NCBI RefSeq assembly: GCF_031191545.1
Contig: NZ_CP133472.1
Location: forward strand, 1,922,001 to 1,986,000
Source: Schaalia odontolytica
Lineage (GTDB): Bacteria; Actinomycetota; Actinomycetes; Actinomycetales; Actinomycetaceae
Length of the DNA: 64,000 nucleotides
Reading direction: 5' to 3'
Shown here one piece after another: positions 1 to 64,000 of this stretch. Position 1 is the stretch's first letter; every line of letters starts with the position of its first letter. The position numbers were made by a program, and so were the translations under genes. The notes beneath the pieces were generated by a model. That model was not told the origin of the DNA and did not search any database. It saw nothing but the letters and a program-made list of their open reading frames with translations.

Positions 1-1
1 G

Positions 2-2659
2 GTCAGTGCTGACGCCGCCGGGCAGGCTAACGCTGCCGCCTCGCTGAGCGCAGACACCGACGGCTTCATCATCAACGCCGACGGCGTGCTCGTGGGCTAC
101 ACCGGTGGTGCCAGCGAGGTACGCATCCCCGAGAGCGTGACCAAGATTGGCACCAGCGCTTTCGCCAACGCGCATCTGACGAAGATGTGGATTCCTGCGT
201 CCGTGCGCGAAATCGACGATTATGCCTTCGCTCACCAGCCCCTCGTAGAGATCACCTTCCAGGATGACGATGCCCACCCCTCGCAGTTGACGTACATCGG
301 AGAGCGCGCCTTCATTGACACGCCGCTGGAGCACATCACGCTGCCCCGCGCCCTCGAGATGGTCGGCACGGAGGCTTTTGCCGAGATGGAGAAGCTGCGT
401 TCTATCCACGTTGGCCCGAGCATGCAAGAGGGCGCTCTACTGTACGCCTTCGCGCGCTCTCCGCGCCTGGAGCGCATTGACGTCGACACGGCCAACCAGA
501 GCTACCAGAGCCTCGACGGCGTCCTGTACACAAAGGGCCTGACTCAACTGGCGACCTACCCGCCAGCGAAGAACGCCGGCGGTAACTATGCGCTCGCCGA
601 AGGGACCCAGACGATCGGCGTGGATGCATTCTCCTACGCTCAGATCACCTCCGTCACCCTGCCCTCGTCCCTGCGCCACGTGGAAAAGACCGCGTTCGCG
701 GGCGCGCAGATCACCTCCCTGACGCTTCCCGACGGCTTCGAATCCATGGATGACATGGCGTTCTGGTACATGCCCAAGCTCCAGCGTGTCGACCTGGGTG
801 GAACGACGAAGGTCGCGGACAGTGCTTTCCGTTACGATAGGGCGCTGACCGAGGTGAACTTCCGCCCGGACCTGAAACGCCTCACCGCGGTGTCCGACTA
901 CGCCTTCGAGGACGCGCCGCTTGCATCTGTCACGGTGCCCGACTCGGTGACGAGCATCGGCAAGAGCGCGTTCTTTGGCAACAGTTCCCTGACCCGCCTG
1001 CACTTGGGTGCGGGGCTGTCCTCGATCGGAGAATCGGCGTTCTTCGGGACAAAGTCTCTGTCTTCGCTGACTGTGTCTTCGGCCAACCCCGTGTTTTCCG
1101 TCGATCGTGGCGTCCTCTACCAGCGCTCCGACGCGGGCCAGATTCTCGTCCTGTCTCTGCCCACGAACGCGGCTACCGAGTTCACGGTGCCCGAAGGCAC
1201 CGTCGAGATCGCTGACTCCGCGTTCTCGAACAACACGTCCCTGCGTCGCGTTGTCCTTCCCGAGGGCTTGACCACCATTGGCTTTGGTGCCTTCGATGGC
1301 TGCGACAACCTGGCCGACATCGTCATTCCCGACTCCGTGCAGGTGGCCCGCGGCCTCGTCAACAACGGCCTGGACATGATCGAACTGGGCTCTCAGGTCA
1401 CGGAACTGTGGATGACTCCGCGTAACACCCCGACCCCGCGTCACGTCATCGTGCGAGGCGGATCCGATGGCGAATTCTACTACGAGGGTAAGGCCACCAA
1501 CGGACGTCCCGACAGCGCCTTCTTCGGCGAGGGGATGACTCGCTTCACCTTCTGGTTTGACACGCCCCGCGTTCTGGTCCTGCCTTCGACCGTGAAGGAG
1601 CTCAAGCTCGCCGAGGATATGGCGGCCGACCTGAAGGCCGACACCGCCGTCTACGTCGCAGCTCCCAGGGGCTCTCAGGCGTGGCAGATCGCTGAGGCTG
1701 CCATGAAGCAAGCTGGGTACAACACGGCCAACCTCTTCGAGTACGCCGAGCCGGCCCTGAGTGTATCGGGCACCGGCATCGACGAGGCCGGGGCCGGGTA
1801 CACGCTCACCTCAGCGGTTGGCGTCCCGACGACGGTGTCTGTCTCCGCTCAGGCCGGTGTCCTGGGCACACGCCAGATGCGTCTCGTCCAGATCGAGTCC
1901 GACGGGCGTGAAACCGTCCTGCAGGACTGGGCCGCGATGTCAGAAAGCTCGGACACCGCCACCTCGACGGGCTCCTTCTCTTGGACCCCGGCCAGCGACG
2001 GCATCGTCGCGCGTATCGACGTGCGTGACGAATCGAAACTCGTGAGCTCGACGACCGTGACCTTCAAGGCCTCCTCGGCCTCGGCGCCCAAGCATGGAAA
2101 GTGGGTGCGCAGCGGTCGCAGCTGGCAGTACCACTACGCGGACGGTACACGCGCCACGAGCACCTCGCTCGTGATCGACGGACAGACCTACCGCTTTACT
2201 GCCAAAGGAAACATGCGCACCGGCTGGTTCTTCGAGGGGGGCGCGTGGTATTACCACGGCTTCTCGGGCGAGCAGGCCTCCGGCTGGGTTCTCGACGGCT
2301 CCTCCTGGTACTACCTGAGCCCGGCCACGGGGAAGATGCAAACCGGTTGGCTCAAGGATGGTTCGTCCTGGTACTACCTGGATCCGAACACGGGTGCCAT
2401 GGCCACGGGTTGGCTTAAGGATGCTTCGTCCTGGTACTACCTGAGCCCGGCCACGGGGAAGATGCAGACCGGATGGGTCAAGGATGGTTCGTCCTGGTAC
2501 TACCTGGATCCGAACACGGGTGCCATGGCCACGGGTTGGCTTAAGGATGCTTCGTCCTGGTACTACCTGAAGAACGGAAGCGGCGTGATGGCCACGGGCC
2601 GACTGCGGATCTTCTCGAGTTGGTACACCTTCTCGCAGATGGGCGAGCTGATCGGCTAG
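2..2659 (+). CDS. BspA-type leucine-rich-repeat surface protein with C-terminal cell-wall-binding repeats (5' end missing)
   Basis: The reading frame is open from the first bases of the window, so the true start and signal peptide lie upstream. The GTG at 86 is only an internal codon. Residues to about 560 are LRR_5/BspA-like repeats of the pattern IP.SVT.IG..AF....L, which typically form a surface-exposed adhesin-like solenoid. A short beta-rich linker follows. From about nt 2090 come GW...SWYY repeats of roughly 21 residues (for example GWLKDGSSWYYL) related to choline/cell-wall-binding modules. Family knowledge suggests an exported protein held non-covalently at the wall. The following protease carries the same module. 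An intrinsic terminator follows the stop codon. Ligand and binding partner are unknown. Confidence 0.88.
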   Translation, partial: VSADAAGQANAAASLSADTDGFIINADGVLVGYTGGASEVRIPESVTKIGTSAFANAHLTKMWIPASVREIDDYAFAHQPLVEITFQDDDAHPSQLTYIGERAFIDTPLEHITLPRALEMVGTEAFAEMEKLRSIHVGPSMQEGALLYAFARSPRLERIDVDTANQSYQSLDGVLYTKGLTQLATYPPAKNAGGNYALAEGTQTIGVDAFSYAQITSVTLPSSLRHVEKTAFAGAQITSLTLPDGFESMDDMAFWYMPKLQRVDLGGTTKVADSAFRYDRALTEVNFRPDLKRLTAVSDYAFEDAPLASVTVPDSVTSIGKSAFFGNSSLTRLHLGAGLSSIGESAFFGTKSLSSLTVSSANPVFSVDRGVLYQRSDAGQILVLSLPTNAATEFTVPEGTVEIADSAFSNNTSLRRVVLPEGLTTIGFGAFDGCDNLADIVIPDSVQVARGLVNNGLDMIELGSQVTELWMTPRNTPTPRHVIVRGGSDGEFYYEGKATNGRPDSAFFGEGMTRFTFWFDTPRVLVLPSTVKELKLAEDMAADLKADTAVYVAAPRGSQAWQIAEAAMKQAGYNTANLFEYAEPALSVSGTGIDEAGAGYTLTSAVGVPTTVSVSAQAGVLGTRQMRLVQIESDGRETVLQDWAAMSESSDTATSTGSFSWTPASDGIVARIDVRDESKLVSSTTVTFKASSASAPKHGKWVRSGRSWQYHYADGTRATSTSLVIDGQTYRFTAKGNMRTGWFFEGGAWYYHGFSGEQASGWVLDGSSWYYLSPATGKMQTGWLKDGSSWYYLDPNTGAMATGWLKDASSWYYLSPATGKMQTGWVKDGSSWYYLDPNTGAMATGWLKDASSWYYLKNGSGVMATGRLRIFSSWYTFSQMGELIG
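2315..2570 (+). repeat. 126-bp tandem duplication inside the wall-binding repeats
   Basis: Bases 2352-2444 recur exactly at 2478-2570, an offset of 126 bp that equals two 21-residue repeat units. The sequence just upstream (from about 2315) matches the sequence from about 2441 with few changes. The duplication keeps the reading frame, and its near identity at DNA level indicates recent expansion or gene conversion. Confidence 0.9.
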
Positions 2660-2694
2660 AACCCGCATTCAGACGGTGAATCCTATGTCACCGC

Positions 2695-2727
2695 GCCGGC
2701 ACCTTCGGCTTCCCCGGAGGTGTCGGC
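2695..2727 (+). terminator. intrinsic terminator after the LRR gene
   Basis: GCCGGCACCT (2695-2704) pairs with AGGTGTCGGC (2718-2727) with one G.U pair and a 13-nt loop. There is no T-tract, which is common in high-G+C actinobacteria. It separates the LRR gene from the structured RNA element that starts at about 2731. Confidence 0.6.
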
Positions 2728-2730
2728 TCC

Positions 2731-2937
2731 AAAATCCCAGGTGTTTCTCAGGTTGTTTTGTCTTCGTCACAAGGTTGGTCTCCTACATTAGGAGTCGTCA
2801 CAAAGGAATACGGCACGGGCCACACGGGCTCGGGACATGCCGGCGAAACTTTTTCAAGGAGCTTTCTGGGAGAACTTGCACTGTGTTGATGGGATATGCC
2901 GAGGGGTCGACCGTAAGGTCGACCCCTCGGCATATCC
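2731..2937 (+). ncRNA. structured RNA element, copy 1
   Basis: This 207-nt stretch aligns without gaps to 7306-7512 at roughly 79% identity by hand count. It ends in a perfect 21-bp hairpin (arms 2892-2912 and 2917-2937, loop GTAA). Three base pairs of that stem are changed on both arms in copy 2, keeping pairing (U-A to C-G twice, C-G to U-A once). Two more helices are conserved: CTCCTA/TAGGAG at 2780-2794, perfect here but with one mismatch in copy 2, and CGGCA..TGCCG closing CGGGCC/GGCTCG at 2811-2842. It lies downstream of a terminator, so it may be its own transcript. A TACATT hexamer at 2784-2789 could be a -10 box. It matches no RNA family I know. Confidence 0.65.
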
Positions 2938-3225
2938 GGAGAGCTCGCACAAAATATCAAGGTATGGACAGATCGAGCCGGGAGAGTGGTTCTTGCGTGC
3001 TTCGTGTCGGCGACCCACTCGCGACTCACGCTCCGATCGTGGGGTAACACAATCGCACGATTGCGCCTCTTTGCGTCTGCTGCGCAGGCGGAAAGCGGCG
3101 CACCGCTAGGTACCGTTGGCAACAAACGCATACTGCACAAGTGAAGCAACTTCTGGATAATGGGGCGGTGCCTCCTCCAGGCGCGACCATGATCGTCACC
3201 TAGTCGACACGTAAGCGAGCGATAC
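2938..3225 (+). promoter_or_regulatory. leader/promoter region of the subtilase gene
   Basis: No gene is seen here. A GATAAT hexamer at 3156-3161 could be the -10 box for the protease gene, giving a leader of about 60 nt. CAATCG-CA-CGATTG at 3050-3063 is a perfect short inverted repeat that could be an operator. Both are weak predictions. Together with the terminator and RNA element this accounts for the 566-base gap 2660-3225. Confidence 0.35.
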
Positions 3226-6200
3226 ATGTCCCAACGACCAATCCCGGTACTGGCGCTCGTCGCGACCGGAGCCCTCACCCTTAGCGGCGTGAACTCTCCG
3301 ACCTTCGCGGCGACCACTGCGCCGGGCGATGTGCTCCCCGCAGCCCCGGCCTCGTCACCCAAGGACCAGCCAGGCACACAGGTTGAGGACGTTCTCCTCT
3401 CCGTCCGCCAGGCCGACGCCGGTGGGCTGACCCTGCCCGATGCCTCGAACACGCGGGAATCGGTCGACGACACCCCGACGACGATCATCGTCCAGCTTGA
3501 GGAGGGCGACGCGGGCGTTCCCTGGCACCGCCGCGTCTTCGGTCTGTCCTCGAGCACAAAGCACGACGAGGTGAAGGCGCGCATCTCCTCCGCCGTCGCT
3601 GACATCGTTCCCGGCGCTCAGACCACCACAGTGCGCGACTACTCTCACGCCTTTGACGGCTTCGCCATCGAAGCGCCCGGCTCCGCGCTTGCAGCTATCC
3701 AGGCGACCGACGGAGTGAAGGCTGCCTTCATTGAACGCGTGCGCGCCACCATGGACACCAGCGCCGACGGGGCGGGCAACCCCACCCTCAAGAACGCCTC
3801 ATCCCTGGCGATGACTCGCGCCAACGAGGCGACCCAGAAGGGGGATCGCCAGGTCATCGAGGTCATCGACTCTGGCCTACAGCTCGATCACGACGCCTTC
3901 TCTGGCTCCATGGATGGCGTCGACGTGCGGATGACAGCGGCCGACGTGGCTGCCTTCACCTCCACGCTCGCCCACGGCAAGACCGGCACCTACGTCAACA
4001 GTAAGATTCCCTTCGCCTACGACTATGCCGACAATGACGCCGACGTCGTGCCCCACTCCGCGAAGGACCTGTCCCACGGCACTCATGTGACCGCGATCGC
4101 GGCGGCCAATGGGGACGTTCTACAGGGGACAGCACCCCATGCTCAGATCGTCGTCGCCAAGGTGACATCCGATGCGAATGGTTCCCTGACTGATAGCGCC
4201 ATCTTGGCTGCCCTCGACGACGCACTCGTCATCAAGCCGGATGTCATCAACCTTTCCCTCGGTGACGACGCCGGTATGAGCAGCGAAGCCGGAACAATCT
4301 TCGCCGACGTGTACAAAGCCCTGGCAGACGCGGGGATCACCGTCAACGCTGCCGCGGGTAACGCCTTCTCCAATGCATACGGCAACAACAGCGGACAGAA
4401 CAAGCCCTTCGCGACAGACCCCGACACGGGTACGCTCGGTGAACCCGCCTCCTATAAGTCAACCCTGGCGGTAGCCTCGATCGACAACCAGGAAGCTCTG
4501 CCCTACGTGGAGCTGGGTGACCGAAAGATCGCCTACCGCAACGCCCTCGACGATCGGGGTGAGAACGTGCCCGGCCTGCGCGACATCGTCGACAAGAACT
4601 ACCGTGTTGTCTTCGCAGGAGCGGGAGGCAGCGACGAGCTCGAGCATCTCACGGGAAGCGATCTATCTGACGTGATCGTTCTCGAGAACAAGGGCGGGAC
4701 TGATACTCGCAGCGGGCAGACAATGACCGACGAGCTCAAGGCCTCTCATCTGGCAGCCCTCAGCCACGCACCCGCGGCCCTCATGATCGCGGACACCGAC
4801 GAGGCTGAGACCCCCTACCAGGCGCTCGTGGGCTCGACCCGCACGATCCCGACGGTGACCATCTCCAAGATGGACGCCAAGGCAATCATTGAGGCCATCG
4901 CGGACGCTGATGGCGCAGACGTCTTCGTGCGAGTCACCCACTCGGGCGTCGTACTGGCCTCGAACAACCCAACGGCGTCAGAGTTCTCCTCGTGGGGTGT
5001 CGCCCCCGACCTGACTCTCAAGCCCGAGATCGCGGCACCCGGTGGTGACATCCTCTCGGCTGTCCTTGGGAACGACTACCAGCGGCTCTCCGGCACATCG
5101 ATGGCGTCCCCGCAGGTCGCTGGCATCAGTGCTCTCGTGCGCCAGCGCATCGCGACTGATCCTCTGTTTGCGGGCAAGTCCGACGCGGACAAGAGCGCGC
5201 TCGTCACGAACTTCCTCATGGGAACCGCCCGCCCGCTCATCGACGTCGAGCTGGGCGACGGAAGCTACTATTCACCGCGCAAGGTGGGGGCTGGTGCCGT
5301 CGATGCGCTCGCCGCGACCACCGCGAGCGTCTACCCGACGGTCATCGGAGCGGCCGACCCCTCGCGCCCCAAAGCTGACCTGGGTGACGGCACGACGGGC
5401 TGGACCTTCCAGGTACAGCTCTCGAACCTCTCCGACACCGCCCACACGTACACGCTCGGCGGTCAGGCACTGTCGGAACTTGCGCAGGAGGGAATCCTCC
5501 TCGAACACTCCCGGAACTGGGTGGGAGAGGGAATTTCCCTGGCCTTCTCGGGTGAGGCAGTGGTCGAGGCTGGCGACGCTCAGCAGATCTCCGTTCCCGC
5601 TCGGTCGAGCGCGACCGTGACCGTCACCGTCACGCCCGAGGCCGACTTCATCACCGCCGCCGAGGAAAACACCCCGAAGGGAACATTCATCGACGGTGCC
5701 GTAACCTTCGCCAGCGTCGACGAAACGCCGAGCCTGACGGTGCCGTACCTGGGCTTCTACGGATCGTGGGGGATCCCCAACGTATTCGACGGAAAGTGGT
5801 CAGATAACGAGACGACACCCGTGCACGTCTACCGATCCGCACTGGTCAACGCCCATTCCTCAATCCCCTTGGGTTCTCTGAATCCGCTGTCGGACAAGCA
5901 GTACGTGAACCTGGTCGGCAAGATCAACCCCGACCGCTTCATCGCGTCGCGTGCCGGGCTTGCCAATGCCCCCGACGAGATCGTTCCTCTCACGGGCATG
6001 CTGCGTTCCGTCCCATCGGTGAGGCTGACCTATCGCAACTCCGCAGGTCAAACCGTAAACTCCTACACGATCAACCGCGTGCGCAAGTCTCTGTACGACC
6101 TGGCGACCGGCTGGACGAAGCCCGGTGAGTTCTCCGGTGAGGAACCCGTCTTCGACGGGTACGACGAGTCGGGTCAGGCGCTGCCTGACGGACGCTACAC

Positions 6201-7206
6201 GCTGACGCTCGAGGCGGCAACGGACGGCCCCTCCTCACAGACCCACCAGATGAGCTACGAGTTCACGTTGGATACGAAGGCCCCCGTCATCTCCAACGTG
6301 ACGGTCCATGGTGAGGGCGAGGAACGCACGATCTCCTTCGATGTCGCCGACGACTCGCCCTTGACGGGCATCGACTTCCACGAGTCCGCCGGCGGGGCGT
6401 GGTACTTCCGCAAGCTCATCGAAGACGACGGTGAGATCCAAGCTGACGGTACGCACCGCTACCACTGTGAGGTCTCCGTCGCCGAGCTGAACCGAGCCTG
6501 GCAGGAGATGGGCCGCACGGGCGAAGCCCCGGCCACCTCCTACCTGTTCGCCTGGGACTGGGGCCTCAACCCCGCCCAGCAGGAAGTGCGCCTCCACAGT
6601 GACCCGAGCCCGGCACCCGGGCCGGCCCCCGCCCCGCAAGCCGGTGAGTGGAAGTGGAACGGTGTGGGTTGGTGGTACCGCTACAACGACGGCACCTACC
6701 CGAGCAACGGCGTGGCCGTCATCGACGAAGGCACATACCGATTCGACGAGCGCGGCTACATGCGCACCGGCTGGGTGTGGGAGAGCGACTCGTGGTACTA
6801 CCACGTCTCCTCCGGTAAACAAGCCAGCGGCTGGGTGCTCGACGGCATGACCTGGTACTACCTGGATCCCACCACTGGCGTCATGGCGACCGGCTGGGTT
6901 AAGGACGGTCCCTCCTGGTATTACCTGATGCCCGGTCGTGGTGCGATGGCAACCGGCTGGCTACACGATGGTGGTTCCTGGTACTACCTCAGCACCGCTT
7001 CCGGTGCCATGGTCACCGGCTGGCTCAAGGATGGGGGACGCTGGTACTACCTGTCCCCCGGCAACGGAGCGATGGCAACCGGCTGGCTCAAGGACGGGGA
7101 TCACTGGTACTACCTGACGCCCGGCAACGGAGCGATGGCAACCGGCTGGCAATGGATCGGCTGGCAGTGGTACCGCTTCGCCGATAACGGCCAGTGGATC
7201 GGCTGA
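3226..7206 (+). CDS. cell-surface subtilisin-like (S8) serine protease with PA-type insertion and wall-binding repeats
   Basis: This 1326-residue protein begins with a secretion signal (about 1-29, ending TFAA). A propeptide-like region follows (about 85-175). The S8 catalytic domain shows Asp215 (IEVIDSGL), His284 (SHGTHVTA) and Ser625 (LSGTSMASP). About 430-580, between His and Ser, reads as a protease-associated insertion, as in lactocepin/C5a-peptidase relatives. Fn3-like beta domains follow to about 1120. After a proline-rich linker, residues 1140-1326 are GW..SWYYL wall-binding repeats like those of the upstream LRR protein. All catalytic residues are present, so it should be active. 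No other in-frame start precedes ATG 3226 after the stop at 3190. Likely role is degradation of host or environmental proteins at the cell wall. Confidence 0.93.
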   Translation: MSQRPIPVLALVATGALTLSGVNSPTFAATTAPGDVLPAAPASSPKDQPGTQVEDVLLSVRQADAGGLTLPDASNTRESVDDTPTTIIVQLEEGDAGVPWHRRVFGLSSSTKHDEVKARISSAVADIVPGAQTTTVRDYSHAFDGFAIEAPGSALAAIQATDGVKAAFIERVRATMDTSADGAGNPTLKNASSLAMTRANEATQKGDRQVIEVIDSGLQLDHDAFSGSMDGVDVRMTAADVAAFTSTLAHGKTGTYVNSKIPFAYDYADNDADVVPHSAKDLSHGTHVTAIAAANGDVLQGTAPHAQIVVAKVTSDANGSLTDSAILAALDDALVIKPDVINLSLGDDAGMSSEAGTIFADVYKALADAGITVNAAAGNAFSNAYGNNSGQNKPFATDPDTGTLGEPASYKSTLAVASIDNQEALPYVELGDRKIAYRNALDDRGENVPGLRDIVDKNYRVVFAGAGGSDELEHLTGSDLSDVIVLENKGGTDTRSGQTMTDELKASHLAALSHAPAALMIADTDEAETPYQALVGSTRTIPTVTISKMDAKAIIEAIADADGADVFVRVTHSGVVLASNNPTASEFSSWGVAPDLTLKPEIAAPGGDILSAVLGNDYQRLSGTSMASPQVAGISALVRQRIATDPLFAGKSDADKSALVTNFLMGTARPLIDVELGDGSYYSPRKVGAGAVDALAATTASVYPTVIGAADPSRPKADLGDGTTGWTFQVQLSNLSDTAHTYTLGGQALSELAQEGILLEHSRNWVGEGISLAFSGEAVVEAGDAQQISVPARSSATVTVTVTPEADFITAAEENTPKGTFIDGAVTFASVDETPSLTVPYLGFYGSWGIPNVFDGKWSDNETTPVHVYRSALVNAHSSIPLGSLNPLSDKQYVNLVGKINPDRFIASRAGLANAPDEIVPLTGMLRSVPSVRLTYRNSAGQTVNSYTINRVRKSLYDLATGWTKPGEFSGEEPVFDGYDESGQALPDGRYTLTLEAATDGPSSQTHQMSYEFTLDTKAPVISNVTVHGEGEERTISFDVADDSPLTGIDFHESAGGAWYFRKLIEDDGEIQADGTHRYHCEVSVAELNRAWQEMGRTGEAPATSYLFAWDWGLNPAQQEVRLHSDPSPAPGPAPAPQAGEWKWNGVGWWYRYNDGTYPSNGVAVIDEGTYRFDERGYMRTGWVWESDSWYYHVSSGKQASGWVLDGMTWYYLDPTTGVMATGWVKDGPSWYYLMPGRGAMATGWLHDGGSWYYLSTASGAMVTGWLKDGGRWYYLSPGNGAMATGWLKDGDHWYYLTPGNGAMATGWQWIGWQWYRFADNGQWIG

Positions 7207-7239
7207 CATTGCAGGGGAGGCGCTGAGCCTACCCGGTCG

Positions 7240-7272
7240 TGCGCGCCCCCGGAGCAATTCCGGGGGCGCGCA
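7240..7272 (+). terminator. intrinsic terminator after the subtilase gene
   Basis: A perfect 14-bp stem (TGCGCGCCCCCGGA at 7240-7253 with its complement at 7259-7272) has a 5-nt loop. It lies 33 nt after the protease stop and before RNA copy 2, so copy 2 is probably not just the protease 3' UTR. With RNA copy 2 and the permease terminator it accounts for the gap 7207-7616. Confidence 0.85.
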
Positions 7273-7305
7273 CTGGTCTGTGACCCATTAGCTGCCTGCG
7301 GGGTT

Positions 7306-7512
7306 ACAATTCCAGGACTTTCTCAGTTCCCATTGCTGGCGTCGCAAGGTTGGGCTCCTACAGTAGGTGTCATCACAAGGGAACACGGCACGGGCCACTC
7401 GGGCCCGAGCAATGCCGACGAGACACCATTGAGGAGCTTTCTGGGTTAACTTGCACTGTGTTGATGGGATACGTCGAGGGGCCGACCATTAGGTCGGCCC
7501 CTCGACGTATCT
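7306..7512 (+). ncRNA. structured RNA element, copy 2
   Basis: This is the gap-free paralogue of 2731-2937. The terminal hairpin has 20-bp perfect arms (7468-7487 and 7492-7511, loop ATTA). Relative to copy 1 three pairs are exchanged on both sides, and one G-C pair at the base becomes G.U. The block reading GAGGAGCTTTCTGGG and then AACTTGCACTGTGTTGATGG is nearly identical in both copies. There is no rightward gene downstream, only the leftward permease, so a cis riboswitch for a following gene is unlikely. A stand-alone small RNA ending in the hairpin fits better. TACAGT at 7359-7364 could be its -10 box. Confidence 0.65.
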
Positions 7513-7560
7513 GCATCCCTGCTGGCATCTCCACCTGGAATGCGGTACGTGGCCGGAAAA

Positions 7561-7597
7561 CCGGGGCGCGTCGGGCACACTGCCCGACGTGCCCCGG
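7561..7597 (-). terminator. terminator of the permease gene
   Basis: A 17-bp stem (7561-7577 with 7581-7597, one G.U pair) is followed on the minus strand by TTTT. It ends leftward transcription 20 nt after the permease stop codon. The right side overlaps the CCCCGGCCTCG core (7592-7602) found at many gene ends here. Confidence 0.85.
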
Positions 7598-7616
7598 CCT
7601 CGTTGATCGAGAACGC

Positions 7617-9557
7617 TCAGAGACGTTCAAAACCCGCGTCCCACGCGGCGCGCATGGGGTTCGCGTCGGCGACCAGCTGATCGAAACGCAGGTCCGCAAT
7701 GTCGATGACCTCGCCGAGGGCGAATCGTGCTTCGCGGGCGGGGGAGTGTTCGACGCGGCGCCAGCCCGAGGACAGCAGGTGCTTGCGGTCCACCACGTTG
7801 TCCACGCAGATGACGAGGGGTCGGCCGAACTTCTCGTGGTAGGCGGCGGCGAGGGCGCGCAGCTCCTCCGCTTCCTCGGGGGTCACCTCGCCCACTGACA
7901 GGGATGAGGTGTCCGAGCTGGACTGTTCGTCCCCCGCTCCGTCGAGGACCAGGGAGACGACGTCCGTGTAGGACGCGATGAGCTCCTCGGCTTCCTCGGG
8001 GCTGGCCGCCAGGACAGCGTCCTCGAAGGAGGAACGCAGCTCGGTCACGGAGGCGAAGGGGCGAGACTCCCACGCGCGCTCAACCGGCCAGGTGTGCGAG
8101 GAGAACATCGTCGAGAAGGTGGCGACGAACTGGTCGCGATCCATCGCGTTGACGTCGTCCAGGTTGATCTTCTTGCCGTCCACCAGGGCCACGTCCGGCG
8201 AGGCCTGGCGTCCGATGTGGAAGAACAGGAGGTTCAGGATGATGGCCGTCAGCGAGCCGATGGTCACGCCGGAGCCGAAGATGATCTGCAGCCAGGAGGG
8301 CATGACACTCACGATGCCGGGCTTCAGAGTCACGAGGAGGGCGAGGCCGATTGACGTGGAGACGATGACGGCGTTGCGATTGTCGCGCAGGTCGACCTTC
8401 GCCAGGGTCTGGATGCCGACGACTGCGACGTTGGCGAACATGGCCAGGGAGGCGCCGCCGATGACGGGCTGCGGGATCGCCGCGACGATGGCCGCCGCCT
8501 TGGGCAGCAGACCCAGGAAGATCATGAAGACACCCGCCGCGGTGACGACCCAGCGGGACTTCACGCGGGTGAGGCGCACGAGGCCGACGTTCTGCGCGAA
8601 GCAGGTGTAGGGGAAGGAGTTGAGGACGCCGCCCAGCAGGGTGGACAGGCCGTCGGCGCGCAGGGCGTTAGCGATGTCGCGCGGGGCGATGCGCTTGCCC
8701 ACGACCTCGCCGGTGGCGAAGACGTCGCCCGTGGTCTCCACGGCGGTCACGGCCATGACGATGATCATGGCGAGGAGCGCGGTGAGCGAGAACTTCGGGA
8801 TGCCGAAGTAGAAGGGCGTGGTGATACCCAACCAACTGGCCTCTCCCACGCCCGAGAAATCGGTCTTGCCCATCGCAAAGGCAACGGCTGTCATGATGAG
8901 CAGAGCAAGGAGCACGGACAGCGTGCCCATGAAGCCCTTGAAGAGGCGCTGGATGATGACGATGATCGCGATCGTTCCAAAAGCGAAGCCGAGTGCCTCG
9001 AATGTCGCGGTTGCCTTCGCTGCGTCATCGGCGGCCCGATCGGCCCAGGCGACGATGTCACCGGCGGAGACGGACAGGAGCGTCGTGCCCATGACGGTCA
9101 GGAGCGTACCCGTGACGATCGGTGGGAAGAAACGCAGGAGCTTGGCGAAGAAGGGGGCGACCAGGAAGACGAGAAGGCCGACGGCGATGATGGAGCCGTA
9201 CATGGTGGCCAGGCCGGTCTTCGGGTCGGCGCCGGGGGGTGTGGCCGCAGCTCCGATAGCAATGAGAGGGGAGACGGCGGTGAAGGTGACACCCTGAATG
9301 AGGGGAAGCTTCACGCCGATGAAGCGGCCGATGCCGGCCGACTGGATGATGGTAGCAATACCGCAGGTGAGCAGATCGGCGTTAATGAGGTGGACCAGCG
9401 TGTGGTTGTCGAGCCCGAGGCCGGAGGCGATAACGAGGGGAACGACCACGGCACCCGCGTAAAACGCGAGGACGTGCTGAATGCCCAGAATGGTGAGTTT
9501 CCCAAAGGGAGGGACTTGATCGACGGGGTGGGGAGCGGACGAGGGGCTTGATGCCAT
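7617..9557 (-). CDS. NCS2 nucleobase:cation symporter fused to an OHCU-decarboxylase-like domain
   Basis: The start is the ATG at 9557, preceded by AGGAG at good spacing; upstream codons lack a ribosome site. Residues of about 20-460 form a polytopic xanthine/uracil permease (NCS2) that should import purines or uric acid with a cation. Residues of about 472-646 align by motif with 2-oxo-4-hydroxy-4-carboxy-5-ureidoimidazoline decarboxylase (UraD). Recognisable parts are the SRPF segment, the EQ pair (Glu544), AYHEKFGRPLVI, and the RRVEHS and ALGEVIDIADLRF segments. The family HPDLA motif with the catalytic His is replaced by YTDVV (Tyr530), so the domain may be inactive or regulatory. A LacI-type remnant lies divergently upstream. 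Confidence 0.88.
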   Translation of the reverse strand: MASSPSSAPHPVDQVPPFGKLTILGIQHVLAFYAGAVVVPLVIASGLGLDNHTLVHLINADLLTCGIATIIQSAGIGRFIGVKLPLIQGVTFTAVSPLIAIGAAATPPGADPKTGLATMYGSIIAVGLLVFLVAPFFAKLLRFFPPIVTGTLLTVMGTTLLSVSAGDIVAWADRAADDAAKATATFEALGFAFGTIAIIVIIQRLFKGFMGTLSVLLALLIMTAVAFAMGKTDFSGVGEASWLGITTPFYFGIPKFSLTALLAMIIVMAVTAVETTGDVFATGEVVGKRIAPRDIANALRADGLSTLLGGVLNSFPYTCFAQNVGLVRLTRVKSRWVVTAAGVFMIFLGLLPKAAAIVAAIPQPVIGGASLAMFANVAVVGIQTLAKVDLRDNRNAVIVSTSIGLALLVTLKPGIVSVMPSWLQIIFGSGVTIGSLTAIILNLLFFHIGRQASPDVALVDGKKINLDDVNAMDRDQFVATFSTMFSSHTWPVERAWESRPFASVTELRSSFEDAVLAASPEEAEELIASYTDVVSLVLDGAGDEQSSSDTSSLSVGEVTPEEAEELRALAAAYHEKFGRPLVICVDNVVDRKHLLSSGWRRVEHSPAREARFALGEVIDIADLRFDQLVADANPMRAAWDAGFERL

Positions 9558-9722
9558 CTGTGTCTCCTGGACCTTTATCCAAGTGTTGAAGGGACCCCTC
9601 CATTCTCTGTGATCAGCCGATGCGATTAGCAGGTTATTCACAAAGTGTGGCGAGTTATATGTCACGGGCCCTTGTCGTTTACGATGTGAACAAAGCGGGA
9701 CACATGCGGGAGGGAGGCGGGT

Positions 9723-10034
9723 ATGACGCGCAATGGTCGTCCTCCGTCGATGGTGGACGTGGCCGAATTGGTCGGAGTCTCTCATCAGACGGTGTCTCGC
9801 GTGGTGAACGGCAAGGGGTGTGTGTCGCCTCGGACGCGCGAGCGCGTGCAGGGCGCCATCGGTACTTCCTTAGCGAGTGTGTGGCGATGCTTCGGGGGTG
9901 TCTGTGCCCCCTGCGTTGAGAGGGGTGAACTCTCGGCGCGGGTGCCATGTCAGAGAGTTCTCGTGACGAAAAATGCGCCGATGGCGGCGCATTTGAGAGC
10001 CTCTGAACTGCAACCAGTCGGCAAGTTTGAGTGA
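9723..10034 (+). pseudogene. LacI-family regulator remnant (DNA-binding head only)
   Basis: A good Shine-Dalgarno (GGGAGG) precedes ATG 9723. Residues 1-46 are a typical LacI helix-turn-helix (MVDVAELVGVSHQTVSRVV, then VSPRTRERV). After GAI the sequence no longer resembles LacI, the sugar-binding core is absent, and the frame ends at 103 residues. I find no core in the other frames nearby. It sits divergent to the permease gene, whose regulator it may once have been. A short DNA-binding protein could still be made. Confidence 0.7.
9971..9994 (+). terminator. short hairpin within the LacI remnant tail
   Basis: AAATGCGCC (9971-9979) pairs with GGCGCATTT (9986-9994) around a 6-nt loop. It could terminate the remnant transcript. 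There is no long T-tract. Confidence 0.4.
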
Positions 10035-10196
10035 GCTGTCACACAGAATTGAGGGTATTTGGGTGAAAAAACGAGATATTTTCGTGAAATCCGCGAAATC
10101 TGGCGCTAAAGTCGGCGAAATCCTCAGAGATTTCGTAGTGTGTCATTCGTGGCCACGACAGTGGTAACCAAGAACGAACAGGAATGAGGTTTCTCA

Positions 10197-10478
10197 ATGT
10201 CCGTGAACCGTACCGAGCTTGTCGCTCAGATTGCCGAACGCGCCGACCTGACCAAGGCGAAGGCTGACGAGGCCCTGGCTGCTTTCCAGGCCGTCCTCGT
10301 TGAGTCCCTGGCCAAGGGCGAGGCCGTCAAGGTCACCGGTCTGCTCTCGGTCGAGCGTGTTGAGCGCGCCGCCCGCACCGGCCGCAACCCCCGCACTGGC
10401 GAAGAGATCAAGATCCCCGCTGGCTACGGCGTGAAGCTCTCCGCTGGCTCCACCCTGAAGAAGGCCGTCTCCAAGTGA
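10197..10478 (+). CDS. hup: HU-family nucleoid DNA-binding protein
   Basis: This 93-residue protein has the full HU fold. The N-terminal helices read MSVNRTELVAQIAERADL. The dimer and arm region reads VKVTGLLSVERVERAARTGRNPRTGEEI, followed by the arm IKIPAGYGVKL and a Lys-rich end. The RNPRTGE signature is intact. It lacks the long Lys/Ala tail of mycobacterial HupB. It bends and compacts DNA as a dimer. GAGG precedes ATG 10197. The roughly 160-nt upstream region is AT-rich and carries several CGAAAT-like repeats, consistent with a strong regulated promoter. A perfect hairpin terminator follows. Confidence 0.95.
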   Translation: MSVNRTELVAQIAERADLTKAKADEALAAFQAVLVESLAKGEAVKVTGLLSVERVERAARTGRNPRTGEEIKIPAGYGVKLSAGSTLKKAVSK

Positions 10479-10501
10479 CGCGCTGACGACAGCCAATTGC
10501 C

Positions 10502-10533
10502 TATGGGGCGCGACCGCGTGGTCGCGCCCCATA
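10502..10533 (+). terminator. intrinsic terminator after hup
   Basis: TATGGGGCGCGACC at 10502-10515 pairs perfectly with 10520-10533 around GCGT. It lies 24 nt after the hup stop. Confidence 0.85.
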
Positions 10534-10675
10534 CGCGTCTCCGGGCACCCACGATCCCGCCAGCGTGTCGGCCCTACGGATGCTTGTTTGTGGGCCTGCG
10601 CCACCTGGAAGGGACTCGTACTCGCTAGCTGCCAGACATTCGCTGAGAGGCTCGACCGAGCATCCGTCCGTATGA

Positions 10676-10712
10676 AGTTGCTCCCGGCCCGATTCTCGGG
10701 CCGGGAGCAACT
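10676..10712 (-). terminator. terminator of the peptide ABC transporter operon
   Basis: A 16-bp perfect stem (10676-10691 with 10697-10712) has a 5-nt loop. It lies 26 nt beyond the leftward ATPase gene. I see no gene between the two terminators (10534-10675). Confidence 0.8.
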
Positions 10713-10737
10713 CATGGAGTTCGCATGGATCCGTGTG

Positions 10738-12789
10738 TCAGACGCCCACCTCTTCCTTGACGCTCAGCTGCAGGAGGGGATGGTGGCAGGCCACGCGGTG
10801 CGTCTCATCCGTCAGAATGGGCTGTACCTTGCATTCCTCTCCGGCAAACGGGCAGCGCGGGCGGAAACGGCAACCCTTGGGCGGGTTGACCGCGCTCGGC
10901 GGCTCGCCGGTGAGCTTGATGGCGCTCTCGTCGTGGACGTACTCGGGGTCCGGCACGGGGATCGAGTCGATGAGTGCCTTCGTGTAGGGGTGCTTCGGAT
11001 TCGAGACGACCTCGTGCGCTGGGCCTTCCTCGACGATGCGCCCCAGGTACATGACGCCGATGCGGTCCGCCATGTACTGAACGACCGCCAGGTCGTGGCT
11101 GATGAACAGGTAGGAAAGACCCAACTCCAGCTGCAGATCCTTCATGAGGTTGAGGACCTGCGCTTGGACGGAGACGTCCAGAGCGGAGACCGGCTCATCG
11201 GCCACGATGAGATCGGGGGCGAGAGTGAGCGAGCGGGCGAAGCCGATGCGTTGGAGCTGTCCGCCCGAAAACTCGTGCGGGTAGCGGTCTAGGATCTCTT
11301 CGGTGAGGCCGACCTGCTCGAGGATCTCCATGATGCGCGCGGCGATCTGACGGGCGTTGCCGGTTTTCTGGATGCTCATGGGTTCGGCCAGGATCTGGTC
11401 GATGCGCATGCGCGGATCCATCGCCGCGTAGGAGTCCTGGAACATCATCTGCACGTCGCGGTGGATGCGCACGGCGTCGCGTCCCCTGAGCGTGGCCAGG
11501 TCGCGTCCATCCAGTTCGATGGCACCACCTGACGGGGGCTCCAGTCCCGCGATGAGGCGGCCCACGGTTGACTTACCGCAGCCGGACTCGCCGACCAGGC
11601 CGTATGTCTCGCCCTTCTTGACTGTGATCGACACGCGGTCGACGGCGGAGACAACGCCCTTGTCGCGCTTGAAGAAGCCGGATCCAGCAGACTCATACTC
11701 GCGCGAGGCTTCCTTGACGTCGAGCAGGACCTCGTGGGAGATCTGCGCCGTGCCGTCGGCCGCATCCGCGACCTTGCCGGAATCCAGCTTGGCCTGCAGG
11801 ACCGCGGGAGATTCGTCTCCTTCATGCACCGGGTGGAAGCAGGAGAAGGTGTGGTTCTCGTCCCCGCTCAGGTCGGGGTAGGCTGCGCGGCACTCGTCGG
11901 TGGCCCACAGGCAGCGGGCTGCGAAGCGGCATCCTACCGGCAGGTTGGTCAGCGACGGGGGAGCGCCCGGGATCGAGAAGAGCTTGGTGCCGGCCGCGAG
12001 GGCGCGCTCGGGCAGCGCAGCCATGAGCGAGCTTGTGTAGCGGTGCTTCGGCTCCGTGAACAGTGTCTTCGTCGGGGCCGTCTCGACGATGCGCCCGGCG
12101 TACATGACGGCGACGCGGTCGGTGTGACCGGCGACGACACCCAGGTCGTGGGTGATGAGGATGACGCCCATCTTGTACTCGTCGCGCAGCTCGTCGATGA
12201 GGTCGAGGATCTGCATCTGGGTGGTCACGTCCAGGGCCGTCGTGGGCTCGTCCGCGATGAGGATGCGCGGCTTGCACACGAGGGCCATGGCGATCATGAC
12301 GCGCTGGCGCATGCCGCCCGACAGCTGGTGCGGGTAGTTGTTGATGACCACCTCGGGGCGAGGCATTCCGACGCGCTTGAGGATCTCCACCGCGCGCGCG
12401 AGAGCTTCCTTCTTCGAAAGCTTCTCGTGTACGCGCAGCGGCTCACACACCTGAAGTCCGATCTTCATGGTCGGGTTCAGGGAGGTGAGCGGATCCTGGA
12501 AGATCATGCCGACCTTGGTGCCGCGCAGCTTGCGCTTCTCCTTGAGAGGCAGCTGGGTGAGGTCCTGTCCGTCAAGGATGATCGATCCGGAGGAGACCTT
12601 GCCGCCCTGGGGTAGCAGACCCATGAGGGACAGTGCCGTCATGGTCTTGCCGGAGCCGGACTCGCCCACGATGCCCAGGGTCTCGCCCGGGTTCACGTGC
12701 AGGTCGACACCCGACAGGGCGCGAACCACGCCGGAACGGATCTCGATGTCTGTGTGTAGATCTTTGATCTGAAGGAGTGGAGTGTTCAT
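10738..12789 (-). CDS. fused double ATPase of an oligopeptide/dipeptide ABC importer (DppD-DppF type)
   Basis: One 683-residue chain contains two complete ABC cassettes that are usually separate subunits. Cassette one has Walker A GESGSGKT and signature LSGGMRQR. Cassette two has GESGCGKS and FSGGQLQR. Each is followed by the oligopeptide-ATPase C-terminal motif (CRFAARC and CRFRPRC). It should power uptake through the two permeases encoded just upstream. It lies 10 nt after the DppC-like gene, last in a four-gene leftward operon ending in a strong terminator. The fusion is common in actinobacteria. Confidence 0.95.
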
Positions 12790-12799
12790 AGTTCAGTGC

Positions 12800-13699
12800 T
12801 CACCTCTTGCGCAGTCGAACTTCGAAGGCGTCACGCAGGCCGTCGCCGATGAAGTTGAACGACAGGACCAGGAGGATGATGAGGATGCCCGGCGGGTAGA
12901 GCAGCCACCAGTTGCCCGAGTAGACGTGCGACTGGCTGTTGGAGAGCATGGCTCCCCAGTCGGTGGCGGGAGGCTGGGCACCCAGGCCGAGGAACGACAG
13001 GTAGGCGACGTAGAGGACAGCGTCTGCGACCTGGAAGGTCGCGTTGACGATGACTGTTCCGATCGTGTTGCGGACGATGTGCGTCCGGATTGCGCGGGGC
13101 ATTGATCCGCCCATGCCGCGCATCGCGACGACGTACTCGCGCGTGCGCAGGGACAGGGCCTCGCCTCGAATCAATCGGGACGTACCCAGCCAGGACAGGG
13201 CCGACATGATGATGATGAGGACCGGGACGGTCGGCGGGATCATCGTGGCGATCAGCATGAAGAGGAACAGGACGGGCACGGACATGAGCGCGTCAACGAT
13301 GCGCATCATGATCGCGTCGATCCAACCGCCGACGAAGCCGGCGATCGCGCCGTACAGCGTGCCGATCGTAGTTGCGAAGATGCCAGCGAACAGGCCGACG
13401 ATGATCGAGGTCTGGCCGCCCTTCATGAGGCGTCCGAGCTGGTCGTAGCCGACCATGTCGGTACCGAGCGGGTGCTCGGAGGAGGGGGCCAGAGCAGAGT
13501 TGGACAGGTCCGTGTGGACCTGGTCGGTCACATAGAACATGGGGCCGATGAACGAGAAGACCATCAGGATGAGGATCAGGCACACTCCGAAGACGGCGAG
13601 CCTGTTCTCCATGAAGACCTGTAGGCCTTGCAGCTTCGTCGACTTGCGGGCGCTGCGCGCCTTGGCAGGCGCGGCAATGGGTGCGGTTACAGTGGTCAT
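12800..13699 (-). CDS. peptide-type ABC transporter permease (DppC/OppC family)
   Basis: This 299-residue membrane protein has an N-terminal cytoplasmic tail. The first membrane span lies near 34-54 and the BPD_transp_1 domain occupies about 100-290. The conserved LGTDMVGYDQLGRL segment typical of OppC proteins is present, as is the ATPase-coupling EAA-like loop (REYVVAMRGMG). Its ATG overlaps the stop of the DppB-like gene by 4 bases, indicating translational coupling. It forms the pore with that protein. Confidence 0.93.
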   Translation of the reverse strand: MTTVTAPIAAPAKARSARKSTKLQGLQVFMENRLAVFGVCLILILMVFSFIGPMFYVTDQVHTDLSNSALAPSSEHPLGTDMVGYDQLGRLMKGGQTSIIVGLFAGIFATTIGTLYGAIAGFVGGWIDAIMMRIVDALMSVPVLFLFMLIATMIPPTVPVLIIIMSALSWLGTSRLIRGEALSLRTREYVVAMRGMGGSMPRAIRTHIVRNTIGTVIVNATFQVADAVLYVAYLSFLGLGAQPPATDWGAMLSNSQSHVYSGNWWLLYPPGILIILLVLSFNFIGDGLRDAFEVRLRKR

Positions 13700-14655
13700 T
13701 TGGCACGTCCTGCCAGTCGGATACGGGGATCAGCCAGGGCGTAGAGGAAGTCTGCCAGGAGCGCGCCGATGACCGTCGCGAAGGAGACGATCAGGGCGAC
13801 GCCAAGGAGGATTGGGTAGTCGCGCCTGCCTGTCGCCTGGTAGTACATGAAGCCCATGCCGTTGAAGTTAAAGAGGGTCTCGATGACGAGGGCTCCACAG
13901 AACATCGCGGGGATGTATAGGCCGATCATCGTGATGACGGGGAACATCGCGTTTCGCAGGGTGTGAACGAAGACGACTCGGAACTCCGACAGGCCCTTCG
14001 CTCGGGCGGTGCGCACGTACTGTTCGTTGAGGTTATCCACCATCGAGGAGCGCACGTAGCGGGCGTAAGCGGCGATCGTGCCGATCGACAGGGCGCACAC
14101 GGGAAGGATGAGGTGATCCCATTGCTCCCACATGACTGATAGATTCTCGCCCTGTGGAGCATCGTTGGGAAGGATTGGCCACACCTGGGAGAAGAGGACG
14201 ATGAGGAGGAGGCCCGCGAAGAAGATCGGCGTCGAATAGGCGAGCAGACACGCGATCGTCACGACGTAATCGGGCGCTTTATTTCTCTTGACGGCCTGCC
14301 ATACACCCAGGGGGATCGCGACGATGAGAGCCAGGATGGTGGACAGGAGGGAGAGGAAGATAGTGCGGGGCAGACGGGCCGCCAGCAGGTCGTTGACGGA
14401 CTGGTTGTGCTGGTAGGAGTAGCCGAAGTCGCCGTGCGCAATCTTGTTCAGGTAGTTGACGTATTGCTCGGGGATCGGGCGATCGTAACCGTTTTCGTGA
14501 TCGAAGGCCGCGAGCTGTTCTTGGGTCGCATCCTTACCGAGTGCCGCGCGGGCTGCGCCGCCCGGCTGCGACTGGAGGAGGATAAAGGTGATGATCGTGA
14601 CCAGGAAGACAACGATGACCGCCTGGCCGAGGCGTTTGAGGATGAATTGGAACAT
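13696..14655 (-). CDS. peptide-type ABC transporter permease (DppB/OppB family)
   Basis: The likely start is ATG 14655 (MFQFILKRLGQAV), giving 319 residues, the usual length for the family. It opens with the OppB N-terminal span (VIVVFLVTIITFILL), has the SYQHNQSVNDLL periplasmic segment, and has the coupling loop ARAKGLSEFRVVFVH. It overlaps the next permease gene by 4 bases. A hairpin between the binding-protein gene and this one probably lowers permease expression relative to the binding protein. Confidence 0.93.
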   Translation of the reverse strand: MFQFILKRLGQAVIVVFLVTIITFILLQSQPGGAARAALGKDATQEQLAAFDHENGYDRPIPEQYVNYLNKIAHGDFGYSYQHNQSVNDLLAARLPRTIFLSLLSTILALIVAIPLGVWQAVKRNKAPDYVVTIACLLAYSTPIFFAGLLLIVLFSQVWPILPNDAPQGENLSVMWEQWDHLILPVCALSIGTIAAYARYVRSSMVDNLNEQYVRTARAKGLSEFRVVFVHTLRNAMFPVITMIGLYIPAMFCGALVIETLFNFNGMGFMYYQATGRRDYPILLGVALIVSFATVIGALLADFLYALADPRIRLAGRAK

Positions 14656-14673
14656 TGCGAACTCCGCGGTTAG

Positions 14674-14713
14674 GGGGCAGGCGCCCGCATGTGCGGGTGC
14701 GGGCGCCTGCCCC
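14674..14713 (-). terminator. attenuating hairpin between binding-protein and permease genes
   Basis: A perfect 16-bp stem (14674-14689 with 14698-14713) with an 8-nt loop lies in the 80-nt gap inside the operon. In ABC importer operons such hairpins act as partial terminators or 3' protectors that raise the level of the binding-protein message. Confidence 0.7.
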
Positions 14714-14735
14714 ATGAGGCGTCAAGGCAAAGGAA

Positions 14736-16541
14736 CTACTTACCTTCGGTCGTCCACGACCAATCCTCGGGCCAGGTGTCGCCGGTGGCGTCGAGCTCGC
14801 CCAGGTCGAGCGTCTTCTTCACAGCGGTGATCTGGTAGTACGGGTTGGGCATCCACAGAACGGGGAGGTCCTCCGCGAGGTAGTCGTTGTATGCCTGGAG
14901 AGCGCCTGGCTCGGAGGAGCGGGTCGACTCTTCGATGAGCTTGTCGGCCTCGGGGTTCTTGTACTGGCCGAGGTTGACGGGAGCGTCAGAAGCGAAGAGG
15001 CGCTCGCCGGAGGCGTAGATCGGGAAGCCCCACGAGGTCTGGGAGCCGAAGAAGGACAGGTCCCACGTGCAGGGGGTCTCGTCGTCGCATGCCTGCGAGG
15101 CGCCGACCGAGTCGGGAACCTCGTTCATGTCGATCTTGATGCCGAGCTTGCCGAACTGGGAGATAATCTCCTCGAACATCTGGTGGGTGGAGACGAAGCC
15201 CGACTGGGAAACGAGCTTGAAGCTGAGCTTGTCGCCGGCCTCAATGCCCTCGCCGCACTGGTTGGCACCGGTGCCGGGGTTCTCGCAGGTGCTATCGCCG
15301 TCAGGAACGACCTTCCAGCCGTGGTCTTCGAGGAGCTTCTTGGCGGCCTCGGGGTCGAACTTGTAGACGCAGCCTTCGGTGGTGCCGACCTTGTCGGCGG
15401 CCATCGGGACCGGGCCACAGGTCGGGGAGGCGGTGCCGGACCAGATCTTCTCAGACAGGGTCGGCTGGTCGATCAGCTGCTGCATCGCCTGGCGGATGTA
15501 CTTCTGGTTGATGAACTTCGAGCCGGGAGCCTTCTCGTGGAAGTTCAGAGCCAGGTAGGTGATGGAGTTGCCGGGCCACAGGAAGACGTTGTATCCCTTG
15601 CCCTCGACAGCGGAGCGCTGGTTGTACTGCGCGGCCGGGATGTAACCGAAGTCGATGGCACCCGAACGCACGGAGTTGAACTCGGCGTCATCACCCGTGA
15701 AGGCCTTGTAGATCAGCGCGTCGATCTTGGGCTTGTCCTCGCCCCAGTAGTTCTCGTTGGGAACGAGCTTGAGGCCCTGGTCGGGAGTGAATTCCGCGAG
15801 CTTCCAGGGGCCGTTGACCGTCTGCCACAGGGGGTTGGTGGCGTAGGAGGACAGGTTCTTAGCCTCGCCCTGCAGGTACGCGAAGACAGCCTGGGCACCC
15901 TCGGGGGTGCGGTCCATGTCAGAGACGGCCTCGTCGGCGCTGGACTTGTCCCAGGCGTGCTGAGGGAGGAGTGCGACCTTGTTGATCTGGTTGTCAATGA
16001 ACCAGGCCGGGGCGAACTTGGTCTCCGTGGTGATGGAGAAGGTGTGCTCGTCGACGATCTTCAGATCGGCACCGTCGGGGAAGAAGCCCTTCTTGTAGGA
16101 AGCCCATTCCTCCTTGTTGTTGGTGACGAGGTTCCACCAAAACTCGACGTCGCGGGAGGTGACGGGAGTGCCATCGGACCACTTGGCATCGTCGCGCAGC
16201 TTGATGGTGTAGGTCATCCCGTCCTCGGAGACCTCGGGAACGGTGCCCAGGGACTTGGGGAGGTTGATCTTGTAGGGGGTCTCGGAGGTGGACTTGTAGG
16301 CGAAGAGGGGACGGTACATCGCCTGGATGAACTGACCGTTCTCGCCCTGGGTGTAGCCCTTGGCCGAGACCGGGAAGATCCAGTTGGGGGTACGCGAGGC
16401 CATCGTGACCTCGTTCTTGCCGGTTTCGGAGGTGGCGGCCTGACCGCCGCTTCCGCTGCCGCCGCAGGCGGACAGTCCGAGAGAGGCGACCATCGCGAGC
16501 GCCGCTCCGGTGATCATCCACCGCTTCTTTCTCAGGTTCAT
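14736..16541 (-). CDS. peptide-type ABC transporter substrate-binding lipoprotein (SBP_bac_5)
   Basis: This 601-residue protein starts MNLRKKRWM and carries a lipobox (LSAC, Cys26), so it is anchored to the outer face of the membrane. The mature part is a family 5 binding protein, with the segment YTIKLRDDAKWSDGTPVTSRD typical of DppA/OppA. Ribosome site GGAG lies 5 nt before the start. It is first in the leftward importer operon and divergent from a ROK regulator. The family binds peptides, nickel or sugars. The neighbours (sugar kinase, deaminase, metallohydrolase) favour a peptide or amino-sugar conjugate, which is inference. Confidence 0.93.
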   Translation of the reverse strand: MNLRKKRWMITGAALAMVASLGLSACGGSGSGGQAATSETGKNEVTMASRTPNWIFPVSAKGYTQGENGQFIQAMYRPLFAYKSTSETPYKINLPKSLGTVPEVSEDGMTYTIKLRDDAKWSDGTPVTSRDVEFWWNLVTNNKEEWASYKKGFFPDGADLKIVDEHTFSITTETKFAPAWFIDNQINKVALLPQHAWDKSSADEAVSDMDRTPEGAQAVFAYLQGEAKNLSSYATNPLWQTVNGPWKLAEFTPDQGLKLVPNENYWGEDKPKIDALIYKAFTGDDAEFNSVRSGAIDFGYIPAAQYNQRSAVEGKGYNVFLWPGNSITYLALNFHEKAPGSKFINQKYIRQAMQQLIDQPTLSEKIWSGTASPTCGPVPMAADKVGTTEGCVYKFDPEAAKKLLEDHGWKVVPDGDSTCENPGTGANQCGEGIEAGDKLSFKLVSQSGFVSTHQMFEEIISQFGKLGIKIDMNEVPDSVGASQACDDETPCTWDLSFFGSQTSWGFPIYASGERLFASDAPVNLGQYKNPEADKLIEESTRSSEPGALQAYNDYLAEDLPVLWMPNPYYQITAVKKTLDLGELDATGDTWPEDWSWTTEGK

Positions 16542-16790
16542 GACTGCTCCAAATCAACGTTGATCGGGGACACTGACGGATGACAACCCTGTCAGATGAC
16601 GTTCATCATATGACAGTTCGTTAGCGAATGTTGCCACTTTCGCCAAAATACGGAATGTTACGAAAAAATAACGATGAATTTCGATGAAAGAAGTGTCGGA
16701 CTTTCTTCGATGAGGCATAATTGATCCTGTTCTCAATGATGAGCGCGGTGTAACGTTGTAGTTACCGCATAGGTACGCAGAGGAGGTGTC
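16542..16790. promoter_or_regulatory. divergent control region between importer operon and ROK regulon
   Basis: These 249 bases are clearly AT-richer than their neighbours. An imperfect inverted repeat (GCGGT-gt-AAC, 6-nt spacer, GTTACCGC) lies at 16745-16768, just before the regulator gene. TTCGATGA occurs twice, at 16680-16687 and 16706-16713. Either could be the ROK repressor site. A divergent arrangement with a local repressor suggests that one regulator controls both arms. Confidence 0.5.
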
Positions 16791-17939
16791 ATGGCTACGC
16801 ATGACGTCGACGAGACTGTTCTGACACTGATTGGATCCGGTCAAGCTGATACGAGGCCCGCTCTTGTCAAGCAGACAGGTCTCGCACCCTCAACGGTGTC
16901 AGCCGCCGTCTCGCGCCTCGTCGAGGCCGGGGTCATCGCCGAGGCGGACCACTCCGTCTCCACCGGCGGGCGGCGTGCGCGCCGCCTCATCACCTCCGAC
17001 GGGGCGGGCGCGCTCGCCCTCGTCGAGTTGGGGGCCCACCACGGCCTCGTCGCCCTGACGGATCCGGTTCGCGGAGTTGGGGAGGCAACCAGTCTCCTCG
17101 TCGACATCGCGAAAGGACCCCGGGCGGTGCTCGATGCCGTCATGGACGAAGTCTCCCGCCAGGAAGATGCTGCCGGTGTGCGGGTCGGTGGCCTCACCAT
17201 AGCGGTCCCCGGCCCCGTCGACGCACAGCGCTCGCGCGTCATCCGTCCCGCCCGCATGCCGGGGTGGGACGGCATCAACGTCGCCGAGGTCGTGACGGAG
17301 TTTTGCGGCCTACCCGCCCTCATTGAGAATGACGCGCGCGCGGGAGCCATCGGCGAATCCGTTTTCCGACGTCGCCTCGAAGGGGTCACGCCCATTGACA
17401 CGCTCATCTACGTCAAGGCTGGATCCGCCATCGGAGGTGCCTACCTCGTTGAAGGCGTGCCCCAGGTGGGGCAGGGCGGACTGGCAGGGGATGTTTCCCA
17501 CATACCCGTCGAAGCCGCCGCTGGCCGTCCCTGCAAGTGCGGCAACGTCGGCTGCCTCGAGACCATCGCGTCCGCCGACTCCATCCGCGCTGACCTGGCT
17601 GCCTCCGGCCTCGTCTACGAAAACAACGCTCAGCTTTTGGCCGCCGCCCGCGATGGCGTCCCCGAAGTTGCAACCGCCATCCGGCATGCGGGTGCCCTCC
17701 TGGGGCACTGCCTCGCTCACCTCGTGTCTTTTCTGGCACCTCAGGCAGTCATCGTCGGAGGAGCCCTCTCCGCCGTCGACGCCTTCACAGCCGGAGTGCG
17801 CGCAGCCCTCCACCAATCCTGCCTCCCCTCGATCATGGAAAACCTCGTGACCGAATCATCTCGATCAGGGCGCGAAGCGGCGCTCTGGGGGCTTTCGACA
17901 CTCACCCCGACCAAGTTCTCAAAGGAGAATCGCTCATGA
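16791..17939 (+). CDS. ROK-family transcriptional repressor
   Basis: This 382-residue protein has an N-terminal winged helix-turn-helix (about 1-65, with TGLAPSTVSAAVSRLVEAGVI). A ROK sugar-binding domain follows, with the zinc motif CKCGNVGCLE near 250. GAGGAGG lies 4-5 nt before the ATG. ROK repressors typically sense a sugar, a sugar phosphate or an amino sugar. It lies divergent to the importer and its stop overlaps the next start by 4 bases (ATGA), so it is co-expressed with the hydrolase and kinase genes. Confidence 0.92.
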   Translation: MATHDVDETVLTLIGSGQADTRPALVKQTGLAPSTVSAAVSRLVEAGVIAEADHSVSTGGRRARRLITSDGAGALALVELGAHHGLVALTDPVRGVGEATSLLVDIAKGPRAVLDAVMDEVSRQEDAAGVRVGGLTIAVPGPVDAQRSRVIRPARMPGWDGINVAEVVTEFCGLPALIENDARAGAIGESVFRRRLEGVTPIDTLIYVKAGSAIGGAYLVEGVPQVGQGGLAGDVSHIPVEAAAGRPCKCGNVGCLETIASADSIRADLAASGLVYENNAQLLAAARDGVPEVATAIRHAGALLGHCLAHLVSFLAPQAVIVGGALSAVDAFTAGVRAALHQSCLPSIMENLVTESSRSGREAALWGLSTLTPTKFSKENRS

Positions 17940-19393
17940 CCAAACCCCGTATTGCGGTCGCCGGAATCCACATCGAATCCTCGACGTTCACGCCCTATAT
18001 GTCCACCGCCGACGACTTCATTGTCACCCGTGGCGAAGAACTCATGGACCGCTTCTACTGGCGTGATGAGGACTGGGCCACCCAGATCGAATGGATCCCC
18101 GTCCTGCACTCGCGCGCCCTGCCCGGCGGCGTCGTTGAGCGCGGTGCCTACGACGCGTGGAAGGCGGAAATCCTCGAAGGACTCGCTGGCGCGGGTCCCC
18201 TCGATGGCCTCTTCTTCGACATTCACGGCGCCATGAGCGTCCAGGGCATGGACGACGCAGAGGGTGACCTCATCAACGCGATCCGCGGTGTCATCGGCCC
18301 CGATCCCATGGTGAGTGCGTCGATGGACCTGCACGGGAATGTTTCCCAGGATCTCTTCGACGGCTGCGATATTCTCACCTGCTACCGCCTCGCGCCCCAT
18401 GAGGATGCCCTCGAGTCGCGCCGCCGCGCCGCCTACAACCTGGGCATGCGCCTCCTGAACGGGCAGCCCAAGCCAGTGAAGGCCCTCGTTCACGTCCCCG
18501 TCCTGCTGCCCGGAGAAAAGACCTCGACCCGCATCGAGCCCGCGAAGTCTCTCTACAAGATGATCGACCCCATCGAAGAGATGGACGGCATCCTGGACGC
18601 CGCGATCTGGATCGGCTTCGCGTGGGCCGACCAGCCCCGCTGCAAGGGGGCGGTCGTCGTCACGGGCGACGATGCGGGCCTCGTCAAGGAGCAGGCCGAG
18701 CGCATCGGCCAGTACTTTTGGGACGTGCGCGATGCCTTCGAGTTCGTCGCCCCCGTCGCCTCCATGAAAGAGTGCTTGGCTGCCGCAGAGGATGGCCCCA
18801 AGCCCTTCTTCATCTCCGACTCCGGTGACAACCCGGGGGCCGGTGGCGCGGATGACGTGACGGTTGCACTGAAGGCTCTGCTCGAGTGGAAGCCCGTCCA
18901 AGATGCCACGCTCGACATCGTCTACGCCTCGATTATTGACCCCGTCGCGGCGGGTGCCGCCTGGGAGGCAGGCGTCGGTGCCGAGGTCGACCTCGAGGTC
19001 GGCGGACACATCGACACCCGCGAACCCGGACCGCTCAACGTTCATGCGAGAGTCGAGGCCCTCGCCGACGATCCCATGGGTGGCCGCACCGCGTTGCTGC
19101 GCACGGGCGGGTTGCGCTTCATCGTGACCACGAACCGCAACCAGTACACGATGTACAGCCAGTTCGAGCTGCTCGGCGTGGATATCACCACCGCCGACGT
19201 CGTCGTCGTCAAGATCGGCTACCTCGAGCCCGACCTGTACGAGACCCAGAAGGGTTGGCTCATGGCGCTGACCCCCGGCGGCGTCGACCAGGATCTCATC
19301 CGCCTCGGTCACCACAAGATTGAGCGCCCGATGTACCCCTTCGATTCGGATATGGCAGATCCTGATCTGCATGCACAGGTCGTTGTGCCATGA
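17936..19393 (+). CDS. M81-family (MlrC-like) metallohydrolase
   Basis: This 485-residue protein has the MlrC architecture. The N-terminal half contains GIHIESSTFTP, GLFFDIHGAMSVQGMDDAEGD and SASMDLHGNVS, whose Asp and His residues are likely metal ligands. The C-terminal half contains DSGDNPGAGGADD. The founding member, MlrC, cleaves linearised microcystin peptides, and most relatives have unknown substrates. Its position between a ROK repressor and a ROK kinase, next to a peptide importer, suggests it opens an imported peptide-type substrate. No signal peptide is seen, so it acts in the cytoplasm. Confidence 0.9.
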   Translation: MTKPRIAVAGIHIESSTFTPYMSTADDFIVTRGEELMDRFYWRDEDWATQIEWIPVLHSRALPGGVVERGAYDAWKAEILEGLAGAGPLDGLFFDIHGAMSVQGMDDAEGDLINAIRGVIGPDPMVSASMDLHGNVSQDLFDGCDILTCYRLAPHEDALESRRRAAYNLGMRLLNGQPKPVKALVHVPVLLPGEKTSTRIEPAKSLYKMIDPIEEMDGILDAAIWIGFAWADQPRCKGAVVVTGDDAGLVKEQAERIGQYFWDVRDAFEFVAPVASMKECLAAAEDGPKPFFISDSGDNPGAGGADDVTVALKALLEWKPVQDATLDIVYASIIDPVAAGAAWEAGVGAEVDLEVGGHIDTREPGPLNVHARVEALADDPMGGRTALLRTGGLRFIVTTNRNQYTMYSQFELLGVDITTADVVVVKIGYLEPDLYETQKGWLMALTPGGVDQDLIRLGHHKIERPMYPFDSDMADPDLHAQVVVP

Positions 19394-20322
19394 GTGCCGT
19401 CAGGGATTCCCAGGGCCCCGTATTCGCGGGAATCGACATCGGCGGCACCTCCATCAAATGGATGATCGTCGACGAGGCCGGTACGATTCTCACGCAGGGC
19501 AACCAGCCAACCGAGCGTGAGGCCGTGGCCGCACAGGTGGGGCGCATCGGTGCAGGGCTGGCGGGTGGCTATCCGGGACTGATCGGATTCGGACTGATAT
19601 GCCCCGGCCTCGTCGATGAGACGAGCGGGACCGTCGTGTACGCGGCAAACCTTGAACTGCGCGGCGTCCAACTGGCGCGCGCGGTCGAGGATGCTACGGG
19701 CGTGCCCTGCGCGCTCATGCATGATGGGCGCGCCGCGGGCCTGGCCGAGGGACTCCTCGGCGCGGGTCGCGGGGCCTCGTCTTTCCTCATGATGCCCATC
19801 GGGACCGGTATCTCCGTCGCCCTCATGCTCGGAGACAACCTGTGGAGCGGTGCGACGTTCAGCGCCGGGGAAGTCGGGCACTCGCCTGTTTTCCCCGGTG
19901 GTGAATCCTGCCGCTGCGGGTCGCGTGGATGCCTGGAGGTCTACGCTTCCGCGAAGGGCATCGCCCGACGCTACGAACAGGCAACGGGCGAGGACATTGG
20001 CGCGAAGGCCATCGAGGACGCCATCGGCAACGACCCGGTCGCGACTGAGGTGTGGGATACCGCTGTTCGCGCCCTTGCGCTGTCCCTCACCCACATGACG
20101 CTCACCGTCGACGTCGAGCGCATCATCATTGGCGGAGGCCTGTCGCACGCGGGGGAGAACCTACTGGCACCGCTGCGAGCGGAATTCGCGTCGATGCTGA
20201 CATTCCGCGAGGCCCCTGAGATCGTGCGTGCTTCCCTCGGGGGAGGCGGCGGTCGCTGGGGTGCTGCGATCCTGGCCGCCCGCGTTGGCGGCTCGACGTG
20301 CTACGAGAGGTGGCAGCCGTGA
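19390..20322 (+). CDS. ROK-family sugar kinase
   Basis: This 310-residue protein has the ATP-binding N-terminus FAGIDIGGTSIKW, the ROK zinc motif CRCGSRGCLE near 175, and a C-terminal IIGGGLSHAG phosphate-binding segment. There is no DNA-binding domain, so it is an enzyme rather than a regulator. ROK kinases act on glucose, N-acetylglucosamine, N-acetylmannosamine and related sugars. With nagB downstream an amino sugar is plausible but not proven. It overlaps the M81 gene by 4 bases and cutC by 4 bases. Confidence 0.9.
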   Translation: MSAVRDSQGPVFAGIDIGGTSIKWMIVDEAGTILTQGNQPTEREAVAAQVGRIGAGLAGGYPGLIGFGLICPGLVDETSGTVVYAANLELRGVQLARAVEDATGVPCALMHDGRAAGLAEGLLGAGRGASSFLMMPIGTGISVALMLGDNLWSGATFSAGEVGHSPVFPGGESCRCGSRGCLEVYASAKGIARRYEQATGEDIGAKAIEDAIGNDPVATEVWDTAVRALALSLTHMTLTVDVERIIIGGGLSHAGENLLAPLRAEFASMLTFREAPEIVRASLGGGGGRWGAAILAARVGGSTCYERWQP

Positions 20323-21029
20323 CGATTGTTGAAATTTGCGTCGAAGACGCTGTGGGTGTGCGCCGTGCGCGAGACGGGGGAGCGGATCGCATCGAGATCT
20401 GCACCGACCTGTCGTGTGGCGGCCTGACTCCCGCATTCGACGATGTGCAGGCTGCCCTGGAGGTGGCTCCCTCCGGCGGTGTCCAAGTGCTCGTACGCCC
20501 GCGCCCAGGTGACTTCGTCCACACTCGCGAGGAGGTCGATCGCATCGCCTCTGATATTGAGACCCTCTCGTCGATCGGTCGGGGCGCACCGGTGCGACTT
20601 GGCTTTGTCGTCGGCGTTGTGACGCGCGACGGGAACATCGACGTGGATGCAGCCGCGCGCCTGCGTGATACGGCTGAGGACGCGCCTCTGACCTTCCACC
20701 GTGGCTTCGACCAGGTGATAGATCAGGATCGAGGTCTCGACGTTCTCATGGAGCTCGGCTATGACCGCGTGCTGACGACGGGTGGTGATCCGGCCGTTGC
20801 ACAGCCGCGCGCTCTCGCCCGCCTCGTGGAGCGCGGGGGAGAGGATATCGTCATCTTGGTGTCGGGTGGTCTGCGCGCTCACAACGTCGCCGAAGTTGTG
20901 GCAGCCTGCGGTGCGCGCGAGGTCCACATGCGTGCCCCCGGTCCCTCCGGTACAGACCAGGCCGAGGTTGAGCGGATCGTCTCTGCCCTGCACGGCTCAC
21001 CCGGCTCACGCATTCCAACAAATGCATAG
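20319..21029 (+). CDS. cutC: CutC family protein
   Basis: The GTG at 20319 overlaps the kinase stop (GTGA) and follows GAGAGG, giving 236 residues. The sequence has the CutC TIM-barrel motifs: VEICVEDAVG, RIEICTDLSCGGLTPA, VRPRPGDFVH, TFHRGFDQV and VLTTGG. CutC was named for copper homeostasis in E. coli, but a direct copper role is doubtful for many members. Its place in a sugar/peptide catabolic operon suggests an enzymatic function here. Confidence 0.93.
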   Translation: MTIVEICVEDAVGVRRARDGGADRIEICTDLSCGGLTPAFDDVQAALEVAPSGGVQVLVRPRPGDFVHTREEVDRIASDIETLSSIGRGAPVRLGFVVGVVTRDGNIDVDAAARLRDTAEDAPLTFHRGFDQVIDQDRGLDVLMELGYDRVLTTGGDPAVAQPRALARLVERGGEDIVILVSGGLRAHNVAEVVAACGAREVHMRAPGPSGTDQAEVERIVSALHGSPGSRIPTNA

Positions 21030-21050
21030 CGATTCGTCTGACAAATCGCT
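21028..21050 (+). promoter_or_regulatory. inverted repeat before nagB
   Basis: AGCGATT (21028-21034) and AATCGCT (21044-21050) form a perfect dyad 23 bases before the nagB start and just after cutC. It could be an operator for an extra nagB promoter or a short hairpin. Confidence 0.4.
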
Positions 21051-21073
21051 GATGGGGGTGTAAGGTTAAACAC

Positions 21074-21847
21074 ATGAGAATTGGAATTTTCAACGACGAA
21101 GATCAGATCGCGTCCCTCGCAGCGGACCGCATCCTTGAGGTGTACCGTGCTAAGCCGAACTTCGTGCTCGGCCTGGCGACCGGCTCCTCGCCGCTCAAGC
21201 TCTACGCAGAGCTCGTGCGCCGCTACGAGGCAGGTCAGATCTCCTTTGCCCAGGTTCGTTCCTACAACCTCGACGAATACGTGGGCCTGCCCCGCGACCA
21301 CTACGAGGGCTACGCGAACTTCATCCACCGCAACCTCGTCGACCTCGTCGACATGCCCGAGGGCGCGGCACACGGCCCCGACGGATGGTGCGATGACCTT
21401 GAGGCTGGCGCTGCCGCCTACGACGAGGCCATCAAGGCCGATGGTGGCATCGACATCCAGGTCCTCGGCATCGGAAGCGACGGCCACATCGGCTTCAACG
21501 AGCCCGGCGGCACCCTCGCGTCGCGCACCCACGTGGGCGTCCTGACCGAGCAGACCCGCCGCGATAACGCCCGCTTCTTCGATGGCGACATCGACCAGGT
21601 CCCCACCCACTGCGTGACCCAGGGCCTGGGCACGATCATGGACTCGCGCGCCCACATCTTCATCGCCACGGGTGAAGGTAAGGCCGACGCGGTCAAGGCC
21701 ATGATCGAGGGCGGCGTCACCCAGCGCTGGCCCGCCTCCATCCTCCAGCACCACCCCGACGTCACCGTGCTCCTTGACGAGGCTGCCGCCTCCAAGCTCG
21801 AGCTCGCAGACTTCTACAAGGAGGTCTGGGAGAAGGAACACCTGTGA
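21074..21847 (+). CDS. nagB: glucosamine-6-phosphate deaminase
   Basis: This 257-residue protein carries the NagB motifs LGLATGSSPLKLY, SYNLDEYVGL, GIGSDGHIGFNEPG and GEGKADAVKAM. It converts glucosamine 6-phosphate to fructose 6-phosphate and ammonia in the cytoplasm, feeding amino sugars into glycolysis. A 44-nt gap to cutC holds a dyad, so it may be expressed both with the ROK operon and alone. No nagA is in the window, so deacetylation, if needed, happens elsewhere. A strong terminator follows. Confidence 0.96.
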   Translation: MRIGIFNDEDQIASLAADRILEVYRAKPNFVLGLATGSSPLKLYAELVRRYEAGQISFAQVRSYNLDEYVGLPRDHYEGYANFIHRNLVDLVDMPEGAAHGPDGWCDDLEAGAAAYDEAIKADGGIDIQVLGIGSDGHIGFNEPGGTLASRTHVGVLTEQTRRDNARFFDGDIDQVPTHCVTQGLGTIMDSRAHIFIATGEGKADAVKAMIEGGVTQRWPASILQHHPDVTVLLDEAAASKLELADFYKEVWEKEHL

Positions 21848-21869
21848 GATAGGTTCCCCATCCGACCGA

Positions 21870-21899
21870 GCCCCGGCCTCGTAACAGCGAGGCCGGGGC
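21870..21899 (+). terminator. terminator after nagB
   Basis: GCCCCGGCCTCG (21870-21881) pairs with its exact complement (21888-21899) around TAACAG. It is the clearest example of the shared CCCCGGCCTCG terminator core. Confidence 0.9.
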
Positions 21900-21981
21900 C
21901 CTATTGTGCGCGTCGCTTCTTCGCTCCCGGCGCACGCGCGCCACCCGCTGTCAGCACCCACGGGCACGTACAATGGACCCC

Positions 21982-22314
21982 ATGCGTAATGCCCTCGATG
22001 AACCCACCGGCCCCTCCGCGCCCTCCGGTCCCTCCACCGCGTCCTCGACCGGCCTGCTGGAGCGTACCGAGACCCGCAAGGAGCACACGGGCGGGGACGG
22101 CGACCGCTTCGCCCACTTCGTGCGCAAGGACAAGGCGAACTCATCGATGGTCACGGGCCAGCCCGTCGTCGCCCTGTGCGGCAAGGTCTGGATCCCCACC
22201 CGCGACGCCTCGCAATACCCGGTGTGCCCCACCTGCAAGGAACTGCGCGACTCGATGGGGAAGAATGGCCGTAACTGGCCATTCTCCGACGGCGGAAAGG
22301 GCTCCGACAAGTGA
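21982..22314 (+). CDS. DUF3039 family protein
   Basis: The 110-residue product begins at ATG 21982. A TACAAT hexamer at 21969-21974 sits exactly 7 nt before it, so the message is probably leaderless; ATG 21973 is the alternative. The core reads RFAHFVRKDKANSSMVTGQPVVALCGKVWIPTRD followed by a CPTC pair, which with Cys in LCGK may bind a metal. DUF3039 proteins are conserved in actinobacteria beside a helicase, as here (4-base overlap). Their function is unknown to me. Confidence 0.85.
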   Translation: MRNALDEPTGPSAPSGPSTASSTGLLERTETRKEHTGGDGDRFAHFVRKDKANSSMVTGQPVVALCGKVWIPTRDASQYPVCPTCKELRDSMGKNGRNWPFSDGGKGSDK

Positions 22315-24053
22315 GCGAGATAACCCGGCGCGCACCCGTTGGCAGGCTGCGCGCCTGGCAGGCCGCTGCCTTGGACCGCTATATGGCGACCTCCCCGCGC
22401 GACTTCCTGGCGGTCGCGACCCCGGGCGCAGGCAAGACGACCTTCGCCCTGACTCTCGCGACCGAGCTGATCGCCCGCGGTATCGTCGACAAGCTGACCG
22501 TCGTGTGCCCCACCGAGCACCTGAAGGGGCAATGGGCATCGAGTGCGGCGCGTTTCGGCATCCACATCGACCCTGATTTCACGAACGCGCAGGGCGTGGC
22601 TGGCTCGCACTTCGACGGGGTGGCCGTCACCTACGCGCAGATCGGCTCCAACCCGGCCGTCCACGCGGCGCGCACCCGCGCCTATCGCACCCTCGTCATT
22701 CTCGATGAGATCCACCACGCCGGTGACTCCCTGTCGTGGGGTGATGGCGTGCGCGAAGCATTCACGGACGCGACACGTCGCCTGGCCCTGACGGGCACGC
22801 CCTTCCGCTCCGACACCTCTCCGATCCCCTTCGTCACCTACGAGGAGGACGAGGAGGGCATCCGACGCTCGCGCGCCGACTACACGTACGGCTACGGCGA
22901 TGCGCTGAAGGACAACGTGGTGCGGCCCGTCCTGTTTATGTCCTACTCGGGGCAGATGGCCTGGCGTACCAACGCGGGAGACGAGGTCAGCGCTCGCCTC
23001 GGTGAGCCCCTCACGAAGGACATGATGAAGCAGGCCTGGCGCACCGCGCTGGACCCCAAGGGCGAGTGGATTCCCGCCGTCCTGCGAGCCGCTGACCTGC
23101 GCCTCGAAGAGGTGCGCCGCGCCGTGCCTGACGCGGGCGGCCTTGTCATCGCTTCCAACCAAGACCACGCGCGCGCCTACGCGCGTCACCTGCGCCTCAT
23201 TACCGGCAAGGCCCCCACGATCGTGCTGTCCGATGACGCGGACGCCTCCGACCGCATCTCCGAGTTCGCCGGCTCCGCCGACAAGTGGATGGTCGCCGTG
23301 CGCATGGTCTCCGAGGGCGTCGATGTGCCGCGCCTTGCGGTCGGTGTCTATGCGACAAACGCTTCCACGCCGCTATTCTTCGCCCAGGCCATCGGCCGGT
23401 ACGTGCGAGCCCGGCGACGTGGCGAGACGGCCACCGTCTTCATCCCCTCTGTCGTGCCTCTGCTGACCCTTGCCGGTGGCATGGAAGTCGAGCGCGACCA
23501 CGCGCTGGATCGTCCCCGGCGGGAGGAGGCCAGCGAAGACGACATGTGGAACCCCGAGGATGCGCTGGTCGCCGCGGCGAACCGTGAGGAAAAGGCGTCC
23601 TCCGACCTGCTCTCTCAGTTCGAGGTCTTGGGGGCGGACGCCGAGTTCGACGGCGTCCTTTTCGACGGTGCCGCGTGGGGTGCGGGTGCCGAGGTGGGCT
23701 CCGAGGAAGAGCAGGAATACCTCGGTATCCCCGGCCTGCTTGACGCCGATCAGGTGACGACCCTGCTTCGCGCCCGCCAAGCTGACCAGGTCGCCGCCCA
23801 GAAGAAGACCCGCGCCGCGCAGAAGATGCGCGAAGACAATGCCGGCATTCCGGCCCACAAGCTGCGTGCCGCCAAGCGCAAGGAGCTCCAGCATCTGGTT
23901 TCCACGTGGTCGCGTCGCTCCGGTGAAACCCACGCGACCATCCACTCGCGCCTGCGTTCGCGATGCGGCGGCCCCGAGGTCGCCCAGGCCACGACCGAGC
24001 AGATTGAGGCACGCATCGCCCTGCTGCGCGAGTGGTTCGTCGGCCGCCACTGA
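22311..24053 (+). CDS. DEAD/DEAH-type superfamily 2 helicase
   Basis: This 580-residue protein has SF2 motifs: Q-like region RAWQAAALDRYM, Walker A ATPGAGKTT, a DEIHH box, LTGTPFRSD (motif III-like), and SEGVDVPRL plus QAIGRYVRAR (motifs V and VI). It is most like type III restriction/XPB-like helicases used in DNA repair. The C-terminal 150 residues are Lys/Ala-rich with no recognised domain. Start overlaps the DUF3039 stop by 4 bases, so the two are translationally coupled. No nuclease or methylase neighbours argue for a restriction system. Confidence 0.9.
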   Translation: MSEITRRAPVGRLRAWQAAALDRYMATSPRDFLAVATPGAGKTTFALTLATELIARGIVDKLTVVCPTEHLKGQWASSAARFGIHIDPDFTNAQGVAGSHFDGVAVTYAQIGSNPAVHAARTRAYRTLVILDEIHHAGDSLSWGDGVREAFTDATRRLALTGTPFRSDTSPIPFVTYEEDEEGIRRSRADYTYGYGDALKDNVVRPVLFMSYSGQMAWRTNAGDEVSARLGEPLTKDMMKQAWRTALDPKGEWIPAVLRAADLRLEEVRRAVPDAGGLVIASNQDHARAYARHLRLITGKAPTIVLSDDADASDRISEFAGSADKWMVAVRMVSEGVDVPRLAVGVYATNASTPLFFAQAIGRYVRARRRGETATVFIPSVVPLLTLAGGMEVERDHALDRPRREEASEDDMWNPEDALVAAANREEKASSDLLSQFEVLGADAEFDGVLFDGAAWGAGAEVGSEEEQEYLGIPGLLDADQVTTLLRARQADQVAAQKKTRAAQKMREDNAGIPAHKLRAAKRKELQHLVSTWSRRSGETHATIHSRLRSRCGGPEVAQATTEQIEARIALLREWFVGRH

Positions 24054-24092
24054 CGCGGCCCCGCACCGCGGGGCGCGCCTCGACGTATCACC

Positions 24093-24135
24093 AGCTCCGG
24101 CCTCGTCCCTCACAGAGAGGGACGAGGCCGGAGCT
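24093..24135. terminator. bidirectional terminator between helicase and pncB
   Basis: An 18-bp perfect stem (24093-24110 with 24118-24135) lies between convergent genes. It contains a one-base variant (CTCCGGCCTCG) of the shared core. Confidence 0.88.
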
Positions 24136-24154
24136 TCGTAGAAAGAGGCTGCGC

Positions 24155-25498
24155 TCAGTCGACCTGCTCGTAGCGCGTGGGGATCGCGACCTCACCCTCG
24201 GAGAGGCGCCACGCCTGGTAGGGCAGCTCGTTGCGGGCGCGCAGGTGGCGATCCTGGGCGCGGGACAGCGCCTCGGGGCCCCAGGCGGCAGCATCGATCT
24301 GGCCGCCGCGAACCAGCTGCACCTGCAGCGGGCGGGCACCGCGCTCGGCCAGGATAGCCTGCCCCTCTTCGAAGGATGGACCGACGAGCAGGAGCTCCTC
24401 GGTCGCGTATCCGTCTTCGCCCATGATGCGGCCGGCAACCTTGCGTCCGCCGACCGTGGACTTCGATTCGGCCTTCTTGGCGACTGACACGATATGCCCA
24501 TCGCTGTCCTCGCGCTGGACGACCTTGTAAACCAGGGCCGCCGTCGGAACGCCCGAGCCCGTCACCAGCTTGGTGCCCACGCCGTAGGAGTCCACCGGGG
24601 CAGCGCCCAGGGCGGCGATCGCGTACTCGTCCAGGTCGGAGGTCACCGTGATCTTCGTGGTCGTGGCACCCATCGCGTCGAGCTGTCCTCGCACCTTGAA
24701 CGCCTGAGCGACCAGGTCGCCCGAGTCCAGACGCACCGCGCCCAGTTCGCCGCCCGCAGCGCGCGCAGCCTCGACGGCGTTGATGACGCCCTGTTTGATG
24801 TCATAGGTATCCACGAGCAGCGTCGTGCCCGGACCCAGCTTGGAGACCTGGGAATCGAAAGCGTCGCGCTCGGTGTCGTGCAGAAGCGTGAATGCGTGGG
24901 CAGCCGTGCCGATGCAACGGATCCCGTAGCGTTTGGCGGCCTCGAGGTCGGAGGTGCCCTGGAAACCGCCGATGATGGCGGCCCGCGCGGCGGAAACGGC
25001 GGCGCGCTCATGGGCGCGGCGCGCACCCATGTCCATGCAGGGTCGGCCGTGGGCGGCAATCGTCATACGCGAGGCAGCAGAAGCCACGGCGCAGTCGTGA
25101 TTAAGGATCGACAGGAGCAGCGTCTCCAGGAGCGTACAGTCCGCGAAAGTGCCTTCAACGGTCAGCAGGGGAGAACCGGGGAAGTAGCACTCGCCCTCGG
25201 CGTAGCCCCAGATATCGCCCGCGAATCGCCACGACGCCAGGAACTGGGCGGCTTCCTCGGAGATGATTCCCTGGTCCTTCAGCCAGTCGATCTGCTCCTC
25301 GTCGAACTCGAAGCGTTCCAGGGCCTCGAGAATACGGCCGGTTCCAGCCACGACGCCGAAGCGGCGGGTGGCGGGCAGGCGACGGCCAAACAGCTCAAAC
25401 GTGCAGCGACGATGCGCGGTGCCATCCTTCAAGGAGGCGTCGAGCATCGTGAGCTCGTACATATCGGTCAGTAATGAAGTGGATGTCGATGCAGGCAT
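24155..25498 (-). CDS. pncB: nicotinate phosphoribosyltransferase
   Basis: This 447-residue enzyme starts MPASTSTSLLTDMYELTML, the typical NAPRTase opening that positions Tyr for catalysis. It contains the phosphoribosyl-binding strands ELGAVRLDSGDL and ITVTSDLDEYAI, and the GVGTKLVTGSG loop. It makes nicotinate mononucleotide from nicotinate and PRPP in the NAD salvage pathway. It is divergent from clpS with an 81-nt gap and is monocistronic. Confidence 0.96.
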   Translation of the reverse strand: MPASTSTSLLTDMYELTMLDASLKDGTAHRRCTFELFGRRLPATRRFGVVAGTGRILEALERFEFDEEQIDWLKDQGIISEEAAQFLASWRFAGDIWGYAEGECYFPGSPLLTVEGTFADCTLLETLLLSILNHDCAVASAASRMTIAAHGRPCMDMGARRAHERAAVSAARAAIIGGFQGTSDLEAAKRYGIRCIGTAAHAFTLLHDTERDAFDSQVSKLGPGTTLLVDTYDIKQGVINAVEAARAAGGELGAVRLDSGDLVAQAFKVRGQLDAMGATTTKITVTSDLDEYAIAALGAAPVDSYGVGTKLVTGSGVPTAALVYKVVQREDSDGHIVSVAKKAESKSTVGGRKVAGRIMGEDGYATEELLLVGPSFEEGQAILAERGARPLQVQLVRGGQIDAAAWGPEALSRAQDRHLRARNELPYQAWRLSEGEVAIPTRYEQVD

Positions 25499-25579
25499 AG
25501 TGTGAGCCTACCCTGAGAAGCGCATCACCGGGGTGCGAATGAGCTTCCCTGACACGTCAATACCCCCTAGTGTTGACGT

Positions 25580-25867
25580 ATGACAACGATCCTCCAACCC
25601 GCGTCTCGCGCGCACGAAGCACCCACAGCGGTGCCGCGTTGGCGCGCCGTCGTGTGGGACGATCCTGTCAATCTCATGAGCTACGTGAGCGCTGTTTTTC
25701 GGCAGTATTTCGGCTATTCCGCGGCCCGCGCTGACGAGCTCATGATGGCTGTCCACACGCGCGGACGCGCCACCGTTTCAGCGGGAGTGCGTGAGCGCAT
25801 CGAAGCCGACGTGATGGCAATGCACTCCTATGGGCTGCGCGCCACCATCGAAGAGGACAGAGACTGA
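25580..25867 (+). CDS. clpS: ATP-dependent Clp protease adaptor ClpS
   Basis: This 95-residue protein contains the ClpS core: WRAVVWDDPVNLMSYV, ADELMMAVHTRGRATV and HSYGLRATIEED. The acidic DD and the Met/His pocket that read N-degrons are intact. It delivers N-end-rule substrates to ClpC/ClpA. TAGTGT at 25568-25573 lies 6 nt before ATG, indicating a leaderless message. The following genes (DUF2017, murI, MBL) run in the order usual in actinobacteria. Confidence 0.96.
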   Translation: MTTILQPASRAHEAPTAVPRWRAVVWDDPVNLMSYVSAVFRQYFGYSAARADELMMAVHTRGRATVSAGVRERIEADVMAMHSYGLRATIEEDRD

Positions 25868-25870
25868 CGA

Positions 25871-26440
25871 ATGGAAGGTTTCGCTCCTCGAGACGGCGGC
25901 TTTGCTTCGTCGATGAGTAGAGACGAAGCACTGCTCTTGCGTCAGCTGGCCACCGAGGTGCTCGTCGTCCTCGACGATCCCGGTGACTTTGGCATGACCT
26001 CGTCGATGCTCAGTGCGCTCACCGAAACTGAACTGCGCAGGGATGCCCCGCGTGAACGAACCCTGCGGATGCTGCTTCCCTCCATGAGTGAGAACGGTGA
26101 TGACGCCGCGCGGATGCGTGCCCTCACCGAGGACCTGCTGCGCCGCGAGAAGTCGGTTCGGCTGCGCTCAATCGTCAGCGATCTTGACCACATCGTCCAC
26201 GGTGGGTCCGATACCCTCGTCATACGCCCCGATGACGTGTGGTCGTGGCTGGGTGCCCTCAACGACATACGCCTTGGCTTGGCCGGTGAGCTGGACCTAT
26301 CGAACCAGAGTGATGCGCGGCGCATCGAAGAATTAGCGATGCGCGAGCCGACGGGGGAGCGCTCGCAGACTGTCGCCGCGATCTATATGCTCGTTACATG
26401 GTGGCAGGACTCACTCCTTGAAGCCGTCAATAATCCTTAG
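25871..26440 (+). CDS. DUF2017 family protein
   Basis: This 189-residue, mostly helical, acidic protein begins 3 nt after clpS. The family signature segments are LRQLATEVLVVLDD near 25-40 and DDVWSWLGALNDIRLGLA near 130-147. It is nearly always found after clpS in actinobacteria, which suggests a link to Clp proteolysis. Its biochemical role is unknown. No membrane segment or catalytic motif is evident. Confidence 0.85.
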   Translation: MEGFAPRDGGFASSMSRDEALLLRQLATEVLVVLDDPGDFGMTSSMLSALTETELRRDAPRERTLRMLLPSMSENGDDAARMRALTEDLLRREKSVRLRSIVSDLDHIVHGGSDTLVIRPDDVWSWLGALNDIRLGLAGELDLSNQSDARRIEELAMREPTGERSQTVAAIYMLVTWWQDSLLEAVNNP

Positions 26441-26459
26441 TAACGCATAAGGTCGATAC

Positions 26460-27290
26460 ATGAACAACGCCCCGATCGGAATTTTCGACTCGGGCCTAGG
26501 TGGGCTGACGGTGGCTCGTGCAGTCATCGACAAACTGCCCGACGAAGAGATCATCTACCTGGGCGACACCGAGCACACGCCCTATGGTCCACGCGCTATC
26601 GCGCAGGTGCGTTCGCTGACGCTGTCCGCCCTTGATGAGCTGGCCTCGCGTGGTGTAAAGGCTCTTGTCATCGCCTGCAATACGGCCACCGCCGCCGCGC
26701 TCGCGGACGCTCGGGAACGATACTGGATCGACGCTGGCATCCCCGTTATCGAGGTCATCACCCCCGCCGCTCGCCAGAGCGTCATCGCTACCCGTAACCA
26801 TCACGTCGGCGTCATCGCCACGAAGGCAACCATCGAGTCCGAGGCGTACCTGCGCGCGCTCGCGGCCGTCCCCGGGCTCGCGGTTAGCCAGCAGGCGTGC
26901 CCCGCGTTCGTCGACTTCGTCGAGGCCGGGGTGACTACGGGTGACGCGATCGAGGCCGTGGCGCGCGAGTACCTGACCCCCCTAAAGGAAGCGGGCGTTG
27001 ATACGTTGATCCTGGGGTGTACCCACTATCCGCTGCTGACCGGCGTCATTGGCCGCATCATGGGCGAGGGCGTCACGCTTGTGACTTCCTCCGAGGCCAC
27101 GGCAAACGTCACCTACAACGAGCTGGTGGATCGCGGCCTCCTGCATGACCCGTGGCCCGCGGGCGAGGGGCCGAGCCACCAGTTCCTCGCCACGGGTGCT
27201 TCCGAGTCTTTCCCTCATTTGGCTCGTCGTTTCCTTGGCCCCGAGGTGGGTTCCGTTGTCCGCGTGAATACCGGTGGTGGTGTCGCATGA
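26460..27290 (+). CDS. murI: glutamate racemase
   Basis: This 276-residue enzyme has the family motifs IGIFDSGLGGLTV (catalytic-site Asp), VIACNTATAAAL (first catalytic Cys) and LILGCTHYPLL (second catalytic Cys). It supplies D-glutamate for peptidoglycan. AAGG lies near the start, and an ATGA overlap couples it to the next gene. Confidence 0.97.
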   Translation: MNNAPIGIFDSGLGGLTVARAVIDKLPDEEIIYLGDTEHTPYGPRAIAQVRSLTLSALDELASRGVKALVIACNTATAAALADARERYWIDAGIPVIEVITPAARQSVIATRNHHVGVIATKATIESEAYLRALAAVPGLAVSQQACPAFVDFVEAGVTTGDAIEAVAREYLTPLKEAGVDTLILGCTHYPLLTGVIGRIMGEGVTLVTSSEATANVTYNELVDRGLLHDPWPAGEGPSHQFLATGASESFPHLARRFLGPEVGSVVRVNTGGGVA

Positions 27291-28084
27291 AGCTCACTGT
27301 TATCGGCGCGACCGGTTCGATGTCGGGCCCGGAGTCGCCCGCCTCGTCCTACCTGGTTCAAGCCCGCGGAGTCGACCCGCAGTCAGGGCAAGAACGGACG
27401 TTCTCGCTCGTGTGCGACCTGGGGCCGGGGTCTTTCGGGGCGCTATGGGCGCACGTGTGCCCGCGCGAGCTCGACGCGCTCGCACTGTCCCACTGCCACG
27501 CCGACCACATGGGCGACATCATCTCCCTTCAGGTGTATCGCAAGTGGGGGCCGGGAACGGCCGCATCTGCGCTGCCCCTGTATGGGCCCGCGGAGACGAT
27601 GCGTCGCGTGCGCCAGATCGAGGACGCCCCAGACGATGAGGCGTACAAGGTTGAATTTGCTTTCACTCGCATGCAGCTGGGGGAGGCCTATCGGGTCGGT
27701 CCCATGACGATCCGTCCGTACCGGGCCCTGCACCCGGTCGAGGCCTTTGGCCTGCGCATCGAAGGGCCCTCCGAGGAGGATCCCGAGCGTCTCGTGTCCA
27801 TGTTCTACACGGGCGACACCGACCTATGCGACACCATCATCGAGGGTGCGCGCGGTGTCGACCTCCTCCTCAGTGAGGTCGGCTTCACGAGCGACGAGAC
27901 CGAGCCGGACATGCACATGGACGGCATGCGCGCCGGCGAGGTGGCAACCAAGGCCGGTGTTGGCCGCATGATCGCGACCCACATCCAGCCGTGGACGCCC
28001 CGTGAGCGGGTTGCCTCGGAAGTGCGACAGACCTGGTCCGGGCCCCTGGATTTTGCGACCTCCGGGATGCAGATCAGCCTCTGA
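27287..28084 (+). CDS. MBL-fold metallohydrolase (Rv1339-like)
   Basis: Start ATG 27287 overlaps the murI stop, giving 265 residues. The metal site is visible in LSHCHADHMGD and in the later YTGDTD and HIQPW segments. The family normally sits between murI and rph in actinobacteria. Relatives such as mycobacterial Rv1339 act as atypical class II-like cyclic-nucleotide phosphodiesterases. The same activity here is inference. Here rph is displaced by a LysR regulator and two small genes. Confidence 0.88.
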   Translation: MKLTVIGATGSMSGPESPASSYLVQARGVDPQSGQERTFSLVCDLGPGSFGALWAHVCPRELDALALSHCHADHMGDIISLQVYRKWGPGTAASALPLYGPAETMRRVRQIEDAPDDEAYKVEFAFTRMQLGEAYRVGPMTIRPYRALHPVEAFGLRIEGPSEEDPERLVSMFYTGDTDLCDTIIEGARGVDLLLSEVGFTSDETEPDMHMDGMRAGEVATKAGVGRMIATHIQPWTPRERVASEVRQTWSGPLDFATSGMQISL

Positions 28085-28126
28085 GCAGTCCCTCGCCCCA
28101 CCTGTGGGGTGAAGCGAGGAGACTGC
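28085..28126. terminator. terminator between MBL and LysR genes
   Basis: Nested stems GCAGTC/GACTGC, CCTCGC/GCGAGG and CCCCA/TGGGG form one long hairpin with small bulges between convergent genes. Confidence 0.75.
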
Positions 28127-28130
28127 CCAG

Positions 28131-29048
28131 TCACTCGCCGGGCGTGGAGTACGCGGCGTTGTGCCGCTTCCACTCGGCCAGGTACGCGGCCACGCGAGTG
28201 GGGCCTGCGGCCTTGGACCAGCCATGATTCTTGTGCCGCAGCAGGATCTTGCGCGTACCCAGCGACGGCAACGGTGTGATGCGCATGCCGTCTGTGTGCG
28301 CTCCGGCCAGCGCCATGGCCGGGAGAATCGTCGAGCCCGTGCGGGCGCGTACGAGGGCGCGGGCGGCCTCGTACGTCGCGTACAGGTGGGGTGCCCATCG
28401 CGTATCCGGAAACGCCTTCGTGATGCGGCGCATGACATGGTCGCCACTGGTGCCCGGATTGACGCGCAACCATGTCAGGTCGGCGAGGTCTTCGATGGAG
28501 CCAATCGGGGGAGCGGAGTCGGGGGTGACGAGTACCCAGGGCTCGTCGATGAACGGAATGTCCGTGTAACCGCGCGGAGGGAGACCGGGGTCTTCGTCGC
28601 GTTCGATGACGAGAATGTCGTACTGGCCCGTGCGCAGGGCCGCCATTCCGGTTGTCTCTTCAGTTTCCTCAATGCGCAGGTCGACTCCAGGCAGTGCGTT
28701 CAGGATGTCGGGGAGCGCTGGGATGAGGGTGGACCGGCAAATGGTCAGGAACGCCCCGATGGTGACCGTTCCCGTGACCTGTCCCGTCAGTGGTCGCAGG
28801 GCCTTGAGGGCTTCCTCGATGTCGGCGTTGATACGTTCTCCGGCCTCGGCGACGATGGTGCCGGCGGGGGTCAAGATGGCGCCGGAAGTGGTGCGTTCGA
28901 CCAGCTTCAGGCCGACTTCTTCTTCGAGTTTTTGGATCTGCTGTGAGACGGCTGAGGGGGAGACCATGAGGATGTCTGCGGCGGCAACGATGCCGCCTTC
29001 ACGTGCGACGGACAGAAGGAAAGGTAAGCGGCGGGGGTCGATGTCCAC
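28131..29048 (-). CDS. LysR-family transcriptional regulator
   Basis: This 305-residue protein has a helix-turn-helix at about 8-65 (GGIVAAADILMVSPSAVSQQIQ..LEEEVGLKL) and a LysR effector domain. It is divergent from a small membrane-protein gene with an 86-bp gap, so that gene may be its target. Effector unknown. It interrupts the usual murI-MBL-rph order. Confidence 0.92.
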   Translation of the reverse strand: MDIDPRRLPFLLSVAREGGIVAAADILMVSPSAVSQQIQKLEEEVGLKLVERTTSGAILTPAGTIVAEAGERINADIEEALKALRPLTGQVTGTVTIGAFLTICRSTLIPALPDILNALPGVDLRIEETEETTGMAALRTGQYDILVIERDEDPGLPPRGYTDIPFIDEPWVLVTPDSAPPIGSIEDLADLTWLRVNPGTSGDHVMRRITKAFPDTRWAPHLYATYEAARALVRARTGSTILPAMALAGAHTDGMRITPLPSLGTRKILLRHKNHGWSKAAGPTRVAAYLAEWKRHNAAYSTPGE

Positions 29049-29134
29049 ACGAACTCCTTCGTTAAGTGAAACTGTAAGATAACTATAGAACCATTCAATT
29101 GTGCTTGACCACCGGAAGGTGCATCATATGAGTC

Positions 29135-29467
29135 ATGACGATCTCATCTCTGGCAATCACAATCCTCGGCTGGCTTGGCGCGGCCGCTTCTATCGTCGCC
29201 TACTACCTGGTGTCCTCCAAACGATTCGCTCCTGATTCCTTGCGCTACCACTCGCTGAACGTCTCCAGCTGCATTCTGCTGGCCCTCGCCTGCGCGTCCA
29301 CTGGAGCGTGGCCGTCCTTCCTGACCAACGCCATCTTCATCGGTGTCGGCTGCACCATGATCTGGCGCGTGCGAAGCCGCCTCGCGCGCCGAGTCATGCA
29401 GGTCATCCGTTTCTTTGATGTGCGCCGCTACTTGCCGCGCCGCGCGCGCCTGGCGCGCGCCCGTTGA
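29135..29467 (+). CDS. small membrane protein (CBU_0592-like)
   Basis: This 110-residue product has three hydrophobic segments (about 4-24, 43-58 and 62-78) and a strongly basic C-terminus rich in Arg. The pattern of LGWLGAAASIVAYYLVSSKRF, then SLNVSSCILLA and SFLTNAIFIGVG resembles the CBU_0592-like family of unknown function. It starts divergently from the LysR gene and ends at a strong terminator. Confidence 0.75.
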   Translation: MTISSLAITILGWLGAAASIVAYYLVSSKRFAPDSLRYHSLNVSSCILLALACASTGAWPSFLTNAIFIGVGCTMIWRVRSRLARRVMQVIRFFDVRRYLPRRARLARAR

Positions 29468-29490
29468 TTCGTCGTTGAATCGGGGGATGT

Positions 29491-29520
29491 GAGGGGGCAG
29501 GCCCGCGGGCCTGCCCCCTC
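29491..29520 (+). terminator. terminator after the small membrane-protein gene
   Basis: A 30-base perfect palindrome (GAGGGGGCAGGCCC and its complement around GC) follows the stop by 23 nt. Confidence 0.88.
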
Positions 29521-29549
29521 ACTCTATCCACCGCCCGATCAATTAAGAA

Positions 29550-29695
29550 CGATGGATCTCCTTGGTCAAGACTTTTCCAAGCCGAACCAAGGAAAAGTCT
29601 GTAAGAAGATCTTCATAGAAAGGTTAGAAAACATCGATGGAGAAAGCGGGCGATAAGGCGCATTATGTCAGTATGACGCGGTGACAGATCCATCG
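29550..29695 (+). promoter_or_regulatory. structured, AT-rich leader before a small ORF, with interleaved stems
   Basis: CCTTGGT (29560-29566) can pair with ACCAAGG (29586-29592). AGACTTTTCC (29569-29578) can pair with GGAAAAGTCT (29591-29600). The two stems interleave and share GG at 29591-29592, so they form either a pseudoknot or two exclusive folds. CGATGGATCT (29550-29559) is exactly complementary to AGATCCATCG (29686-29695) and could close the whole domain. It lies after a terminator and just before a ribosome site and the 40-codon ORF. A regulatory leader is inferred. Confidence 0.5.
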
Positions 29696-29720
29696 CACTG
29701 TACTCAAAGAGGAGCACACC

Positions 29721-29843
29721 ATGTCTCGTTTCGTCGTATCACTCCTTCGTCGCCTCTCCCATCCCCGCAGGGTGCGTCAACAACGCAACCCCCTGCAGTT
29801 CTCGATGGACCGCCCCATCTTCGGTAATCTCGTCGCCCGTTGA
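29721..29843 (+). CDS. small basic protein of 40 residues, unknown
   Basis: ATG 29721 follows a strong ribosome site (AGAGGAG) at good spacing and the ORF ends at TGA 29841-29843. The product begins MSRFVVSLLRRL, is rich in Arg and contains no Cys or membrane span. It sits in its own apparent transcription unit: a terminator upstream, a structured AT-rich leader and a terminator 25 nt downstream. I do not recognise it. It could be a leader peptide, a toxin-like or RNA-binding small protein, or a chance ORF within a regulatory RNA. Confidence 0.55.
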   Translation: MSRFVVSLLRRLSHPRRVRQQRNPLQFSMDRPIFGNLVAR

Positions 29844-29868
29844 TGGAGCGCCCGAGGGCGCAACACGC

Positions 29869-29900
29869 ATGTGCCGGACACCTACGGGTGCCCGGCACAT
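29869..29900. terminator. bidirectional terminator after the small ORF and rdgB
   Basis: ATGTGCCGG (29869-29877) pairs with CCGGCACAT (29892-29900). The inner CACC/GGTG pair is separated from it by one A.C mismatch. TTT-like bases follow. Confidence 0.8.
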
Positions 29901-29918
29901 TTGTGCATGCGATGATTC

Positions 29919-30533
29919 TCAGCCGCGCAGGTATTCGACGATGCGAGGCATGAGCGCGCGGAAGGCGATGCCGCGATGGCTGATCGCATTCTTCTGCTCG
30001 GCGCTCATCTGCGCAGTCGTGACCTCGAAGCCCTCGGGGACAAAAATCGGGTCGTAACCGAATCCACCCTCACCGCGCGGGGAACGCGTCAGCGTGCCGC
30101 GCACCTCGCCACGCTCGACGAACTCGCGGCCCTCGGGGGTCACGAGAACGGCGGCCGACACGAAGGCAGCCCCGCGGTGGCGGTCGGGAACGTCGGAGAG
30201 CTGATCGATGAGCAGACGCAGGTTCGCCGCGTCATCGCCGTGGGAGCCAGCCCAGCGCGCGGAGAAGATGCCGGGTGCCCCGCCCAGCACGTCCACCGTG
30301 ATGCCGGAGTCGTCGGCAATCGCTGCCAGGCCGGTCGCGCGAGCCAGCGCACGCGCTTTGATCAGTGAGTTTTCCTCAAAGCTGATGCCGTCTTCGACCG
30401 GGGAGGCCACGTCGAAATCGCTCATGCGTGCCACGCATCCGGACTCGAAGCCCTCCCATGCGGGGGCGAGGATGGCCTCGAGCTCGCTGACCTTGTGCGC
30501 GTTGGAAGTCGCAAAGACCAGGCGCGCGCTCAC
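29919..30533 (-). CDS. rdgB: XTP/dITP pyrophosphatase (RdgB/HAM1 family)
   Basis: This 204-residue protein has the HAM1 motifs [38 protein letters not shown] and GGFGYDPIF. It removes non-canonical purine nucleoside triphosphates from the dNTP pool. Its start overlaps the rph stop by 4 bases, and the rph-rdgB pair is a standard actinobacterial operon. Confidence 0.96.
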
Positions 30534-31297
30534 GGGCGCACCTCTACGCGCTCCATCAGGGGAGCCTCGAGCGCGAGCTTCTGGGCGGCAGCCAGCCGCG
30601 CGTTGCCCAGCGTTGCCAGGTCCAGCAGCTCGTTGAGTTCGTCGCGGCTGAAGGGGGCGTGCTCGGCGGTGCCCTGCACCTCGATGAAGCGGCCGTCGCC
30701 GGTCTGCACGACGTTCATATCGGTCTGCGCGCGCACATCCTCCACGTAGGGCAGATCCAGCATGGGGGTGCCGTCGATGACGCCCACAGAGATCGCGGAG
30801 ATCGAGTCGGTGAGAACTGTGGCGGAAGGCTTGAGGATGCCCTGCTCCTTCGCCCAGGTCACCGCGTCGGCGAGGGCCACGTAAGCGCCCGTGATGGCCG
30901 CCGTGCGGGTGCCGCCGTCGGCGCGCAGAACGTCGCAGTCCAGGACGATGGTGTTCTCTCCAAGCGCGGACACATCCACGATGCCGCGCAGGGAACGGCC
31001 GATGAGGCGCGAGATCTCCTGGGTGCGGCCACCCACTTTGCCCTTCACGGACTCGCGGGAAGAACGCTGCTCGGTCGCGCGCGGGAGCATCGAGTACTCG
31101 CCGGTCACCCAGCCCTCACCGGAATCGCGCTTCCAGCGCGGCACTCCCTCGGTGAAAGACGCAACACACAGGACGCGGGTGTTACCGAACTCAATGAGGA
31201 CGGAGCCCTCACCGGTTCCCGACCAACCGCGGGTAATGGAGACGGGACGGAGCTGGGACGGGGTGCGCCCATCGGCGCGCAGGGGAGTATCTGTCAT
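30530..31297 (-). CDS. rph: ribonuclease PH
   Basis: This 255-residue phosphorolytic exoribonuclease shows [48 protein letters not shown] and [17 protein letters not shown]. It trims tRNA 3' ends using phosphate. It is first in the leftward rph-rdgB operon and divergent from nudC with a 36-nt gap. Confidence 0.97.
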
Positions 31298-31333
31298 AGT
31301 GCCTAGGGTAGCCCACCGCGTTACCGTGGAGTT

Positions 31334-32269
31334 ATGAGTCTTGATCTACCTCTCGTCCGCGGTCATGTTGATCCGGCCGTCGAGCTGCGCGAAGCGGTGG
31401 TTCCGGCAGCGCTGGTGCGCGCCGGTGAGGCTGACATCATCGTCGTCGATGCGCACGGCCTCGTCCTCCTCGACGAGGCCGAGGCGTTGTCCTCGGATAG
31501 TCCGCTGCTGCGACGCCTGGTCGGGGACGAGGCTGTGCGTGCGCTGGAGGGGACCACGGCCTCGTTCATCGGGGTCGCGAACGGGCGGCCTGTCGTCGCG
31601 GTCGAGACGAGCAGGGATGAGGCCTCGGGGTGCTGGGAGCACCTGAGGGCTGTCGGCTGGAAGCTCGACGGCGACGACGCCGCCCTGGCGCTGACGGCCC
31701 TGGCACTGGCGGGCTGGCACGCGACCTACCGATACTGCTCGCGTTGCGGCTCCCCGGTCGAGCTCGTGTCCGGCGGCTGGGCCGCGAAATGCGGCGCGTG
31801 CGACCGGCTCGAGTATCCGCGTCAGGATCCCGCCATCATCGTTCTCGTCCAGGATCACGACGGACGCGTGCTTCTGGCGCACAATGCTGCGTGGCCGCCG
31901 GGTTTCGTGTCGATCATCGCCGGTTATGTCGAGGCCGGGGAGTCGCCGGACGTCACCGTTGCTCGGGAGGTGGCCGAGGAAGTCGGCGTTGAGATTGAGA
32001 CCCCGACCTACGTCGCAACCCAGCCCTGGCCGTTTGGGCGCTCGCAGATGATGGGCTACCGTGCTCGTACCCTCGAGCCGAGCCCCACCCCGCAGGCGGA
32101 TGGCGTGGAAATCGAGTGGGCGCGCTTCTACAGTCGCGACGAGCTGACGTGCGCGCTAGAAACCGGGGAGATCAGCGCGTTCGGACGCGCTTCGATCGCC
32201 TACGCACTGCTGCGCGAATGGTACGGTTGCGACCTTCCGAACGGCCCGGATGGCGCGGGACGCAACTGA
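31334..32269 (+). CDS. nudC: NAD(+) diphosphatase, Nudix family
   Basis: This 311-residue protein has an N-terminal NudC domain and a zinc ribbon (CSRCGSPV and CGACDR). The Nudix box runs [20 protein letters not shown], and the NADH-specific SQPWPF-like motif reads [11 protein letters not shown]. It hydrolyses NADH or NAD to NMN and AMP and may decap NAD-RNA. TACCGT 6 nt before ATG suggests a leaderless transcript. It neighbours uvrD2, as in mycobacteria. Confidence 0.95.
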
Positions 32270-32295
32270 GCATGGGCGATGGAACAATGGGAGGC

Positions 32296-34311
32296 ATGAA
32301 CCCCGAGGAACTGCTGGACGCCCTGGACCCCGATCAGCGCGCCGTCGCCACGCAGGTGGCCGGTCCGCTCGCCGTTCTGGCGGGCGCGGGCACCGGTAAG
32401 ACTCGTGCGATCACCTATCGCATCGCGTACGGGGCGGCCATGGGTGCCTTCGACCCGTCCAATGTGCTCGCCGTAACCTTCACGCAGCGCGCTGCCTTCG
32501 AAATGCGTCACCGCCTGGCTCAGCTGGGGGTTCCCAAGGCCCAGGCTCGAACCTTCCACTCTGCGGCGCTGCGCCAGCTACGCCACTTCTGGCCCACCGT
32601 CGTGGGCGGACCCCTGCCCGACGTCATCCCGCACAAGGCCTCCCTCGTCGCGGCTTCCGCCGCGCGCCTGGGAATCACGATCGACCGCACGAACGTGCGC
32701 GATATCGCGGCCGAAGTCGAATGGGCGAAGGTGTCGATGATCGACGCCGCCCACTACGCCTCGCGCGTGGCTCGTCTGCGCCGCGACGTGCCCGCCGGGC
32801 TGGACGCGGGGGACATGGCCAGGCTCCTCGACGTATACGAGGACGCGAAGAACGAACGCGGCGTCATCGATTTTGAAGACATCCTCATCTACCTGTGCGG
32901 GATGCTGCAGGAACGCGCGGACGTCGCTTCGATCGTGCGCAAGCAGTACCGCTCCTTCGTCGTCGACGAGTTTCAGGACGTCAACCTCCTGCAGGCTCGC
33001 CTGCTCGACCTGTGGCTCGGTGGGCGCCACGACGTGTGCGTCGTCGGCGACGTCGCCCAGACCATTTACTCGTTCACGGGCGCGTCCCCGGACTATCTGA
33101 CGGGTTTCGGGCGCAAGCACCCGGGTGCTCGCATCGTGGAGCTGACCCGCGACTACCGCTCAACCCCGCAAATCGTCACTCTCGCTAACGACGTCCTTGC
33201 CCGCTCTACGCAGCGCGAGGGCACGGTGCGCCTGTCCAGCCAACGCGACGGTGGTGCTCAGGTCGCCTATCGCACCTACGACGATGATCGGGCCGAGGCG
33301 GAGGGCGTCGCAGCGTCGATCGCCGACCTCATCGAGGGGGGCGTGGCACCCCATTCGATCGCCGTCCTCATGCGCACCAACGGGCAATCCCAGGCGTTCG
33401 AAGAGGCTCTGGGTGTGAGGGGTATCCCCGTGGCCGTCGCCGGGGGCAAGCCCTTCTTCGCTCGAGACGACGTGCGAACCGCCATCTCACGCCTGCGGGC
33501 CGCGGCGGCGGCCGCCACCGACCAGGGGCGCGTGGCTGAGATCGTCCGAGACGTCCTCTCGGGCGTCGGCTGGTCACCCGAGGCACCCTCCGGCCAGGCG
33601 GGTTCTGAGCGGTGGTCAAACATGAATGCGATCGTCGGCTGGGCGGACGACAGCTCGGCGGACACTCTTGTGGCCTTCGTCTCCGAACTCGATGAGCGCG
33701 TCGCCTACCAGGTCGAACCGGACAAGGCCGGCGTCGAGCTGGCCACCATTCACGCGGCCAAGGGCCTCGAGTGGGACGCCGTCTTCCTCGTGGGCGTCGC
33801 GGAGGGCCTCCTGCCGATCTCGTATGCAAAGACCGCCGCCGCGCGCGAGGAGGAACGACGCCTGCTCTATGTAGCCGTGACGCGTGCACGCGACCTGCTG
33901 ACCGTGTCGTGGGCTCGATCGCGGGGTGCCGACGGGCGGGGCAAACGCAAACGAAGCCGCCTGCTCGACGGTATCTGGCCCGAGGAGGTCGGCGTTGGCG
34001 CGCCCAAGAAGAAGGCGCGCGCCTCCACCCGAGCCCTCAACCGGGCCTTCGAAGAGGAGGCATCGCCCCAGGCGATCGAGCTCTTCGGGCGTCTCAAAAA
34101 ATGGCGCCTCGAGGTGTCACGCCAGGCGGGTGTGCCACCCTTCGCGGTCTTTACGGATCAGACCCTGCGCGATATCTCTGTGGCCATGCCGAAGAACACG
34201 ACGCAGCTGCGCGTCATCCGCGGCATCGGTGACGTGAAGGTGCAGCGCTTCGCCGCCCCCGTCCTTGCGATCGTGCGCGGCGAAGAGGTCATCGTCGACG
34301 AGGGTGCCTGA
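32296..34311 (+). CDS. uvrD2: UvrD2-type superfamily 1 helicase with HRDC domain
   Basis: With start ATG 32296 the protein has 671 residues. It has Walker A AGAGTGKTRAI, the VVDEFQDVN motif II, GDVAQTIYSFTGA (motif III), LTRDYRSTPQI, and IHAAKGLEWDAVF (motif V). The C-terminal 80 residues (DQTLRDISVAMPKN..QLRVIRGIG) read as an HRDC domain, which defines UvrD2 rather than UvrD1/PcrA. It is a 3'-5' DNA helicase in repair. AACAAT 7 nt before the ATG suggests a leaderless start; ATG 32272 is the alternative. Confidence 0.94.
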   Translation: MNPEELLDALDPDQRAVATQVAGPLAVLAGAGTGKTRAITYRIAYGAAMGAFDPSNVLAVTFTQRAAFEMRHRLAQLGVPKAQARTFHSAALRQLRHFWPTVVGGPLPDVIPHKASLVAASAARLGITIDRTNVRDIAAEVEWAKVSMIDAAHYASRVARLRRDVPAGLDAGDMARLLDVYEDAKNERGVIDFEDILIYLCGMLQERADVASIVRKQYRSFVVDEFQDVNLLQARLLDLWLGGRHDVCVVGDVAQTIYSFTGASPDYLTGFGRKHPGARIVELTRDYRSTPQIVTLANDVLARSTQREGTVRLSSQRDGGAQVAYRTYDDDRAEAEGVAASIADLIEGGVAPHSIAVLMRTNGQSQAFEEALGVRGIPVAVAGGKPFFARDDVRTAISRLRAAAAAATDQGRVAEIVRDVLSGVGWSPEAPSGQAGSERWSNMNAIVGWADDSSADTLVAFVSELDERVAYQVEPDKAGVELATIHAAKGLEWDAVFLVGVAEGLLPISYAKTAAAREEERRLLYVAVTRARDLLTVSWARSRGADGRGKRKRSRLLDGIWPEEVGVGAPKKKARASTRALNRAFEEEASPQAIELFGRLKKWRLEVSRQAGVPPFAVFTDQTLRDISVAMPKNTTQLRVIRGIGDVKVQRFAAPVLAIVRGEEVIVDEGA

Positions 34312-34312
34312 G

Positions 34313-35191
34313 CTAGGAGGCGAGCCCGTTGATGCCGCACACGCAGCGGCGAGCAGGTTCCACGTCCTCAACCCGCACCGACCCGTCCTCGCAGATGGTT
34401 GCGACCTGCGCGCACTGCGACTCGGTCAGAGTGCCCGAGACGAAGTCCACTACCAGCTGCCCCACGCGTTGGGCCGCCGCAAAGTGAGTCAGCAGGGCCA
34501 GCGGTGCGAGAGGCCAGTTCTCCAGCTCGCGCAGGTGCGCTAGGTGGAACGGATCAGACGCCGCGCGAGCGAGCTGGGAACACTGGTAGCAGGGGGTAGC
34601 CCCGGGGATGACGAACGGGCCAACCTCGTAGGAGTGCTCGCCGCGCGTGACGATGAGGTGAGGGGTGTCGTGCGCGGTGAGCTCGAACGGGATCCCCGGA
34701 TCGACAACCCGATCCGCTGACACGATCGTCAGCTCGGGGCTTCCCTGGGCGTAGAGCTGTGGCAGCGGGATGAGATCGCGGAGCGTGCGGCGCACCGCGC
34801 GGTGGCGCGGGGTTCCCGTGTAGTGGCCGCCAAAAACGCGATCCCAATCCTCGTCGACGAGGGCGTGGGTCTCGATCGACAGCGATAGTGAGAGCGTGTC
34901 GACGAGACTGTGGAGTGCGAGGAGCGTCGCCGGAACCGCGCCGGCGATGCCGAGCGCGAGGCGGGGGAGGGAATCGCTTCCTTCGGTGAGGCGCGCCTCG
35001 GCCAGCGCCGCGAGAAGCTCGGGCGAGGCCTGAACGTCGCCGCGCTCGCGGGTGGGGTGTGCCTGCTGGCTCAGCCAGATCTGGTCGCTCGCGTGCAGAT
35101 TGCTCAGGAGGATGTGCCGACTGCGGTCGCCGCCGACCTGTACGCTGCCGGGGCCTCGCCAGAGGATAGCCGTATTGTGTGCCAGGTTCAT
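34313..35191 (-). CDS. E1/cyclodehydratase-like protein (TOMM leader-binding related)
   Basis: ATG 35191 follows AAGGAG and gives 292 residues. The C-terminal half reads ELTIVSADRVVD, then VGPFVIPGATPCYQCSQLAR, and ends ARRCVCG. The Cys pairs (CYQC and CVC) match the structural zinc of ThiF/E1-like proteins and of TOMM (thiazole/oxazole) leader-binding proteins. I see no glycine-rich nucleotide loop and no YcaO partner or precursor peptide nearby. Related genes occur near uvrD2 in other actinobacteria with unknown function. Its end lies one base from the uvrD2 stop. Confidence 0.72.
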   Translation of the reverse strand: MNLAHNTAILWRGPGSVQVGGDRSRHILLSNLHASDQIWLSQQAHPTRERGDVQASPELLAALAEARLTEGSDSLPRLALGIAGAVPATLLALHSLVDTLSLSLSIETHALVDEDWDRVFGGHYTGTPRHRAVRRTLRDLIPLPQLYAQGSPELTIVSADRVVDPGIPFELTAHDTPHLIVTRGEHSYEVGPFVIPGATPCYQCSQLARAASDPFHLAHLRELENWPLAPLALLTHFAAAQRVGQLVVDFVSGTLTESQCAQVATICEDGSVRVEDVEPARRCVCGINGLAS

Positions 35192-35301
35192 GTCAGTCTC
35201 CTTCAGTTCGTACCTGATGGAGTCATCATGGACCCGCACGGCACGCGCGCGGGGGCGTTTGAAAAATCTGTGGAAAACTTGTCAGATCTTTTTGGAACGA
35301 A

Positions 35302-36768
35302 TCAGTTCTTCTCGCGAGAGTCGTCCGATTCCTCGGTGTCAGGGGAGGGGTCGTCCGAGGCAGCCGAGGCCTCGCTCCCCGGCTCGAGCCCGTCCGCCCA
35401 GCCGAGCGTCCCATCGAGAAGAGAGTTGAGCGCGGCGTCGATATCCGCGTCCTCTTCAGCCGCAGCACGGCGAAGCGTTAGGAACGTGTCGGGCGTGGCC
35501 AGCTCCGTCTCCGAGGGCACCATATCCGGGTGTGACCACAGGGCCTCGCGAGCATCGCGACCGCCGTCGGCCTCCACCAGCGTGAAGATGGAGGCGGCTC
35601 CTCGAGCCTGGCGCGGACGCATCTTGAGCCCCACGAGGGAACCCAAAATCTCCTCCGCAGGGCCGCCCGAGGCGCGGCGACGGCGCATCATTTCGCGCAG
35701 CGCATCCGCGTGGGGGAGGTAGGGCAGGGTCGCGCGGGCTGTGACGACCTCAACCCAGCCTTCGATGAGGGCCAGCATGGTCTCCAGACGGGTGAGCGCG
35801 CGGCGCTGGTCCGGAGTCGTTGACAAAGCAAACACACCGCCGCTGAGCGCCGACTCCACGGACGTCGGGTCAGAAGGATCGACCGAACGGGCAGCCTCGG
35901 TGATCGCCTCCGTGTCGATAGCGATCTGGGAGGCGTAGCGCTCGACCGCGCGCACAAGGTCGCCCTCCAGCCACGGCACGGAGGCGAAGAGACGCCGGTG
36001 GGCGGCCTCGCGGACAGCGAGGAACTGACGAACCTCGTCGAAGGGGATGTCGAGCCCCTCGCAGAACTGGGCGACGTTGTGGGGCAGGAGCGCCGCGTGC
36101 GAGGCGTCCGACAGGGGAATGCCCGTGTCGTACGTCCCGAAGGACTCGCCTGCCAGGGCCGCCAGGACGCGGGAAATCTGAGCCGAGAACATCATCGCGG
36201 ACAGGCGCGGCATCATCTCCTGCGTCTTACCAAGCATCGCCGCCATCCCGTCGGGCAGCGACGCAGAATCCTCGAGGCCACCCTCGCCAAACTCCTCAGA
36301 CAGTGCCGCAGACAGCGCGCGCGACACGTTCAAAGCAATTGGCTCGCAGATGCGCTTCCACGTCGGGATCGTGTGCTCGACCCACGACACCCTGCTCCAT
36401 ACGTCGCGGGTCACAGGACCAGAGGCGAAATCCGTGACGGCGTCGAGCCACAGGTCCGCGACCGTCATCGCCTGACGCGCTGCCTCGGCCTCGGTGGCCG
36501 TGGGAGCGGGATCGCCGCTGGCGTAGGCGGCCTGCTTCGCGCCGTCCTCCACCAGACGCCAATTGACCGGGCCGGCAGTCGTATTCATGAGGAACTGGAA
36601 CTGGCCCATCGCCGCGCGCATGCGAGCAGGATCGGAAAACTCCGCGGGCAGGTTCGCGGGATCGAAGCCCTGGGCCTGAAGAGCGCGAGCGGCCTCGGCC
36701 GCTGCCTCGTCGCCCAACACGGAGCGCAGGAAATCCTCAAAGGGGGTGCCAGACTCGTTCTCACTCAT
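35302..36768 (-). CDS. zinc-dependent metalloprotease-like protein (DUF2342/Zincin_2)
   Basis: ATG 36768 is preceded 6 nt upstream by TAGTCT on the minus strand, so it is probably leaderless (488 residues). The family core is REAAHRRLFASVPWLEGDL near 270, with further His-containing segments before and after. The C-terminus is acidic and Ser-rich. Members are widespread in actinobacteria, sometimes labelled coenzyme F420 biosynthesis-associated without proof. Activity is uncertain. It is divergent from the PDZ-Lon protease gene. Confidence 0.85.
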   Translation of the reverse strand: MSENESGTPFEDFLRSVLGDEAAAEAARALQAQGFDPANLPAEFSDPARMRAAMGQFQFLMNTTAGPVNWRLVEDGAKQAAYASGDPAPTATEAEAARQAMTVADLWLDAVTDFASGPVTRDVWSRVSWVEHTIPTWKRICEPIALNVSRALSAALSEEFGEGGLEDSASLPDGMAAMLGKTQEMMPRLSAMMFSAQISRVLAALAGESFGTYDTGIPLSDASHAALLPHNVAQFCEGLDIPFDEVRQFLAVREAAHRRLFASVPWLEGDLVRAVERYASQIAIDTEAITEAARSVDPSDPTSVESALSGGVFALSTTPDQRRALTRLETMLALIEGWVEVVTARATLPYLPHADALREMMRRRRASGGPAEEILGSLVGLKMRPRQARGAASIFTLVEADGGRDAREALWSHPDMVPSETELATPDTFLTLRRAAAEEDADIDAALNSLLDGTLGWADGLEPGSEASAASDDPSPDTEESDDSREKN

Positions 36769-36888
36769 GACCACAGACTAGCCGCCCCTTGTTCGCGAGG
36801 GCTGACAATCGCCTGCGAAAACGCTGAGAGCTGAAGGGGAACGCGCGGCGGACGTGCGTCGGTTGCTCGCGTGGGACACAATGACACG

Positions 36889-38082
36889 GTGAATGATACG
36901 GAGATGACCTCGTCGGTCGACCATCTACTGGCTTTTGAACAGGCCCCGACGAAGCGCCAGCCGATCGTTAGCTGGCGCTTTCTGACGGCGGCCTTGGCTC
37001 TCCTCGCGATGGTCGTGATCCTCTTCCTGATCCCCGTCCCCTTCGTCGTCTCCAGCCCCGGACCGACGTTCAACGTCCTCGGGACAGCAGACGGGGAGTC
37101 CATGATCGAGATCGAAGGAACGGATCCCGCAACGGGGGAGAACGTCCAGCTCGATGACCCGCAGTCGGCCCCCGTGACCGGCAAGGCGAAGCCGGGTCAG
37201 GGGCAGCTGCGCATGGTCACGGTATCCGAATCTGGAGGGCCTGGAAATCGCCTCAACTTCGCCCAGCTGATCGGAGCCTACTTCGATGAGCACAGCAAGA
37301 TCGTCGACTACGAGTCGGTGTATCCCGAGGGAACCACGCGCGAACAGGTCAGCGACGCCCAGCTGGCGATGATGCGCAATTCGCAGACGACCTCCCAGGT
37401 AGCCGCGCTCGAATACCTCGGTTGGGACGTCCCCGCTACCGTCACGATCGAGGGCGCGGTCGAGGGGTCCAACGCAGAGGGCATCGTCCAGCAGGGGGAT
37501 ATCCTGCGCGCGATCACCACCCCGGACGGAACGCGCCACGAGGTCGCAGACGCGGGCACGCCGTTCTCGCTCATGCGCGCGGTCCCTGCGGGATCGACGA
37601 TGAGCCTGACGGTCGAAAGAAACGGGGAGACTCACGATCTCTCCTTCGACTCGGTCGCATCCTCGGCCTCGGAAAGCGGTTCCAAGCTGGGCATTTATCT
37701 TTCCGTGAACCCGACGCTGCCCGTCGCGATTTCCTTCAACCTTGACGGCGTGGGAGGGCCCAGTGCGGGCATGATGTTCTCCCTCGGCATCATCGACCGC
37801 ATGACGCCCGGCGACATGACGGGTGGCAATGCGATCGCCGGGACCGGCACCATGTCTTACGACGGCCAGGTCGGTGCCATCGGCGGCATCCAGCAGAAGC
37901 TGTGGGGCGCCCACGACGACGGTGCTCAGTGGTTCCTCGCCCCGAGCTCCAACTGCTCCGAGGTCGTCGGACACGTCCCCGACGGCCTACGCGTCGTCTC
38001 GGTATCCACCCTCGACGAGGCGGCCAACGCGGTTCGCTCCATAGCCGACGGTACGGCAGACGCACTGCCGACCTGCCAGTAG
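36889..38082 (+). CDS. membrane-anchored PDZ/Lon-type serine protease (YlbL-like)
   Basis: The preferred start is GTG 36889, 6 nt after CACAAT, giving 397 residues. One N-terminal membrane span (about 35-55) is followed by an extracytoplasmic region and a PDZ domain around 170-250. The S16 Lon proteolytic domain comes last. The catalytic Ser is in GVGGPSAGMMFSLG and the catalytic Lys in GAIGGIQQKLWGA. It should process or degrade proteins at the outer membrane face. Mycobacteria keep a homologue in the same neighbourhood. Confidence 0.93.
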   Translation: MNDTEMTSSVDHLLAFEQAPTKRQPIVSWRFLTAALALLAMVVILFLIPVPFVVSSPGPTFNVLGTADGESMIEIEGTDPATGENVQLDDPQSAPVTGKAKPGQGQLRMVTVSESGGPGNRLNFAQLIGAYFDEHSKIVDYESVYPEGTTREQVSDAQLAMMRNSQTTSQVAALEYLGWDVPATVTIEGAVEGSNAEGIVQQGDILRAITTPDGTRHEVADAGTPFSLMRAVPAGSTMSLTVERNGETHDLSFDSVASSASESGSKLGIYLSVNPTLPVAISFNLDGVGGPSAGMMFSLGIIDRMTPGDMTGGNAIAGTGTMSYDGQVGAIGGIQQKLWGAHDDGAQWFLAPSSNCSEVVGHVPDGLRVVSVSTLDEAANAVRSIADGTADALPTCQ

Positions 38083-38126
38083 CCCTCCTCGGCCCGCCCA
38101 CCGCCCACGGGTAGGTGGGGACGAAA

Positions 38127-38172
38127 AGGCCCCGGCCTCGTCCCCTCTCGGTGTGGGGTGAGGCCGGGGCCT
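38127..38172. terminator. bidirectional terminator between PDZ protease and PPA1309 genes
   Basis: AGGCCCCGGCCTC (38127-38139) pairs with its complement (38160-38172). Additional CCCC/GGGG pairing lies inside. It carries the shared terminator core. Confidence 0.88.
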
Positions 38173-38183
38173 CCGCTGTGCTC

Positions 38184-38753
38184 TCAGGCGTCCTCGTCCG
38201 TCACCGGCTCGAGGGAGGCGCGTAGGGCGTCGACCAGTGCGGGAACGAGCGCCGAGCCCTGCCCGACCTTGTCGTCGGAATCGAAGGCGCGGGTGCGCAG
38301 CGCGCACCACGACTCGCCCGTGCGCATCACGCCCACGGCCAGGCGCACATCGGTGCGCAGCGGGTGGTTGGCGACGAACGCGAGGGCCTCCTCGGGATCC
38401 TTGGGGGCTTCGTCCTCAACCTCCGGGGGAACGACGATGCGCTCGACGGTGATCGCAGCACCCGGCACCGTCTCCGGCCACGCAAGGTGGGCCAGGACCT
38501 GCTCGATATCGTCGTCGGCCAGGTCTTCCTGGATGATCGCGCTCAGGTGATCATCGCTGCCGTCCCAGCCCGAACGCAGCTGTTCGGCGATATCAGCCGG
38601 TAGGTTCGGGTCAGCCAGCAGCATCGCCGTCGGGACCAGCGCGTAGATAGAGGGCGCGTGATCCCATCCCACCCGGGCGGCACCCTTCTCGATATCGACA
38701 ACCACATTGGCCAGCGCGATCTCGCGCGCACTCGGCATCATCTCAACAGTCAT
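38184..38753 (-). CDS. PPA1309 family protein
   Basis: With start ATG 38753 the protein has 189 residues. GATTAT lies 7 nt upstream on the minus strand, again a leaderless pattern; the intervening GGGAGGC is identical to that before uvrD2. The segments AARVGWDHAPSIYALVPTA and HPLRTDVRLAVGVMRTGESW are typical of this actinobacterial family. It is soluble, acidic and of unknown function, and is normally found beside UPF0182 as here. Confidence 0.85.
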   Translation of the reverse strand: MTVEMMPSAREIALANVVVDIEKGAARVGWDHAPSIYALVPTAMLLADPNLPADIAEQLRSGWDGSDDHLSAIIQEDLADDDIEQVLAHLAWPETVPGAAITVERIVVPPEVEDEAPKDPEEALAFVANHPLRTDVRLAVGVMRTGESWCALRTRAFDSDDKVGQGSALVPALVDALRASLEPVTDEDA

Positions 38754-38854
38754 GCCTCCCATAATCTCACGGAGAGCGAATAAGACCGAGGCGAAGTTAC
38801 ACCTGTGCGCGGCTACACTGGATGGGAGCTATCGGTTTGACAGAGAGGAATGCC

Positions 38855-41800
38855 GTGAGCTTCGATTTTTCAGTCTTTCCCCCGGGTGGAGCCCGCGCTC
38901 CTCGAGATCCTGGTCGAGCGCCCGCGGAACGCAAGCTGCGCAAGCCCGGTCCCGCCGGCATCACGATCGCCGCTCTGCTGATCATCGGAGCTGTCATCTA
39001 CGCGGCTTCCACCGTGTGGACCGAGATCCTGTGGTTCCGCCAGATGAGCGCCACGCGCGTCATCCTCACCCAGTGGGGAGCGCACATCGGCCTGTTCGTC
39101 GTTGGCTTCGTCGTGGCGACCGCGCTCGTGTACTTCTCGATGGCCTTCGCGTACCGTCACCGCACCTCGTCGTCGAGGGGCGAAGCCTCGGCCGCGCTGC
39201 GCGGATACCAGGAGGCGCTCGAACCGATGCGCCGTCTCGCTTTCTGGGGTGTCGCCCTCTTCTTCGGCTTCTCCAACGGTGCTCGCCTGGCCACCGAATG
39301 GCAGACGCTCCTGCAATTCCTCAACCGCTCCTCTTTCGGGCAGGTCGACCCTCAGTTCGGCCTCGATATCTCTTTCTTCGTGTTCGTACTTCCCGCCGTC
39401 AAGGTACTCGTCTCCTTCCTCATGACGGTCATCAGCGTCGGCCTGGTCGCGGCAATCATCGTGTCCTACCTGTACGGGACGATCCGACTGACTCCGCGCC
39501 CTCACGCCTCCAAGCAGGCGCGACTGCAGGCCGGCATGATGGCGGCCTGCCTGTCCCTCTTCATTGGCGTGAACTACTGGCTGGGCCGCTACGAGCTACT
39601 CACCTCGGACTCGGGTTCCATCCACGGCGCCATGTACTCCGATATCAACGCGACGCTTCCCGCCCACTCGATCCTCGCCGTCATCTCCGGCCTCGTCGCG
39701 GTCCTCTTCGTGGTCGCGGCCTTCAAGGGCACGTGGCGCCTGCCGGTCACCGGTGTCGCCGTGACGGTCGTCGCCGCCCTCGTCCTGGCCGGCGCGTACC
39801 CTGCCCTCGTTGAGCAGTTCCGCGTGCGTCCCAACCAGCGCAGCCTCGAGTCTTCCTACATTCAGCGAAACATCGACGCCACCCTGGCCGCCTACGGCCT
39901 CGAAAATGTCGATTATCAGACCAACTACGACGCTGCTACCACGGCCTCGGCGGGGCAGTTCGATACCCAATCGCTGACCTCTCAGGTGCGTCTGCTCGAT
40001 CCGCAGGTCATCACGAAGACCGTTCAGCAGCTCCAGCAGTCGCGCCTCTACTACGGCTTTAACTCCGGAATGAAGGTCGACCGATACAACGTGGGCGGCG
40101 AGCGTCGCGACACCGTCATCTCCGTGCGTGAGCTCAACCTCTCCGGCCTGTCAGCCGAGCAGCAGACCTGGGTCAACCAGCACACCGTCTACACCCACGG
40201 CTACGGTGCGGTCGCCGCCTACGGCAATCAGTTGACCAGCGACGGCCTGCCGTCCTACTGGGAGCAGGCTGTACCCTCGGTCGGCGAAATGGGCGACTAC
40301 GAGGAGCGCGTCTACTTCAGCCCCGGTTCGCCCGAGTACTCGATCGTCGGTGCCCCCGAAGGCGCTGAGCCGCAGGAGCTCGACTATCCGGACGACACCG
40401 CTGTGGGCGGCCAAGTCTCCACGACCTTCGTCGGTAACGGTGGCCCCTCCGTCGGCAACGTATGGAATAAGCTCCTGTACGCGATCAAGTTCGGTTCCAC
40501 GGACCTGTTCTTCTCCTCCCAGACGAACGAGGCCTCCCAGATCCTCTATGACCGCGACCCCCTCCAGCGTGTCTCGAAGGTTGCGCCCTACCTGACGCTT
40601 GAGCAGTCCGCCTACCCGGCGGTCGTCGATATGGACGGGGATTCCTCGACCCCTAAGCGCCTCGTCTGGGTCGTCGACGCATACACGACGACGAACAACT
40701 ACCCCTATGCCCAGCACGAGGCCCTCTCGGACGCCACCGTCGACTCCCGTTCCACTCAGGTGGGCCAGTACGTCCAGGCGAACAAGATCAACTACATGCG
40801 TAACTCCGTCAAGGCCGTTGTCGATGCCTACGACGGTTCAGTGCGCCTGTTCCGCTGGGACGACGCCGATCCGATCCTGCGCACGTGGGAGAAGATCTAC
40901 CCCGGCAGCGTCGAACCCATCTCCTCCATCTCCGGGGATCTGATGAGCCATCTGCGCTACCCCGAGGACATGTTCAAGGTGCAGCGCAACCTGCTGGCCA
41001 CCTACCATGTGACCGACGCTTCGGGCTTCTACTCCGGCGGTGACCGCTGGCGCCTGGCTGAGGAGACTTCGACCTACGGCGCGTCATCTTCGACCGCTTC
41101 GAGCCCGCGAGTCGATGCGTTGGGAAATCCTCTGCCCGCCCCGACGGCCCTGCAGCCCCCGTACTACCTGACCATGCAGATGCCCGGACAGGAGAGCGCT
41201 GAATTCTCGCTGACCTCGGTGTTCGTCCCAGGCGGCGGTGGCGAGGGACGGCGCGAGGCCATGGCTGGCTTCCTCGCTGTCGACTCTGAGACGGGCAGTG
41301 CGCCCGGACAGGTGCGCGAGGGATACGGCAAGCTCCGCCTGCTTGCCCTGCCCTCGTCGACGACCGTACCCGGTCCGGGCCAGGTGCAGAACAAGTACGA
41401 CTCAGACGAGAAGATCGCCACCCAGCTCAACCTGCTGAACCAGGCAGACTCGACGGTTATCCGTGGCAACCTTTTGACCCTGCCGGTCGGTGGCGGCCTG
41501 CTCTACGTCCAGCCCGTCTACGTGCAGGGCACCGGCTCGGCCTCCTACCCGGTGCTCCGCTCGGTCCTGACCGCCTTCGGTGACAAGGTTGGCTTCGCGC
41601 CCACCCTCGAGGAATCGCTGCGCCAGCTCGTCTCCGACGATGGAAGCTCAAGCTCGTCTCCCGGCGCTGCGACCCCTTCACCGGGGGATACTTCGCAGCC
41701 GGGAACATCCGCCAGCGATGCGAACGCCCAGCTGGCACAGGCCATCGCCGACGCCGCGCAGGCAATGCGTGACGCGGATGCGGCGATGAGTAAGTCCGAC

Positions 41801-41965
41801 TGGACCGCTTACGGTGAAGCTCAGACGCGCCTGCGCGATGCCCTGTCACGCGCAGAGGCTGCGCAGACGGCCCTCGGTACGTCCTCGTCGGCTGCCTCGA
41901 CCTCGCCGACGCCCAGCCCGAGTGCCACTACTCCAGCCCAATCGGGAACGCAAAGCGGTTCCTAA
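38855..41965 (+). CDS. UPF0182 large membrane protein
   Basis: I prefer GTG 38855 (MSFDFSVFPPGG), which follows AGAGAGG, over ATG 38822; TACACT at 38814-38819 would place the mRNA start between them. The protein has 1036 residues. About seven membrane spans occupy the first 310. A large extracytoplasmic domain follows, rich in Tyr and Asp with segments such as TTNNYPYAQHEALSD. The tail is Ser/Pro/Ala-rich and low complexity. UPF0182 is conserved in actinobacteria; function unknown. Confidence 0.93.
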   Translation: MSFDFSVFPPGGARAPRDPGRAPAERKLRKPGPAGITIAALLIIGAVIYAASTVWTEILWFRQMSATRVILTQWGAHIGLFVVGFVVATALVYFSMAFAYRHRTSSSRGEASAALRGYQEALEPMRRLAFWGVALFFGFSNGARLATEWQTLLQFLNRSSFGQVDPQFGLDISFFVFVLPAVKVLVSFLMTVISVGLVAAIIVSYLYGTIRLTPRPHASKQARLQAGMMAACLSLFIGVNYWLGRYELLTSDSGSIHGAMYSDINATLPAHSILAVISGLVAVLFVVAAFKGTWRLPVTGVAVTVVAALVLAGAYPALVEQFRVRPNQRSLESSYIQRNIDATLAAYGLENVDYQTNYDAATTASAGQFDTQSLTSQVRLLDPQVITKTVQQLQQSRLYYGFNSGMKVDRYNVGGERRDTVISVRELNLSGLSAEQQTWVNQHTVYTHGYGAVAAYGNQLTSDGLPSYWEQAVPSVGEMGDYEERVYFSPGSPEYSIVGAPEGAEPQELDYPDDTAVGGQVSTTFVGNGGPSVGNVWNKLLYAIKFGSTDLFFSSQTNEASQILYDRDPLQRVSKVAPYLTLEQSAYPAVVDMDGDSSTPKRLVWVVDAYTTTNNYPYAQHEALSDATVDSRSTQVGQYVQANKINYMRNSVKAVVDAYDGSVRLFRWDDADPILRTWEKIYPGSVEPISSISGDLMSHLRYPEDMFKVQRNLLATYHVTDASGFYSGGDRWRLAEETSTYGASSSTASSPRVDALGNPLPAPTALQPPYYLTMQMPGQESAEFSLTSVFVPGGGGEGRREAMAGFLAVDSETGSAPGQVREGYGKLRLLALPSSTTVPGPGQVQNKYDSDEKIATQLNLLNQADSTVIRGNLLTLPVGGGLLYVQPVYVQGTGSASYPVLRSVLTAFGDKVGFAPTLEESLRQLVSDDGSSSSSPGAATPSPGDTSQPGTSASDANAQLAQAIADAAQAMRDADAAMSKSDWTAYGEAQTRLRDALSRAEAAQTALGTSSSAASTSPTPSPSATTPAQSGTQSGS

Positions 41966-42148
41966 TCGCCGCCGATCGCTGATGCGCCCGGCCCTGCTGA
42001 TCACGACGTGTGACGCGGGGTCGGGTGCCTCTGTGTCTGTGGGATAAGTGGGGCTCGGAACGGATGCGAATGTGCGACTCATGGCGCTTCACTACTATGG
42101 GGCGAAGCGTCCGCAGCGCGGACTCATCAACGACAGGGAAGGAAACCC

Positions 42149-42973
42149 ATGACTGCCCCCCGCAGCGCTCTGCCTGCTCCCACGGGTGTGCCTCAGCCCG
42201 GCGAGGCTCCCGTGACCGCGCCGGCTACTCCGACGATGCCCGCCCCAACGTTGGGTGGCTACGCGCCGGCCCCCGTCCCCGTTCCCTCTCCGAGCCCGAA
42301 GCGGACCGCCCTGTCCGCGCGTGGACGGATCGCCGCGTGGGTGGTTATCGTCGTCAAGCTCATTTTCATCGTCAGCGTCTTCATTCCCAACAGTCTTGAG
42401 GATCTTGAGCGCTACGTTGAACAGTTCACGACCGGCACGTTCTGGATGTGGCTGATGCTCGATACTGTGATCGTTGTGTGTGCGCTCCTGTACGTGAGTA
42501 TTGGAATCAAGCCTCTGCGATACCTTGCTGCCGCGATTGTACTCGTGGATTACCTCATCATCCTGCCCGTTTTGGTCCACAGCTTCGGTGGGGGCTGGTT
42601 CGTCACCTTCACTCCGCCGCAGTTGGGTGGTGGCCCCGTGGTGGTGGTCCTGCGTGCGCTGTTCATGTGGTGCCTCAAGTGGCTGTGCATCATCGCCGCC
42701 TGTGCGCTGGTGATCCCGGACTTCAGGGCTTCGGCCGGAACGCAGCGCGGTGCCACGCCCGCTCCTAGTGGTACTCTCGTCGGCTACCAGCCTCATGCGG
42801 CGGCACCGGCTCAGCCTGCGGTGCCCCAGGGCGCTCCCGTGCAGATGCCGACGGCTCAGCGTGCGACGGCCGCGGGAAGCCCTGCTCACAACTCAAGCCC
42901 GGTCCTTGCGCCTCCGAGTGGTGCCCCAATCCTGCCCGGGACTCCGGCAGATGCGGCGCAGGCCTCCGAGTAG
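42149..42973 (+). CDS. proline-rich four-span membrane protein, unknown
   Basis: This 274-residue protein follows GGAAGG. The first 50 residues are Pro/Ala-rich and disordered. Four hydrophobic spans follow (about 60-80, 98-120, 124-147 and 163-190). The C-terminal 80 residues are again Pro/Ala/Gln-rich. TACTAT at 42094-42099 may be the -10 box. The layout resembles the middle of the Gln-rich protein downstream of the tRNA, but I see no clear homology. Function not recognised. Confidence 0.8.
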   Translation: MTAPRSALPAPTGVPQPGEAPVTAPATPTMPAPTLGGYAPAPVPVPSPSPKRTALSARGRIAAWVVIVVKLIFIVSVFIPNSLEDLERYVEQFTTGTFWMWLMLDTVIVVCALLYVSIGIKPLRYLAAAIVLVDYLIILPVLVHSFGGGWFVTFTPPQLGGGPVVVVLRALFMWCLKWLCIIAACALVIPDFRASAGTQRGATPAPSGTLVGYQPHAAAPAQPAVPQGAPVQMPTAQRATAAGSPAHNSSPVLAPPSGAPILPGTPADAAQASE

Positions 42974-43054
42974 GGCTTTAGTTCTCGACTTCCTGACAGC
43001 GTGCTTCGGCTAGGACGTACATCACCGATTTCGGTTTGTGCCCTCCTGGTCGAT

Positions 43055-43073
43055 GCTCTAGACTATCTAGAGC
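43055..43073 (+). promoter_or_regulatory. palindrome and probable -10 region of the tRNA gene
   Basis: GCTCTAG and CTAGAGC form a perfect 7-bp dyad around ACTAT. TAGACT at 43059-43064 is a good -10 hexamer 12 nt before the tRNA 5' end. Confidence 0.55.
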
Positions 43074-43076
43074 CGA

Positions 43077-43153
43077 CGCGGGGTGGAGCAGTTCGGTAGC
43101 TCGCCGGGCTCATAACCCGGAGGTCGCAGGTTCAAATCCTGTCCCCGCTACCA
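43077..43153 (+). tRNA. initiator tRNA-Met (CAT)
   Basis: A 77-nt cloverleaf with encoded CCA. The acceptor strands are CGCGGGG and CCCCGCT with an unpaired first position (C1 opposite T72). The anticodon loop has CAT, flanked by three G-C pairs (GGG/CCC), and the T-arm reads AGGTTCAAATCCT. The mismatch and the three G-C pairs are the hallmarks of the bacterial initiator tRNA. The rest of the gap 42974-43297 holds its promoter and the leader of the next gene. Confidence 0.95.
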
Positions 43154-43297
43154 CCACAGACCCGGTCCCGTGAGGGGCCGGGTCTTTTGTTTGTCACCTG
43201 TATTTCAGTGGGCAAACGCCTTGACTAATCTGCGTCGCAAAGCGATAGTATTGCATGTTAATCAGGTACTGCGCCTTCGGGTGCGAGAGGAATAGAG

Positions 43298-45418
43298 ATG
43301 AGCACTCTTGATCTGTCGCAGCTCACCGCTGCCGACATGAGCAATCCGGCGCTGACGCCACAGGACCTTGCCGATATCACGGCCGCACGTGCGGATCTGC
43401 ACCCCTACGTGGCGACGCATCCGTCGCTGTATCCTGCGCTCGCTCAGTGGCTGGCAAACCGGGGTGTCGTTCCTGCTCAACCTCCCATGGCGCAGCCCGC
43501 TCCTGTGGTTGACACTGCTCCCGTCCACTCCGATACGTGGGGTGCTCCGCAGAGCGAGCCTGTGCAGTCTGAGGCCTGGGGTGCTCCGCAGGACGAGCCT
43601 GTGCAGCCTGAGGCGTGGGGTGCTCCGCAGAGCGAGCCTGTCGCTCCCGTGGTGGGGGATGTGCAGCCGGTCGTTGAAGAGCCCGCTGTTGTGGTTGAGC
43701 CTGTCGTGGAGGCTGAGCCTGTGCAGCCTGAGGCGTGGGGTGCTCCGCAGGACGAGCCCGTGCAGTCTGAGGCGTGGGGCGGCCCGCAGAGCGAGCCTGT
43801 GCAGCCTGAGGCCTGGGGTGCTCCGCAGAGCGAGCCTGTCGCTCCCATGGTGGGGGATGTGCAGCCGGTCGTTGAAGAGCCCGCTGTTGTGGTTGAGCCT
43901 GTCGTGGAGGCTGAGCCTGTGCAGCCTGAGAGCTGGGGTGCTCCGCAGGACGAGCCTGCTGCTCCCGTGGTGGAGCCTGAGCCGGTCACCGAATCCGCGC
44001 CCGTCGTGGACGAACTCCCGCAGACTGTCGACGACGTCCAGCCCCTCGCCGAGGAGCCTCAACTGGCACCCCTGATGGAAACACCTTCGGAGGAGCTTCC
44101 CTCGATCTCGGATGAGGACCTCGAGCGAACGATCGTTGAGGGAACGCGCGAGCGCTCCATGGCTGAGGTCGTCGCCGAGGAGAACGCTGCCGCGCAGGCT
44201 ACTGCCTACGGGCAGAACCCCGCCCAGGGCCAGCAGCAGGGATACGATCAGGCGCAGTATGGCGCGCAGACGAATCCGCAGCCCCAGTACGGCGCGGCGG
44301 GCGGTGCCCAGGGATATGCTCCGGAAGGTCAGCAGTCCCCGTACGCGGCTCAGGGCGCTCAACAGGGCCCTCAACAGGGCGCATCGGCTGGCCAGCAGTT
44401 TGGGGCTGCTGCGCAGCAGTTCGGCGCGGCAGCCAATACGGCGTTCAACCAGTTCCAGAGCGCCGTCGTCACGGAGACCGGCAAAGTAAACGGACGCTCC
44501 GTGCGCGCCACCTACGCGCTGATTGGCATGGCTGCCAGCTTCGTCCTGTCGATCGTGTCGATGATGCTGCCCTTCGCATCGTTCTACGGCGCTTCCTTCA
44601 CGATGTTCGCCGCGGGAGCCTACGCGTTCTTCCACATCTTCCTCATGCTGATCGCTGTCGGCCTGGGTGGCGCATACTGGATCACGAATCAGAAGTGGAC
44701 TTTCTTGTCCTCTGGTATCGTCGCAATCCTTGTTGCCCTCCTCGGCGTTTTCCAGGTGCTGGGTGTTCTCGGCAGTGCCACCCTGAGTTTCGGGGGCATT
44801 ATCTTCCTGTTCGCCTCGCTCGGCCTTGGTGCTTCCGGCGTCGTCCTGCTCCTCGAGCTGAAGAACGGGAAGGTTGCACCGGTCGACACCCCGAACGCTC
44901 TTGGGGGTGCCTTCAGTGGGGCACCTATGAATCAGGCTGGCCAGCAGTCACCGTATGGCGCTCAGGCACAGGGTGGCTTCCAGGCTCCCCAGGGTGCGCA
45001 GGGGCAATACGGCGCTCAGCAGCAGGGGGGGTACCCGGGCGCTCAGGCCCAGGGTGGCTTCCAGGCTCAGCAGGGTCAGTACGGCCAGCAGCAGTATGGT
45101 GCTCAGCAGCAGCAGGGTGGGTACCCGGGTGCTCAGCCGCAGGGGGGCTTCCAGGCTCCCCAGGGTGTGCAGGGGCAGTACGGTGCTCAGCAGCAGCAGG
45201 GGGGGTACCCGGGCGCTCAGGCCCAGGGTGGCTTCCAGGCTCAGCAGGGTCAGTACGGCCAGCAGCAGTATGGTGCTCAGCAGCAGGGTGGGTACCCGGG
45301 CGCTCAGCCGCAGGGGGGCTTCCAGGCTCCCCAGGGTGCACAGGGCCAGTACGGCCAGCAGGGCTACGATCAGGGCCAGCAGGGCAATAAACCCTACAAC
45401 CCCTTCGGAACCCGTTGA
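43298..45418 (+). CDS. repeat-rich membrane protein with WGAPQ repeats and a Gln/Gly-rich tail
   Basis: This 706-residue protein follows GAGAGGA. Residues 1-55 resemble a variant leucine-rich-repeat head (LTPQDLADITAARADLHPYVA..PSLYPALAQWL) seen in other actinobacterial proteins. Residues 60-230 repeat a unit like EAWGAPQSEPVQP with acidic Pro/Val spacers. After a helical linker and a Gln-rich stretch, about 405-525 hold four or five membrane spans. The last 170 residues are repeats of GGYPGAQAQGGFQAQQGQYG type, a prion-like low-complexity tail. It may organise membrane or envelope complexes; function unknown. Confidence 0.85.
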   Translation: MSTLDLSQLTAADMSNPALTPQDLADITAARADLHPYVATHPSLYPALAQWLANRGVVPAQPPMAQPAPVVDTAPVHSDTWGAPQSEPVQSEAWGAPQDEPVQPEAWGAPQSEPVAPVVGDVQPVVEEPAVVVEPVVEAEPVQPEAWGAPQDEPVQSEAWGGPQSEPVQPEAWGAPQSEPVAPMVGDVQPVVEEPAVVVEPVVEAEPVQPESWGAPQDEPAAPVVEPEPVTESAPVVDELPQTVDDVQPLAEEPQLAPLMETPSEELPSISDEDLERTIVEGTRERSMAEVVAEENAAAQATAYGQNPAQGQQQGYDQAQYGAQTNPQPQYGAAGGAQGYAPEGQQSPYAAQGAQQGPQQGASAGQQFGAAAQQFGAAANTAFNQFQSAVVTETGKVNGRSVRATYALIGMAASFVLSIVSMMLPFASFYGASFTMFAAGAYAFFHIFLMLIAVGLGGAYWITNQKWTFLSSGIVAILVALLGVFQVLGVLGSATLSFGGIIFLFASLGLGASGVVLLLELKNGKVAPVDTPNALGGAFSGAPMNQAGQQSPYGAQAQGGFQAPQGAQGQYGAQQQGGYPGAQAQGGFQAQQGQYGQQQYGAQQQQGGYPGAQPQGGFQAPQGVQGQYGAQQQQGGYPGAQAQGGFQAQQGQYGQQQYGAQQQGGYPGAQPQGGFQAPQGAQGQYGQQGYDQGQQGNKPYNPFGTR
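43545..43965 (+). repeat. in-frame tandem repeats coding WGAPQ[SD]EPV
   Basis: GCTCCGCAG followed by AGCGAGCCTGT or GACGAGCC recurs about every 39 bp. A longer block of roughly 180 bp, coding QPVVEEPAVVVEPVVEAEPV and its flanks, occurs twice with near identity (from about 43650 and from about 43850). Confidence 0.9.
44950..45400 (+). repeat. in-frame Gln/Gly-rich tandem repeats
   Basis: A composite unit of about 46 codons, with GGYPGAQ, GGFQA and QGQYGQQQYGAQQQ blocks, is repeated about two and a half times with near identity at DNA level. The G/C-rich, CAG-heavy sequence would be prone to slippage. Confidence 0.9.
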
Positions 45419-45428
45419 GATGAAGCAG

Positions 45429-45466
45429 GTGGGAGGGCCCGCGGCACACGCCGCGGGCCCTCCCAC
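45429..45466. terminator. bidirectional terminator between the repeat protein and MgtC genes
   Basis: A 16-bp perfect stem (45429-45444 with 45451-45466) has a 6-nt loop and lies between convergent genes. Confidence 0.9.
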
Positions 45467-45482
45467 TATGTCCAAAACAGGG

Positions 45483-46175
45483 TCACTCGTCGTCGTCTTC
45501 GTTGATGTCCACGCCCGCGACACCGTCGAGATCAGCGAGGGTCGTCACGAGGAGGGAACGTGACAGATCCTGGCGCGTTGCTGCGGTGAAGCGTGCCGTT
45601 GTCGCGCGGCCGTCAGAGTCCGTTCGGGTAGATATTGCGGAGACGCTCCAGCCGAGAGCCGATACCTGGCTGAGCAGCGTCGACAGTACCCCGTGGCCCG
45701 GGGAGTAGTGGACCGTCAAAGTGACCTTGTGTCCGTGAGCGCGCATCAGAATGAACTGGACGAGCGGGGTCAGCAGGGCGATGACGATGAAATGCAGAAC
45801 GGTGCCGGCCAAGGCGAGCCACCACAGGCCCGCTCCGCATGCCATGCCGATTGCGGCGGTCTCCCAGATGGTGGCCGCGGTCGTGAGGCCCCGGATAGCT
45901 CCGTGCCGGGTGAGGATGATCCCCGCGCCCAAGAAGCCGATGCCCGACACGATCTGCGAAGCCACTCGCGAGGGATCGTAGCGGGTGATGCCGTCGATGA
46001 GGATGTCGGAGAAGCCGTACTTGGAAATGAGCATCATCAGGCATGCGGTGAGGCCGACGATGGCCTGGGTGCGGATACCCGCGCTTTTGCCTCGGATCTG
46101 ACGCTCGAGGCCGATGGATGCAGAGAGGACGAGGGCGAGGAGCATCCACCCGATGCTCATGAGGGATTGCGTCAT
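45483..46175 (-). CDS. MgtC/SapB family membrane protein
   Basis: This 230-residue protein follows AGGAGG. It has the MgtC motifs SIGLERQIRGKSAGIRTQAIVGL and IVSGIGFLGAGIIL, four or five membrane spans in the first 145 residues, and an ACT-like cytosolic C-terminal domain. MgtC proteins support growth in low magnesium and survival in host cells by modulating ATP or membrane physiology. It is monocistronic and divergent from the amino-acid permease. Confidence 0.92.
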   Translation of the reverse strand: MTQSLMSIGWMLLALVLSASIGLERQIRGKSAGIRTQAIVGLTACLMMLISKYGFSDILIDGITRYDPSRVASQIVSGIGFLGAGIILTRHGAIRGLTTAATIWETAAIGMACGAGLWWLALAGTVLHFIVIALLTPLVQFILMRAHGHKVTLTVHYSPGHGVLSTLLSQVSALGWSVSAISTRTDSDGRATTARFTAATRQDLSRSLLVTTLADLDGVAGVDINEDDDE

Positions 46176-46327
46176 AGGAACCTCCTGCGGTGGCGTGGGT
46201 GGGTTTAGTGTAACCGCCCGAACTGTGCGAGGCGCGTTTCACGCACGAGGTCGGGGCCCAGAGCGGTCGTGTTTCCAGGGGAGCCAACCCCGGCCTCGTT
46301 AAAGAATGAGAAAAGAATCTACCAACG

Positions 46328-46355
46328 TTGCCACAAGCCAATGTGGGACTAAGAT
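46328..46355 (+). promoter_or_regulatory. probable sigma-70-type promoter of the amino-acid permease
   Basis: TTGCCA (46328-46333) and TAAGAT (46350-46355) are 16 bases apart. The predicted mRNA starts near 46362, leaving a leader of about 28 nt with GAGGA before ATG 46390. Confidence 0.65.
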
Positions 46356-46389
46356 GGGAGGCGACGATCGACAGATGAGGAACCAACTC

Positions 46390-47892
46390 ATGGCAACCCC
46401 CACCCCCGACGACATTGCCAACGGTGTGCAGGAGCGCTCCAACACCGCGCTCAAGCGCGGACTGGCGTCGCGCCATATGCAGATGATCGCCATCGGCGGC
46501 GCGATCGGAACGGGCCTGTTCCTGGCTTCCGGCGCAACGGTCGCGAACGCCGGTCCGGGTGGCGCACTCCTCGCCTACGCGGCGATTGGCCTTATGGTGC
46601 TGCTCCTCATGCAGTCCCTGGGCGAGATGAGCGCGCACCAGCCGGTCGCGGGTTCTTTTCAGACCTTCGCCACCAAGTTTATTTCCCCGTCCTTTGGCTT
46701 CGCCATGGGGTGGAACTACTGGTTCAACTGGGCGGTGACGGTGGCCGCAGACCTGGTCGCGTCGGGCCTCGTCATGGCGTATTGGTTCCCGAACGTCCCC
46801 TCGTGGATCTGGGCGGTCGGCTTCCTCGTCATCGTCGTCGGGCTGAACGCGCTATCGGCGCGGGTCTACGGTGAAGCTGAGTTCTGGCTGGCCGCCATCA
46901 AGGTCGTCATCGTCATCGTCTTCGTCCTGTCAGGCGTCTTCATGATCGCTGGCGTGATGGGCGAAAACTCGCCGGGACTGTCGAATTGGACGATCGGGGA
47001 CGCGCCCTTCCATAACGGATTTGTCGGCGTCATCGCTGTCTTCATGATCGCCGGTTTCTCCTTCCAAGGAACCGAGCTGGTGGGCGTGGCCGCGGGCGAA
47101 TCTGAGAACCCGCGCAGGGACGTGCCTCGTTCGATCCGCACCGTTTTCTGGCGCATCATGTTCTTCTACATCGGGGCGATCGCGGTCATTGGAACGCTGC
47201 TGCCCTACACGGACCCGAGTCTGCTCAGCGCTGCCGACGACTCCGCGAACAACATCGCGCAGTCTCCCTTCACGCTCGTGTTCGCGCGCATGGGGATCGG
47301 TGCGGCGGCCGCCGTCATGAACGCTGTCATCCTCACGTCGATCCTGTCCGCGGGTAACTCGGGGCTGTACGCGGCCTCGCGCATGCTGCACTCGATGGCC
47401 CTCAAGCGCCAGGCGCCCGCGATCTTCGCGCGCGTCACGAAGGGCGGCGTACCCGTGCACGCGATGGCGGTGACGACTGTGACGGCGGCGTGCGGTTTCC
47501 TCACGCAGCTGGTCTTCAATGACGCCTACATTTGGCTGGTCAACATCGTCGGCATCTCCGGCATCATCATGTGGCTTGGCATCGCGGTCAGCCACATTCG
47601 TTTCCGTCGCGCCTACCTACAGCAGGGTTACCGCCTTGAGGACCTGCCGTATCGTTCGCCGTTCTTCCCTGCGGGCCCGATCATCGCCTTCGTCATGTGT
47701 CTGGTCGTCATGGCCGGACAGAACTATGAGGCCGTCATCAACGGCCAGGTGTGGGAGGTCGCCTCGTCCTACATCGGCCTGCCGCTCTTCGGCGTCGTCT
47801 GGTGGGGCTATCACGTTGCGCGTAAGGATCGCACGGTGTCCCTGGAAGAGATGGACGTTGCGCCCGTACACATTGAGCCGGTTTCTCACTGA
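46390..47892 (+). CDS. amino-acid permease (AAT/LysP-like, APC superfamily)
   Basis: ATG 46390 is chosen because GAGGA lies 8-9 nt upstream and a promoter fits; ATG 46375 is possible. The 500-residue protein has 12 membrane spans. The APC signature IAIGGAIGTGLFLASG is at the first span and SARVYGEAEFWLAAIKV follows span 5. The FSFQGTELVGVAAGESENP segment is typical of LysP and related permeases. It should import an amino acid, perhaps lysine, with protons. Confidence 0.93.
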   Translation: MATPTPDDIANGVQERSNTALKRGLASRHMQMIAIGGAIGTGLFLASGATVANAGPGGALLAYAAIGLMVLLLMQSLGEMSAHQPVAGSFQTFATKFISPSFGFAMGWNYWFNWAVTVAADLVASGLVMAYWFPNVPSWIWAVGFLVIVVGLNALSARVYGEAEFWLAAIKVVIVIVFVLSGVFMIAGVMGENSPGLSNWTIGDAPFHNGFVGVIAVFMIAGFSFQGTELVGVAAGESENPRRDVPRSIRTVFWRIMFFYIGAIAVIGTLLPYTDPSLLSAADDSANNIAQSPFTLVFARMGIGAAAAVMNAVILTSILSAGNSGLYAASRMLHSMALKRQAPAIFARVTKGGVPVHAMAVTTVTAACGFLTQLVFNDAYIWLVNIVGISGIIMWLGIAVSHIRFRRAYLQQGYRLEDLPYRSPFFPAGPIIAFVMCLVVMAGQNYEAVINGQVWEVASSYIGLPLFGVVWWGYHVARKDRTVSLEEMDVAPVHIEPVSH

Positions 47893-48006
47893 CGGCGACG
47901 AGGCCGGGGCGCGGAGGGGCGTTGCGCTCGGTGCGCGGCGTGTCACCGCTGGGTGTCGCCCGGCGTGGCAGTACGCCTTGGGTGCCGTCCTTCATAGGAT
48001 GGGCTC

Positions 48007-48639
48007 ATGATCAACACGCGACGCATTCTTGCCGTGACCTCCCTGTCCGCTCTTTCCCTGGGTGTTGCCGCCTGCTCCCCGCAGGGTGCGCAGCCCGAGT
48101 CGAGGTCGACGGCCTCGTCCGCTTCCTCCAGCGCCTCCCCCTCCCCGAGTGGCATGCCCGCACAGAGCGGCTCGAGCCCGCAGAGCGGCGTGCCCGAAGG
48201 GGGCAGCCAAGCGCCCGAGGTCAACGTCGCCGACAATGATCAGCGCTGCGACCTGGCGAACCTGCAGGCCGCCATCGACTCCCAGCAGGAGGCGGGCGGC
48301 ACCACGTACGTGGACATCGGATTCACGAATGAGGGCCCGTCGTGCTGGATCGACGGATTCCCGCACATCGTCTTCTCCGGTGGCGGCTCCGTCATCTCCA
48401 CCGCGGTGCGCGACGGTGAGGCACCCGGCAATGTGTACACGGTGGCTCCGGGTGGCCGCGTGGGCGTGACCCTGACGGCAGAGTCGACGGACGGTGTCGA
48501 GGGATGTGGTCCTGCAGATTCCGATCTTATTGACATCATGCCGGAGGCCGGCAGCGGCGCGACGAGCCTGCAGCTGTCCCTGCGCGTGTGCCGGGAGATA
48601 CCGTCGGTGGCGGTGAGCTCTTTCGAGCCGCGTTCCTGA
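48007..48639 (+). CDS. DUF4232 lipoprotein
   Basis: This 210-residue protein starts MINTRRILAV and has a lipobox (GVAAC, Cys23). A Ser/Pro-rich linker to about 75 precedes a DUF4232 beta-sandwich with four Cys (CDLANL, SCWIDGFPHIVF, EGCGPAD, LRVCRE) that could form two disulphides. TAGGAT lies exactly 6 nt before ATG, indicating a leaderless message. It should sit on the outer face of the membrane; function unknown. Confidence 0.9.
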   Translation: MINTRRILAVTSLSALSLGVAACSPQGAQPESRSTASSASSSASPSPSGMPAQSGSSPQSGVPEGGSQAPEVNVADNDQRCDLANLQAAIDSQQEAGGTTYVDIGFTNEGPSCWIDGFPHIVFSGGGSVISTAVRDGEAPGNVYTVAPGGRVGVTLTAESTDGVEGCGPADSDLIDIMPEAGSGATSLQLSLRVCREIPSVAVSSFEPRS

Positions 48640-48854
48640 GCGCGTGGGCGTAGCCGATACGTGAGGCGGGAGGCGCGATCATTGAATCGTCCGGCTCCTG
48701 CCCGTCTTCATTCGGCGTTCTTCTTCGGTTTCTCCGGGGAACGCATTCGCGTGCAGGGAGAATCTGGACCGTGGCCTTGTTCGCTGTCGACACCTGATAG
48801 GCTGGACCAGCTGTAAGAAGTTGTGCGTCCGCAGCGTCACGCCGACGCGATCCT

Positions 48855-48894
48855 GCGGGTCGCGCGCCCCTCTTCACCGGCGCGCGCGACCCGC
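48855..48894 (+). promoter_or_regulatory. strong leader hairpin before the 116-residue protein gene
   Basis: GCGGGTCGCGCGC (48855-48867) pairs perfectly with 48882-48894, ending 40 nt before the start codon. TAGGCT near 48798 could be the -10 box, which would put the hairpin in the 5' UTR as an attenuator or stabiliser. The rest of the gap 48640-48934 shows nothing I recognise. Confidence 0.5.
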
Positions 48895-48934
48895 GCGGGC
48901 CCCAGGTATCCATGATCTTATAAAGGAGACACTC

Positions 48935-49285
48935 ATGGGCATGCGTTCCACGATGCAGTCGTTCCAGTTCAACGTTCCGTTCGAGCAGCTCTTCCAGGCC
49001 GCCTCCTCGGCCGTTCAGGCGGTTGAGAAGGCCACGCTGACGCGTGCCGACATGGCCGGTCGCGTCGTCACCTTCGACACCCCGATGGGCATGATGTCCT
49101 GGGGTGAGAACATCATCGTTGGTTTCATCCCCGGAGAGGGAAACACCGTCGTCGAGATCACCTGTTCCACGAAGGGCCTGCCTAACCTCATGCAGGACAG
49201 CCGTAACCGTGCGATGATCGGCCGTTACATCACCGCTTTGTCGAACCTGGCTGGTGTCCCCGCCGTGGAGGTCGCCCGTTCCTGA
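48935..49285 (+). CDS. conserved small soluble protein, unknown
   Basis: ATG 48935 follows AAGGAG at ideal spacing and gives 116 residues. The sequence shows alternating beta strands (FQFNVPFEQLFQAASSAVQAV, then MMSWGENIIVGFIPGEGN, then TVVEITCSTKG) and a final helix. The SWGE..I motif followed by a line of the type vEI.S recurs in small actinobacterial proteins I cannot name with confidence. No signal or membrane segment is present. A terminator with the shared core follows. Confidence 0.8.
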   Translation: MGMRSTMQSFQFNVPFEQLFQAASSAVQAVEKATLTRADMAGRVVTFDTPMGMMSWGENIIVGFIPGEGNTVVEITCSTKGLPNLMQDSRNRAMIGRYITALSNLAGVPAVEVARS

Positions 49286-49308
49286 CGGTCGCTTCGCGCT
49301 GTGCCCGG

Positions 49309-49338
49309 CCCCGGCCTCGTAAATGTACGAGTCCGGGG
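49309..49338 (+). terminator. terminator after the 116-residue protein gene
   Basis: CCCCGGCCTCG (49309-49319) pairs with CGAGTCCGGGG (49328-49338) with one mismatch. Confidence 0.75.
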
Positions 49339-49514
49339 CTGGCCCTCGTGTGTTCCGGGCGTGGGGGAGTAGTTGAACCCCACGATCGTCCGCAGCACAA
49401 TTGAGGAAACACACCGTGGCACACGTCGAGCAATTCAGTGCCTCGCTGCCCACGGTCTCGCACCCAGATAAGGTCGAGCACGAGAGAATCCAAGCGGAAG
49501 GAAGCTGGCCAAGC

Positions 49515-49826
49515 ATGACCTCCCAACCCGAGAGCATCGAGCGCGTGCTCGCCCTCCTGGACGGCCTCGAGGACGTGACGCATCGGGCAATGATGGGCGA
49601 GTACATCCTCTACTACCGAGGCAAGGTTGTGGGCGGTATCTACGACGACCGCTTCCTCCTCAAGATCACCCCCGCTTCCCAGCGCCTCCTACCCGACGCC
49701 GCGCGTGCCACCCCCTACGAAGGCGCGAAGGACATGATTCTCGTCGAGGTAGAAGACCGCACAGTCCTGCGCGACGTCATGGACGCGATGTGGGAGGACC
49801 TGCCCGCCCCCAAACGGAAGAAATGA
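49515..49826 (+). CDS. TfoX N-terminal domain protein
   Basis: ATG 49515 follows GGAAGGA and gives 103 residues. The fold signature is ALLDGLEDVTHRAMMGEYIL, GKVVGGIYDDRFLLKIT and ATPYEGAKDMILVEVED. TfoX/Sxy proteins regulate competence in proteobacteria. Isolated TfoX_N proteins in Gram-positives have no proven role. It is followed with almost no gap by the frameshifted TSUP transporter. Confidence 0.88.
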   Translation: MTSQPESIERVLALLDGLEDVTHRAMMGEYILYYRGKVVGGIYDDRFLLKITPASQRLLPDAARATPYEGAKDMILVEVEDRTVLRDVMDAMWEDLPAPKRKK

Positions 49827-49827
49827 C

Positions 49828-50629
49828 ATTGCCACCAACGACTCCGTAGCTCTCACCCCGCGTCGGACGCTCCTTGTCGCCCTGACGGGAGTGGGTGCGG
49901 GCTTCCTCTCCGGACTCTTCGGGGTGGGAGGCGGCCTCGTCATCGTGCCCGCCCTCGTGGCTGTCCTGGGCATGGATCAGCGCCGAGCCTCGGCCACGTC
50001 CCTGGCCGCCATCATCGTTACCGCAGCCGTCGGCTCGGGCAACCTACGCCCTGCACGGAGAGGTCTCGTGGGCCGGAGCCGCCCTCCTCGTGGTCGGCGC
50101 GCTCGCGGGCTCCCAGATTGGCGTGTTGCTCCTGCGGCGCCTCCCAGCACCCGTCCTGCCGTGGATCCTCATTGCCTTCACGATCTTCGTCATCGTCTCC
50201 CAATACCTGCACGTCCCCACACGCGAGGGAGCCGTCTCGCTGACCCCGGCCTCGTGCGCCCTCCTGATCCTGGTCGGCCTGTGCGCAGGGATCCTCTCCG
50301 GCCTCGTCGGCGTGGGCGGCGGATCCGTCATCGTTCCCGGCATGGAACTCGCCGTCGGCGCGGGAGACCTCATCGCCCGCGGCACCTCCCTCCTCGTCAT
50401 GATCCCCACCGGCATCGCCGGAACCGTCACCAACCTGCGCCACCGCATGGTCGACCTGCGCGTCGGCCTCATCGTCGGCGTCTGTGCGGCTGCCACGGCC
50501 CCCGCCGGGCGCCTGGGTGCCACGTGGGTCTCTCCGGGCGTCGGCGCGATCCTCTTCAACATGTTCCTGCTGTCCATCATCGCCTCCACGGTCGTGCGCA
50601 TGCGCAAGAAGGCGCGCGCTCAGAACTAG
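49828..50629 (+). pseudogene. TSUP-family (TauE/SafE) anion permease, interrupted by a frameshift
   Basis: Frame one codes the first half (GFLSGLFGVGGGLVIVPAL, SATSLAAIIVTAAVGS). The second half continues in the next frame from about 50039 (ATYALHGEVSWAG, then GLVGVGGGSVIVPG). Removing one G from GGG at 50037-50039 restores a single protein of about 266 residues with both TSUP repeats. Either a recent mutation or a sequencing error is possible. No ATG or GTG precedes the first span; ATT at 49828, close after the TfoX stop with GGAAG upstream, is the only plausible start. Family members export sulphite, sulphoacetate or related anions. Confidence 0.8.
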
Positions 50630-50707
50630 GGGGCTGAGGCCTCGGCCAGGTAGCATCGCGAGCCCCGTCGCGTAGCCCACCGCGGCGTCGCCGGGGTAGG
50701 CATCTTC

Positions 50708-50808
50708 ACGGATAGGTTGTTCGCATGTGGATAGGCTAGACGCTTGTGGATAGGTAAATAACCTATCCACGTCTTCGTAACCTATCCGCGTGCCCGTAAC
50801 CTATCCGC
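50708..50808. repeat. symmetrical array of six GTGGATAGGT-like sites, 19-bp period
   Basis: Three sites point right (50708-50717, 50727-50736, 50746-50755) and three point left (50761-50770, 50780-50789, 50799-50808). The consensus is GTGGATAGGT. Sites within each half repeat exactly every 19 bp with unrelated 9-bp spacers, and the halves mirror each other around AAATA. It lies between the 3' ends of two genes, so it is unlikely to be a promoter operator. Two sites match the DnaA box TGTGGATAA at 8 of 9 bases. Part of the 469-base gap 50630-51098. Confidence 0.9.
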
Positions 50809-50877
50809 GAGTACGGGCGATGGGCTCAGCAGGAAAGCTGTCAGCAACGGCAGCGGGGCAGAGGGCGGACGTAACAG

Positions 50878-50935
50878 CGGGCAACTGCAGCCGCACAGTA
50901 GCTAAGCGCTGAGGCACAACGGGCAACTGCAACCG
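50878..50935 (+). repeat. two direct copies of a 16-bp sequence
   Basis: CGGGCAACTGCA[GA]CCG occurs at 50878-50893 and 50920-50935, 42 bp apart, just right of the six-site array. No coding potential is seen. Confidence 0.75.
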
Positions 50936-50952
50936 ACAACAGAGGGGATGCC

Positions 50953-50999
50953 GGGTGCCGATGACGGCGGGTGAGAGGGCCAACCGCCCACCGGCACCC
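50953..50999. terminator. long interrupted hairpin in the fumC 3' gap
   Basis: GGGTGCCG/CGGCACCC with an inner GGCGGGT/ACCGCC stem forms a stable hairpin between the repeats and the fumC terminator. It may end leftward read-through or belong to the array locus. Confidence 0.5.
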
Positions 51000-51037
51000 A
51001 AACACAGAACGCGGCCCCGGCCTCGTAGATAGGAAAC

Positions 51038-51069
51038 CGGCCCCGGCCTCGCACACGAGGCCGGGGCCG
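51038..51069 (-). terminator. terminator after fumC
   Basis: CGGCCCCGGCCTCG (51038-51051) pairs perfectly with 51056-51069 around CACA. A further copy of the core, single-armed, lies at 51015-51025. Confidence 0.88.
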
Positions 51070-51098
51070 AATCGCCAGCCGCTAGCGCGACGAGCCGA

Positions 51099-52508
<1,410 letters not shown>

Positions 52509-52585
52509 AGGTGGCTCCTTCGCGTAGGGCTTACGTACCCCACTAGGATAGCGCCGCTCGCGCAATGAGGCGTGGGGCACTCGTC

Positions 52586-53920
52586 CTAGTCGCGGGCGCG
52601 AGCCTCGACGTCACCTCGGCGCAGCAGCCACCAGGCGCACGCGCACGACAGGGCGACGAGGGAAAGCGCCAGCAGGAAGGGCGACAGCGGCATCCAGCCG
52701 TACAGGGCCGTGGCACTCACGGGTGCGACGATCCAGGTGATCGCGCCGGTCGCGTTGATGACGCCGGCGATGCCGCCCTGCTCGCGTGCACTCACCGCGA
52801 GGGACGCGCCCGCCGAGTAGCCCGGGGACGCCATGCCCGAGGCGACGCCCATCGCAAAGGTGGAGGCCGCCAGCGCCCAGAGCGTCGGCGCGATCGTCAG
52901 GCACGTGAGGGAGACGAGAGCGAGGGTCATGCCCGCGCGCAGGAGGGTGCGCGGAGTCCATCCCAGGCGAGGAACGACGATTAGCTGCATAAGCATGGCT
53001 CCGGCGGCGTTAGCCAGCAGCATGAGGGCGGTGACGGAAACGGCGGGCTCGGGCTCGAGTCCACCCCGGTCTTGGACGAGGAAACCCATCGTGATCTGAA
53101 CGACGCCGTTCGCGAAGTAGATGCCGAACACCGAGGCGATCCACGGAGCAATGCGCCCGTCGGTCCACCTCACGCGCGGGGGCAGTTCTGTGCTGGCTTT
53201 CCCCTTGCTCGTGGGGTCCTTCGCTGCTTCGGCCGACGAGGCCGTGGCCGCGTTCTTCGGTGCCGTCTCCTCCTCCGTCAGGCGAGGCAAGTGCGTCCTT
53301 GGGCGCGTGGCGGCCCCGTCTCGGGGCAACCAGATCAGGGCGATCGAAAGTGCAACGAGGACGAAGACGGGGGTGGCGTGCACGGGGCCATAAATCCACC
53401 AGGCGCCCAGCGCCGAGGAGACGAGGGAGCCGACCATGACGGACAGATTGATCGCGCCGGAGAACGCGGACGTGCCGCGCACGCGCGAGGCCTCGTCGGG
53501 GGTGACCTCGGCGACGAGGGCTTGGCCCGTCGGCGGGATTGCCGCGACTGCCGCGCCGAAGAAGGGGCCGCGCGCCGCCATGATCGCCCCCGCAGCTAGA
53601 AAAGCGCCGATGGAGCCGGCCGCGCGCGCCCACACGGCCGCGGAAAAGAGCGTGCCCGCCGTGAGCGCCAAGAACAGCGCCAACAGGATGACTCGCCTGC
53701 GCCCCCATGCGATCGAGCGACGTCCCCAGAACTGGCTCAGCGCCGTCACCGCGGCGGCCGCCAGGGACACCGCCGCGCCCACGATCCACTCGGGCAGGTC
53801 CAGAGCGCGCGACAGGGGAGCGATCGACACGTTGAGCATGTTCTGCGCCGTGTACGTAAACAGCGCGATCGCAACGAGAGCGCGCAGCGTCGGATTCGTC
53901 AGCAAAGGTGATGAGGGCAC
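52586..53920 (-). CDS. MFS transporter (multidrug-exporter-like)
   Basis: The preferred start is GTG 53920, 5 nt after TAGGAT on the minus strand, giving 444 residues with 12 predicted spans. The loop motif [15 protein letters not shown] between spans 2 and 3 is the MFS signature. The central loop (about 215-255) is charged and Ala/Lys/Glu-rich. The span 5 motif resembles drug:H+ antiporters. Substrate unknown. It may be co-transcribed with fumC. Confidence 0.9.
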
Positions 53921-53936
53921 AGTGCATCCTACGACG

Positions 53937-53963
53937 AAGGCCCCGCGCATTGCGCGGGGCCTT
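53937..53963 (-). terminator. terminator of the thyA-folA operon
   Basis: AAGGCCCCGCGCA and its complement form a palindrome around one base, with an effective loop of about 7 nt. It lies between the folA stop and the MFS start. Confidence 0.8.
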
Positions 53964-53998
53964 GCCGTACAGTGTCCAAATGGGGCGAAGGTGCGCGC

Positions 53999-54532
53999 CT
54001 AGCGCTGCACCCAGGTGCTCACCTTCCAGCGAGCGTCCCCGGAGCGCTCGCGCCACTGGGCGTCGCTGCGCTCCTCATCCCTGCGCCACAGCGCCGGATC
54101 CAGCGGTGGCGCGTACACGAAGGTCGATCCTTCCGGCGCGCTCGCGGCCACGTCCAGCTCCAGGTCGGATACGATCGCCTCGTCCAGGAGGGGGAGGGTG
54201 TCGGCATAGAGCTGCGCACCGCCCGTGATCCAGATGTAGGGGGCGTCCGTGCGCGCGGTCTCCTCGCGCGCAATCTCAAGCGCTTCCTCGACGGAAGAAA
54301 CGACAAGACCGCCCTCGGCCTCGTATCCGGGCGTGCGAGTGATGACGATGTTCGTGCGACCGGGCAGGGCGCGCCCGAGCGCCTCCCACGAGCGGCGACC
54401 CATGATGATCGGGCACCCCATCGTGGACTCCTTGAAGTGTTGGAAATCAGCGGGAACGTGCCAGGACATGGCCGTTCCCGTCCCGAGGATGCCGTTGCAA
54501 TCCTGGGCCCAAATCGCTCCCAGCTTCGTCAT
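53999..54532 (-). CDS. folA: dihydrofolate reductase
   Basis: This 177-residue protein starts [19 protein letters not shown]. It shows [18 protein letters not shown] (active-site acid and helix), [25 protein letters not shown] and [10 protein letters not shown]. It regenerates tetrahydrofolate from the dihydrofolate made by ThyA. Its ATG overlaps the thyA stop by 4 bases, a functionally matched pair. Confidence 0.96.
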
Positions 54533-55332
54533 ACGGCGACCGGAGCCTTGATCGTGGGGTGGTGTCGGTAGTCCGTCACCGAAATATCGTCGAAGGAGTA
54601 CTCGAACATCGACGGTGCCTTGGCCAGCTCCAGGCGCGGGAACGGGTAGGGCTCGCGGCTGAGCTGCTCGGTCACCTGCTCGGTGTGGTTGGAGTAGATG
54701 TGGCAGTCCCCGCCGCTCCAAATGAATTCGCCGACCTCCAGGCCCGCCTGCTGGGCGAACATGTGAGTGAGCAGCGAGTAGGACGCGATGTTGAAGGGCA
54801 CGCCCAGGAACATGTCCGCGCTGCGCTGGTAGAGCTGCAACGACAGTCGCCCGCCCGACACGTACAGCTGGAAGAACGCGTGACAGGGCTCCAGGGCCAT
54901 CTCCGGCAGGTCGCCGACGTTCCACGCGGACACCACCATGCGGCGCGAATCCGGGTTCGTCTTCAGGGTCTTCAGGACCTCGGAGATCTGGTCGATGTGG
55001 CGACCATCCCCGGCGTTCCACGAACGCCACTGGACGCCGTACACCGGGCCCAGCTCGCCGTCCTCGTCCGCCCACTCGTTCCAGATCCGGATCCCGTTAT
55101 CGCGCAGCCAGGACACGTTCGACGAACCCGACAGGAACCACAGGAGCTCGCCGACCACCGATTTGAAGTGCACTCGCTTCGTCGTGATCAGCGGGAAGCC
55201 CTTGGACAGGTCATAGCGCAGCTGCGCCCCAAACACGGAGCGCGTGCCCGTGCCGGTGCGGTCGCCCTTCGGGGTGCCCTCGGCCGTGACGCGCGCCAGC
55301 AGGTCCTCGTACTGGCGGTCGGGGGCGCTCAC
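54529..55332 (-). CDS. thyA: thymidylate synthase
   Basis: GTG 55332 lies 1 nt after the OsmC-gene stop and gives 267 residues. The ThyA motifs are intact: [21 protein letters not shown], the catalytic Cys in [13 protein letters not shown], and [19 protein letters not shown]. It methylates dUMP using methylenetetrahydrofolate. The OsmC-thyA-folA genes form one leftward operon. Confidence 0.97.
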
Positions 55333-55333
55333 G

Positions 55334-55759
55334 TCAGTCGATCCGCTCGTTCGTCCACGTGTGCGAGGCCGGCAGCGCCTGGTCGACGACCGAGTGCTCG
55401 ATCGTGCAGTTGCGCTTGATCGCGGCATCGGCGCGACGCTTCAGATCCGCGATCTCCTCTTCGGACAGGGCGGACATGTCCTGGATGAGCTCGACGTCCA
55501 CGTGCGTGAAGCGGTCGTTGGCATTGTCGTAGTCGCCGGACACGCCGACGAACTGCTCGAAATCGTCGCCCAGGCGAGAAGCCATGCGCGCGTCCGAACT
55601 CATCGCGTTACAACCCGCGATGGCGAGCTTGAGCAGGTCACCGGGGGAGAAGAGGCCGGGACCGTGGCCGATGCGGATCTCGGCGCCGTCCTGGTTGCGG
55701 GCGACGTACTGACGCACGCCCGTACGCTGCATGTACAGAGACTTAGGGGTATCACTCAT
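55334..55759 (-). CDS. OsmC-family protein
   Basis: ATG 55759 lies 7 nt after CACAAT on the minus strand, so it is probably leaderless (141 residues). The fold is recognisable in [22 protein letters not shown], with the peroxidatic-type Cys, and the C-terminal [15 protein letters not shown] with the second Cys. OsmC/Ohr relatives reduce organic hydroperoxides. It heads the thyA-folA operon. Confidence 0.88.
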
Positions 55760-55782
55760 GGGCACCATTGTGTCGCGAAATG

Positions 55783-55821
55783 ACCCCGCCCGCCCGGTGG
55801 GAAACGCCGGGAGGGCGGGGT
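55783..55821. terminator. hairpin between DUF2505 and OsmC genes
   Basis: ACCCCGCCC-g-CCCGG pairs with CCGGG-a-GGGCGGGGT, followed on the plus strand by TTTT. It separates two leftward genes and should insulate the OsmC promoter from the DUF2505 gene. Confidence 0.75.
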
Positions 55822-55844
55822 TTTTCGCAGAGCGTAGCGCCGGC

Positions 55845-56327
55845 TCAGCTGTGCTCGGCCAGCCAGGTGGCAGCCAGCGCCTCCTCGCGCTCCACAACGC
55901 GGCCCAGGTGCGCCACCGCCTCCTTCTCGATGCGCCCGCCCAACAGCGGAACGCGCACCGACACGTTGCCGCTCACCGCGCGGGAGCAACCCGTCCCGGT
56001 GCCCGTCAGTGTGGAGGTGGCCTCAACGGACACCGGGGCCCCGTCAACCGTCACCGACGTGCGCGAGCGAGCCCCTGCCTCGTTGCTCGTCCACTCTTCG
56101 GTGAAGGAGATGCGCAGATCGGACTTGACAAAGCGTGAGGCGGCCGAGGGGATCAGCTCCGGGCGCACGGTGCCAGCAAACGAGACGCGCTCTCCCTCCA
56201 CCGACACAGTGGAGGAGCCCGCGACGACGAACTGGCCGAAGCGTCGCTCCAGATAATCGGGGGTCAGGTACATGGCGACGACCTCGTCGACCGTGCCGGG
56301 GTACGAAACGGACTGCGTAAACTGCAT
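55845..56327 (-). CDS. DUF2505 family protein (SRPBCC-like fold)
   Basis: ATG 56327 follows AAGGAG and gives 160 residues. The opening MQFTQSVSYPGTVDEVVAMY and the later ISFTEEWTSNE and LTGTGTGCSRAVSGNVSVRVPLLGGRIEKE match DUF2505, which has a START/SRPBCC-like lipid- or ligand-binding fold. It is conserved in actinobacteria. Function unknown. It stands alone, divergent from pdtaS. Confidence 0.88.
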   Translation of the reverse strand: MQFTQSVSYPGTVDEVVAMYLTPDYLERRFGQFVVAGSSTVSVEGERVSFAGTVRPELIPSAASRFVKSDLRISFTEEWTSNEAGARSRTSVTVDGAPVSVEATSTLTGTGTGCSRAVSGNVSVRVPLLGGRIEKEAVAHLGRVVEREEALAATWLAEHS

Positions 56328-56426
56328 GGCTCTCCTTACGAGACGAGCGGCGCCGAATCGTGGCCCGGCGCTCATTTTTACAACCAAGGTCCGCGCGCGC
56401 GGCCCCTCTCCCCTTAGAGTAGATGC

Positions 56427-57887
56427 ATGCGTAGTCTCATGCAGTTAGCTGAAGAAGCCTCTTCGACACCGCTGTCGGAGCATGACATCGATTGGCTGCA
56501 CCTCCTCCTCGCGGACTGGCAGGTGCTCGCCGACCTGGCGGCCGCCGACCTGGTCCTGTGGCTGCCCGCGGACGACGGACGCTTCATCGCCGCCGCCCAC
56601 TGCCGCCCAGCGACCTCCACGACCGTTCACGTGGACGACATCATCGGCCTGCATCTGCCCGCCGCCCGCGAAATCGACCTGCGGCGCGCCCTGCACAGCG
56701 GGGAAGTTGTGCGCTCACCCGCCGCGCGCTGGGCCGGCACCTATTCGATGATGGAAACCTGCGTGCCCGTGTGCCACGAGGGACGCATCATCGCCGTGGT
56801 TACCCGCGAGGCGAACCTGTCCAGCCCCCGCCTGTCCCTCGGATTCGAGGGCTGGACCGTTGCCGCGGCCGACACCCTGTGTCAGATGATGGCACGCGGC
56901 GAGTACCCCTACGACTCGACCCCTCAGGTCACCTCCCACGGTGTGCCGCGTGTCCTGGACGGTGCGCTCCTACTCGATGCCGAGGGACGCGTCCAACACG
57001 CGACCCCCAACGCCGTGTCCTGCCTGCGCCGCCTCGGCATCCGAACCCACGTGACCGGCAAGGTCCTGGCCCAGGAGATCACCGAGGTCATCGGCGACGG
57101 CACCCTCATCGAAGAATCGATGGCCGTCGTTGTCATGGGCCGAGCCTCCTGGCGTGTCGAGATCGCCGCGCGCGCGTCCACCGTCAGTATGCGCGCCCTG
57201 CCCCTGGTCAACGGACGCAAGCGCCTGGGCGCCGTCATCCTCACGCGCGACGTCTCCGAGGTCCACCGTCACGAGCAGGAGCTCATGACGAAGGACGCGA
57301 CTATCCGCGAGATCCACCACCGCGTCAAGAACAACCTGCAGACGGTCTCCGCCCTGCTGCGCCTCCAGTCGCGCCGCTCCTCGGAGGAAGCGGTCAAGGT
57401 CGCGCTCGCTGAGGCCGAGCGCCGCGTGCAGGCCATCGCGACCGTGCACGCAGCCCTGTCTCAGAACGTCGATGAGTCGGTCGATTTCGACGAGGTCGCG
57501 CGCACGATCGTGCGCATGGCCGGTGCGATTGCGTCCACCGACCACAGCGTGGAGGTCATCACGACAGGTAGCTTCGGCACTATTCAGGCCGATCAGGCTC
57601 AGGCCCTGGCCACCGTGCTCAATGAGCTGGTCGCAAACTCCGTCGAGCATGGCCTGGCGGATCGCGACGGGCGCATCGAGGTGCGCGCCGTGCGCGAGGG
57701 GACCTCCATGACGATTACCGTGGCCGACGATGGCGTGGGATTCGTGCCGGGCACGCCGATGAGTGGCCTGGGCACGCAGATCGTCCACCAGATGGTGCGC
57801 GGCGAGCTCAAGGGGTCTATCGAGTGGGCCCCGCGCGAGGGCGGCGGAACGCTCGTTACGCTCGTCGCCAATCTCGACCCCGCCTGA
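56427..57887 (+). CDS. pdtaS: PdtaS-type sensor histidine kinase
   Basis: This 486-residue protein has an N-terminal GAF-like domain (about 1-155), a PAS-like domain (about 175-280), a HisKA_2 phosphoacceptor region (IREIHHRVKNNLQ, His297) and an HATPase_c domain (NELVANSVEHGL, ADDGVGF, GLGTQIVHQM). It has no membrane span, so it senses cytosolic signals. In mycobacteria PdtaS phosphorylates PdtaR, an RNA-binding antiterminator; PdtaR is not in this window. TAGAGT lies 6 nt before ATG (leaderless). The neighbouring whiB gene matches the mycobacterial arrangement. Confidence 0.94.
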   Translation: MRSLMQLAEEASSTPLSEHDIDWLHLLLADWQVLADLAAADLVLWLPADDGRFIAAAHCRPATSTTVHVDDIIGLHLPAAREIDLRRALHSGEVVRSPAARWAGTYSMMETCVPVCHEGRIIAVVTREANLSSPRLSLGFEGWTVAAADTLCQMMARGEYPYDSTPQVTSHGVPRVLDGALLLDAEGRVQHATPNAVSCLRRLGIRTHVTGKVLAQEITEVIGDGTLIEESMAVVVMGRASWRVEIAARASTVSMRALPLVNGRKRLGAVILTRDVSEVHRHEQELMTKDATIREIHHRVKNNLQTVSALLRLQSRRSSEEAVKVALAEAERRVQAIATVHAALSQNVDESVDFDEVARTIVRMAGAIASTDHSVEVITTGSFGTIQADQAQALATVLNELVANSVEHGLADRDGRIEVRAVREGTSMTITVADDGVGFVPGTPMSGLGTQIVHQMVRGELKGSIEWAPREGGGTLVTLVANLDPA

Positions 57888-57911
57888 TGTACCCGCTTGG
57901 CCCTGCCCGCT

Positions 57912-57959
57912 GACGATTCAGGCCGGGGATCCACGGTGGGATCTCCGGCCTTGATCGTC
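57912..57959. terminator. bidirectional terminator between pdtaS and whiB
   Basis: A long dyad of the GACGAT..GGCCGG..GATCC type with a small loop and a few mismatches sits between convergent genes. Confidence 0.75.
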
Positions 57960-57976
57960 CGTGCGGGCGGCTCGGC

Positions 57977-58228
57977 TTAGCAGCCGGCGCGCCGTGCGCG
58001 TGCGGCGCGGCGTTTGAGGGCGCGGCGCTCTTCTTCGCTCAAGCCGCCCCACACGCCGGCATCCTGGTTATTGTCGATGGCCCACTGGAGGCACACGCCG
58101 ACGACGGAGCAACTGCGGCACACGGCTTTTGCCTCGGCGACCTGCATGATCGCCGGACCCGTATTACCGATAGGAAAGAAGAGTTCCGGGTCAACTGTCA
58201 GGCATGCCGCCTTACTGCGCCAATCCAT
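57977..58228 (-). CDS. whiB1: WhiB-family iron-sulphur transcription factor (WhiB1-like)
   Basis: This 83-residue protein has the four cluster-binding Cys at 9, 37, 40 and 46 (CRSC then VGVC), the GVWGG turn and a basic C-terminal DNA-binding tail (RRALKRRAARARR). WhiB1 carries a nitric-oxide-sensitive 4Fe-4S cluster and binds the primary sigma factor. The neighbour pdtaS supports the WhiB1 assignment. GAGGAG precedes the ATG. In the 158-base upstream gap, TTGACA (58325-58330) and TATGAT (58305-58310) on the minus strand are possible promoter elements, though 14 nt apart. Confidence 0.94.
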   Translation of the reverse strand: MDWRSKAACLTVDPELFFPIGNTGPAIMQVAEAKAVCRSCSVVGVCLQWAIDNNQDAGVWGGLSEEERRALKRRAARARRAGC

Positions 58229-58386
58229 GATGTGTTTTTCGCTCCTCGCAGTACCGTGCGTTTGGGGTGTTTCACTTTGTTCTCTAGCTAGTGTCCGTTA
58301 GCTCATCATAGTCGCGCAAGGTGGTGTCAACAGCGAAACGCACAAGTCACTATGTGGCTGCTCACGGAGTGCGAAAAAGGTGGGAC

Positions 58387-63928
<5,542 letters not shown>

Positions 63929-63948
63929 CGAGGCCGGGGCGGGGGCTC

Positions 63949-64000
63949 AGACGAGTGGCTCGAAGGGGCCCAGGAGCATCTCGCCGACGCGGGTGAGCAT
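63949..64000 (-). CDS. C-terminal end of an unidentified leftward gene
   Basis: A frame open from the window edge ends at TGA (63949-63951), coding ..LTRVGEMLLGPFEPLV. Third codon positions are almost all G or C, consistent with coding. Too little is visible to name it. The shared core CGAGGCCGGGG (63931-63941) between this stop and ligA suggests a shared terminator. Confidence 0.45.

Follow-up and report, generated by a model that had tools for sequence, protein, structure and literature searches.

The window analysed here is a 64,000-nt stretch of Schaalia odontolytica DNA (contig NZ_CP133472.1, positions 1,922,001 to 1,986,000 of the forward strand). At two loci in it, a surface-protein gene with choline-binding repeats is followed by a strong hairpin and then by one copy of a 207-nt repeat. 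The features of the region are as follows.

86..2659, plus strand: gene for a BspA-type LRR protein with choline-binding repeats (LRR_5 3.4e-62, Choline_bind_3 7.7e-34); it may begin before the window
2734..2752, plus strand: direct-repeat box of copy 1 (ATCCCAG-GTGT-TTCTCAG-G), spanning about -62 to -44, where an activator is likely to bind
2784..2789, plus strand: -10 element of copy 1, TACATT, 31 bp 3' of the box
2796..2938, plus strand: predicted sRNA of copy 1, with the start deduced from the -10 element and the end from the hairpin
2811..2842, plus strand: 5' hairpin of copy 1 (CGGCA..CGGGCC/GGCTCG..TGCCG), from folding
2874..2895, plus strand: conserved core of copy 1, ACTTGCACTGTGTTGATGGGAT, the proposed target-pairing region
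2892..2937, plus strand: terminator hairpin of copy 1, with 21 bp and no T-run
3226..7206, plus strand: gene for an S8 subtilase with choline-binding repeats (Peptidase_S8 5.8e-38, Choline_bind_3 4.2e-30)
7309..7327, plus strand: direct-repeat box of copy 2 (ATTCCAG-GACT-TTCTCAG-T)
7359..7364, plus strand: -10 element of copy 2, TACAGT, 31 bp 3' of the box
7371..7513, plus strand: predicted sRNA of copy 2
7386..7417, plus strand: 5' hairpin of copy 2 in the centroid fold; the minimum-energy fold is partly different
7449..7470, plus strand: conserved core of copy 2
7467..7512, plus strand: terminator hairpin of copy 2
7617..9785, minus strand: gene for a xanthine/uracil permease with an OHCU decarboxylase domain, convergent to copy 2

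The copies (2731-2937 and 7306-7512) align without gaps and share 163 of 207 bases (78.7%), and the best of up to 20,000 random pairs of 207-nt windows shared 88, which shows that the repeat pair described in a sequence-only reading of this DNA is real. The covariation claimed there for the terminal hairpins (2892-2937 and 7467-7512) was also recovered: three pair differences are compensated (2897/2932, TA to CG; 2899/2930, CG to TA; 2907/2922, TA to CG), and a further change at 2892/2937 (GC to GT) replaces a G-C by a G-U pair. The reading requires two amendments. A 22-nt stretch of fixed sequence, which it had not singled out, lies immediately 5' of each terminal hairpin, and the opening ~60 bases of each repeat are promoter and not RNA; the 5' ends it had placed near 2795 and 7370 agree with the -10 elements at 2784-2789 and 7359-7364. 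The box of copy 1 recurs in most relatives, where its distance to the -10 element is constant, and the 5' sequences of relatives differ. For the predicted 143-nt transcripts, folding gave z = -8.0 and -7.2.

The two window elements appear to be two of three copies of one sRNA gene family in this genome, the third being located at G000:C1:1324377-1324559. The covariance-model search that had been proposed revealed full-length matches in 35 of 35 genus genomes (79 places), and of the 88 occurrences of the 12-mer TGTGTTGATGGG in these genomes, 79 coincide with model matches when the two sets are compared by eye. Covariance-model and pattern searches located the sRNA in 15 further Actinomycetaceae genomes; the core is present at 37 of 40 further places, including all 10 Gleimia genomes with matches. 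Order- and class-wide model searches gave E<=0.001 in 89 of 396 and 49 of 394 genomes, in draws that overlap and with counts that include family members. Outside the Actinomycetaceae, the matches listed score at most 34 bits and often represent the same hairpin on both strands, and the invariant 14-mer with fewer than three mismatches was found at none of the 20 loci inspected whole. The exact core also occurs in an Anaerolineae MAG (L096) and in Saccharopolyspora (L130), and these matches were judged to be chance.

A cmscan against Rfam 15 returned no match to the repeats at gathering score, and the statement that no described family fits them holds for that release. The only window match reaching gathering is a tRNA at 43077-43150; the best by bits of eight permissive matches at 2600-7600 is a miRNA model (31.9 against a gathering score of 97). 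By title or abstract, none of the literature matches listed describes a base-pairing sRNA with a conserved seed for Schaalia or Actinomyces, and the available part of a report of ncRNAs in Actinomyces gives no account of the present RNA (PMC7160235). Judged by its sequence, the element looks like a small-RNA gene, so far undescribed, that Schaalia shares with its relatives. At the sequence level, the conserved promoter unit, the RNA body of variable length, the invariant core and the covarying terminator support well the earlier suggestion of a stand-alone small RNA.

The core contains the invariant UGUGUUGAUGGGAU, and TGTGTTGATGGGAT is unchanged in 77 of 77 alignment rows, which were themselves collected using TGTGTTGATGGGAT. 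These rows were drawn from 91 unique instances, a collection that had set aside two weak ones, by leaving out near duplicates, one truncated instance, one with an odd hairpin and one chance match. Upstream of the core, the RNA body varies in length and in its 5' part. In the terminator hairpin the sequence is free and the pairing is kept: 96.5% of the cells are paired versus 78.4% in shuffled data, cells with double changes number 111 versus 31, and such changes occur in 16 of 17 terminator pairs (32 sequences). Inverted-repeat covariation alone cannot tell RNA from DNA hairpins, and the window copies are paired around one gene, as would suit a recombination site or another DNA element (REP/MITE-like or attC-like) whose hairpin acts as DNA. 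We regard this as very improbable, since each of the 35 genomes carries 1 to 4 copies, the two copies are likewise separated by ~4.4-4.7 kb in several relatives, and the layout is asymmetric, promoter and core both lying to one side; a REP/MITE element was rejected on the copy number and on the single hairpin at one end. A small peptide beginning at the GTG/ATG of the core (VLMG...) is scarcely credible despite the purine-rich stretch 8-9 nt 5' of the GTG. All codon positions of the core are fixed, third positions included, and the GTG frame, which ranges from 4 to 521 codons, reaches a stop after 4 codons in 16 of the 90 instances, in agreement with the earlier argument against translation.

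Folding of 55 RNAs gave the core a mean unpaired probability of 0.45, versus 0.44 for shuffled cores, and does not back the idea of an open core. In many Schaalia copies a CAUCA at the 5' end is predicted to be able to pair with the core. The case for a universal 5'-end/core helix is weak, with at least five pairs in 48% versus 35% for shuffled sequences among the 48 RNAs kept for this test.

The position of both window copies 3' of surface-protein genes, with a strong hairpin at the end, raises the alternative of a cis-acting element of those genes, namely a terminator, 3'UTR or attenuator. This is improbable in our view, because the surface genes already end in hairpins of their own, the repeats have a promoter-like unit with fixed spacing, a convergent gene lies downstream of copies 2 and 3 of this genome, and 53 of the 68 instances with enough upstream sequence have no wall-repeat gene before them. 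The 15 instances that do follow such a gene (at least two GW..WYY motifs) belong nearly all to the S. odontolytica-like group, and the third copy of this genome has no wall-repeat gene upstream. A count of 15 in 68 does not bear out the notion of a mobile-like cassette linked to proteins with wall-binding repeats.

The promoter unit consists of a 7-4-7 direct-repeat box, followed after 31-32 bp by a TANNNT -10 element. After removal of near duplicates from 87 upstream regions, 54 of 64 promoters carry TANNNT at 31 bp (51) or 32 bp (3) from the box, and other spacings from 15 to 49 account for 0-6 promoters each; across the 54, the box-to-core distance varies from 85 to 155. The 31/32-bp element is absent from 10 of the 64, in at least one case (L012) because the box was mis-placed. 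According to the available part of one study, PhoP, a regulator of the OmpR/PhoB family, requires 7-bp direct repeats separated by 4 bp, and the present box architecture would fit such response-regulator control (PMC4832192). The corrected box pattern has 22 matches across the genome versus 9 in a control, so that a good part of the genomic matches are chance; the pattern with 12- instead of 11-bp spacing, in effect a negative control, gave 22 versus 19. No clear box was found in front of any of the seven Trans_reg_C response-regulator genes checked. The motifs of C. glutamicum MprA (TKTTAAGAAM) and Streptomyces CutR (TAWATAAA), as given in the accessible parts of PMC12113857 and PMC12802291, do not fit the box; the accessible part of PMC10433416 yielded no regulator motif, and the phrase for a mycobacterial MprA box was not found among the literature matches listed.

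Complements of the core lie at the ribosome-binding sites of proteins that are exported or reside in the membrane, including a TM2 protein, lipoproteins and secreted subtilases. Five targets are predicted in this genome.

start ~1,384,242: TM2-domain membrane protein
~441,743: GYGAQ-repeat protein with a hydrophobic C-terminal part, adjoining a response-regulator gene
346,713-346,733, minus strand: solute-binding lipoprotein
1,257,551 and 1,261,582: two secreted S8 subtilases

Outside the sRNAs there are nine exact 12-mer complements, three of which share a single orthologous position, a short distance 5' of the Shine-Dalgarno sequence of the TM2 gene. Five more genomes of the group retain this site in variant forms; it is kept by wobble in G028 (CAACGCA) and G020 (TTCCATC) and comprises 11 bp in G024 and 10 bp in G012, and the site of the present genome, CCCCATCAAGTACAG, has a one-base bulge. 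The complementarity is kept in eight genomes of one species group and is not general outside it: TM2 genes are present in 28 of 35 genomes, most of those outside the S. odontolytica-like group have no clear site, and candidates were seen by eye only in G004, G008, G016 and G022. The second tandem TM2 gene has no site. In the orthologue of a second target in the present genome, complementarity is kept by wobble (TATCAACATGG).

The pattern ATCAACAC-GGAG-RTG marks 61 places (62 pattern rows, two of which share one place), and a fixed rule, which was set after the matches were viewed, classes 34 of them as translation starts. Exported or membrane products, assigned by a hydrophobicity heuristic, account for 25 of these 34 and for 1 of the 27 places elsewhere; counted by family, 9 of 14 are exported versus 98 of 394 in the background (25%; P=0.002). 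About 8 such starts are expected from permuted 8-mers and about 3 from composition, and the 34 observed are not independent. The raw count of the pattern, 62 versus 5 for a reversed control, does not represent enrichment because ATCAACAC is codon-favoured; in 464 kb, ATCAACAC occurs 13 times and its permutations 3.3 times on average. SufB-like and ligase-like matches, named by eye, are in-frame coding and fail the start-site rule. In an unbiased sample of 394 genes of this genome, the exported genes show a weak excess of complementarity (rank test, P=0.16); at least 7 pairs with the core occur in 8 of 98 exported genes, a level reached by 6 of 150 shuffled cores. By duplex energy alone, 17 of 394 background genes equal three of the five predicted targets, and a search of this genome for near-full core complements (19-mer, at most 3 mismatches) returned only the three sRNAs.

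The RNA genes could be real and their core bind a protein or another RNA, the complementarity to mRNAs being coincidental or minor. The 14 invariant nucleotides of these multi-copy RNAs would also suit an RNA that binds a protein or acts by titration, and the core that is not predicted open, the weak unbiased test and the missing site in most TM2 genes outside one species group point the same way. This explanation is unlikely, albeit a serious one, as the complementarity at the TM2 and second-target sites is kept through wobbles and a bulge in orthologues not used for discovery, and the start-site matches are biased to exported proteins.

The match of the invariant stretch to these ribosome-binding sites implies that the sRNA probably turns the proteins down. 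On balance, we favour a response-regulator-driven family of sibling sRNAs that would repress envelope mRNAs in a csRNA-like manner. The box would be bound by a response regulator of the OmpR/PhoB type, which probably responds to envelope stress and would switch the copies on. In the RNA, which is ~140 nt here, the core would then base-pair with AUCAACAC-type sequences in mRNAs of exported and membrane proteins. These sequences overlap the Shine-Dalgarno sequence or lie a short way 5' of it, and the pairing would block the entry of the ribosome. We advance more tentatively, as a possibility short of an expectation, that siblings across several Actinomycetaceae genera answer to one envelope-stress regulator and use one unchanged 14-nt seed to silence exported proteins as a coordinated group (TM2 proteins, lipoproteins, subtilases and solute-binding proteins), presumably without Hfq; in many Schaalia copies, the target-like CAUCA at the 5' end may hold the seed shut until it is displaced by a target. 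To our knowledge, Hfq is absent from this phylum, and we know of few base-pairing sRNAs in Actinobacteria for which a seed is conserved and a regulon predicted. If correct, the favoured model would be testable with three RNA copies, one seed and five predicted targets in a 2.46-Mb genome, its promoter box would offer a route to both regulator and signal, and the envelope proteins of an oral commensal would be tied to post-transcriptional control.

The csRNAs of the CiaRH regulon in Streptococcus, as portrayed in the available parts of two reports (PMC3091779, PMC4507080), resemble the present RNAs in having several siblings per genome, response-regulator direct repeats of 11-bp period in front of the -10 element, a conserved anti-translation-start sequence beside a terminator stem-loop, and a link to cell integrity. 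Multiple copies, a conserved start-complementary sequence (complementary by sequence only) and a terminator stem-loop are likewise found here, and an unpaired pairing region is not (again 0.45 versus 0.44). The two groups belong to different phyla and their sequences are unrelated, with a box TTTAAG-N5-TTTAAG in csRNA promoters versus TTCCCAG-N4-TTTCAGG here; the CiaR repeat NTTAAG-N5-TTTAAG does not occur in the present promoters. Moreover, the CiaR box lies ~10 nt from the -10 element, versus 31 here, and csRNAs pair through an unpaired anti-SD and anti-AUG region, whereas the present core, not predicted open, would pair mainly just upstream or at the edge of the SD. Enterobacterial RybB, MicA and CpxQ are induced by envelope stress and lower the synthesis of outer-membrane or envelope proteins, as proposed here, but are Hfq-dependent and unrelated in sequence. 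Closer in phylogeny, Mcr7 of Mycobacterium tuberculosis is an actinobacterial sRNA driven by the OmpR-family regulator PhoP; it modulates translation of the secretion gene tatC and differs in having, in the accessible part of that report, one established target (PMC4038636).

The paired 207-nt copies are identical at 163 of 207 positions without a gap, far above chance, and both stand 3' of a strong hairpin that ends a choline-binding-repeat surface-protein gene. As the sequence-only reading had described, their terminal hairpins differ by three compensated pairs and one G-C to G-U change. Of the element it delimited, the first ~60 bases are promoter. The predicted RNA is 143 nt long in the window copies (folding z of -8.0 and -7.2) and 80-156 nt long across 55 relatives. 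The claim that no described family matches agrees with Rfam 15, where no family reached its gathering score; with permissive settings, window positions 2600-7600 returned eight sub-threshold matches, none close to its cut-off. The copies in this genome are:

window 2731-2937, first copy
window 7306-7512, second copy
G000:C1:1324377-1324559 (the genome's own contig), third relative

A search for homologues was run with R1, a covariance model built from 32 sequences that covers the terminator and the core, the conserved stretch (A/C)CUYGCACUGUGUUGAUGGGAU directly 5' of the terminator hairpin. Full-length matches were found in 35 of 35 genomes of the genus. The terminator hairpin covaries: 96.5% of the cells of its 17 pairs are paired in the 32 sequences, 16 pairs have changed on both sides, and 111 cells show double changes, compared with 31 after shuffling and no more than 24 after sliding. 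The 14-mer UGUGUUGAUGGGAU of the core is unchanged in 77/77 aligned rows, an invariance that is partly selection, the rows having been collected using it; R1, which does not require the 14-mer, recovered the same places. The 12-mer TGTGTTGATGGG occurs 88 times in the 35 genomes, and 79 of these places coincide with R1 matches (compared by eye), 1 to 4 per genome and no genome without. Predicted folds do not leave the core open, and CAUCA at the 5' end of many Schaalia copies can pair with the core UGAUG. The proposed tie to wall-binding-repeat proteins did not extend to the family: a wall-repeat gene precedes just 15 of 68 instances by motif count.

Named records with the core 18-mer comprise 53 stretches, sorted by title into 18 Actinomyces, 12 Schaalia, 10 Actinomycetaceae/Actinomycetales MAGs, 3 Gleimia, 3 Sanguibacter, 2 Xylanimonas and one each of Pauljensenia, Scrofimicrobium, Trueperella, Anaerolineae and Saccharopolyspora. 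Several of the oddly titled records are genomes placed in the window's genus; the Anaerolineae and Saccharopolyspora matches were judged to be chance. The core is present in 37 of 40 further places retrieved (15 in the 10 Gleimia-genus genomes with matches, 3 in the genus containing Scrofimicrobium, 2 in another genus and 17 in the window's own). A family-wide search matched 137 of 213 genomes at E<=0.01, many by the hairpin only, and hence provides no count of the family. Outside the family, none of the matches listed for 396 order-wide and 394 class-wide genomes exceeds 34 bits, under filters strict enough that members in Actinomyces proper or elsewhere may have been missed.

Among 64 non-redundant copies, 54 have the box TTCCCAG-NNNN-TTTCAGG, a direct repeat upstream of the -10 element, at a set distance from TANNNT: 31 bp in 51 of them and 32 bp in 3. 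Every other spacing between 15 and 49 accounts for 0-6 copies. Because this spacing is fixed and box and core stand 85 to 155 nt apart in the same 54 copies, the promoter is a unit distinct from the RNA body. PhoP, of the OmpR/PhoB family, requires direct repeats of 7 bp separated by 4 bp, according to an excerpt of PMC4832192. In the own genome, the box also precedes genes with PG_binding_1/HlyD_3 domains and a gene without a Pfam match that was judged by eye to encode a putative lipoprotein; near matches precede two protease genes, one M48 and one Lon_C. The box has 22 matches there versus 9 in the control, so several are chance, and an envelope-stress regulon is therefore offered as a suggestion. 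Individual sites are:

window 36812-36829 (G000:C1:1958812-1958829, minus), near match with one mismatch between divergent Zincin_2 metallopeptidase and Lon_C protease genes, possibly a further member of the regulon or else a chance match
G000:C1:295491-295508, exact box, then CACAAT after 31 bp (by eye), before a putative lipoprotein gene that is likely a protein-coding member of the box regulon
G000:C1:240215-240243, three consecutive half-sites in 11-bp steps, preceding a putative lipoprotein and a PG_binding_1/HlyD_3 protein

Gene anatomy, conservation and complementarity are read directly from the sequences; expression, activator and direction of regulation are inferred. The box-driven sibling sRNAs probably repress envelope mRNAs: an activator at the box would switch on the copies, and their core would pair with the mRNAs at the ribosome-binding site and repress them. 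Five targets are predicted in the own genome: two S8 subtilases, a solute-binding lipoprotein, a TM2 gene and a gene with protein start MSSPW that adjoins a response-regulator gene. Outside the sRNAs, the 35 genomes contain nine exact complements CCCATCAACACA, roughly the chance level, and three of these sites are one shared place just upstream of the Shine-Dalgarno of the first tandem TM2 gene. Five further genomes of the same species group have TM2 orthologues that retain a site, by wobble (G028, G020), with 11 or 10 bp (G024, G012) or with a one-base bulge (own genome). The second tandem gene lacks a clear site, as do most TM2 genes outside the group, where candidates were seen by eye only in G004, G008, G016 and G022; a TM2 match is absent from 7 of 35 genomes. 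The lack of TM2 sites beyond one species group and the weak enrichment of box matches slightly lower confidence in repression and in its broadest form given below. The MSSPW family has an exact site in five genomes and one kept by wobble in the own genome. There (G000:C1 around 440.9-441.7 kb) the gene is divergent from an adjoining OmpR-type response-regulator gene, whose product is a candidate activator of the sRNA.

A search for ATCAACAC upstream of GGAG and a start codon returned 62 rows, versus 5 in the reversed control. This comparison was dropped as enrichment: codon usage favours the 8-mer about fourfold, so the raw count proves nothing. By a rule fixed after the matches were viewed (ORF of at least 60 aa, GC3 > GC2, no more than 70 codons in frame upstream), 34 of 61 ATCAACAC places are translation starts, versus about 8 expected from permuted 8-mers or 3 from composition, with orthologues inflating the 34. 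By a hydrophobicity heuristic, 25 of these 34 encode exported or membrane proteins versus 1 of the 27 remaining places; counted by gene family, 9/14 versus 98/394 own background genes (P=0.002). An unbiased test of 394 own genes found a weak complementarity excess in exported genes (8/98), equalled in 6 of 150 shuffles (rank P=0.16), and duplex energies alone did not discriminate targets. Genuine RNA genes whose core binds a protein, or another RNA, instead of mRNAs would fit the weakness of that excess; set against the exported proteins at ATCAACAC starts, we regard this as unlikely. Pairing with envelope mRNAs is preferred. Its broadest form, in which sibling sRNAs of several genera answer to one envelope-stress regulator and silence a coordinated set of exported proteins through a single 14-nt seed, is put forward tentatively.

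The nearest functional parallel found is the streptococcal csRNAs (excerpt of PMC3091779), from which the Schaalia RNA differs in box and sequence. Mcr7 is the nearest actinobacterial parallel, the likeness being functional (excerpt of PMC4038636). No such RNA is described for Schaalia/Actinomyces by title and abstract in the open-licence PMC literature, among the matches listed.

Two further places resemble target sites. At window 9557 (minus), TCAACAC matches the core complement over 7 nt and lies ~15 nt upstream of GGAG, where the permease ORF 7617-9785, convergent to copy 2, may have an inner start; the site may lie within the coding frame and may be chance. A BMP-type-looking lipoprotein of the own genome (L340:12309) has CATCAACGGAGG at its start, and a protein with a similar N-terminus in two other genomes (L325, L353) has ATCAACAC there.
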